Of a DNA stretch of 34,457 bases, positions 1 to 34,457 are shown piece by piece (the first letter of the stretch is position 1; every line of letters starts with the position of its first letter). The notes under the pieces are model-generated. The model was not told the DNA's origin and ran no database searches. It worked only from the letters and a program-made list of their open reading frames with translations. The DNA comes from Crocinitomicaceae bacterium (lineage in GTDB: Bacteria; Bacteroidota; Bacteroidia; Flavobacteriales_D; Crocinitomicaceae): assembly GCA_022448165.1 (NCBI GenBank), contig JAKVAS010000006.1:13707-48163 (forward strand), in the 5' to 3' direction. Position numbers and translations under genes: made by a program.

Positions 1-1312
1 ATATCATTGGGACAATGGTGTAATAGATAACGTTGCTTTTATTTCTCCAATAGGAAATAGTACATATGTTGTTACAGGAGTTGATGCTAATGGTTGTCAG
101 AATACGGATCAAGCGGATGTTTTTGTTAATGCCTTACCGATAGTTCAAGCTGGACCAGACCAAGAAGTATGTGAAGGGATAGCGGTTGTTTTTTCCGGAG
201 CAGGAGCATTGAATTATGTTTGGACAGGTGGAATTTTAGATAATGTACCTTTTGTAAATGCTGTTGGCCAATATGAATTTATTGTTTCGGGAACGGATTT
301 GAATATGTGTTCAAATACGGATACGGCACAGTTAATTGTGAATCCCAATCCGATCGTAAATGCAGGTTTAGACATAATGGGATGTGAAGGACAATCTATA
401 ACCTTGAATGCAATTGGAACAGGAAATATATCTTGGAACAATGGTGTTGTAAATGGTGTTCCTTTTGTTCAAAATGTAGGAGTAACTGTTTATGTTGTTA
501 CGGAGGTATTAGGAACAGGATGTTCCGCTTCTGATAGTTTGATTGTACAGATTCATCCGAACCCAAGCGTTTCCGCAGAAGATCGAGAGATTTGTGAAGG
601 AGAAGGGGTAGCCTTAAATGGTTCTGGGGCCAATGTATATATGTGGACACATGGAGTCATAGATGGTGTCGAATTCTATCCTTCAGAATCAGATGATTAT
701 ATGGTAGAAGGGAACTCGATTTATGGGTGTGCAGATAGTTTTATTGTTAGAGTGACTGTTCATCCTGCTCCAATTATCGACTTCAAAATTTTGAAACCTT
801 CAATGACTACAGTTGATCCATCTACGGGCTTTGATAACTTGAGTGTTGGAGCGGTAAGCTATCAATGGGATTTTGGAGATGGGTCACCTTACAGTACAGA
901 GTTTGAACCATATCATACGTTCCCTGATGCTGGAAGTGGAAATTACGAAGTCGTTCTGACCGGTTATTCAGAATTTGGTTGTCCAGGTGAAAAGATAAAG
1001 TATATATATGTTTTACAAGATTATACGATTTATGTGCCGAATTCATTTACTCCTGACGCAAATGGGGTAAATGAGATCTTCAAGCCTATTCTGGAAGGAT
1101 TCGATGAGGATGAATATACATTGTATATTTTTAATCGATGGGGTGAAATTATTTTCGAATCGCATGATATGCAAGTAGGGTGGGATGGAAAGTTTGGTCG
1201 TAATGGTCGAGAAGATGTACAAGATGGTGTTTACACTTGGAAAGTAGAGGCTGGATTTATTGATTCATCAGATTCAAAAATATTTGTAGGACATGTGAGT
1301 TTATTAAAATAA
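1..1312 (+). CDS. Secreted repeat protein with T9SS type B (gliding motility-associated) C-terminal domain; 5' end missing
   Basis: The reading frame is already open at base 2, so only the C-terminal 436 residues or so are present; the first internal ATG at 209 is not the real start. It holds four Ig-like units of roughly 70-80 residues, each with a W-x-x-G-V/I-[ILV]-[DN]-x-V-x-F type segment and a later Cys pair (for example WNNGVVNGVPF and WTHGVIDGVEF). A PKD-like segment follows (YQWDFGDGS, near 860-890). The last 95 residues or so, starting near YVPNSFTPDANGVNE and including YIFNRWGE and WDGK, match the CHU_C / gliding motility-associated C-terminal domain, which directs export by the type IX secretion system and cell-surface attachment. 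The product is inferred to be a surface adhesin-like or structural protein; its ligand cannot be read. No catalytic domain is visible in the part shown. Confidence 0.9.
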   Translation, partial: YHWDNGVIDNVAFISPIGNSTYVVTGVDANGCQNTDQADVFVNALPIVQAGPDQEVCEGIAVVFSGAGALNYVWTGGILDNVPFVNAVGQYEFIVSGTDLNMCSNTDTAQLIVNPNPIVNAGLDIMGCEGQSITLNAIGTGNISWNNGVVNGVPFVQNVGVTVYVVTEVLGTGCSASDSLIVQIHPNPSVSAEDREICEGEGVALNGSGANVYMWTHGVIDGVEFYPSESDDYMVEGNSIYGCADSFIVRVTVHPAPIIDFKILKPSMTTVDPSTGFDNLSVGAVSYQWDFGDGSPYSTEFEPYHTFPDAGSGNYEVVLTGYSEFGCPGEKIKYIYVLQDYTIYVPNSFTPDANGVNEIFKPILEGFDEDEYTLYIFNRWGEIIFESHDMQVGWDGKFGRNGREDVQDGVYTWKVEAGFIDSSDSKIFVGHVSLLK

Positions 1313-1327
1313 TCATTGATTAGGTAA

Positions 1328-1375
1328 AATCTCAAAAAGACGCTATTAAGGGGTTAATGGTGTCTTTTTGAGATT
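1328..1375. terminator. Long hairpin between convergent genes, probable bidirectional terminator
   Basis: An almost perfect stem of 22 base pairs with a GGGG loop: the left arm is 1328-1349 and the right arm 1354-1375, with two G-T wobbles. It fills most of the gap between the stop of the T9SS protein (1312) and the stop of the TolC-like gene on the minus strand (1374-1376), and its right arm runs into that stop codon. Only short T runs follow in either direction (TTTT on the minus strand), so rho-independent termination is inferred from the stem and the position. Confidence 0.7.
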
Positions 1376-2708
1376 ACTTTGTATATTTCAACCCAATCTT
1401 TCCAGTCATTTTGTATATTTCTAAATAGGTGTCCAGTCGATTGTATAAATTCTCATAATGTGCCATTATCGTATTACGATAATTGTTTTGGAAATTGGCA
1501 AGATCAATTGAATTAATACTTCCTACGTTTAGTCTTTTTTGAGCAAGTTCAAAGGCTTTTTTTGCATAAATAGTATTTTCACTAGATATTTCAACCAATT
1601 GAACTCTTGCCTGATACATTGCGATGAGGTTGTCAAGTGCATTGGTCATAGACTTCTCCATTCGCTCTATGGATAAGGCTGAAATTTCTTCTTGAATTCT
1701 TGAGATATCCACAGCTCGCTTATTTTGCCAATTATTAAAAAGTGTATATCTCAAGTTGAAATTGCCATAATATGAGAGATTGCTTGTATTAAGTTTGAAA
1801 TTTTGATCCTGTAAGTTTTGAATTCGTGACCAACCGGGTTGAACGCCTGCTTGAAAACTAAGTGTTGGATATAATGTTGCTTTTTGCATTTCCGTATTGG
1901 TCTTCTGAAGTTCTAACCCGATGTATTGGTTCTTCAAATTTTGATTATTAGCCATCATATCAGTTTGAGCATTTGAAAAATCAATAGGCTCAATTGCCAT
2001 TTCAATATTGTCAGTTAAATTGTATACGATACTATTTGTACTATCTCCATCGTTCATTAACAGCTTCAAGTTTCGAATCGAGTTCTCATATGAAATTTCT
2101 TGAAGCAGATAATTTGTACTGTCTGTTAAGTATTGATTTTTGAACTGCAACAACTCTAGTGAATTAGAGTTACTATACTTTTCCTTGATTTCATAGTATT
2201 TCATTCGATCCCTAGAAAGAGATAGAATATTTTTAAAAAGAGCCAATCGTTCCTTTTGCAATTGAGCACTAAAGTAGGCTTTAAGAACTTCCTGAATTGT
2301 TGTTTCAACAATAGCAACCGTATTGTTAGCTGTTTGTTCTTCCAATTGTTCAAACCGTTGTTTGGTCATTCGAACGGAGAACCCAGTAAAAATGTTCCAA
2401 TTGCTATTTAACGACGGCATAATGCTTTGAGAAAGTATTACGCCAGGTGTAAATGTAAACGGGTTTTTAGTATTGTCTTGAATAGTATTGTTTTGAGCAA
2501 TAGATAACTCAATGGTGGGGAGCAATATTTTTTTTGATGTATTATTATTCGTTTCGTTAATGTTATGTTGCTTCTCAGAGATTAAAATATCATAGTTATT
2601 TTCCAGAGCAATAAATACTGCTTCTGTAGCAGTTAAATCCTTTTGACCAAAGGAATAACTTGTTAAAAATAGGACGATAAGTAAGAGGTTATTCTGTTTC
2701 AAAATCAT
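1374..2708 (-). CDS. TolC-family outer membrane efflux channel
   Basis: 444 residues, the usual length for the family. It opens with a Sec signal peptide (NNLLLIVLFLTSYSFGQ) and continues with long amphipathic helices rich in Gln, Asn and Glu, as in outer-membrane efflux proteins. The C-terminal half has the typical helical hairpin pattern (AKKAFELAQKRLNVGSIN). It would form the outer-membrane duct of a tripartite pump. It is the last gene of a three-gene operon: its start overlaps the end of the RND pump gene by 20 bases, which implies translational coupling. Its stop codon lies in the hairpin at 1328-1375. The substrate cannot be inferred. The family call is by pattern and context rather than by a strict motif. 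Confidence 0.85.
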   Translation of the reverse strand: MILKQNNLLLIVLFLTSYSFGQKDLTATEAVFIALENNYDILISEKQHNINETNNNTSKKILLPTIELSIAQNNTIQDNTKNPFTFTPGVILSQSIMPSLNSNWNIFTGFSVRMTKQRFEQLEEQTANNTVAIVETTIQEVLKAYFSAQLQKERLALFKNILSLSRDRMKYYEIKEKYSNSNSLELLQFKNQYLTDSTNYLLQEISYENSIRNLKLLMNDGDSTNSIVYNLTDNIEMAIEPIDFSNAQTDMMANNQNLKNQYIGLELQKTNTEMQKATLYPTLSFQAGVQPGWSRIQNLQDQNFKLNTSNLSYYGNFNLRYTLFNNWQNKRAVDISRIQEEISALSIERMEKSMTNALDNLIAMYQARVQLVEISSENTIYAKKAFELAQKRLNVGSINSIDLANFQNNYRNTIMAHYENLYNRLDTYLEIYKMTGKIGLKYTK

Positions 2709-5700
2709 GTTTGTTCTGTGCTATTTTTATAGCGGGTTCAACTGCTTTGCGATTTTCAGGGAAATTTCCTGTCCAGACGAACCGAAGTAAACGTCGGATT
2801 CCATTCCAAACCAATATTGCACAAGGGTAGAAAAAGAGAATAAAGATGGTCCCAAAAAGCACTCCAAAGGCAATTGATGCCGCCATTGGGATTAAGAATT
2901 GCGCTTGCATACTTGTTTCAGAAATGATTGGAAGTAAACCTGCAACGGTTGTTAAAGAGGTTAAAATTATAGGCCTAAATCGTGATATTGCTGCTTCAAC
3001 AGCTGCTTCCTTAATAGTCAGCCCTTGGAGAATTAAATCATTATATCTATCAAGGAAAACAATGGAATCGTTAATGAGCACTCCAATTAAGGCAATCATC
3101 CCGAAGGCAGAGAGCATAGAAACCGGTATCCCTATGAGTCCATGGCCTAAAACAGCACCTCCAAGCCCTGCAGGAATAACAAGCATAATTAAGAAGGAGC
3201 TGGCTACACTGTTAAAATGTAAGGTTAGAATGATAAACATTATGACAATTCCGATTAAACCAACATACATCATTGAATCCCCTGTCTTTTTTCCTTGTTC
3301 CGCTTGCCCATATGAACGCGTTTGAACATCTGGAAATGCTTGTTTTAAACGAGGAATAATAGAATCTTTAATTTGTGTGTTTAGGTTTCCTACTTCATCT
3401 GGATCAGCCGCTTGTGCATCTATGATAATTACACGCTGACCGTCTTGACGTTTTAAGCTTTCTGGAGCGCGTCCCATTTTGAAGTCACAGATTTCTTTTA
3501 GAGGAATAGTAACGCCTTGTGCGCTGCGAATTTTCATACGTTCCAAATCGGAAAGAGAATTTCTGTCTTCTAATGGATAACGAACCCAAATTTTCACTTC
3601 ATCGGTTCCAATAATTACACGTTGCGCTTCTTGTCCGAAGAAAGCTTGCCGTACTTGGGATAGTACTTGATTTTTAGATATCCCATATATATCAGCTTGT
3701 GGCCGCATCTCTAAGTAAACTTCTTTTTTTCCTGGAGGCATATTGTCTTTTATGTTGATCACTCCAGGCAGGTTCCCGAGTTCGTTTTTAAACATAGTTC
3801 TCGCCGCCATTAGACTGTTTTCATTTGGAGAAGTTAATCCAAGTTCAATTTCTTTTCCAAAACGATTGAATCCTCCAACGAATGTTTCTTGAGCCAATTG
3901 AGCAATGGGAGACTTATCTAGTCGTCTGATGATTCTGTTGGTTAACGTATCAATCGGAGTTGTTGTATGTTCTCCATTATAGAACATCATTACACTGCTT
4001 GAGTGATTTCCTGATTGTCCGATATTTTGTGCAAAACCAATTGTACTAGAGAAATAAGAAAGGAGTGAATCTCCATTTTCTTCTATGATTCGCTGGTTTT
4101 CTTCAAGTAGAATATTTGTCGCTAGATCAACAAATTCTTGCGACTTGTTTTTATGATCTCCAGGTTTGAAGGCCGCTTCAATATTAATGAATTCAGGTTT
4201 TATATCAGGGAATATTGTTTTGGCTATTGTTCCGTTAAAAAGTAAAACAGATATTAATATTAGAAAGGCAATTGGAAAAAAGAAGCCAACGATATACCAT
4301 CGTTTTTTTGTTCCAACGATTAATTGAATGGCAGTTTTAAACCAGTTATCGCGGATGTACTTAATACCTTTGTCAGCTCCACCACGGATAATCTTTTCCA
4401 ATTTTGATTTCGAATAACCAATAAAAAAGAGTGCAATACCTGTGAAAATTATCCCAATCGGAAAGAGAAGCATTCCAAAACTCACTTGAGAAGGTAATAA
4501 ACGTGTTCCAATAAACATGATCGCTAGTCCAATAGCTATAAACAAAACACCTTTTTTAATACTCCAAAACCTTTCACGTTCTTCTGAAAGAACGTTTTTA
4601 TGTCCTAAGTGAGACGGAAGAATAATGAATGCTTCAAAAAGTGAAAACGCTAAACATGAGATTACTACAAAGGCCATTTCTCGCATCATTTCCATTCCTT
4701 CTACAAAGAGAAGAATACAGAAGGCAACAATTGTTGTTAGTACAGAAGAAAATACAGAGCTTAGTACTTCCATGGTACCGTCTAATGCAGCTTTATGAGC
4801 AGGCTTACCACGTTCAAAATGTGTATAAATATTTTCTGCAATCACAATTCCATCATCCACCAAAATACCCACAACTAATATCATTCCGAAGAGTGATATC
4901 ATATTGATCGACATTCCGTAGAACATTCCAAAGATGAACATTCCAAGAAAAGAAAATGGAATTCCAAATGCGACCCAGGCCGAGAGTTTTAAGTTTAAGA
5001 ATAGTCCTAGGAAAAGTAGGACCAGAATTAATCCCATCATACCATTTTCAGAAAGTAGCGTTATACGTTCATCAAGAAGTTTGTTAAACTCATAGTAGAT
5101 ATCAAATGAGAAATCTTTGTTCTTTTTATTGAATTCTTTTTGGTATTTATTAAGTGCTTCGGATATTTCAGTAAGATCTTGTTCTGATGTCTTTTCAATT
5201 TGAAATTGAACGGATTTTTTGCCATTAAATCGGGCATCTTGAGAAGATTCAGAGTATCCTAATTTGACATTTGCTACGTCTCCAACAACTATGTTTTCCC
5301 CAGTGGGAAGTGTACGGACAGTTATTTTTGAAATCTCTTCAGCTGAAGTTACTCGACTGTTTGATCGAATGTTCATTTCCTCTAAACCACCCCGTATAAT
5401 CCCTGTAGTAATATCAATGTTTCTAGCACTTATTGCAGTAGAAACTTCTTGAATAGAGATGTTGTAACGTAGTAAATCTTGTTCACGAATACTCACTGAG
5501 ATCTCTTTTTCAGGGAATCCATTTTTAGAAATCTGAGTGATTACTTTGGTATCGAGTAACTCTTGTTCAATTTTATTGGCAACGTTTGTTAGTCCTGTAA
5601 GGTCTGTAGAATCATCCAACGCACTAACACCAACAAAGGCTACAATGCTAGCCATTCCTGCGGATTTTAAGCGCGTTATTACGGGAGGTTCAGCACCAAG

Positions 5701-6060
5701 GGGGAAAGAGTTTATAGAGTTTACAGAGTTTTCAACATTACTCAACAGTTCGTCCATATCTGTATCTACAAACGCTTTTATATTGATTGATGAAAAGTTC
5801 TCATAACTGTTAGATTTGACTCGTTCGATCCCTTCTATACCTTTTATAGCTTGTTCTAATTTTATTGTTACTCCTTGTTCCATTTCGGACGGGGAAGCTC
5901 CGGAGTAAAAAACGCTTACAGTGATTTGTTTTTGTTCGAGTTCTGGAAAAAAGGATCGTTTCATAGTGAAAACCGAAAACAACCCGAACATTAGTACGAT
6001 AACAATGGCTGCATTGCCCCAAATTGGGCGATCAATGAAAAATTGTATAACCTTTCTCAT
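2689..6060 (-). CDS. RND-family efflux transporter (AcrB/MdtB-like inner membrane pump)
   Basis: 1123 residues, slightly longer than AcrB (about 1050). It starts like the family, with FFIDRPIWGNAAIVIVLMF as TM1. The proton-relay acidic pair sits in TM4 as GILVDDGIVIAEN (Asp about 401-402), and a repeat of the same fold is seen in the second half (MIALIGVLINDSIVFLDRYN). The porter domain contains recognisable family blocks such as YSGASPSEMEQGV. An unusual point is an insertion after TM6: two more hydrophobic stretches at about residues 503-521 and 529-548 before the segment that looks like TM7 (about 590-612), giving perhaps 14 membrane segments. The gene begins one base after the adaptor gene stops and overlaps the TolC-like gene by 20 bases. 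Proton-driven export of toxic compounds is known for the family; the substrate is unknown. Confidence 0.93.
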   Translation of the reverse strand: MRKVIQFFIDRPIWGNAAIVIVLMFGLFSVFTMKRSFFPELEQKQITVSVFYSGASPSEMEQGVTIKLEQAIKGIEGIERVKSNSYENFSSINIKAFVDTDMDELLSNVENSVNSINSFPLGAEPPVITRLKSAGMASIVAFVGVSALDDSTDLTGLTNVANKIEQELLDTKVITQISKNGFPEKEISVSIREQDLLRYNISIQEVSTAISARNIDITTGIIRGGLEEMNIRSNSRVTSAEEISKITVRTLPTGENIVVGDVANVKLGYSESSQDARFNGKKSVQFQIEKTSEQDLTEISEALNKYQKEFNKKNKDFSFDIYYEFNKLLDERITLLSENGMMGLILVLLFLGLFLNLKLSAWVAFGIPFSFLGMFIFGMFYGMSINMISLFGMILVVGILVDDGIVIAENIYTHFERGKPAHKAALDGTMEVLSSVFSSVLTTIVAFCILLFVEGMEMMREMAFVVISCLAFSLFEAFIILPSHLGHKNVLSEERERFWSIKKGVLFIAIGLAIMFIGTRLLPSQVSFGMLLFPIGIIFTGIALFFIGYSKSKLEKIIRGGADKGIKYIRDNWFKTAIQLIVGTKKRWYIVGFFFPIAFLILISVLLFNGTIAKTIFPDIKPEFINIEAAFKPGDHKNKSQEFVDLATNILLEENQRIIEENGDSLLSYFSSTIGFAQNIGQSGNHSSSVMMFYNGEHTTTPIDTLTNRIIRRLDKSPIAQLAQETFVGGFNRFGKEIELGLTSPNENSLMAARTMFKNELGNLPGVINIKDNMPPGKKEVYLEMRPQADIYGISKNQVLSQVRQAFFGQEAQRVIIGTDEVKIWVRYPLEDRNSLSDLERMKIRSAQGVTIPLKEICDFKMGRAPESLKRQDGQRVIIIDAQAADPDEVGNLNTQIKDSIIPRLKQAFPDVQTRSYGQAEQGKKTGDSMMYVGLIGIVIMFIILTLHFNSVASSFLIMLVIPAGLGGAVLGHGLIGIPVSMLSAFGMIALIGVLINDSIVFLDRYNDLILQGLTIKEAAVEAAISRFRPIILTSLTTVAGLLPIISETSMQAQFLIPMAASIAFGVLFGTIFILFFYPCAILVWNGIRRLLRFVWTGNFPENRKAVEPAIKIAQNKHDFETE

Positions 6061-6061
6061 A

Positions 6062-7183
6062 CTACTTTCTAGAAATTCCTTCGTAAATTACTTTGTTTTC
6101 AGTATCACCAACATGTTCCAAAACCACATTCATTCCATCTTTTAGGCCTGTTACATAAACGGAATCAGGTTTGGAACTAATTGTCGTAATTGGAATGGAG
6201 ATAAGTTTTTTGTCTTTGAGAATAAATACTTTATTGTCTTTAATCGCAGTCCTTGGTAAGGAGGCACATTCTTTTACAACCTTGCCTTCAATAGTAACAT
6301 TTAGAAACATACCATTATATATTTTTTCCCCTTTTATTGCTTTCACAGAGTAGTAAACATCGGCAGATTGAGTTTGTTGATTAATTACATTTGAAATTCG
6401 AGTGATTCTTCCAGTAGCAACTAGTTTTCCTGAAGCATCTGTGAAGGTTGTATTGTTTTTGGCTTTATATATTTCTAAATCTTCGATAGAAATTGGGACT
6501 TTGACTTCAAAGTCTCCAGTTTTTACAATTTTGGCAATTTGTGTTCCAGGGTTTATAATTGATCCTGATTCTGCATATACCTCCACAACAGTTCCATTAA
6601 ACGGAGCAATGTAGATGTATTTCTCCATGCGCGTTTCCAAACTTATCAGTGTGTAGTATTCAGTTTTTATGTTTCTACTTGAAATAAACCCCTCCTCTTT
6701 TGCAGAAGACATTCTTGGAAGTTCCGGCATTGTTGAACTCGGTTTAATCTCGTTGAGAAATGAAGCCCATTTGTTCTTTTCACTTGGGAAATCTAATTCA
6801 ATGTCAGGAAGGATATTGAGGATTAGTGTTCTTAATGCTGATTTTCTCGCACTCAAAGTGAAAAAAGCTTCTCGGTTATCAACTCGAGCTAGAACTTGTC
6901 CTTTTGAAAAGTTACTTCCAGGCTTTAATTTATGTTTTCCTTGTTCTAGTTTTCCTTGGATTTCAAAGGCCATCATCAACTGGGTATTAGGAGTGACTTG
7001 TCCGTAAGAAGTCATTAGAATTGAGTTTATAGTATTCTTGGACTTGGCAACTTTAACGTAGATGATTTTTTGTTCTTTTTTATTTGTTTCAGCCTCTTCT
7101 TTCTTGTTTTTAGCAAGCACTATATAGATGAGTCCAGATATTAAAAGAAAAACGGCAAGTAATACGAGTTGGCTTCGTTTCAT
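6062..7183 (-). CDS. RND efflux periplasmic adaptor (HlyD/MFP family)
   Basis: 373 residues from the ATG at 7183. A TTG at 7204 would add seven residues, but the ATG start puts the membrane anchor SQLVLLAVFLLISGLIYIVL directly after a short MKR, so I prefer it. The protein then shows the split biotinyl-lipoyl/beta-barrel plan: a first half-motif around GKLEQGKHKLKPGSNFSKGQ, a helical hairpin region, then YIAPFNGTVVEVYAESGSII, and a beta-barrel with VKVPISIEDLEIYK. It links the inner-membrane RND pump to the outer channel. It is the first gene of the operon and the pump gene starts one base after its stop. No convincing TAnnTTTG box was found upstream. Confidence 0.9.
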   Translation of the reverse strand: MKRSQLVLLAVFLLISGLIYIVLAKNKKEEAETNKKEQKIIYVKVAKSKNTINSILMTSYGQVTPNTQLMMAFEIQGKLEQGKHKLKPGSNFSKGQVLARVDNREAFFTLSARKSALRTLILNILPDIELDFPSEKNKWASFLNEIKPSSTMPELPRMSSAKEEGFISSRNIKTEYYTLISLETRMEKYIYIAPFNGTVVEVYAESGSIINPGTQIAKIVKTGDFEVKVPISIEDLEIYKAKNNTTFTDASGKLVATGRITRISNVINQQTQSADVYYSVKAIKGEKIYNGMFLNVTIEGKVVKECASLPRTAIKDNKVFILKDKKLISIPITTISSKPDSVYVTGLKDGMNVVLEHVGDTENKVIYEGISRK

Positions 7184-7628
7184 TGTAAGTACATTTTGAC
7201 ACAATAAAAGTACAAAGGAAAGTTTCTTTCGTTCAATATTATAGTATGAATTAACAGTTTAAAGGGTTGAAGAGAAAATTATAGTGATAAGTTTCTTTTA
7301 TGACTATTCTTTTCATGCCTTCTATTTTGTTTTTTTTCATTTCCGATGATTAATTAATCAATAGTGTGGTGTTTATTTAATCCTTTTTTTCATCATAAGA
7401 CATTTGTTTTTAGTGGTTTAGTTTTGATATTGATGACTTTTTTGAAAAGGTGAAATTTTCTTTTTTATTCGATAAATCGATGTTTTTAGTCTTTTTATGC
7501 AGAAATAACCCAATTTTATCCCAAATTGTGAATAAGAATGTTGAAAACCTTAAAAAACCTTGTTGAAAACAAGGTGAATCCATGTCTATTTTTGTAATAG
7601 TCACCATATTTCGCCAACCTAGAATAAA
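7184..7628. other. AT-rich intergenic region of 445 bases, no credible gene
   Basis: The gap lies between the divergent efflux operon and the unknown gene at 7629. It is very rich in T runs. A minus-strand frame of 65 codons at 7410-7607 has low-complexity composition and no family features and is not accepted as a gene. The right-hand third (7505-7580) holds short repeats resembling DnaA boxes, described separately. Promoters for both flanking genes should lie here, but I see no clear -33/-7 pair. Confidence 0.7.
7505..7580. promoter_or_regulatory. Cluster of DnaA-box-like repeats with a small hairpin (speculative)
   Basis: 7527-7535 reads TGTGAATAA, the reverse complement of TTATTCACA, which fits the TTATNCACA DnaA-box consensus exactly. 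Just to its left a looser inverted copy, TTATCCCAA, begins near 7517. The 10-mer TGTTGAAAAC occurs twice in direct orientation at 7539-7548 and 7561-7570, 22 bases apart; each has one mismatch to TGTGGAAAA, another common DnaA-box form. The second copy is inside a hairpin, ACCTTGTT-GAA-AACAAGGT, at 7557-7575. The surroundings are strongly AT-rich. This could be a replication-related or DnaA-regulated site, or simply the leader of the gene at 7629. Confidence 0.25.
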
Positions 7629-8168
7629 ATGTTTGGATCAATTTTAAAAAAGAAGGTAAGTAATGACAAGCTCGCTAATGTGTTCATTAACGGTTTGTTA
7701 AATGCTTGTGAAAATGGTTTTCCGATGGTGGCAGAGTTTATCAACGAAGATCCTTCTTTTGTTAAGTCTCCAAATATTAGGGAAGATGCTCACGATGAGT
7801 TTTTGTTGATTGCATTTGTGGGGAATATCGCATTGTTAGAAAGTTCTTTTGATGCTGAGCAGGCATTTGAAGTTGAGCGATGTATTTTTGAGAAACTTTC
7901 TCGTCTGTATCAGATGAGTGTGTACGACTTTAAGACTTTAGTCAAGGATTATCGCTCACTAATCCAACGATTAAACCATCCTTCGAAAAACATGATTTAT
8001 GGAATGTCTAAAGCGATATTTGATAAATATACCCTGTATAATTTTCAGGATGAGTATTTTAAGCGAATGCAAACGCCAAATCCCTTGTTCTTAAAAAGAT
8101 TGGATGAGTTAGTAGAGAACTTCGTTTGGGATTGGGATGCTTTCTTTAAGAAGTATAAACTCGACTAA
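7629..8168 (+). CDS. Unknown soluble protein, 179 residues
   Basis: I do not recognise this protein. It begins with an ATG (MFGSILKKKVSNDKLANVF), has no signal peptide or membrane segment, and looks mainly helical. It is rich in Phe, Leu and charged residues. The N-terminal half has an acidic patch (INEDPSFV, REDAHDEF) and the C-terminus is aromatic (ENFVWDWDAFFKKYKLD). There are only two Cys residues and no metal-binding or nucleotide-binding motif. It is a single-gene unit: the divergent efflux operon is 445 bases upstream, and the convergent rsmG ends 72 bases downstream. Codon use resembles its neighbours, so it is taken as a real, probably lineage-restricted cytoplasmic protein. Confidence 0.75.
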   Translation: MFGSILKKKVSNDKLANVFINGLLNACENGFPMVAEFINEDPSFVKSPNIREDAHDEFLLIAFVGNIALLESSFDAEQAFEVERCIFEKLSRLYQMSVYDFKTLVKDYRSLIQRLNHPSKNMIYGMSKAIFDKYTLYNFQDEYFKRMQTPNPLFLKRLDELVENFVWDWDAFFKKYKLD

Positions 8169-8240
8169 TCCATTCGTTTCTCTTTTTTTGTCTTTTGAAA
8201 GTGCTAACCTTAGCTTATTCTTCTGTCCGTTGTATTCTGG

Positions 8241-8861
8241 TTAATTCCTAACGTAAACCACTTTTTTAGTTTCAAAGAAGTCCTCTTCAAAGTAATTGGG
8301 TAAATCGAAATATTGGATTGCCTTCTTCACTGTTGCCATTTCTTCGGCAAGATCACCACCTTTTAAGTAGAGAATTCCATTCTTGAATTCATTTTTGTTC
8401 TCTTTTAAGAATTTACCTTTCGTCCATCCAATGAATTTAGGCATGGCTGTAACTGCTCTGCTAACTATGAAATCAAACTTCTCGTTGATGTTCTCAGCGC
8501 GTTCGTGTGTTGCTCTTACGTTTGTTAAGTCAAGTGCTTGTGCTACCTCTTTGACTACTTTAATCTTTTTTCCAATAGAATCAACAAGGAGAAAATCAGT
8601 TTCAGGGAATAAGATTGCTAAGGGAATTCCTGGAAAACCTCCACCTGTTCCAATGTCCAATACCTTTGATCCAGGTTTAAACTCCATGATCTTTGGAATT
8701 CCTAAAGAGTGTAATACATGACGTTCATAAAATTGATCCGTATCTTTTCGAGAAATCACATTGATTTGCGCATTCCAAAACGTATAGAGCTCTTGAAGTT
8801 GCGTGAACTGTTCAATCTGCTTTTCAGTCAGATTAGGGAAGTATTTCAGAATTAATTCCAT
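8241..8861 (-). CDS. rsmG: 16S rRNA (guanine-527 N7) methyltransferase RsmG
   Basis: 206 residues, the normal RsmG/GidB length. The SAM-binding loop reads VLDIGTGGGFPGIPLA (about 67-82), the hallmark of RsmG, followed by the acidic strand end FLLVDSIGKK (about 90-99), and the block FDFIVSRAVTAMP. The N-terminal segment with FWNAQINVISRKD and HVLHSL is also typical. RsmG methylates N7 of G527 in the 530 loop of 16S rRNA; its loss gives low-level streptomycin resistance in several bacteria. It is downstream of, and only 12 bases from, the sigma-factor gene on the same strand, so it is probably the last gene of the GT2-sigma-rsmG unit. The next gene (7629-8168) is convergent. Confidence 0.96.
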   Translation of the reverse strand: MELILKYFPNLTEKQIEQFTQLQELYTFWNAQINVISRKDTDQFYERHVLHSLGIPKIMEFKPGSKVLDIGTGGGFPGIPLAILFPETDFLLVDSIGKKIKVVKEVAQALDLTNVRATHERAENINEKFDFIVSRAVTAMPKFIGWTKGKFLKENKNEFKNGILYLKGGDLAEEMATVKKAIQYFDLPNYFEEDFFETKKVVYVRN

Positions 8862-8873
8862 GCGTTGATGGTT

Positions 8874-9479
8874 TTAGATAGAGTCTTTAGTGTTCTCCAT
8901 CATGTTTGCAAGAAAATCTCTTGCTCTAAATAATTGTGCTTTTACAGTTCCTAGTGGTAAATCTAGCTCTTCTGAAATTTCTTCATAGGTCAATTCTTCA
9001 AAATATCGTTTTTCAACAAGAATGCGATACCTTGGTTTTAATTGACTTACAACTTTACGCATCATAAGTACTTTCTGCTTATGCACTACAGTTTCTTCAG
9101 GGTCTCGAGTATTGCTTTTAGCGTCAAAGAATACAGTTTCTCCATTGTCTGTTTTTCTACCTGTATCCATGGAAGTAACATGAATACGTTTCTTACGAAT
9201 AAAATCAATGCAGTTATTAGAAGCGATTTTAAATAACCAAGTACTGAATGCGTAGCTTGGAGAGTATTGCTTTAAACGGTTGAATGCTTTTCCGAACGCT
9301 TCAATCGTCAAATCGTCTGCATCATCGGTGTTCTTCACCATTTTGAGCATCATGAAATAGATTGATTCTCGATACCTATCCATTAATTTAGCATAAGCAA
9401 TTTGATCACCGTCAATAGCAGCTTGAACTAGAGTGAGGTCTTTTTTAGCTTTGTCCGATAAGTGATCTTTGTTTACCAT
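8874..9479 (-). CDS. ECF-type sigma-70 family RNA polymerase sigma factor
   Basis: 201 residues. The region 2 helix block is seen as DRYRESIYFMMLKMVKNTDD (about 40-59) with DADDLTIEAFGKAF and the -10 recognition part AFSTWLFKIASNNCIDFIRK. Region 4 follows with LKPRYRILVEKRYFEELTYE and the helix-turn-helix EEISEELDLPLGTVKAQLFR. Between them is a charged linker of about 45 residues. The start overlaps the end of the GT2 gene by 7 bases and rsmG starts 12 bases after its stop. No anti-sigma factor gene lies next to it, which is unusual for group 4 factors in Bacteroidota; it may be controlled by expression level or by a distant partner. The regulon cannot be read from the window. Confidence 0.92.
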   Translation of the reverse strand: MVNKDHLSDKAKKDLTLVQAAIDGDQIAYAKLMDRYRESIYFMMLKMVKNTDDADDLTIEAFGKAFNRLKQYSPSYAFSTWLFKIASNNCIDFIRKKRIHVTSMDTGRKTDNGETVFFDAKSNTRDPEETVVHKQKVLMMRKVVSQLKPRYRILVEKRYFEELTYEEISEELDLPLGTVKAQLFRARDFLANMMENTKDSI

Positions 9480-10615
9480 TTGCTTCTGTCCGTTTTACTT
9501 ACGCTATAGAATATAATTGTTGCCCATATCGTATAAAAAATATCCCAAAGGGGAAGCGCCGCAATAAATCCTTTTTCACCCAATCTTTTGAACGATCGTC
9601 CCATTACAATCCATTTTGTTATCAAAACAAGAATGAATGAAGCGAGAGAAAGCCAAATAAATGAGCTGTCAAGTAACAAAGAAACAAAGGTTCCTAACAT
9701 GATTAACAGTGATAGTGGATAGATTCCTAACATTAACTTTTTGAAAACCTTATAATTGCTTGAAGTTGTATAATGTCTAGACTTTTGTCTGAGCCATTTT
9801 TCCCATGTATCATTGGCTTTTGAGTAGCAGAATGAATCTGGATCAATATTTATGATGTAATTTTTTTTCTGGGCTGCATCTTGAATAAAAAGATCATCAT
9901 CTCCTGAAGCAAGGCCATAATGCGATTTAAATCCATCGGCACGATTATAAGCAGTTTTTGTGTATGCAAGATTTCTACCGATACCCATATATGGCATACG
10001 GGCTTTTGCGAAGGATAAATATGTCATTCCAATCCAGGCAGTATCAAAACGAATAAGGCGGTTTAACATTCCTGGTGTTTTCTTGTAAGGACCATACCCT
10101 AAAACAATCTCTTTCTTTTCAATAAATCGTGAGGCCATACTTTTTAACCAGTTCTGTCCACTTGGCAAGCAATCGGCATCTGTAAAGAGTAAATGTTCGT
10201 ATTTAGCACCTTTTATCCCTAGAGTTAATGGAAGTTTTTTTCCAAATTTTAAATGTTTTCCACGTTCAACTTCAATTGTTCTTAAATGGGGGTATTGTTG
10301 TTTGTAGGCCTCTAAAATGTACTTTGAATCATCCACTGATTGATGATTTACAATGATAACTTCAAACTTTGGGAAATTTTGTTCTAAGATGAAGGGAAGG
10401 TTCTGAAATAAATTTTCAGCTTCATTTCTTGCTGCGATTATAATGCTTACTCCATCAATTTTTTCGTTGAGGGGAATTTTTTTTTCTGAATGAAAAGCTA
10501 GTTTCCCGAATACAAAAAGAGCAAAATACAGCTGGATTATTGCAAATAGGGTGAAGCAGAAGAAGACATACGTCATCAAATTACTCAAGTCGAATTCTGG
10601 AAGGTATTGCAACAT
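9473..10615 (-). CDS. Membrane-bound family 2 glycosyltransferase
   Basis: 380 residues. An N-terminal membrane segment (YVFFCFTLFAIIQLYFALFV) is followed by a GT-A domain: VSIIIAARNEAENL (about 56-69), the metal-binding LLFTDADCLPSG (DxD at about 146-148), SGDDDLFIQDAA (about 238-248) carrying the acceptor-site acids, and QKSRH (about 277-281), a variant of the Q/R-x-x-R-W motif of processive enzymes with His in place of Trp. Two to three further hydrophobic segments close the protein. It would use a nucleotide sugar at the inner face of the membrane to build a lipid-linked or exported glycan. It is the first gene of the unit that continues with the sigma factor (7-base overlap) and rsmG. 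A weak -7-like box (CATATTTG on the minus strand) lies at 10632-10639. Confidence 0.9.
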   Translation of the reverse strand: MLQYLPEFDLSNLMTYVFFCFTLFAIIQLYFALFVFGKLAFHSEKKIPLNEKIDGVSIIIAARNEAENLFQNLPFILEQNFPKFEVIIVNHQSVDDSKYILEAYKQQYPHLRTIEVERGKHLKFGKKLPLTLGIKGAKYEHLLFTDADCLPSGQNWLKSMASRFIEKKEIVLGYGPYKKTPGMLNRLIRFDTAWIGMTYLSFAKARMPYMGIGRNLAYTKTAYNRADGFKSHYGLASGDDDLFIQDAAQKKNYIINIDPDSFCYSKANDTWEKWLRQKSRHYTTSSNYKVFKKLMLGIYPLSLLIMLGTFVSLLLDSSFIWLSLASFILVLITKWIVMGRSFKRLGEKGFIAALPLWDIFYTIWATIIFYSVSKTDRSKW

Positions 10616-10660
10616 ATATTTTGCTTTGATACAAATATGGCATGCTTTATTAAATAGGAT

Positions 10661-10668
10661 TATCTTTG
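10661..10668 (+). promoter_or_regulatory. Bacteroidota -7 promoter element for tgt-lptF/G
   Basis: TATCTTTG fits the TAnnTTTG consensus exactly and lies 24 bases before the chosen tgt ATG. No clear TTG was found 17-23 bases further upstream. A TTG at 10666 that could be mistaken for an upstream start is part of this box. Confidence 0.55.
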
Positions 10669-10692
10669 TCGCGTTTACTTATTAACAATTTT

Positions 10693-11823
10693 ATGCACTT
10701 TACACTTACATTAACGGACGCTAAATCGAAAGCACGCGCCGGAGAATTTCATACAGATCACGGTGTGATTGAAACACCAATTTTTATGCCTGTAGGAACG
10801 GCTGGAAGTGTGAAGGGGGTACATCAACATGAGTTGAGGGATGATGTTAAAGCCCATATTATTTTGGGGAATACCTATCATCTTTTTTTACGTCCTGGTC
10901 TAGAGGTGCTTGAACCTGCTGGTGGATTACACAAATTTATGAATTGGAATGGTCCGATTTTGACGGATAGTGGAGGTTATCAAGTGTATTCACTTTCTGG
11001 AACGAGGAAAATAAATGAGGAAGGGGTGAATTTTCAATCTCATATTGATGGGAGTTACCACTTTTTTACTCCGGAAAGAGCAATGGATATTCAGCGTTCT
11101 ATTGGTGCTGACATCATTATGGCTTTTGATGAATGTACACCATATCCTTGTGATTATGACTATGCCAAGCAATCTATGAATATGACTCATCGTTGGTTGA
11201 AACGTTGTTTTACACAGTTTAACAAAACGGAGCCCAAATATGGGCACCAACAAGCGTTGTTTCCTATTGTTCAAGGTAGTGTCTATAATGATTTGCGATT
11301 AGAGTCTGCGGAAACAATCGCTTCGCATGATGCAATAGGAAATGCAATTGGAGGTTTATCTGTTGGGGAACCAGATGAAGAGCTATATAGTATGACTGAC
11401 CTTGTTTGTAATGTCTTACCAGAAGATAAGCCTCGTTATTTAATGGGAGTTGGTACACCAGCGAATATTTTAGAGTGTATTTCTATGGGGGTTGATATGT
11501 TTGATTGCGTCATGCCATCAAGAAATGCGCGTCATGGAATGCTGTTTACTTCAGAGGGGATTATTAATATAAAGAATAAGAAGTGGGAGAAGGATTTTTC
11601 TCCGCTTGATCCCAATGGAACTTCGTATGTCGATCAAACTTATAGTAAGGCATATCTACGCCACTTAATGCGCGCTAAGGAAAATTTGGCAATTCAAATT
11701 GCGACATTACACAATTTATCATTCTATTTGTGGTTAGTAAAAGAGGCAAGAAGACGTATTATTGATGGTACGTTTTCTGAATGGAAAAATCAGATGATTC
11801 CTAAATTGAAGAATAGACTGTAA
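10693..11823 (+). CDS. tgt: Queuine tRNA-ribosyltransferase (tRNA-guanine transglycosylase)
   Basis: 376 residues from the ATG at 10693, the same length as E. coli Tgt; the TTG at 10666 is rejected because it sits in the promoter box and the family starts as here (MHFTLTLTDAKSKARAGEF). Diagnostic blocks are TPIFMPVGTAGSVKG, GNTYHLFLRPG, LTDSGGYQVYSL, AFDECTPYP, IGGLSVGEP and the catalytic region MFDCVMPSRNARHG. It exchanges guanine-34 in GUN-anticodon tRNAs for a queuosine precursor. An oddity is that the usual zinc ligands C-x-C-x2-C are absent: the equivalent stretch reads SPLDPNGTSYVDQTYSKAYL, while the His of TLHNL remains. The permease gene starts directly after the stop codon. Confidence 0.96.
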   Translation: MHFTLTLTDAKSKARAGEFHTDHGVIETPIFMPVGTAGSVKGVHQHELRDDVKAHIILGNTYHLFLRPGLEVLEPAGGLHKFMNWNGPILTDSGGYQVYSLSGTRKINEEGVNFQSHIDGSYHFFTPERAMDIQRSIGADIIMAFDECTPYPCDYDYAKQSMNMTHRWLKRCFTQFNKTEPKYGHQQALFPIVQGSVYNDLRLESAETIASHDAIGNAIGGLSVGEPDEELYSMTDLVCNVLPEDKPRYLMGVGTPANILECISMGVDMFDCVMPSRNARHGMLFTSEGIINIKNKKWEKDFSPLDPNGTSYVDQTYSKAYLRHLMRAKENLAIQIATLHNLSFYLWLVKEARRRIIDGTFSEWKNQMIPKLKNRL

Positions 11824-12900
11824 ATGATTACAATCATAGATAGGTACATAATAAAGAAGTTTTTAACAACATTCTTTTTCATGCTTGGGGTTATTATGAT
11901 CCTTGCAACCGTATTTGATCTAGCCGAGAAGCTGAGTAATTTTATTGAAATGGGAGCTTCAGCCTATGAGGTTATCTTTCAATACTATTTTAATTTTATT
12001 TTGCTTTATGCAAACATGTTTTCACCGATGATAATTTTCGTTTCGGTGATTTGGTTTACGTCTAAGATGGCTCAGGATACTGAGATTATTCCGATTTGGA
12101 ATAGTGGAAGAACGTTTGGTCGTTTTGTTCGTCCATATATGATTGCCGCAACAATTTTGATGATTATTTCGTTGATTGTCAATCATTTTATTGTTCCTCA
12201 GGCGAATAAGGTTCGACTTGATTTTGAAGAGAAGTATTATTGGAATCAAATGGTTGTAGCCGATTATCATGCAGAGTTTCCAGGTAACCAAGTAGTATAT
12301 TTTGCAAATTATTCCTCGACAACAGATGTTGTAAATGGATTTACGGTAGAACAATGGAATGAAGATCATGAGTTGGTTTCTTTTCTTCGTGCGGAGAAAG
12401 CGCAAAATATAGCGGGTACAAAAAAGTGGGTACTAACGAATTATTTTGAACGAGTTGTTGGTGAAACAGAAGATAAAGTTATTGAGGCGTCAACAAAAGA
12501 CACAATATTTGATTTTACTATTGACGAGATGGCGACTCGAGAAAATGTAGCTGAATCAATGACCTTTTTTGAGATTCGAGAGTTTATTAAAAGGGAAAGA
12601 GAAAAAGGATCTGCGAGGGTTGCTATGTATGAAATAGTGTTGTATGAGAGGTCTTCACTTCCTTTTTCAACGTACATTTTAACTATTATAGGTATTGCTG
12701 TCGCAAGCCGTAAAAAACGAGGAGGAGTTGGTGTAAATATCGCTTTAGGAATTGGGATTATTTTTATCTATATTTTTGCCATGAAGGTTACTGCTGTGGC
12801 AGCAATGAATGTTGGATTTGCTTCCTATTTAGCTGTTTGGGTTCCAAATGCTATGTTTGGAGGGATTGCATATCTTCTTTACAGGAATGTTCAAAGGTAA
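11824..12900 (+). CDS. LptF/LptG-type lipopolysaccharide export permease (YjgP/YjgQ family)
   Basis: 358 residues, normal for the family. The N-terminus, DRYIIKKFLTTFFFMLGVIM, and the following hydrophobic segments with ANMFSPMIIFVSVIWFTSKM and the conserved charged turn DTEIIPIWNSGRTFGRFVRP identify the YjgP/YjgQ fold. A periplasmic beta-jellyroll-like middle part (about 125-245) is followed by three C-terminal membrane helices starting near SSLPFSTYILTIIGIAVASR. The protein would work with LptB and a second permease to extract LPS from the inner membrane. LptG rather than LptF is likely, by the short N-terminus, but this cannot be settled here. It starts at the base after the tgt stop codon, so the two are co-transcribed. 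Its 3' end faces mutS2 across 142 bases in which I see no strong terminator. Confidence 0.93.
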   Translation: MITIIDRYIIKKFLTTFFFMLGVIMILATVFDLAEKLSNFIEMGASAYEVIFQYYFNFILLYANMFSPMIIFVSVIWFTSKMAQDTEIIPIWNSGRTFGRFVRPYMIAATILMIISLIVNHFIVPQANKVRLDFEEKYYWNQMVVADYHAEFPGNQVVYFANYSSTTDVVNGFTVEQWNEDHELVSFLRAEKAQNIAGTKKWVLTNYFERVVGETEDKVIEASTKDTIFDFTIDEMATRENVAESMTFFEIREFIKREREKGSARVAMYEIVLYERSSLPFSTYILTIIGIAVASRKKRGGVGVNIALGIGIIFIYIFAMKVTAVAAMNVGFASYLAVWVPNAMFGGIAYLLYRNVQR

Positions 12901-13042
12901 ATCTGTCTCTGATTCCGATTTATTCTAGTAATGCCTTATATGGGGGTAAGAATTAAATTTAGATTGCTTAAAGGAAAATCTAGGTTAAAGGATGATCAGC
13001 TATACATGCTGTGATATTATCGCAGAGGAAGTTCAAAATAAA

Positions 13043-15166
13043 TTATTCAACCCACATAAGTTTCTCTCTGGAAACTTTCATTCGCGCAAATCCAAAAGTT
13101 ACTGTGATATTATCCCCTTTTAGCTCTTCAACAACTCCTGATTGACGAGTAGCTATTAATTTCACCTTGGATCCGTGAACAATGCGGTTACGTTGGAATT
13201 CATCTTTCTCGGGTTTTCTTTTCTTTTTCTTTGAATTCTTTTTAGAACCTTCAAGCTTTTTCTGTTGTTCGATTTTTAACTGGGTTTCGGTTTTCGACTT
13301 CTCCACAGCAATGTATTTTCGAACCTCTTCCATTAATGGGTTGTTGACTGTTTTCTTTTTTGAATTAGTAATGTATCGTTTCGTAAAAGATTGCATCTTC
13401 TTACCACTTTGGATCAGTTTGTTATTGCTTTCTGATTGAGCGCGATATGTTTTTAATTTTGTTTCGTATTCGTCTTTTAAACTTTGATATTTATTTAGTG
13501 CTTTTTGCGCTGTTTCTTGCGCTTCAATATGTTCTTTGTTAAGACGTTCTAAATACGTTTTCTCTTTTTGAAGTTCATTGAGAAGACGGTCCATTTTAAC
13601 TTTCTTGTCGTCTAGTTTACTCCTTGCGTCATCAATTAACTCTGGTGGAATGCCATTCATTTTAGCAACTTCGAAAGTGAAAGAACTACCTGGTTGGCCA
13701 ACTGAAAATCGGTATGTGGGCTCAAGTGTTTCAGCGTTGAAAAGCATGCAGCCATTCACCGCGTTCTTTAATCTATCAGCTTTTAACTTGATGTTTGCAT
13801 AGTGAGTGGTAATTACACCAAAACTTTTTTTATTATAGAAGGCTTCGAACATTGATTCAGCAAGCGCACCTCCTAAATCTGGATCAGATCCAGTACCGAA
13901 CTCATCTAAAAGAAGTAACGTGTTTTTGTTTGATTCATCCAAAAACGTTTTCATTCGTTTTAATCGATATGAGTATGTACTCAGCTCGTTAGCAATAGAT
14001 TGATTGTCTCCGATATCGCTTAAAATTGTGCGGAAAAAGCACATTTTACTGTTTGGGTGAACAGGAACAAGCAAACCACTTTGTAGCATTACTTGAAGCA
14101 GTCCAATTGATTTAAGTGTGATACTTTTTCCACCAGCATTAGGCCCAGAAATAACTAGCATTCTGGAGAATTTGTCCATGCTTATTTGTTGGGGAAATGT
14201 TTTTTTCTTTTGTGCCTTGTTTGCTTTCCAAAGTATTGGATGGTAGGCATCAATAAGCTCAATATTTAACTCATCCTCAATAGAAGGTAGGTTGCAATCA
14301 AGGTTGATTGCAAGCCTTGTTTTTGCGTTGATAAAATCAAATTCAGTTAAAATTCGTTGATAAGAAATGATCAGAGGAAGGAAATCCTTCAATTGTTTTC
14401 GAAGTATTTGTAGTATTCTGAAAATTTCTTTACGTTCATCATCCATTACGAGCTCTAATTCGTTGTTAAGCTGGATGTTAATAGAAGGTTCAATGTAGGT
14501 TAATTTGCCTGTTTTACTTGATCCTAGAACGGATCCTGAAACTCTTCGTTTGTAGTTGGAGAGAACAGTAAGGACTCTACGGTCGTTTATATAGGTTTCT
14601 GTTGTTTCTCCAAGAAAGTTTTCCTTAGCTAGTTTTCGAACTTCTTTATCGAAATTTCTATTTATTTGTTTTCGAATGGTCTTTATTCTGGAACGAATTT
14701 CAAATAATTCCGGGGATGCATCATCGCGAACATTGCCATATCGATCAAATACCTTTTCAATATGTTGTACAATTTCTTTTGTAAAATAGGCTTCACTAAT
14801 GATTGCTGAAAGTAAAGGGTATTCACTTTCCCTTTTGTCAAAAAAGTAAAGTAATGCATTTATCAAGTTTGAAGCTCGATGAACACGCATAAAACCATCT
14901 AGTTGAATCGATGCGTTTTCTATTGGAATTAAACGTATCTCTTCAAGGATTTCGTCAAAATCTAGTTGTGGGAATGTTTCACCTTCATCACGTATGGATC
15001 GAAGTTCATTGACTGTTGATAGTGCCCGTTTTACCTCTTTAAAATTATTAATGGGAACAAGTTTAGACAGACGTTCTTGTGCTGTTGGTCCTACAGCATA
15101 TTCCGACAACCACCCTCTAAGGGTTGGAAATTCTAAATCTTCAATTGTTTGTGTATCTATTGCCAT
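13043..15166 (-). CDS. mutS2: MutS2-type ATPase without Smr domain
   Basis: 707 residues from the ATG at 15166 (MAIDTQTIEDLEFPTLRGWL). A TTG at 15208 is rejected because it is the end of the -7 promoter box. The order is: core/lever helices (about 20-300); ABC-type ATPase with Walker A ISGPNAGGKSITLKSIG; Walker B LLLLDEFGTGSDPDLGGALA; switch histidine region GVITTHYANIK; a long coiled coil (about 500-590) rich in Lys, Glu and Gln; a basic linker; and a KOW/SH3-like end with HGSKVKLIATRQSGVVEEL. Typical MutS2 of about 780 residues ends in an Smr nuclease domain; here the protein stops right after the SH3-like part. MutS2 proteins act on branched DNA or collided ribosomes rather than mismatches. 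Which role applies without Smr is not known from the sequence. Confidence 0.93.
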   Translation of the reverse strand: MAIDTQTIEDLEFPTLRGWLSEYAVGPTAQERLSKLVPINNFKEVKRALSTVNELRSIRDEGETFPQLDFDEILEEIRLIPIENASIQLDGFMRVHRASNLINALLYFFDKRESEYPLLSAIISEAYFTKEIVQHIEKVFDRYGNVRDDASPELFEIRSRIKTIRKQINRNFDKEVRKLAKENFLGETTETYINDRRVLTVLSNYKRRVSGSVLGSSKTGKLTYIEPSINIQLNNELELVMDDERKEIFRILQILRKQLKDFLPLIISYQRILTEFDFINAKTRLAINLDCNLPSIEDELNIELIDAYHPILWKANKAQKKKTFPQQISMDKFSRMLVISGPNAGGKSITLKSIGLLQVMLQSGLLVPVHPNSKMCFFRTILSDIGDNQSIANELSTYSYRLKRMKTFLDESNKNTLLLLDEFGTGSDPDLGGALAESMFEAFYNKKSFGVITTHYANIKLKADRLKNAVNGCMLFNAETLEPTYRFSVGQPGSSFTFEVAKMNGIPPELIDDARSKLDDKKVKMDRLLNELQKEKTYLERLNKEHIEAQETAQKALNKYQSLKDEYETKLKTYRAQSESNNKLIQSGKKMQSFTKRYITNSKKKTVNNPLMEEVRKYIAVEKSKTETQLKIEQQKKLEGSKKNSKKKKRKPEKDEFQRNRIVHGSKVKLIATRQSGVVEELKGDNITVTFGFARMKVSREKLMWVE

Positions 15167-15205
15167 AAGGTAAAACGAAATGCGGGATAGTGCCTTTTCA
15201 GCGGA

Positions 15206-15237
15206 CAAAAATACAAATAATGCAATCGTTGTGAAAA
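15206..15237 (-). promoter_or_regulatory. Likely mutS2 promoter
   Basis: On the minus strand 15213-15206 reads TATTTTTG, an exact TAnnTTTG match. TTTT at 15237-15234 lies 20 bases upstream, a weak -33 element. The predicted leader is about 35-40 bases to the ATG at 15166. Confidence 0.5.
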
Positions 15238-15302
15238 TTATGGTTAACTAGGCTTAAATCAGTCAAAAAAAAATACAATCAATTATAAACATAAAATGAA
15301 AG

Positions 15303-15333
15303 TTGTTTTAGAAGTTAATAACTGTTAATTTTA
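15303..15333 (+). promoter_or_regulatory. Likely promoter of the S8 protease gene
   Basis: TTG at 15303-15305, a 20-base spacer, and TAATTTTA at 15326-15333 (one mismatch to TAnnTTTG) precede the ATG at 15353. Spacing fits the flavobacterial consensus. Confidence 0.45.
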
Positions 15334-15352
15334 GCTAACTAAAACTAAAAAC

Positions 15353-18300
15353 ATGAAACGAAAACTACTTGTGCTATCGGCATTTATGCTGATGGTTATC
15401 GGGTTAAATGCCCAAAAAACACACTTCGACAACAAACCACATGTCGATGGAGAGATGCTTGTACAGTTGCTTCCTGGAGCAGGGATGAGGCAAGTATTGT
15501 CAAGAGCACCAGCGAATTATGGTATTGAATATGTTGAAGAGCTTTCAAAACCAATGCTAATTTCACTAATTAAATTTGATTCTGACGCGATTTCTCACGA
15601 AGGGATACAGTTTTGGCTATATTCTCAACCGGAAGTCGTTATTGCTGATTACAATTATTTAATTGATATGCGTGCTACAACGCCTGGTGATCCAAACTTT
15701 AATCAACAATGGCACCATGTCAATGATGGAAGTGGTGGGGGAACTGCTGATGCTGACATCGATTCAGATGATGCTTGGGATATTACTACAGGAGGAACCA
15801 CAGCTACGGGGGATGATATTGTAGTTTGTTTGATTGAATCAGGAAATCTTGATCACAACGATATTACAGGAAACCGCTGGTTTAACCAAGGTGAAATTGA
15901 GAATAATGGAATTGATGATGATGGAAACGGATACATTGATGATTATCATGGATGGAACCCAGTTCAAAATAATGACAACTATGGAACAGGAGGTCACGGT
16001 ACTAACTGTTTAGGTATGATTGGAGCAAAAGGTGACAATGGAACCTTGGTTGTTGGAGCAAATTGGGATGTAAAGTTAATGGTTGTAGGAGATTACAGTA
16101 TTAGTACTCAGGCAAATGCTATTCAAGCATATACGTATCCATTGGTAATGCGTCAGCGTTGGAACAATTCAGGTGGAACAGATGGAGCATTTGTTGTTGC
16201 AACTAGTTCTTCTTGGGGAATTGATGGAGCAGATCCAAATAACTATCCACTTTGGTGTGCATTTTATGATACACTTGGTGCTTACGGAATTTTAAATGTT
16301 GGAGCTACTACAAATTCGGAATTTAATGTGGATACTGGAGGAGACATGCCAACTGCATGTAATAGTAACTATATGATCGGAGTAGGTCGTACAGATAATA
16401 ATGATAATACAGCAGGTGGATATGGACCAAATACAATTGAGTTTGGTGCACCGGGTATTAATGTTGTAACAACGGCAAATACTAATACGACAACATCTAC
16501 TACTGGGACTTCATTTTCTTGCCCATTAACGGCAGGAGTAATTGGATTGGCGTATTCTATTCCTTGTACTGATTTTATGGGGATTGTTCAGTCGAATCCG
16601 CAGCAAGGAGCTGATTTAGTACTTCAAGCATTGTTGGATGGAGTAGATGTTAAAGCAAATTTAGCAACTCGATTTATTACTTCTGGACGTTTGAATTCGA
16701 GAAACACCTTGGATGAACTGATGGCAGTTGCATGTACAGGAACTTTATGTTTGGCGCCTTCAGGCCCGCAAGCAATAAATATAGGAGATAATACAGCAGA
16801 TTTAAGTTTTACTCCTTTCGGAAGTGCAACTTCTCAAAATTTATACTGGAGAGAAGTTGGATCAGCAACATGGACAGCTGTCAATAACGCAGTTTCTCCA
16901 GTTAGTTTATCAGGATTGAATGGGTGTTCTGATTACGAATTCTATTTGGAATCTATTTGTGGTACTGATACTAGTTCAGCGGGTGCTACTCAAACATTTA
17001 GTACTACAGGTTGTGGTAACTGTATCGATTTAGCTTACTGTACAAACAATGCTACAGATGGTGTTGATGAGTGGATTGAAGAATTGATAATTGATACATA
17101 TACGAATACATCTGGAAATGATGGTGGATATGGAGATTTTACAGGAAATGGATCTGTTCAATTGACTATTAATGGAACATATAACTTCACAATTACTCCA
17201 GGTTGGGCTGGAACGCTTTACGATGAATATTCTAGAATCTGGATCGATTTAGATCAAAACGGAACATTTGATGCGGCAGATTTGGTATATGACCAAGGGA
17301 CTTCTAGTCAAGCTGCGGTAACTGGATCAATTACAATTCCAGGAACAGCTGTTTTAGGAAGTACAAGAATGCGTGTTCAATTGGCGTATGATAGTGGTAC
17401 ATTGCCAGCAGAATGTGGATCTTTCCAATACGGAGAGGTTGAAGACTATTGTGTTGAGATTCTTGCCGATGTAATTTGTGGTCTTGTTACAACAGAGACT
17501 GTTACTGACCCTTCTTGTAATGGTGATTCTACCGGAAGTATTTCTATTGATAATGTATCTGGAGGAAGTCCGGGATATACTTATGATTGGGGAGCTGCTG
17601 GAGGAAATGTTTCATCTATTTCAAGTTTACCAGCAGGAAGTTACAGTGTGCTAATTACAGATAATGCAAGTTGTGATACTACAATTAGCTTCACATTGGT
17701 TGATCCTCCAGCGATTAACGCAACAGCGACAGTAGTTGATCCTGATTGTAATGGTGCAAATACAGGAAGTGTTACTATCGACAATATAACTAATGGAGAT
17801 GGAAACTATACGTTGGATTGGGGAGCAGCAGGTGGAGATGTAATGGCTATTACTTCTCAATCGGCAGGAAACTATACAGCAACAGTTACAGATGGGGCTG
17901 GATGTTCAAATTCGTTTGATTATACATTGACGGACCCAGTTGCACATAGTGCTGGATTTACATCTACGACGAATGCCTTAACTGCTAACTTTACTAATAC
18001 TTCAGTTGGAACAGGAACATACGCATGGGATTTTGGTGATTCAAACACTGATACGCAATTGAGTCCTTCGCACACGTATGCTACGCCAGGGACATATACG
18101 GTATGTTTAACATTGACAACTGCATGTACAACAGATCAAACATGTAGTGATGTAACAGTCGATAATGTAGGTATTGGTGAATTGGACGCTGCTGATGTAA
18201 GTGTTTATCCAAACCCATCAAATGATTTAGTTAATTTCATGATTACAGACGCAAACGTTGTTACGATTGAAATTCTAGACATTGTTGGTAAGGTTATTAA

Positions 18301-18430
18301 AACGATCAACGTGAAAGAAGAATTAACTCAGGTTGATGTGAGCAACTATGCGAGCGGTACGTATTTCTACAACTTGAAAGATGCAATCGGAGTTACATTG
18401 TTAACAAACAAGATTGTTGTTTCTGAATAA
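15353..18430 (+). CDS. Secreted S8 (subtilisin-like) protease with fibronectin, GEVED, SprB-like and PKD repeats and T9SS type A tail
   Basis: 1025 residues. Signal peptide: KLLVLSAFMLMVIGLNAQ. The peptidase spans about 105-460. Its first motif reads VVCLIESGNLDHNDI, with Glu162 where subtilases have the catalytic Asp; the His motif is GGHGTNCLGMIGAKG (His215) and the Ser motif GTSFSCPLTAGVIGLAY (Ser387); ATTNSEFNVD (about 322-331) probably carries the oxyanion Asn. It then has a fibronectin-like unit (about 470-545), a GEVED domain ending FQYGEVEDYCVEI (about 570-705), two SprB-like repeats, a PKD unit (YAWDFGDSNTDTQLSPSHTY) and a T9SS type A sorting domain beginning VYPNPSNDLVNF. The protein should be exported across the outer membrane, where it may process other surface proteins or act as a scavenging protease. 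It is a single-gene unit between its own promoter and a strong terminator. Confidence 0.93.
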   Translation: MKRKLLVLSAFMLMVIGLNAQKTHFDNKPHVDGEMLVQLLPGAGMRQVLSRAPANYGIEYVEELSKPMLISLIKFDSDAISHEGIQFWLYSQPEVVIADYNYLIDMRATTPGDPNFNQQWHHVNDGSGGGTADADIDSDDAWDITTGGTTATGDDIVVCLIESGNLDHNDITGNRWFNQGEIENNGIDDDGNGYIDDYHGWNPVQNNDNYGTGGHGTNCLGMIGAKGDNGTLVVGANWDVKLMVVGDYSISTQANAIQAYTYPLVMRQRWNNSGGTDGAFVVATSSSWGIDGADPNNYPLWCAFYDTLGAYGILNVGATTNSEFNVDTGGDMPTACNSNYMIGVGRTDNNDNTAGGYGPNTIEFGAPGINVVTTANTNTTTSTTGTSFSCPLTAGVIGLAYSIPCTDFMGIVQSNPQQGADLVLQALLDGVDVKANLATRFITSGRLNSRNTLDELMAVACTGTLCLAPSGPQAINIGDNTADLSFTPFGSATSQNLYWREVGSATWTAVNNAVSPVSLSGLNGCSDYEFYLESICGTDTSSAGATQTFSTTGCGNCIDLAYCTNNATDGVDEWIEELIIDTYTNTSGNDGGYGDFTGNGSVQLTINGTYNFTITPGWAGTLYDEYSRIWIDLDQNGTFDAADLVYDQGTSSQAAVTGSITIPGTAVLGSTRMRVQLAYDSGTLPAECGSFQYGEVEDYCVEILADVICGLVTTETVTDPSCNGDSTGSISIDNVSGGSPGYTYDWGAAGGNVSSISSLPAGSYSVLITDNASCDTTISFTLVDPPAINATATVVDPDCNGANTGSVTIDNITNGDGNYTLDWGAAGGDVMAITSQSAGNYTATVTDGAGCSNSFDYTLTDPVAHSAGFTSTTNALTANFTNTSVGTGTYAWDFGDSNTDTQLSPSHTYATPGTYTVCLTLTTACTTDQTCSDVTVDNVGIGELDAADVSVYPNPSNDLVNFMITDANVVTIEILDIVGKVIKTINVKEELTQVDVSNYASGTYFYNLKDAIGVTLLTNKIVVSE
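17501..17938 (+). repeat. Two tandem SprB-like repeats inside the S8 protease gene
   Basis: Two copies of about 73-77 residues, with a period of 231 bases between the DPSCNG and DPDCNG blocks (17507 and 17738). Each has D-P-x-C-N-G, TGS-x-[ST]-I-D-N, a DWGAAGG block and TDxAxC before ending L-[VT]-D-P. The copies differ at the DNA level, so the duplication is not recent. Confidence 0.85.
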
Positions 18431-18453
18431 ATAAAGAATACGATAAATTTTAG

Positions 18454-18483
18454 GCCCTTCATCGAAAGATGAAGGGCTTTTTT
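18454..18483 (+). terminator. Rho-independent terminator after the S8 protease gene
   Basis: A perfect 10-bp stem, GCCCTTCATC / GATGAAGGGC, with a GAAA loop, followed by six T. It starts 24 bases after the stop codon at 18430. Confidence 0.93.
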
Positions 18484-18520
18484 GTACATTTTATTATCTT
18501 CATCGATCTAAAATTTAATT

Positions 18521-19282
18521 ATGAAAATCATCTCTTTTAACGTAAACGGAATTCGTGCAATTTCAAAGAAGAACTTCTTAACGGATGTTGGAGTTATGGC
18601 TCCTGATGTTTTGTGCTTACAGGAAACTAAGGCTACTGTCGATCAAGTAAAGGAAACAGTAGCAGTGTTAGAGGATTATCATGTTTATGCAAATGAAGCA
18701 GTGAAAAAGGGATATTCTGGAACAGCTATTTTTTCTAAAGAACCAGCGATTTCGATTACATATGACATGGGAGTTGAAGAACATGACCAAGAAGGTAGAG
18801 TTATCTGTGCTGAGTTTAATAACGTATTTGTAATTACCGTATATGTTCCAAATTCTGGAAATGATCTTAGAAGATTGGATTATCGTCAAATTTGGGATCG
18901 TGATTTCTTGGCTTACTTGAAAGAACTGGAAAAGACAAAACCAGTAGTTGTATGTGGTGATTTCAATGTCGCACATACAGAAATTGATTTAGCTCGTCCA
19001 AAACCGAATTACAATAAGTCTGCTGGGTTTATGCAGGAGGAAATTGATGGAATGGATGCCTACACCTCAAATGGGTTAGTCGATTCGTTTAGAGCAAAGA
19101 ATGATGACGAAGTAAAATATTCGTGGTGGAGTTACAGAGGCGGAGCGAGGGATAGAAATGTTGGCTGGAGAATCGATTATGTTTTGATTTCTGAATCAAT
19201 TGTTGGAAAGGTTAAGGAAGCTTTTATTTTAAATGATATTATGGGCTCAGATCATTGTCCTGTTGGAGTGGAGATTGAGTAG
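18521..19282 (+). CDS. xth: Exodeoxyribonuclease III / AP endonuclease
   Basis: 253 residues, standard for the ExoIII family. All signature blocks are present: MKIISFNVNGIRAI (metal-site Asn), DVLCLQETKA (catalytic Glu), YSGTAIFSK, VYVPNSG, CGDFNVAHTEIDLARPK (Asp and Asn of the active site), and the C-terminal RIDYVLIS and GSDHCPVGVEIE (Asp-His pair). It cuts DNA 5' to abasic sites and removes 3' blocking groups in base-excision repair. The gene follows the terminator of the S8 protease by 37 bases and stands alone. The stretch after its stop, 19283-19465, has no accepted gene. Confidence 0.96.
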   Translation: MKIISFNVNGIRAISKKNFLTDVGVMAPDVLCLQETKATVDQVKETVAVLEDYHVYANEAVKKGYSGTAIFSKEPAISITYDMGVEEHDQEGRVICAEFNNVFVITVYVPNSGNDLRRLDYRQIWDRDFLAYLKELEKTKPVVVCGDFNVAHTEIDLARPKPNYNKSAGFMQEEIDGMDAYTSNGLVDSFRAKNDDEVKYSWWSYRGGARDRNVGWRIDYVLISESIVGKVKEAFILNDIMGSDHCPVGVEIE

Positions 19283-19465
19283 GTTGCGTACTGTATTAAT
19301 TTGGTAAGAAGAGCGAAAGATTAAATGTTCAAACGGCTAATTGATAGGTTTAGATTGTTAATTGGAAGCCATTTGTTTTTCTGTAGTATTAAATATTCTA
19401 GCTCTTAATAAGGGAGGGACAATGAATGCTCTGAAAGTACTAAGTGACAGCCTTGTTGTTTACAC

Positions 19466-19491
19466 AAAAAAAGCCATCTCGATGAGATGGC
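19466..19491 (-). terminator. Rho-independent terminator of the rsfS-psd/small-protein operon
   Basis: On the minus strand an 8-bp stem, GCCATCTC / GAGATGGC (19491-19473) with a 3-base loop is followed by seven T (19472-19466). It ends 23 bases after the stop of the small Lys-rich gene. Confidence 0.88.
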
Positions 19492-19514
19492 TTCTAAAAA
19501 AATATAAAAAATTA

Positions 19515-19712
19515 CTACTTCTTTTTTTTAGAGCAGCATGTTTTTTCTGAAGAACATGATTTTTTAGCTTCACCTTTTTTCTTCTTTTTCTTCTTTTTCT
19601 TTTTGTCGTCTTTGTTTAGTTCAGTTTTTACATCTGACGTAGCTGCGTATGCAGTTGCTCCAACAGTTCCAATGAACATAAGCAACGACATTGCGAATAA
19701 TACCTTTTTCAT
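19515..19712 (-). CDS. Small exported Lys-run/Cys-rich protein
   Basis: 65 residues from the ATG at 19712; a TTG at 19736 would put extra charged residues before the signal peptide. It opens with a clean Sec signal peptide, KKVLFAMSLLMFIGTVGATAYA. The mature part is only about 40 residues: an acidic-basic stretch (SDVKTELNKDD), a run of ten Lys, then GEAKKSCSSEKTCCSKKKK, with three Cys in a C-x5-CC pattern. The Lys codons make a long AAG/AAA tract. I know no function. The Cys cluster could bind metal or form a disulfide, and the Lys run could bind anionic lipid, LPS or nucleic acid; both are inference. It lies 35 bases after psd on the same strand and shares the terminator at 19466-19491. Confidence 0.75.
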   Translation of the reverse strand: MKKVLFAMSLLMFIGTVGATAYAATSDVKTELNKDDKKKKKKKKKKGEAKKSCSSEKTCCSKKKK

Positions 19713-19747
19713 AATCTTCTTAATTTGAATTTCCAAAATACAAAAAG

Positions 19748-20413
19748 TTAAGCCAGTTCACCGATTTTTGTCAACTTACCTTGCACTTTATCACCTATTT
19801 TAACATTTAGATTGGTTCCAATTGGAAGGAAGATATCAATTCGAGAGCCAAATTTGATAAAACCAAACTCTTCTCCTGTTGTTACCTCTTGCTCGGGTTG
19901 AACATAATAACATATTCTTCTAGCTACTGCACCAGCAATTTGTCTAAAAAGAACTTCTTTTCCAGATGAGTGCTCTGTTACAAACGTTGAACGTTCGTTA
20001 TCCGTACTACTCTTAGGGTGCCAGGCAACTAAAAATAACCCTGGATGATATTTTACATATTTAACAATACCTGAAATTGGATTGTAATTAGCATGAACAT
20101 TCATCGGAGACATAAAAATTGAAATTTGAATACGTTTGTCTTTAAAGTATTCAGTTTCTTCTACTTCTTCAATTACAACTACTTTTCCATCTGCTGGACA
20201 CATGATGTCATTTTCTGAAAATTCACAAGTTCTTTTGGGTATTCTAAAGAATTGAATGATCAAATAAGCCATTACTAAAGCGCCTAGGCTCAATAACAGG
20301 AAAAGCCAAAGCCATCCAGTCCATTGAAAGAGAAAGTAGTTTCCTACTTGAATACCTGCTAAAATTAGCAGACCTGTCATCATAATTAAATATCCTTCTC
20401 TGTGTAAAGTCAT
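19748..20413 (-). CDS. psd: Phosphatidylserine decarboxylase, short form
   Basis: 221 residues, the short PSD type. Two membrane segments (about 9-28 and 33-56) anchor the N-terminus. Conserved blocks are DIMCPADGKVVVIEEV, ISIFMSPMNVHANYNPISG, ARRICYYV and GEEFGFIKFGSRIDIFLP. The precursor is expected to cleave itself between Gly189 and Ser190 to create the pyruvoyl cofactor. It converts phosphatidylserine to phosphatidylethanolamine, the main Bacteroidota phospholipid. Its ATG overlaps the cdsA stop (ATGA, 4 bases), so the two lipid genes are translationally coupled. The PS synthase that must act between CdsA and Psd is not in the window. Confidence 0.94.
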   Translation of the reverse strand: MTLHREGYLIMMTGLLILAGIQVGNYFLFQWTGWLWLFLLLSLGALVMAYLIIQFFRIPKRTCEFSENDIMCPADGKVVVIEEVEETEYFKDKRIQISIFMSPMNVHANYNPISGIVKYVKYHPGLFLVAWHPKSSTDNERSTFVTEHSSGKEVLFRQIAGAVARRICYYVQPEQEVTTGEEFGFIKFGSRIDIFLPIGTNLNVKIGDKVQGKLTKIGELA

Positions 20414-21234
20414 ATGTCAAACGTAATAAAGTAAATCAAGTAAGCCGTATGCCATAGTAAGAAAAATGGTACAGCAAAAAGTGTGGCATCAAAACGGTCT
20501 AGAATTCCTCCATGTCCGGGGAGAATATTTCCTGAGTCTTTAATGTTAAGGCTTCGCTTAAATACTGATTCTAACAAATCTCCAAAAATGGATGACGGAG
20601 ATATGAGGAGTGAAGCAACAGTCCAAAATAAAATATGATCAGTTGTATATCCAATAAGTGCACCAACAACAAACGTGAATAGTATCCCGCCAATTGTTCC
20701 TTCCCAGGTTTTTTTTGGTGAAACTCGTTCAATGAGTTTCGTTTTTCCAACCAAGCTTCCCGTAAGATATGCAAAGGTGTCGTTCGTCCAGATTAACAAT
20801 AATAAACCTACAACTATTGGAAATTTTCCGTGTGTAATAGGTGCAAGCTGAGCCAATAAAATGAACGGTACTACAAGATAAAAGATACCAAAGGAGAAAA
20901 TTCCCAGATTCATGAGCGGATTTACTCGTTGTCTCCATAGTTCTGACAGAAATGAGATGAAGAGAATAACGAAGGTCAGAGGTAGAGAAGGAAAATAAGG
21001 TATGAAAGGAGTAAGGGCAAAGAGTAAATAGATAAGTAGGCCAGATATTGTCCATCCTATAATCGAGGGTTGAATGGAGTTATTTTTCTTGAATAACCCG
21101 TACAATTCCAATAATCCTAAAGTCATGAATACGCCAAAAGCGACCGTAGCCGCTGTGCCGTTCCAAAATAAAGGAAGTAAGAGAGAGGCTGCAAACAAGG
21201 CCCCTGTAATACATCTAATGACTAAGTTATTCAT
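20410..21234 (-). CDS. cdsA: Phosphatidate cytidylyltransferase (CDP-diacylglycerol synthase)
   Basis: 274 residues with about eight hydrophobic segments. The C-terminal CDP-alcohol signature reads SVFKRSLNIKD followed by GNILPGHGGILDRFDA, which fits the CTP-transferase pattern S-x-x-K-R-x4-K-D...H-G-G-x-x-D-R-x-D. Upstream is SPKKTWEGTIGG. It makes CDP-diacylglycerol from phosphatidic acid and CTP in the inner membrane, the shared precursor of all phospholipids. Its start overlaps the stop of the DUF2007 gene by 4 bases (ATGA), and its stop overlaps the psd start the same way. Confidence 0.96.
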   Translation of the reverse strand: MNNLVIRCITGALFAASLLLPLFWNGTAATVAFGVFMTLGLLELYGLFKKNNSIQPSIIGWTISGLLIYLLFALTPFIPYFPSLPLTFVILFISFLSELWRQRVNPLMNLGIFSFGIFYLVVPFILLAQLAPITHGKFPIVVGLLLLIWTNDTFAYLTGSLVGKTKLIERVSPKKTWEGTIGGILFTFVVGALIGYTTDHILFWTVASLLISPSSIFGDLLESVFKRSLNIKDSGNILPGHGGILDRFDATLFAVPFFLLWHTAYLIYFITFDI

Positions 21235-21458
21235 TGATCTTGTTCGCTGATTTCTTTCAGTATTTGTTCTGCTCGTTCAACGTTTTGTTTATGAACTTGT
21301 AAATATATATATCCAAATGCATTGTAAGAAGAGTCGCGTTGGTCAAAAACGAGCGTTTTAATTCCTTCTTCCTCAAGTTTCATTTTCTTTATTCTAACTG
21401 AGTATTCCTCCATGGATTGGTATACAACAATCCATTCAGGCTCCTTCGTTAGTTTCAT
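21231..21458 (-). CDS. DUF2007-like small protein
   Basis: 75 residues from the ATG at 21458 ([15 protein letters not shown]), which overlaps the ftsH 3' end by 23 bases; a longer reading from 21530 would only add basic low-complexity residues read out of frame from ftsH. The plan is that of DUF2007: a ferredoxin-like unit in which the first strand WIVVYQSM is followed by a helix, a block IKTLVFDQRDSSYNAFGYIY and the final helix ERAEQILKEI. The family is annotated as a putative prokaryotic signal-transducing protein, without proven function. It sits between ftsH and cdsA and is coupled to cdsA by a 4-base overlap, so a link to membrane-lipid control or FtsH is possible but unproven. Confidence 0.8.
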   Translation of the reverse strand: MKLTKEPEWIVVYQSMEEYSVRIKKMKLEEEGIKTLVFDQRDSSYNAFGYIYLQVHKQNVERAEQILKEISEQDQ

Positions 21459-23547
21459 TCTTAGTCCCGTCAGTCTCCTCCGAAGTTTCGTTAGAAGTTT
21501 CATTTTCATCTGATTTAGCAGGTTCTTCACCGTTTAAAGCTGTATTAACAGCTTCTGTTTCTTTTACTTCAACAGCTTCAATGACTTCATCTTCTCCTTC
21601 AGGAGTTTTATCCCAAGGTTGTTTGCCAAATATGGCAATTAAGTCCTCCTTAAAGATTACTTCTGATTCTAATAATTTCTCAGCAAGAGCTGTCAGCTTA
21701 TCTTTGTTTTCAGAAAGTATTTTCAAAGCACGTTGATATTGTTCTTCGACCATTTTACTAACTTCTTCATCAATAACTTGCGCAGTATGATCAGAGTACG
21801 GTTTGGTAAATCCTCCGTTTCCTTGAGAATCGTAGAACGAGATATTTCCGATTTTATCATTTAATCCGTAGACAGAAACCATTGCATAAGCTTGTTTCGT
21901 GACTTTCTCAAGATCGCTTAATGCTCCTGTACTAATTTTTCCGAATGCTAATTGCTCAGCAGCACGTCCTCCAAGAGCACTACACATATCATCAAGGATT
22001 TGCTCTGTAGTTGTAATACTTCTCTCTTCTGGAAGGTACCATGCTGCTCCCAAGGATTGACCCCTTGGAACAATCGTCACTTTTACTAATGGATGCGCAT
22101 GCTCTAGCAACCAGGAAGTTGTGGCGTGTCCAGCTTCGTGGAAGGCAATGGATCTTTTTTCTTCTTGAGTAATAATCTTGTTTTTCTTCTCAAGTCCTCC
22201 GATAATGCGATCTACTGCATCTAAGAAATCTTGTTTTTCAACTTGCTTTTTGTTTTTTCGAGCCGCAATTAAAGCTGCTTCATTACATAAGTTTGCAATA
22301 TCCGCACCAGAGAAGCCTGGAGTTTGTTTTGACAAGAATTCAATATCAATTCCTTTATCTAGTTTCAAGGGTTTCAAGTGAACTTGGAAAATTTCTCTTC
22401 GTTCATTCAAATCAGGCATGTCAACATAGATCTGGCGATCAAAACGTCCCGCACGCATTAAAGCGCTATCTAATACATCTGCACGGTTGGTTGCCGCAAG
22501 AATAATCACTCCAGAGTTTGTTCCGAAGCCGTCCATCTCTGTTAATAATTGGTTTAATGTATTTTCACGTTCGTCGTTTGAACCAAAACTATTGTTTTTT
22601 CCACGAGCTCTACCAATGGCATCGATCTCATCAATAAAGATAATTGCAGGAGCTTTTTCTTTTGCTTGCTTAAATAAGTCACGAACACGTGATGCTCCAA
22701 CTCCAACAAACATTTCTACGAAATCGGATCCTGACAATGAAAAGAAAGGAACTTTTGCTTCTCCTGCTACTGCTTTTGCTAATAGAGTTTTACCAGTTCC
22801 TGGAGGGCCTACTAATAATGCTCCCTTTGGGATTTTTGCTCCAAGTTCTGTGTATTTTTTAGAATTCTTTAAGAATTCAACAATTTCTTCAACTTCTTCT
22901 TTAGCACCTTCCAGTCCGGCTACATCTTCAAAAGTAATATTGATGTCTTTTCCTTTTTCATAAATTTTTGCTTTTGACTTTCCGATATTGAATATTTGTC
23001 CTGCAGAACCTCCACCAGAGCCACCGCCCATTCGACGCATTAAGAACATCCAGATTGCAACAATAACCAATAAAGGAAGCATAAAACTCAAGAAACCTCC
23101 AAAATAATCTGCTTCTTGCTTATATTGATATTCTAGTTCAGAAATGTTTTTTTCTGCTAAACCTTTGTTTATGTTTTCAATTTGTTGCTGAAAATAACCA
23201 AGATCACCAAATTCAAAAGTAAAACGTGGAGGCCTAATACTAGAGTTACGTTTTAACAATTCTGACATATCATTATAATCTGAATTGCCTTTTTTGTGTT
23301 CTTCCACAAACGATTTCCCTTCTTCACTTAACTTAAAGTCAACACGTCTTTTGTTTATTATAGCCATGTCTTCAATCAAAAGACCTTCTTCAGCTAGTTC
23401 TCTAAACGTATTTTGTTGAATTTCTCCTCCTGAACCTGCGGAGTTGAAAAGTGTATATCCGATTATAAGGGCCCCTGCAATTGCATAGATCCAATAAATT
23501 GAAAAAGGACTCTTTTTCTTGTTGTTTTTTTTGTCGTGCTCTGCCAT
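21436..23547 (-). CDS. ftsH: ATP-dependent zinc metalloprotease FtsH
   Basis: 703 residues from the ATG at 23547 ([19 protein letters not shown]); a start at 23598 would overlap rsfS by 43 bases. The order is: TM1 (about 15-35), periplasmic domain, TM2 ([20 protein letters not shown]), AAA domain with Walker [16 protein letters not shown], Walker [15 protein letters not shown], second region of homology [20 protein letters not shown], and the zinc-protease motif HEAGH followed by the third ligand region. The C-terminus is a tail of about 50 residues rich in Glu, Thr and Asn. FtsH degrades unassembled membrane proteins and regulators; in E. coli it controls LPS synthesis through LpxC. The position between rsfS and cdsA-psd links it to envelope lipid genes. 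Confidence 0.97.
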
Positions 23548-23555
23548 TTGATTTC

Positions 23556-23933
23556 TTAATTCAAGTTTGGTACATCCGTTCGTTTCGCATCGGCCCAAAG
23601 ATCTTCAAGGTCGAAGAATTCTCTTTTTTCATGATAAAAGACATGGGCAACAACGCTCACATAATCCATTAAGACCCACTCACTGTTGTTCTTCCCTTCA
23701 ACGCGCCAAGGCTTTTCAGATAGCTCTTTACGCGTATAACGCATTACGGAAGAACTGATTCCATCAACTTGAGTGGAGGAGTCTCCGCTACAAATCACAA
23801 AAAAGTCACAGACAGCGCTGTCAACTTCTCTAAGATCTAAAACTACGATGTCCTTCGCTTTATTTTCTTGCATTCCTTCAACGATTGCGTCACATAGGGC
23901 GCTAGATTCGTTGTCATTTATTGTGTTACTCAT
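23556..23933 (-). CDS. rsfS: Ribosomal silencing factor RsfS
   Basis: 125 residues, the usual size. Family blocks are AKDIVVLDLREVDSAVCDFF, VICSGDSSTQVDGIS, EKPWRVEGKNNSEWVLMDY and VVAHVFYHEKREFFDLEDLW. RsfS binds ribosomal protein uL14 and blocks joining of the 30S and 50S subunits when nutrients are short. It is the first gene of the rsfS-ftsH-DUF2007-cdsA-psd operon; ftsH begins 8 bases after its stop. The birA gene is divergent, 85 bases away. A good -7 box lies 21 bases upstream. Confidence 0.96.
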   Translation of the reverse strand: MSNTINDNESSALCDAIVEGMQENKAKDIVVLDLREVDSAVCDFFVICSGDSSTQVDGISSSVMRYTRKELSEKPWRVEGKNNSEWVLMDYVSVVAHVFYHEKREFFDLEDLWADAKRTDVPNLN

Positions 23934-23954
23934 TCAGTTGATTTATACCGTATG

Positions 23955-23962
23955 CAAAACTA
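23955..23962 (-). promoter_or_regulatory. -7 promoter element of the rsfS-ftsH-cdsA-psd operon
   Basis: On the minus strand the bases read TAGTTTTG, an exact TAnnTTTG match, 21 bases before the rsfS ATG. The -33 region is not clear. Confidence 0.5.
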
Positions 23963-24018
23963 AGCTTATATTTAAATAAAACCCTACATTTAATGCAGCG
24001 AACTGTTAAAATAACTAG

Positions 24019-24744
24019 ATGCATATAGGGCAAAATATAATTCACTTAGCATGTGTAGATTCTACTAACAATTATGCTGCCAATTGCTTAAAATCGGGTG
24101 ATTTGACGTCTGGCACAGTAATTTTGGCAGATGAACAGTTTGCAGGGAAGGGACAGCGAGGTGCTGAATGGTCTACACTGGCGGGGTTAAACCTAACTTT
24201 TAGCTTTTTTGTGGATAACGTCAATATGGCAGTGGCACGGCAATTTGACTGGTCGAAGATTGTTGCGTTAGGGATTCATCGTTTTTTAGAGAAGTTGGGA
24301 GTTGAGACATCTATAAAGTGGCCAAATGACATTTATTGTAACGATTCTAAAATTGCTGGAATTCTCATTGAAAATCAATTGAGTGGGAGTCTCATAAAGA
24401 GTTCCATAGTTGGGATAGGAATTAATGTTAATCAACAGGATTTTAAGGGGTTTAATGCCACAAGTTTATTTTTAGAAACAGGAACTACTTATCCGATTAA
24501 AGACGCATTGTTGTCATTTATAGACTCTATGAATGGAGTGTTTAAAGATGTTGTGCAGGGAGAGCTGAACGTAGAATTATCGTATTTAGATCAGCTATAT
24601 CGAAAGAACGAAATGCATCCATTTGAAGATAGTTCAGGACGTTTCTTTGGTGTAGTTCAGGGAGTTGCCCCTAACGGAAGACTTATTGTAAAGAAACAAT
24701 CAGAAATTGTGACATACGATCTTAAGGAAATACGCTTTTGCTAA
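24019..24744 (+). CDS. birA: Biotin-[acetyl-CoA carboxylase] ligase, monofunctional type
   Basis: 241 residues. The catalytic module is complete: DSTNNYA (about 14-20), the biotinyl-AMP loop FAGKGQRGAEW (about 41-51, variant of GRGRRG), KWPNDIYCNDSKIAGILIE (about 100-118), and VGIGINVNQ. The N-terminal winged-helix DNA-binding domain of E. coli BirA is absent, so this is a ligase without the repressor function. It attaches biotin to the carrier protein of acetyl-CoA carboxylase and other carboxylases. It is divergent from rsfS and convergent with the frameshifted SRPBCC gene; its stop codon TAA overlaps the TAG of that gene on the other strand. Confidence 0.95.
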   Translation: MHIGQNIIHLACVDSTNNYAANCLKSGDLTSGTVILADEQFAGKGQRGAEWSTLAGLNLTFSFFVDNVNMAVARQFDWSKIVALGIHRFLEKLGVETSIKWPNDIYCNDSKIAGILIENQLSGSLIKSSIVGIGINVNQQDFKGFNATSLFLETGTTYPIKDALLSFIDSMNGVFKDVVQGELNVELSYLDQLYRKNEMHPFEDSSGRFFGVVQGVAPNGRLIVKKQSEIVTYDLKEIRFC

Positions 24745-25132
24745 GAAAAGTGAGATTTAAGTTTTTGAGACATGTGATTAAAAAGTGCAGAAAGCGGTTT
24801 TTGGACCATCATTTTTAAAAATGCATTTACCTCTCCGTCAAAATGTATGTATCCTTCTGTTTCACTGTCTTTCTTAGTCATATTAATTGTTAACCGAAAG
24901 GAGATTTTTCACCTGACTTCATGAAGATTTTATCATGTCCATCTTCTCCATCCTGTATTAACGAAATAATAATACCTCCTTGAACCTTGAAAGAACATTC
25001 ATTCTCTGTTGCTTTAAAGTCGGATATTTTGTCTTGTGGCAGTAAATGAATGAGGTTATTCGAATCTTTAATGAATCGAAAAACTTCTTCTTGATTCGCT
25101 GTTACAAGTACTTTGTTACTATCAATAGTCAT
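24741..25132 (-). pseudogene. SRPBCC-family (START-like) gene interrupted by a one-base frameshift
   Basis: The first frame (25132-24890) gives 80 residues, MTIDSNKVLVTANQEEVFRF onward to GEKSPFG, then stops. In the next frame, from about 24896 to the TAG at 24743-24741, 51 more residues follow: RLTINMTKKDSETEGYIHF, then NAFLKMMVQKPLSALFNHM and a Lys-rich end. Joined, they give about 131 residues, the size I expect for the flavobacterial SRPBCC protein often found next to pyrE, and the patterns at the join continue (SPF-x-LTINM). One missing base between about 24893 and 24901 explains everything. The intact second half argues for a recent event or a sequencing/assembly error rather than old decay. 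Ligand and function are unknown. The gene starts 5 bases after the pyrE stop on the same strand. Confidence 0.85.
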
Positions 25133-25137
25133 GTGTT

Positions 25138-25779
25138 TTATTTTTTCCAGTTGTCAGGAGCAACTTTCCATTCCGCTAGAGAAGCAGCATCTTCACTTGA
25201 TACCAAACGAGACTCTTTTGCTGTTTCAATTAGGTGATCATAATCGGAAAGAGTCACATATGGGCAATTGGCATTTACGAAATTGTCTTGAGCAATCTTG
25301 AAACCATAGCTGAAAATAGCGACCAATCCTTTTACTTCTAACCCTGCTTCTCTTAAAGCATCAACAGCTTTTAAACTACTTCCGCCTGTAGAGATAAGGT
25401 CTTCAATAACAACAACTTTTTGACCTTTCTCAAAGTATCCTTCAATTTGATTCCCCATTCCGTGAGCTTTTGCCGAGCTTCTCACATAGATAAAAGGAAC
25501 GCCTAATTCTTCTGCTACTAACGCACCTTGAGCAATGCCACCGGTTGCAACACCTGCGATTACATCTGGTTTTCCATACGCATCAAGAATTGCTTCTGTA
25601 TACGCTTGTCTAATAAACGTACGGATTGTCGGGTATGAAAGCGTAACACGATTGTCACAGTAAATTGGAGATTTGATTCCAGATGCCCACGTGAATGGAT
25701 CATTTGGTTGCAACTTTACTGCTTTGATTTGTAGCAAAAATTCTGCTACTTTTAGGGCCTTATCGTCGTTTAAAATCAT
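25138..25779 (-). CDS. pyrE: Orotate phosphoribosyltransferase
   Basis: 213 residues, as expected. It shows FTWASGIKSPIYCDNR near the N-terminus, the flexible-loop region YVRSSAKAHGMGNQIEG, and the PRPP-binding motif VVVIEDLISTGGSS (about 121-134). It joins orotate to PRPP, giving OMP, in de novo pyrimidine synthesis. The ATG is only 8 bases from the divergent Nudix ATG, so its promoter must lie inside the Nudix coding region. A matching -33/-7 pair is present there and predicts a leader of only a few bases or none. The SRPBCC gene follows after 5 bases and is probably co-transcribed. Confidence 0.97.
   Translation of the reverse strand: MILNDDKALKVAEFLLQIKAVKLQPNDPFTWASGIKSPIYCDNRVTLSYPTIRTFIRQAYTEAILDAYGKPDVIAGVATGGIAQGALVAEELGVPFIYVRSSAKAHGMGNQIEGYFEKGQKVVVIEDLISTGGSSLKAVDALREAGLEVKGLVAIFSYGFKIAQDNFVNANCPYVTLSDYDHLIETAKESRLVSSEDAASLAEWKVAPDNWKK
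25723..25754 (+). promoter_or_regulatory. Candidate promoter of the Nudix gene, inside pyrE
   Basis: TTTG at 25723-25726, a 20-base spacer and TACTTTTA at 25747-25754 (one mismatch to TAnnTTTG) lie within the first 20 codons of the divergent pyrE. The predicted leader is about 28 bases. Confidence 0.35.
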
Positions 25780-25784
25780 GGGCG

Positions 25785-25814
25785 CAAATGTACAAAGTAT
25801 TTATTGATCACAAA
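25785..25814 (-). promoter_or_regulatory. Candidate pyrE promoter overlapping the Nudix start codon
   Basis: On the minus strand TTTG at 25814-25811, an 18-base spacer, and TACATTTG at 25792-25785, an exact TAnnTTTG match. The -7 box covers the Nudix ATG (25788-25790) and ends 5 bases before the pyrE ATG, so the transcript would be leaderless or nearly so. Confidence 0.55.
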
Positions 25815-26423
25815 CCAGTAATTTTCATGGATAAAAAAGAATTATCCACAGACTATCCTCAAATTAGAGCAAAAGAGATTGGTTCTCCGAATGAGTTATA
25901 TTCACAAATGGAGGGAGTTACGCTTGATAATCCTTTACAAGTAGGGTGTTCTGATCCTAAAGCTTCGTTCGAGAGAATATTTAAAAAAACAAAATTAATT
26001 GAAGCGGCCGGAGGTGTTGTGAAGCGAAAAAATGAGTTTCTGTTGATAAAACGTAAGGGATTGTGGGACATTCCGAAAGGGAAGATTGATAAAGGTGAAA
26101 CTCCTGAGGAAGCAGGAATTCGTGAAGTAATGGAGGAGTGTGGGATTAAAGGACATGAGATTAAAGATCAATTGGTTATTACATATCACACGATGAAGTT
26201 TCAAGGAAAAATTGCTTTGAAACGAACATATTGGTATATGATGAAGTATAAAGGACCGCGTGAAACAAAGCCTCAATTAAATGAAGGGATTACTAAAACC
26301 AAATGGATGAGCGAATCCTATATGCTTGCTATTCGCGGTAGAACTTATGGCTCTATTAACGAAGTACTAGATGTTTACAAGGAAAAATACGTTAAAAGGA
26401 AAGCTAAAAAAATGACTAAGTAA
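25788..26423 (+). CDS. Nudix hydrolase
   Basis: 211 residues. A unique N-terminal part of about 70 residues (MYKVFIDHKPVIFMDKKEL onward) precedes a Nudix domain with AAGGVVKRKNEFLLIKRKG and a full Nudix box, G-x5-E-x7-R-E-x2-E-E-x-G, at about residues 98-120 (GKIDKGETPEEAG, then REVMEECGI). The family hydrolyses nucleoside diphosphates linked to another group; the substrate cannot be told. A C-terminal basic tail, KEKYVKRKAKKMTK, is notable. I keep the first ATG because the MYKVF start is, as I recall, typical of the flavobacterial homologues beside pyrE. The gene converges on the SDR gene, with 14 bases between stops. Confidence 0.92.
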   Translation: MYKVFIDHKPVIFMDKKELSTDYPQIRAKEIGSPNELYSQMEGVTLDNPLQVGCSDPKASFERIFKKTKLIEAAGGVVKRKNEFLLIKRKGLWDIPKGKIDKGETPEEAGIREVMEECGIKGHEIKDQLVITYHTMKFQGKIALKRTYWYMMKYKGPRETKPQLNEGITKTKWMSESYMLAIRGRTYGSINEVLDVYKEKYVKRKAKKMTK

Positions 26424-26437
26424 AAAAGTGAATCGAG

Positions 26438-27205
26438 TTATTTTTTTAGTAGTGTGGTTGAATTAGCTTGCGCGGTTGGCATGATAAGTATGTCGTTGAT
26501 ATTAACATGTGCCGGTCGTGTAGCTACAAAGTATGCGGTTTCGGCAATATCTTTGGCAATTAATGGATCAAACCCATCATAAACGTTATCGGCAGTTGTT
26601 TTATTTCCCTTAAATCGAACAACTGAAAATTCAGTTTCTGCTGCTCCAGGAGCAATGTTTGTTACTTTTATATTGTGTGGTAAAAGATCGATTCTCATGG
26701 CTTTTGATAGAGCGTCAACAGCGTGCTTTGAAGCACAGTATACGTTGCCGCCAGGATATACTTCTTTTCCAGCAATACTTCCAATGTTAATGATTTGACG
26801 ATGCCCATCAAATTGTTTTAATAATGGGATTACGGCTTTTGATACGTACAATAGTCCTTTTACGTTTGTGTCGATCATTCTATTCCAATCCTCCGAAATT
26901 CCTAGGTCGATAGGACCTTTCCCAACTGCTAATCCTGCATTATTTATTAAAATGGAAATGGATTTATTGAGTTTAGAAGGAAGTTGATCAATTGCTTTGT
27001 TTACCTCTTCTTCGTTGCGAACGTCAAATGAAGATGTAATGACATCAACACCATGATTATTTTCTAATCTCTTTTCCAAGCTGATTAAACGTTCATGACG
27101 TCTTCCTGTAATCACTAAATTGAATCCATTTGAAGCAAATAATTCAGCACAAGCTTCACCAAAACCTGCTGTTGCACCGGTAATAAAAATATATGGGCTA
27201 CTCAT
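26438..27205 (-). CDS. Short-chain dehydrogenase/reductase (YdfG-like)
   Basis: 255 residues from the ATG at 27205 (MSSPYIFITGATAGFGEA); a TTG at 27241 is rejected. The NAD(P) motif TGATAGFG (TGxxxGxG) is at about residues 9-16, VITGRRHERL gives the Arg-rich segment typical of NADP use, ILINNAGLAVG the NNAG block, and NIGSIAG with VYCASKHAVDAL the Ser and Tyr-x3-Lys of the active site. The best guess is an NADP-dependent 3-hydroxy acid dehydrogenase like YdfG. The start overlaps the end of the unknown membrane protein gene by 8 bases, so the two genes are coupled. Confidence 0.92.
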   Translation of the reverse strand: MSSPYIFITGATAGFGEACAELFASNGFNLVITGRRHERLISLEKRLENNHGVDVITSSFDVRNEEEVNKAIDQLPSKLNKSISILINNAGLAVGKGPIDLGISEDWNRMIDTNVKGLLYVSKAVIPLLKQFDGHRQIINIGSIAGKEVYPGGNVYCASKHAVDALSKAMRIDLLPHNIKVTNIAPGAAETEFSVVRFKGNKTTADNVYDGFDPLIAKDIAETAYFVATRPAHVNINDILIMPTAQANSTTLLKK

Positions 27206-28664
27206 TGGATTTTCTTTTTTGAGGTTTGTAAACGATTGCAAAAATAAGAATTAGTCCAACTTGAATTGGAATCCTGTAGCGAATTATAGCTCCAATAACA
27301 GGGGTTATCCACCCGATGAAAAGTGCTAAGATGATTAGACTGAAAGAAATACTTCCAATAATTCTCCATTGATCTTTATTGATTGATGATCGGTTTTTAA
27401 CTAAAAAGAATAGTAGAATAAAAAGAAATATATTTTCTAAGACCGCAATTGAGTTTAAGCGACTTCCAGGGTCCCAAGGGTATGGCCTGAATAATGTGTT
27501 TGTAATAGCCGTTGGCGCATTTTTTACTAAATCAATTGGACGGGTTATTCTTGGGATTTCAATTAGACTTTTTGCCTTAGGATTCAAGTATTGAATTGCC
27601 CAACGTTTTGTTTGAGGTAATAGTTCAACTTGGACAGGTGTTTCCATACTGCCATATTCAGCTTGCATTGCATGTGTTTTCTTTATTAGTAGAACTGAAT
27701 CTTTCTCAATGTTAAAGGCGTGCAGTTGATCATGTGTGAAATAGAAAAAACAACTGTCTGCATCTGCATGCAATCCCCCTTTCCCAATATTAATAAAGTC
27801 AAATTGTTTCCGACTAATTTTTTCAGTGTACAATTTTGTAGTGTTTTGAAGTAGTAAGGTTGCTAGCAATCCCAAGGCGAATAAAAGTGCAAATGTTCCG
27901 AATATTTTCAAATAGGGGATAAGTTTGTTCACCCAGTAGAAAATAATGCTTATAAAAATAAAAATTAGGATGTACGACTTAAATAAGAGAACTGTAAAGG
28001 TTCCAAATAAGAGGAATACTATTCGATACTTAACCTTTTTTCCAATTAATCCATAGATAGATAATCCGAGTCCAAAAATAAGTAGAGGTTCTTTTAAGAT
28101 ACTGGAAGACCAAAATAGAATACTTGGAGTAAGGAGAAGTAATCCGAAAATTAAATATTTGTTTGCATGTGAGTATGGGCTAATAGCTTTTGTTAGTAAT
28201 GTAGTTCCTATGATTCCGAGAAGACAGAATATAATCAGTGCAGTTAAGGCAACGGAATAATTATTTCCAGATGAAAAGAAGCGAAAGATACTATGTAAGC
28301 GAATAACATTTTTGCTGTCGTTCAGGTAGCGTTGCTCTCCAATTGACCAGTGAGTCGTTTCACCTAGTCGATTTTCAACGACTTCTCTATTTTCTCCAAT
28401 GCCTGTGAGTAATTTCAAATAGTCTGTTGGAGACTCATGGAAAACATCGTGCAAGATTTTTCCTTCATAAAGAAAAGCTGCACCATCGTTTTCTAAGTGT
28501 TTATTAGGATTGTACATTGATAGAAAGAGAATCCCTACGGCACACTTTATTGCGAACCCTGAAGGGATTGCCCAGCGATGGAAGCCTGTTTTTTTATTCC
28601 ATTTAGAAATAAGAATATAGATCACAATGGTGCAAAACAGTAATATGGGAAATATGAAATGCAT
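27198..28664 (-). CDS. Unknown multi-pass inner membrane protein
   Basis: 488 residues; family not recognised. An N-terminal helix (FIFPILLFCTIVIYILI) and a second near residues 36-51 precede a soluble part of about 75 residues containing ENDGAAFLYEGKIL. At least five helices follow between about 130 and 275 (for example SILKEPLLIFGLGLSIYGLI), then a large extracytoplasmic domain (about 280-405), and three C-terminal helices (about 408-480). This layout of helices with two soluble loops is like membrane glycosyltransferases of the GT-C type or polysaccharide polymerases, but no DxD or family motif could be confirmed, so the function stays open. It is the first gene of a pair with the SDR gene (8-base overlap) and is divergent from htpG, 168 bases away. 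Confidence 0.85.
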   Translation of the reverse strand: MHFIFPILLFCTIVIYILISKWNKKTGFHRWAIPSGFAIKCAVGILFLSMYNPNKHLENDGAAFLYEGKILHDVFHESPTDYLKLLTGIGENREVVENRLGETTHWSIGEQRYLNDSKNVIRLHSIFRFFSSGNNYSVALTALIIFCLLGIIGTTLLTKAISPYSHANKYLIFGLLLLTPSILFWSSSILKEPLLIFGLGLSIYGLIGKKVKYRIVFLLFGTFTVLLFKSYILIFIFISIIFYWVNKLIPYLKIFGTFALLFALGLLATLLLQNTTKLYTEKISRKQFDFINIGKGGLHADADSCFFYFTHDQLHAFNIEKDSVLLIKKTHAMQAEYGSMETPVQVELLPQTKRWAIQYLNPKAKSLIEIPRITRPIDLVKNAPTAITNTLFRPYPWDPGSRLNSIAVLENIFLFILLFFLVKNRSSINKDQWRIIGSISFSLIILALFIGWITPVIGAIIRYRIPIQVGLILIFAIVYKPQKRKSNE

Positions 28665-28832
28665 TATAAGTTAAAAGTAATCAATAATCCAAGGAATGAA
28701 TGTCATGTTGTCCCAAACGAATGTCGTAAATGTCAATAATTTTGAGAATTCAAATCGATATCGCGACTTTTTGTCAGAATATACTCAATGGCATAATGAT
28801 TGACTTCCCTAGGCATATAAATTTTAGCATAC

Positions 28833-30722
28833 ATGAAAACAGGTCAAATTAATGTTCAAACGGAGAACATTTTTCCAATTATTAAGAAATTCTTGTATTC
28901 GGATCATGAGATCTTTCTAAGAGAATTGGTTTCGAACGCAGTGGATGCAACACAGAAAATTAAGTTTCTGTCAACGAACGGTGAGTTCAAAGGAGAATTA
29001 GGAGAACTTCAGGTAGAAGTGATTCTAGATGCAGAAGCAAAAACACTGACTATTCGCGACCGAGGAATTGGTATGACAGCGGATGAAATTGATAAGTATA
29101 TTAATCAGATTGCCTTTTCAGGAGCTGAAGAGTTCGTGAAGCAATATGAAGGAAAAGAAGGAGCAGAGCAGATTATTGGTCACTTTGGACTTGGTTTCTA
29201 CTCTGGATTCATGGTTTCGGATAAGGTACAAATTCGCACATTATCTAGAACAGATGGAGCTCAGGCTGTTCAATGGGAAAGTAATGGGTCTCCAGAGTAT
29301 ACTATTACAGAAATTGAAAAAGAAGATCGTGGAACTGATATTGTTTTACATATTTCTGAGGACTCAAAAGAGTTTTTAGAAAAGGCTCGTATTCAAGGAA
29401 TTCTGGATAAATACTGTAAGTTCTTACCACATCCGGTTCTTTTCGGAACGAAGACAGAATATATTGACGATCCGTCAGGAGAAAAGGATGAAGATGGTAA
29501 GGTGAAACGTGTTTCTAATGAAGTTCCTAACCAAGTGAACAATGTGAAGCCTGCATGGACAAAATCACCTGCTGATTTAGAACAAGGGGATTACGATAAT
29601 TTCTATCGTGAACTTTACCCAATGAGTATGGATAGTGCATTGTTTCATATTCACTTAAATGTAGATTACCCGTTTAATTTAACTGGAATCTTATATTTTC
29701 CAAAGATTAAAGAGAATGTTGAGGTACAGAGAAATAAAATTAACTTATACTCGAATCAAGTTTTTATTACCGATAACGTAGAAGAAATTGTTCCTGAGTT
29801 TTTGACTTTATTGCATGGGGTAATTGATTCTCCGGACATTCCATTGAATGTTTCTCGTTCATATTTACAGAGTGATGGAAATGTAAAGAAAATTTCTTCG
29901 CACATTACTAAAAAGGTAGCTGATAAATTATCAGAGATGTTCCGTAAAGATCGTGCTGATTTTGAATCAAAATGGGAGGATTTGAAATTATTCGTTCAGT
30001 ATGGAAGTTTGTCTGACGAAAAGTTTGCGGAAAAAGCAAAAAGCTTTACGTTGCTTAAGGATACGGATGGCAATTATCATACTATTGAAGAATACAAAGA
30101 AAAAATTGCTCCACTTCAAACGGATAAGAATGACAAAATTGTTGTTTTGTATACGAACAACCTTGAAGAGCAATTTGGATTCGTTAAGAAAGCAAAAGAT
30201 AGAGGATATCAGGTAGTACAAATTGATGGTCCTTTGGCTCCGCACTGGTTGCAAAAAATTGAACAAGCATATGATAATATGACGTTCGTTCGTTTGGATT
30301 CTGATACTTTGGATAAGTTGATTCAAAAGGAAGAAGAAATTCCGTCGAAACTTTCAAAAGAAGACGAGGAAGCATTAAAGCCTTTGTTTGAAGGAGTGGT
30401 TAATAAGGAGAAGTTCATTGTCCAAATTGAAAGTATGAGTGCTGATGACGCTCCAATTATCATTACGCAACCTGAATTCATTCGAAGAATGATGGAACAG
30501 CAGAAAATGGGAGGAGCAGGTTTCTTTGGAGCTTTCCCTGAAACACATAATTTGGTCATCAATGCGAATCATGAAAAGATAGGTGATATTCTTTCTGAGA
30601 AAACGCAAAAGACCAAAGAAGAAAAGGTAAAACAACTCGCAGATATTGCCATGCTTTCACAAGGATTATTGAAAGGAGAAGCACTTAACGCGTTTATTGA
30701 ACGTAGTATTGAGTTAATTTAA
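28833..30722 (+). CDS. htpG: HSP90-family chaperone HtpG
   Basis: 629 residues, like E. coli HtpG (624). The N-terminal GHKL ATPase domain has HEIFLRELVSNAVDATQKI (with the ATP-binding Glu and Asn), IRDRGIGMTADEI, and the lid region HFGLGFYSGFMVSDK. The middle domain shows YFPKIKENVEVQRNKINLYS and NVSRSYLQ, with the catalytic Arg. The C-terminal domain, with a Met-rich stretch RRMMEQQKMGG, would dimerise. It is a cytosolic chaperone. The djlA-like gene starts inside its stop codon (TAATG), so the two genes form a chaperone operon. No CIRCE-type operator was found upstream; a -7-like TAAATTTT lies at 28818-28825. Confidence 0.97.
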   Translation: MKTGQINVQTENIFPIIKKFLYSDHEIFLRELVSNAVDATQKIKFLSTNGEFKGELGELQVEVILDAEAKTLTIRDRGIGMTADEIDKYINQIAFSGAEEFVKQYEGKEGAEQIIGHFGLGFYSGFMVSDKVQIRTLSRTDGAQAVQWESNGSPEYTITEIEKEDRGTDIVLHISEDSKEFLEKARIQGILDKYCKFLPHPVLFGTKTEYIDDPSGEKDEDGKVKRVSNEVPNQVNNVKPAWTKSPADLEQGDYDNFYRELYPMSMDSALFHIHLNVDYPFNLTGILYFPKIKENVEVQRNKINLYSNQVFITDNVEEIVPEFLTLLHGVIDSPDIPLNVSRSYLQSDGNVKKISSHITKKVADKLSEMFRKDRADFESKWEDLKLFVQYGSLSDEKFAEKAKSFTLLKDTDGNYHTIEEYKEKIAPLQTDKNDKIVVLYTNNLEEQFGFVKKAKDRGYQVVQIDGPLAPHWLQKIEQAYDNMTFVRLDSDTLDKLIQKEEEIPSKLSKEDEEALKPLFEGVVNKEKFIVQIESMSADDAPIIITQPEFIRRMMEQQKMGGAGFFGAFPETHNLVINANHEKIGDILSEKTQKTKEEKVKQLADIAMLSQGLLKGEALNAFIERSIELI

Positions 30723-31567
30723 TGATTACAGATCGCCTGTCATTTTTGATGGGCGATCTTTTTACACAATGTATGTATAAGTTTGTATTGGCAGTTGGGG
30801 GGTATTTTTTGTTTAAAGGAAGTTTCTTTGGAGCGATTGCAGGTTTCTTTATAGGAAATGCAATAGATAATTTTAAACAGATATCTGAACGATTAAAATC
30901 TCAAGGTGTTGGTGGAGGAGCTACTGGCGGTAGTAGAGGGTTTTCTTCCGAAGATCTGTTTAACTATTATCAGCAGCGTTCTACGACTAATGACGTCCCG
31001 ACAATGTTAATTGCTCTTTCTGCCGCTGTAATGAAGGCGGATGGTAAAGTATTAAAGTCGGAATTGACTTATGTTAAAGGATTCTTTAATCAGCAATTTG
31101 GACCTCAGTTTTCTACTCAACACTTACAAACTTTAAAGCAATTTCTTGACTCGAATTCAATTCCATTGAATCAGATTTGTCAAGATATTCGAATGCGTAT
31201 GCAACCTGAGGTACGCGTTCAATTATTACATTATCTATTTGGAATAGCCAAAGCTGATGGAGATGTCTCTACGGCTGAAGTAGGAGTTATTCAGCAAATT
31301 GCCAGTATGATGGGGGTTGCGACTTCAGATTACGAGAGCGTCAAAAATATGTTCTATCGAAATGTGAATTCTGATTACAAAATTCTTGGAGTAGATGTGA
31401 ATGCTACTGATGATGAAATCAAGAAGGCATACAGAAAAATGGCAATTAAGTTCCACCCTGATAAAGTGGCACAAATGGGAGAAGAGTATCAAAAAGGTGC
31501 GAAAGAAAAATTCCAAAAAATTCAAGACGCTTATGAAGCGGTTAAGAAACGCAGAGGAATGAAGTAA
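30722..31567 (+). CDS. DjlA-like membrane co-chaperone (TerB plus J-domain)
   Basis: 281 residues. An N-terminal membrane segment with small residues (FFGAIAGFFIGNAI, about 35-48) is followed by a Gly-rich linker, a TerB-like helical domain (about 90-210, MLIALSAAVMKADGKVL and GIAKADGDVSTAEVGVI, each with an acidic metal-like motif), and a C-terminal J-domain (about 217-277) with DYKILGVDVNATDDEIKKAY and the HPD motif at 245-247 (IKFHPDKV). This is the DjlA arrangement: a membrane-anchored J-protein that stimulates DnaK ATPase. Its ATG overlaps the htpG stop by one base, which ties the HSP90 and HSP70 systems together in one transcript. Confidence 0.93.
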   Translation: MITDRLSFLMGDLFTQCMYKFVLAVGGYFLFKGSFFGAIAGFFIGNAIDNFKQISERLKSQGVGGGATGGSRGFSSEDLFNYYQQRSTTNDVPTMLIALSAAVMKADGKVLKSELTYVKGFFNQQFGPQFSTQHLQTLKQFLDSNSIPLNQICQDIRMRMQPEVRVQLLHYLFGIAKADGDVSTAEVGVIQQIASMMGVATSDYESVKNMFYRNVNSDYKILGVDVNATDDEIKKAYRKMAIKFHPDKVAQMGEEYQKGAKEKFQKIQDAYEAVKKRRGMK

Positions 31568-31630
31568 TTAATATTCTGTTTGTTTATCGATAAAAATTGT
31601 ATTTTGATGTGATCCAATATCATTATCAAG

Positions 31631-32959
31631 ATGAAACGATTTAAGTTTTTTATCACTGTATCATTACTTCTGCTTTTAACCTCATGTAATAGAGGTTGTA
31701 CTACTTCTAAAACAATTGATAGTGAGTTTATTACTCATAAAACCCATGGGGGAGATGTTAAAGTAGTTGCTAGACTTATTGATTATCGAAATTCACGTAG
31801 GGCAAATCAAAGAAACATCCTGAAGAGAAAGATTTCGCACACCTATGGGATTGCTTTTGATTTGATTTATAGGGGGTATGAGTTAAAGGAGTTTTTTAGA
31901 GAAGGAATTTCTAGTAATACAACGGATTTAAAGTTTGCTCTTTCTCGTGTATCTATTCGTTTATCTAAAGACAAAAAGCACCTGGGAATTGGTGTGGATA
32001 ACAATGTAATTGATGTTTTACATTTCTTAAAGAACAAACCAATACCAATAGAGAGTTCAACTGAAAATATGTCGTATAGTTATATGACTATATCAGGATT
32101 GGATATGGAGTCTTTTCCAGATCCAGAAAAAATGATAATGGAGAACTTTTTGGATGAGTGTGGGAAGTATAGTCTCGTGGATAAGCAGGGGCTGTTCAGT
32201 TTTTTTGATTCATTTCCCTCTTCAGATACTATTCATAGAACAATTTTATCTACATGGCCTGATTGTAGGCTGTCTAAAGAGTATTTAAGTTCTGAACGTT
32301 TAAGAAAATTTCGAAAAAACGGAACTTGGTGTTCTTATTTAAGAGAAAGAGGAAGACAAGCATTAAATGAGAGTGAATTCTTTCGAGATGAAGTAAAGAT
32401 GTTTGAGACACTTAGGGCTGTCAATGACTCTGAACTTAATTCAGTTTTGGATTCTGTTTTGTGTGTTTCTTGGGGGAGGAAAAGGAGTGAGAAAATGATT
32501 CCACCATTGTTACAACGATTGGTAAGTGGTGGAAATAAAATGTCTCCAGTTTTAGTTAATAATGTGTTGGATAGAGCGAACAGAGGATTTTTATATTTTC
32601 GGACATCAGGAGAGTCTGATTCTAAAAATGAGGTAAGTCAATGTTTGCAAATTATTGCTGCTTCAGGTGATACCATCAGCCTTTATCGTTTTGTGGAAAT
32701 GGAACTGACCAATAAGTTTGACCAATTTGATGAGTTTGATTTGATTGAAGTGGTTTATGATAATTACGATTTGTTTACTCCTTATCAGCAAGGCGTAATC
32801 AAAAATGTTACGCTTTCAGAGTTTGATGGTGTCAAGAATTATCTCAAGTATTCCTTTTTTGAAGCAGTTACAGACATTATTGAATGTAAACAATTACGTG
32901 CATGGAAAGAAGCGTACCCAGAAGATTTGGATGACGTAGAATTGCCAGAAAGTTGTTGA
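31631..32959 (+). CDS. Unknown lipoprotein, 442 residues
   Basis: The start MKRFKFFITVSLLLLLTSC is a lipoprotein signal peptide; Cys19 should be lipidated. The residues after it (NRGCTTSK) carry no acidic surface-export signal, so an inner-face location in the outer membrane or the periplasm is likely. The mature protein has no family I recognise. It looks mainly helical, has several Cys and is rich in charged pairs, with repeated short leader-like segments (ISIRLSKDKKHLGIG, LDSVLCVSWGRKRSEK). It lies 63 bases after the djlA-like gene on the same strand and may be part of the htpG unit or have its own promoter. It converges with the rsmI-like gene (14 bases between stops). Confidence 0.8.
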   Translation: MKRFKFFITVSLLLLLTSCNRGCTTSKTIDSEFITHKTHGGDVKVVARLIDYRNSRRANQRNILKRKISHTYGIAFDLIYRGYELKEFFREGISSNTTDLKFALSRVSIRLSKDKKHLGIGVDNNVIDVLHFLKNKPIPIESSTENMSYSYMTISGLDMESFPDPEKMIMENFLDECGKYSLVDKQGLFSFFDSFPSSDTIHRTILSTWPDCRLSKEYLSSERLRKFRKNGTWCSYLRERGRQALNESEFFRDEVKMFETLRAVNDSELNSVLDSVLCVSWGRKRSEKMIPPLLQRLVSGGNKMSPVLVNNVLDRANRGFLYFRTSGESDSKNEVSQCLQIIAASGDTISLYRFVEMELTNKFDQFDEFDLIEVVYDNYDLFTPYQQGVIKNVTLSEFDGVKNYLKYSFFEAVTDIIECKQLRAWKEAYPEDLDDVELPESC

Positions 32960-32973
32960 TTATAGAATATTAG

Positions 32974-33687
32974 TTACTGTCTTTTACCAATTAAAAACAT
33001 AGTTGGCTTCTTTGCAAGATCATATGCGTGCTTTCTCCATTCTTTGACTGTCATAGTCATAATTGACTCTGTTGGTAACGTTATATTGGAGGCGATACAA
33101 ACAAGTGTTGGATCAGTTAGGTTGTTAAGCATATCATCTAAAACATTCATGTTTCGGAAAGGGGTGTCCATAAAAATATGCGTAGTTCCTGTTCTGAAAC
33201 AATCTCCTTCAAATTTTTTAATTGCTCCAATACGGTCTTTACGCTCTTTCGGAAGGTATCCATGAAAGGTAAAGTTTTGACCAGAGAAACCACTTCCCAT
33301 TAAAGCCATCAATATAGAAGATGGACCAACTAATGGTTTCACTGGGATGTTCTTCTCATGCGCAATTGAAGCAACACTAGCTCCAGGGTCAGCAACACCA
33401 GGGCATCCAGCATCTGACATGACGCCAATTGAGTGTCCTTCTATAGCTGGCTTCAGAAAAGCATAGATTTCTCCAATGTCTGTTCTTTTATTCAAAACAA
33501 AGAAAGTAGACTCATCGATTGGGAAGGTACGGTCTAATTTCCGTAGAAATCGCCGAGCAGATTTAAGATCCTCAACGATGAAGTGGCGAAGTTCAGTAGC
33601 TTGTTTCTTAACGTCTTCAGGAATAATATCACTAGTTGTTTCTCCTCCCAATGTTGTTGGAATCATGTAGAGTGTTCCTTTTCTCAT
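32974..33687 (-). CDS. RsmI-like SAM-dependent methyltransferase (tetrapyrrole methylase fold), short Bacteroidota form
   Basis: 237 residues, against about 285 for E. coli RsmI; the C-terminal helical extension is missing and the N-terminal block reads GTLYMIPTTLGGE where RsmI has GTLYVVATPIGN. The tetrapyrrole-methylase core is clear: GHSIGVMSDAGCPGVADPGA, PVKPLVGPSSILMALMGSGF, and FHGYLPKERKDR. RsmI 2'-O-methylates C1402 of 16S rRNA; the same role is likely for this paralogous group, but not certain. Its ATG overlaps the stop of the phosphatase gene by 4 bases (ATGA), so they are co-translated. Confidence 0.85.
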   Translation of the reverse strand: MRKGTLYMIPTTLGGETTSDIIPEDVKKQATELRHFIVEDLKSARRFLRKLDRTFPIDESTFFVLNKRTDIGEIYAFLKPAIEGHSIGVMSDAGCPGVADPGASVASIAHEKNIPVKPLVGPSSILMALMGSGFSGQNFTFHGYLPKERKDRIGAIKKFEGDCFRTGTTHIFMDTPFRNMNVLDDMLNNLTDPTLVCIASNITLPTESIMTMTVKEWRKHAYDLAKKPTMFLIGKRQ

Positions 33688-34145
33688 TCTCCTTTAATTT
33701 TTGAAATAATAACATTTGTTGCTTCGTCCAATAGGTTAAAAACATCAATAAAACCTTGGTCTCCTCCGTAATATGGGTCTGGAACTTCTAGATCCATGGA
33801 TGGATTTGATTCGTTTAAGATCATTTTTACTTTAGACTCGTCTTCCTTATTCCTCGCTAATGAGAGAACATTAGAACGATTACTTTTATCCATTACATAG
33901 ATCACATCGAATGTATCGAAGTCGTTAACAATAAATTTACGAGAACGCAAATTGTCAATTGGACAACCCAATTCCTTAGCGGTCGCACGCATTCTTCTGT
34001 CTGGTGCTTCTCCCGCATGAAATCCAGAAGTTCCAGCAGAGTCAACTACAATTGATAGATCATTTTCAGATACTTTCTTTCTTAGTAAACCATCTGCCAA
34101 TGGAGATCGACAAATGTTACCAAGACAAACCATGAGTATTTTCAT
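33684..34145 (-). CDS. Low-molecular-weight protein-tyrosine phosphatase
   Basis: 153 residues, the normal size. The P-loop at the N-terminus is CLGNICRSPLADG, with nucleophile Cys7 and Arg13 (C-x5-R), and the general-acid loop is VPDPYYGGDQGF with Asp123. It removes phosphate from phosphotyrosine proteins, often tyrosine kinases of polysaccharide export, although no such kinase is in the window; arsenate reductase activity is a less likely alternative. It is the first gene of the pair with the rsmI-like gene (4-base overlap). A -7 box ends only 4 bases before the ATG. Confidence 0.94.
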   Translation of the reverse strand: MKILMVCLGNICRSPLADGLLRKKVSENDLSIVVDSAGTSGFHAGEAPDRRMRATAKELGCPIDNLRSRKFIVNDFDTFDVIYVMDKSNRSNVLSLARNKEDESKVKMILNESNPSMDLEVPDPYYGGDQGFIDVFNLLDEATNVIISKIKGE

Positions 34146-34149
34146 ATTG

Positions 34150-34157
34150 CAAAAATA
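34150..34157 (-). promoter_or_regulatory. -7 promoter element of the phosphatase gene, possible leaderless transcript
   Basis: On the minus strand the bases read TATTTTTG, an exact TAnnTTTG match. Only CAAT separates it from the ATG at 34145, so transcription would start at or next to the start codon. No clear -33 element. Confidence 0.45.
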
Positions 34158-34323
34158 GATAATTGAACTTCAATAAAATACTACCAAGGTAAATATTCAT
34201 AGAGAATTGAGATTTGTCTTTTTGAGAGTCCAAAACGTTCATTAGATGAATTTTTAACAAAAAAAAGTCCAACCTATTTCATTTTCAAACGTTTAATATA
34301 ATATAACCAACAAGTGGGGTACT

Positions 34324-34457
34324 ATGAGACAATTAAAAATAACAAAACAGGTTACCAATCGCGAAACGGCGTCATTGGACAAGTACCTGCTAGAGATTGG
34401 CCGCGTAGATTTAATTACAGCGGAAGAAGAGGTTGAGTTGGCGAGACGCATAAAAGC
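34324..34457 (+). CDS. rpoD: Primary RNA polymerase sigma factor (RpoD/SigA), 3' end cut off
   Basis: Only the first 44 codons are in the window. They read [20 protein letters not shown] and continue [20 protein letters not shown], which is the typical start of the short Bacteroidota primary sigma factor: it lacks the long region 1.1 of E. coli RpoD and enters region 1.2 almost at once. This factor recognises the TTTG/TAnnTTTG promoters seen in the window. The 178-base gap upstream separates it from the divergent phosphatase gene; I see no clear promoter box in that gap, only AT-rich sequence such as TAATATAATATAACC near 34297. Confidence 0.95.

Follow-up and report, generated by a model that had tools for sequence, protein, structure and literature searches.

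The window, by which we mean the whole 34,457-nucleotide stretch of Crocinitomicaceae DNA that was analysed, contains two genes arranged head to head: pyrE, encoding orotate phosphoribosyltransferase (213 aa; 25138..25779, minus strand), and a gene encoding a Nudix hydrolase (211 aa, N-terminus MYKVFI; 25788..26423, plus strand). PyrE scores above the curated cut-off of TIGR00336 (138.7 bits vs. 106.8) and matches PF00156 (51.7 bits; cut-off 26.3), and the Nudix protein scores above the gathering cut-off of PF00293 (55.7 bits vs. 21.1). The divergent ATG codons of pyrE (25779-25777, minus strand) and the Nudix gene (25788-25790, plus strand) are 8 bases apart, in agreement with the original prediction.

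The nearest named relatives of this locus come from Fluviicola, Crocinitomicaceae and ‘Bacteroidota bacterium’ entries. None of the 14 NCBIfam matches of the Nudix protein exceeds its own cut-off, and since its best-scoring solved relatives are the Ap4A hydrolase 3i7u (E 3e-14) and Thermus Ndx1, a pyrimidine-specific role for this Nudix protein is without support here. Among its 115 best matches, 99 align from residue 1, 7 from residue 2, and 9 from residue 10 or beyond; the possibility that start codons in the window were called wrongly is not supported by the starts of homologues. Downstream of pyrE, an adjoining ORF on the same strand (24890..25132, minus strand), which has no family match and which we take to be SRPBCC-like, is probably part of the same transcript. 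This ORF ends at 24890 with an apparent continuation in another reading frame (the two together spanning 24737-25132, minus strand), which looks like a frameshift, either genuine or made by the assembly. No sigma-70 type promoters or terminators were found between 25500 and 26000.

On the pyrE strand, the sequence upstream of the gene reads TTTG-18-TACATTTG-CGCCC-ATG. The octamer TACATTTG (25792-25785, minus strand) corresponds to the Bacteroidota -7 consensus and matches the pattern TAHHTTTG; read on the plus strand it is CAA-ATG-TA and takes in the Nudix ATG together with bases 1 and 2 of the Tyr2 codon. A 5-nt spacer, CGCCC (25780..25784, minus strand), places a pyrimidine at -1 and separates the box from the pyrE ATG. 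The TTTG at a -33-like position (25814-25811, minus strand), 18 nt from the box, is weakly supported: it is present in the window, as the original prediction noted, but in only 13 of 90 overlapping loci. The -33 element is weak in Flavobacterium johnsoniae too (PMC6847099).

On its own, the pair of boxes barely exceeds chance genome-wide, with TTTG-N18-TANNTTTG occurring 34 times in the window's own assembly vs. 25 times for a reversed-pattern control. The pyrE box stands above chance because the -7 box and its spacing are conserved across genomes, and a chance origin is ruled out by that conservation. In a close set comprising the 30 best-scoring loci from a Nudix search (the window's own included), 29 have pyrE and the Nudix gene diverging from starts 7 or 8 bp apart; 28 of these 29 carry the exact box, and one (L015) has TACATTTA. 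The comparison of intergenic distances proposed with the original prediction thus yields a divergent pyrE and a 7-8 bp gap in 28 of 29 relatives. At L014, the Nudix gene has no pyrE in the 3.6 kb examined; its Tyr codon is kept and follows a TTG, and the gene may start further upstream.

A wider sample was drawn from pyrE regions of 166 Bacteroidia genomes, with pyrE starts called blind to the box, as the nearest in-frame ATG ahead of the profile anchor; 165 were scored. L222 was excluded from the count as it has no ATG (a GTG lies 3 nt past the box), and nine pyrE-matching genomes (G190, G284, G351, G367, G383, G396, G409, G421, G433) are not part of the sample. TANNTTTG occurs 4-5 nt before the pyrE ATG in 92 of 165 genomes (4 nt in 73, 5 nt in 19), rising by 8 to 100 of 165 when TTCG is also allowed (TANNTTYG). 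Three loci in which the ATG was set too far upstream (L185, L216, L255) are scored as misses in that 100/165; their pyrE probably starts at a GTG 4 nt past the box, and the position of GTG right after the box in these three and in L222 suggests leaderless GTG initiation. At least one genome with the box at 4-5 nt is found in 35 of 58 family codes. The eight variant boxes, TANNTTCG, belong to L128, L154, L179, L203, L238, L243, L258 and L281, some of them G+C-rich loci.

The same spacing is rare elsewhere. The background was counted in the window and 80 named loci, on other ORFs of at least 120 aa read from their leftmost ATG: 29 of 1043 carry TANNTTTG 4-5 nt ahead of the start. The count peaks at 4 nt with 24 ORFs, and distances of 3 nt and 6 nt give 1 and 4. 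For pyrE in the same loci the figure is 49 of 68, a proportion biased because these loci were found partly via the MYKVF motif; the class-wide draw is free of this bias. Within the genus of G140, which we take to be Flavobacterium from its N-termini, 369 of 398 genomes contain CATNNNNCAAATGTAYAAAG (317 of 333 of high quality; reversed control, 0); such a match alone does not prove a pyrE-Nudix pair, and the 9 class-sample loci of this genus are pyrE-Nudix pairs. Outside the class, 14 loci from the phylum (L165-L178) gave no Nudix match, and the ∼100 nt before their pyrE anchors contain no TANNTTYG except in L176 (at 35 nt, with a weak pyrE match). The claim that a -7 box covers the Nudix ATG is therefore borne out both by the letters of the window and by conservation at pyrE across Bacteroidia, and TACATTTG is very probably the real pyrE -7 box.

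A 5′ end mapped for pyrE in Flavobacterium psychrophilum (1806311; THC0290_1552) is listed with a sigma-54 motif in Table 2A of PMC9723704. Judging from this table entry, another pyrE promoter may exist, at least in that species, either as a second promoter or as a species-specific one. It could be argued that pyrE is mainly transcribed from such a promoter within the Nudix gene, as a leadered mRNA, with the -7 box secondary. We consider this quite improbable: the sigma-A box is present in the 369 of 398 genomes noted above, and in the 150 nt ahead of pyrE none of the nine class-sample loci of the G140 genus shows GG-N10-GC or a more complete sigma-54 pattern. Across the class sample, such patterns within 150 nt before pyrE number 44 sites in 35 of 165 loci, as raw counts.

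The position of the box predicts where the transcript begins. The -7 box of F. johnsoniae promoters occupies -12 to -5, and in probable promoters 4 or 5 nt separate it from the start (PMC6847099). Because the distance from box to ATG at pyrE equals this published spacing, pyrE mRNA is predicted to be leaderless, starting at 25779 (the A of the ATG) or, with 4-nt spacing, at 25780 (minus strand). The original prediction of a nearly leaderless mRNA is thereby sharpened, the conserved 4-5 nt spacing pointing to a fully leaderless one (0-1 nt).

A pyrimidine is preferred just before a purine start nucleotide. Where pyrE has its box at 4-5 nt, 91 of 100 genes carry one at -1, vs. 586 of 1023 other ORFs (Fisher p 1e-12); among other ORFs with a box at this distance, 23 of 29 do. 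As a mark it is only partly specific, since it is also present in 32 of the 47 pyrE genes that lack a box within 8 nt. Leaderlessness would not be universal, given that the box at 4-5 nt is absent in 65 of 165 genomes, in some of which it lies 6-36 nt from the ATG. The three f67 genomes, in which no Nudix gene was found, have spacings of 27-29 nt; by its N-terminus, we presume f67 to be Bacteroidaceae-like.

Most Bacteroidota mRNAs are leadered (PMC6847099, PMC7366714, PMC9723704). In F. psychrophilum, 5.5% of 890 mRNAs are leaderless (PMC9723704); in F. johnsoniae, 13% of probable promoters give leaders no longer than 10 nt (87% being given as above 10 nt; PMC6847099); and in Bacteroides thetaiotaomicron, 5′ UTRs under 10 nt account for 3.7% (PMC7366714).

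The predicted pyrE transcript of the window would begin AUGAUUUUAAAC (25779-25768, minus strand). A run of at least four T residues within the first 12 nt of pyrE is found in 29 of 100 genes with the box at 4-5 nt vs. 2 of 65 others, an excess that may be lineage-driven, as the run is encoded by the residues MI[LF].

Elsewhere in the window, a TANNTTTG box 4-5 nt before an ATG also occurs at 34145 and 20413 (both minus strand). Genes that recur with such a box are a low-molecular-weight phosphatase-like gene (MKILMVCLGNICRSP; the window, L040, L049 and L067), a CdsA-like gene (L043, L047, L057 and L060) and a Psd-like gene (the window and L065). These genes are candidates for a conserved leaderless set.

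As the box is also Nudix coding DNA, it might be a by-product of that coding, CAA and a conserved Tyr2 giving CAAATGTA while pyrE is transcribed from elsewhere. Met-Tyr does provide 5 of the 8 box bases, and L014 keeps Tyr though no pyrE was found beside its Nudix gene. Loci in which the two genes are further apart allow the two explanations to be separated. Of the 165 class-sample loci, 149 have a divergent Nudix match upstream of pyrE and 16 have none; in 33 of the 149, termed far, the aligned start-proximal Nudix residue lies at least 38 nt from the pyrE ATG, 89 are near, and 27 fall outside both groups (no anchor, a distance of 17-37 nt, or one of L185, L216 and L255). In near loci, the start-proximal residue is Tyr in 88 of 89, and the box covers it in 85 of 89. 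In far loci, the box keeps its 4-5 nt distance from pyrE in 20 of 33 and lies on the Nudix residue in none of the 33, from which it follows that Nudix coding does not explain the box. Tyr is kept in 8 of the 33 far loci (8 of 28 when five unalignable N-termini are left out), a remnant that would suit a by-product, but elsewhere it has given way to Ile, Phe, Lys, Val, Asn and others.

The box also survives in other codons when the Nudix gene starts at an ATG further upstream. This is so in 28 of 90 overlapping loci: there the two start codons share one palindromic CATG, and the box covers Gln/Arg-x-Tyr slightly further into the Nudix protein, mostly at codons 3-5; persistence of the box in these other codons shows that it is kept though the Nudix start codon differs. 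Together with the far loci, which largely rule it out, this makes the by-product explanation extremely improbable. These loci also bear on a result named beforehand as contrary to the original prediction, namely homologues in which one of the two starts lies elsewhere: most relatives do not contradict it, the Nudix start being upstream in 28 of 90, and on the pyrE side a minority of genomes has the ATG 6-36 nt from the box.

Tyr is strongly associated with overlap (Fisher p 5e-18, a value that takes no account of relatedness and should not stand by itself). Within families f4, f6, f57 and f71, near loci all have Tyr and far loci mostly do not; in f62, Tyr is found in near and far loci alike. 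To place these changes on a phylogeny, a tree of 120 rows was built from PyrE and Nudix core proteins with the Nudix N-terminus omitted, excluding the five far loci with unalignable N-termini (L135, L144, L164, L288, L293) and including the three GTG loci (L185, L216, L255) as near. On this tree, whose bootstrap had not settled and in which two long branches (L267 and L282) come together, overlap changes 16 times. Supported branches provide 9 contrasts; on average Tyr follows overlap in 6.0 of them, and in none does it go the opposite way, a modest result (sign test p from 0.0156 to 0.219, median 0.031). No such tendency is seen for the pyrE box (1.6 contrasts with, 1.2 against, 6.2 without difference). 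A tree of pyrE only has just 3 supported contrasts, and Tyr follows overlap in 2.4 of them on average. Comparison between genomes thus establishes the box, its spacing, its independence from the Nudix gene, and the association between Tyr and overlap; the pyrE promoter appears to hold the Nudix N-terminal residues in place. The Lys beside this Tyr is encoded by AAA in 65 of 65 near loci vs. 1005 of 1321 Lys codons elsewhere in the same genes, which may reflect a general A-richness of gene starts, since far loci also have AAA in 18 of 20.

We therefore regard one joint reading as highly likely, on the strength of these sequence comparisons: TACATTTG is the -7 element of a housekeeping (sigma-A type) pyrE promoter, pyrE mRNA is leaderless, and selection on the promoter holds the Nudix Tyr and Gln. 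The box would lie one box-to-start distance before the pyrE ATG (5 nt here, 4 nt in most box-bearing relatives), and transcription would begin at the A of the ATG or at the preceding base, yielding a leaderless mRNA. Because the Nudix gene begins there on the opposite strand, the box would be at the same time Nudix coding DNA, read as CAA-ATG-TAY (Met-Tyr) or, where the Nudix gene starts further upstream, as CAA/CGA-NNN-TAY (Gln/Arg-x-Tyr); promoter selection would consequently hold the start-proximal Tyr (and Gln). From this arrangement we infer the start site, leaderless translation and a polymerase that hinders Nudix transcription. The Nudix promoter would have to lie inside pyrE or beyond.

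For that promoter, the original prediction pointed to TTTG (25723-25726, plus strand), 20 nt, and then TACTTTTA (25747-25754, plus strand) as a -7 box inside pyrE. The letters are present as described, with TACTTTTA lacking the near-invariant final G, but conservation does not support a promoter: TANNTTTA occurs at this position in 8 of 89 overlapping loci, and exact TANNTTTG on the Nudix strand is never shared by more than 3 of 89 at one position, so that no conserved box is seen there. In the first 75 nt of pyrE, exact TAHHTTTG occurs 10 times on the Nudix strand against a mean of 7.1 in synonymous shuffles of 87 pyrE genes (∼15% of shuffles reach it), and the relaxed TAHHTTT[GA] occurs 40 times against 24.6, above all 200 shuffles, in a test that does not down-weight related sequences. 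The latter excess could hint at weak Nudix promoters.

These counts bear on the proposal that the shared region is a switch, polymerase at the pyrE promoter blocking Nudix transcription and vice versa, which would couple the two genes and, as the original prediction put it, could link pyrimidine synthesis to nucleotide clean-up. The geometry would allow this, as the stretch from the TTTG of the pyrE promoter to its start covers Nudix codons 1-9, through which any Nudix promoter would have to transcribe, and the excess of relaxed boxes (relatedness ignored) points the same way. Against it, exact boxes are close to expectation and there is no conserved Nudix promoter among the overlapping loci; nor is overlap essential, since the Nudix residue is at least 38 nt from the pyrE ATG in 33 of 149 divergent loci. 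A switch is possible on this evidence, although we think it rather unlikely. A more far-reaching version, in which a class-wide leaderless pyrE promoter dictated the first residues of the Nudix protein while pyrE initiation occludes the Nudix gene, with pyrimidine supply setting the output, seems improbable; pyrE initiation would then possibly be UTP-sensitive in some species, through the U run after the AUG (AUGAUUUU here).

The reading that we prefer, a leaderless pyrE promoter that constrains the Nudix N-terminus, can be set beside known systems. Divergent promoters of head-to-head gene pairs must overlap each other's transcribed regions, and pyrE and the Nudix gene conform to this; in contrast to such pairs in general, the pyrE promoter sequence is indicated to hold amino acids of the opposing protein. 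The pyrE promoter resembles Bacteroidota sigma-A promoters (TTTG / TANNTTTG, as in F. johnsoniae, PMC6847099) in its -7 consensus, in its predicted box-to-start spacing and perhaps in its weak -33 element, and differs from them generally in that its box lies inside the start codons of an opposing gene and 4-5 nt from the ATG in at least one genome of 35 of 58 family codes. As a leaderless mRNA, pyrE would join the known minority in Flavobacterium and Bacteroides, unlike other members in being one housekeeping gene, found so in many families and tied to a head-to-head neighbor. Leaderless mRNAs and overlapping divergent promoters are already known. A description of one sequence serving as both promoter and N-terminus was not found in a literature search covering few subscription journals, which makes the novelty provisional.

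The pyrE promoter and the prediction of leaderlessness are well supported by comparison across genomes. If the joint reading is correct, the pyrE-Nudix pair would be a clear natural case of a promoter on one strand constraining the protein encoded on the other, with the repeated changes of overlap (16 on the tree) serving as controls. pyrE would likewise be a deeply conserved candidate for a leaderless mRNA in a phylum whose mRNAs are without Shine-Dalgarno sites, which would make leaderless initiation testable in a laboratory Flavobacterium.
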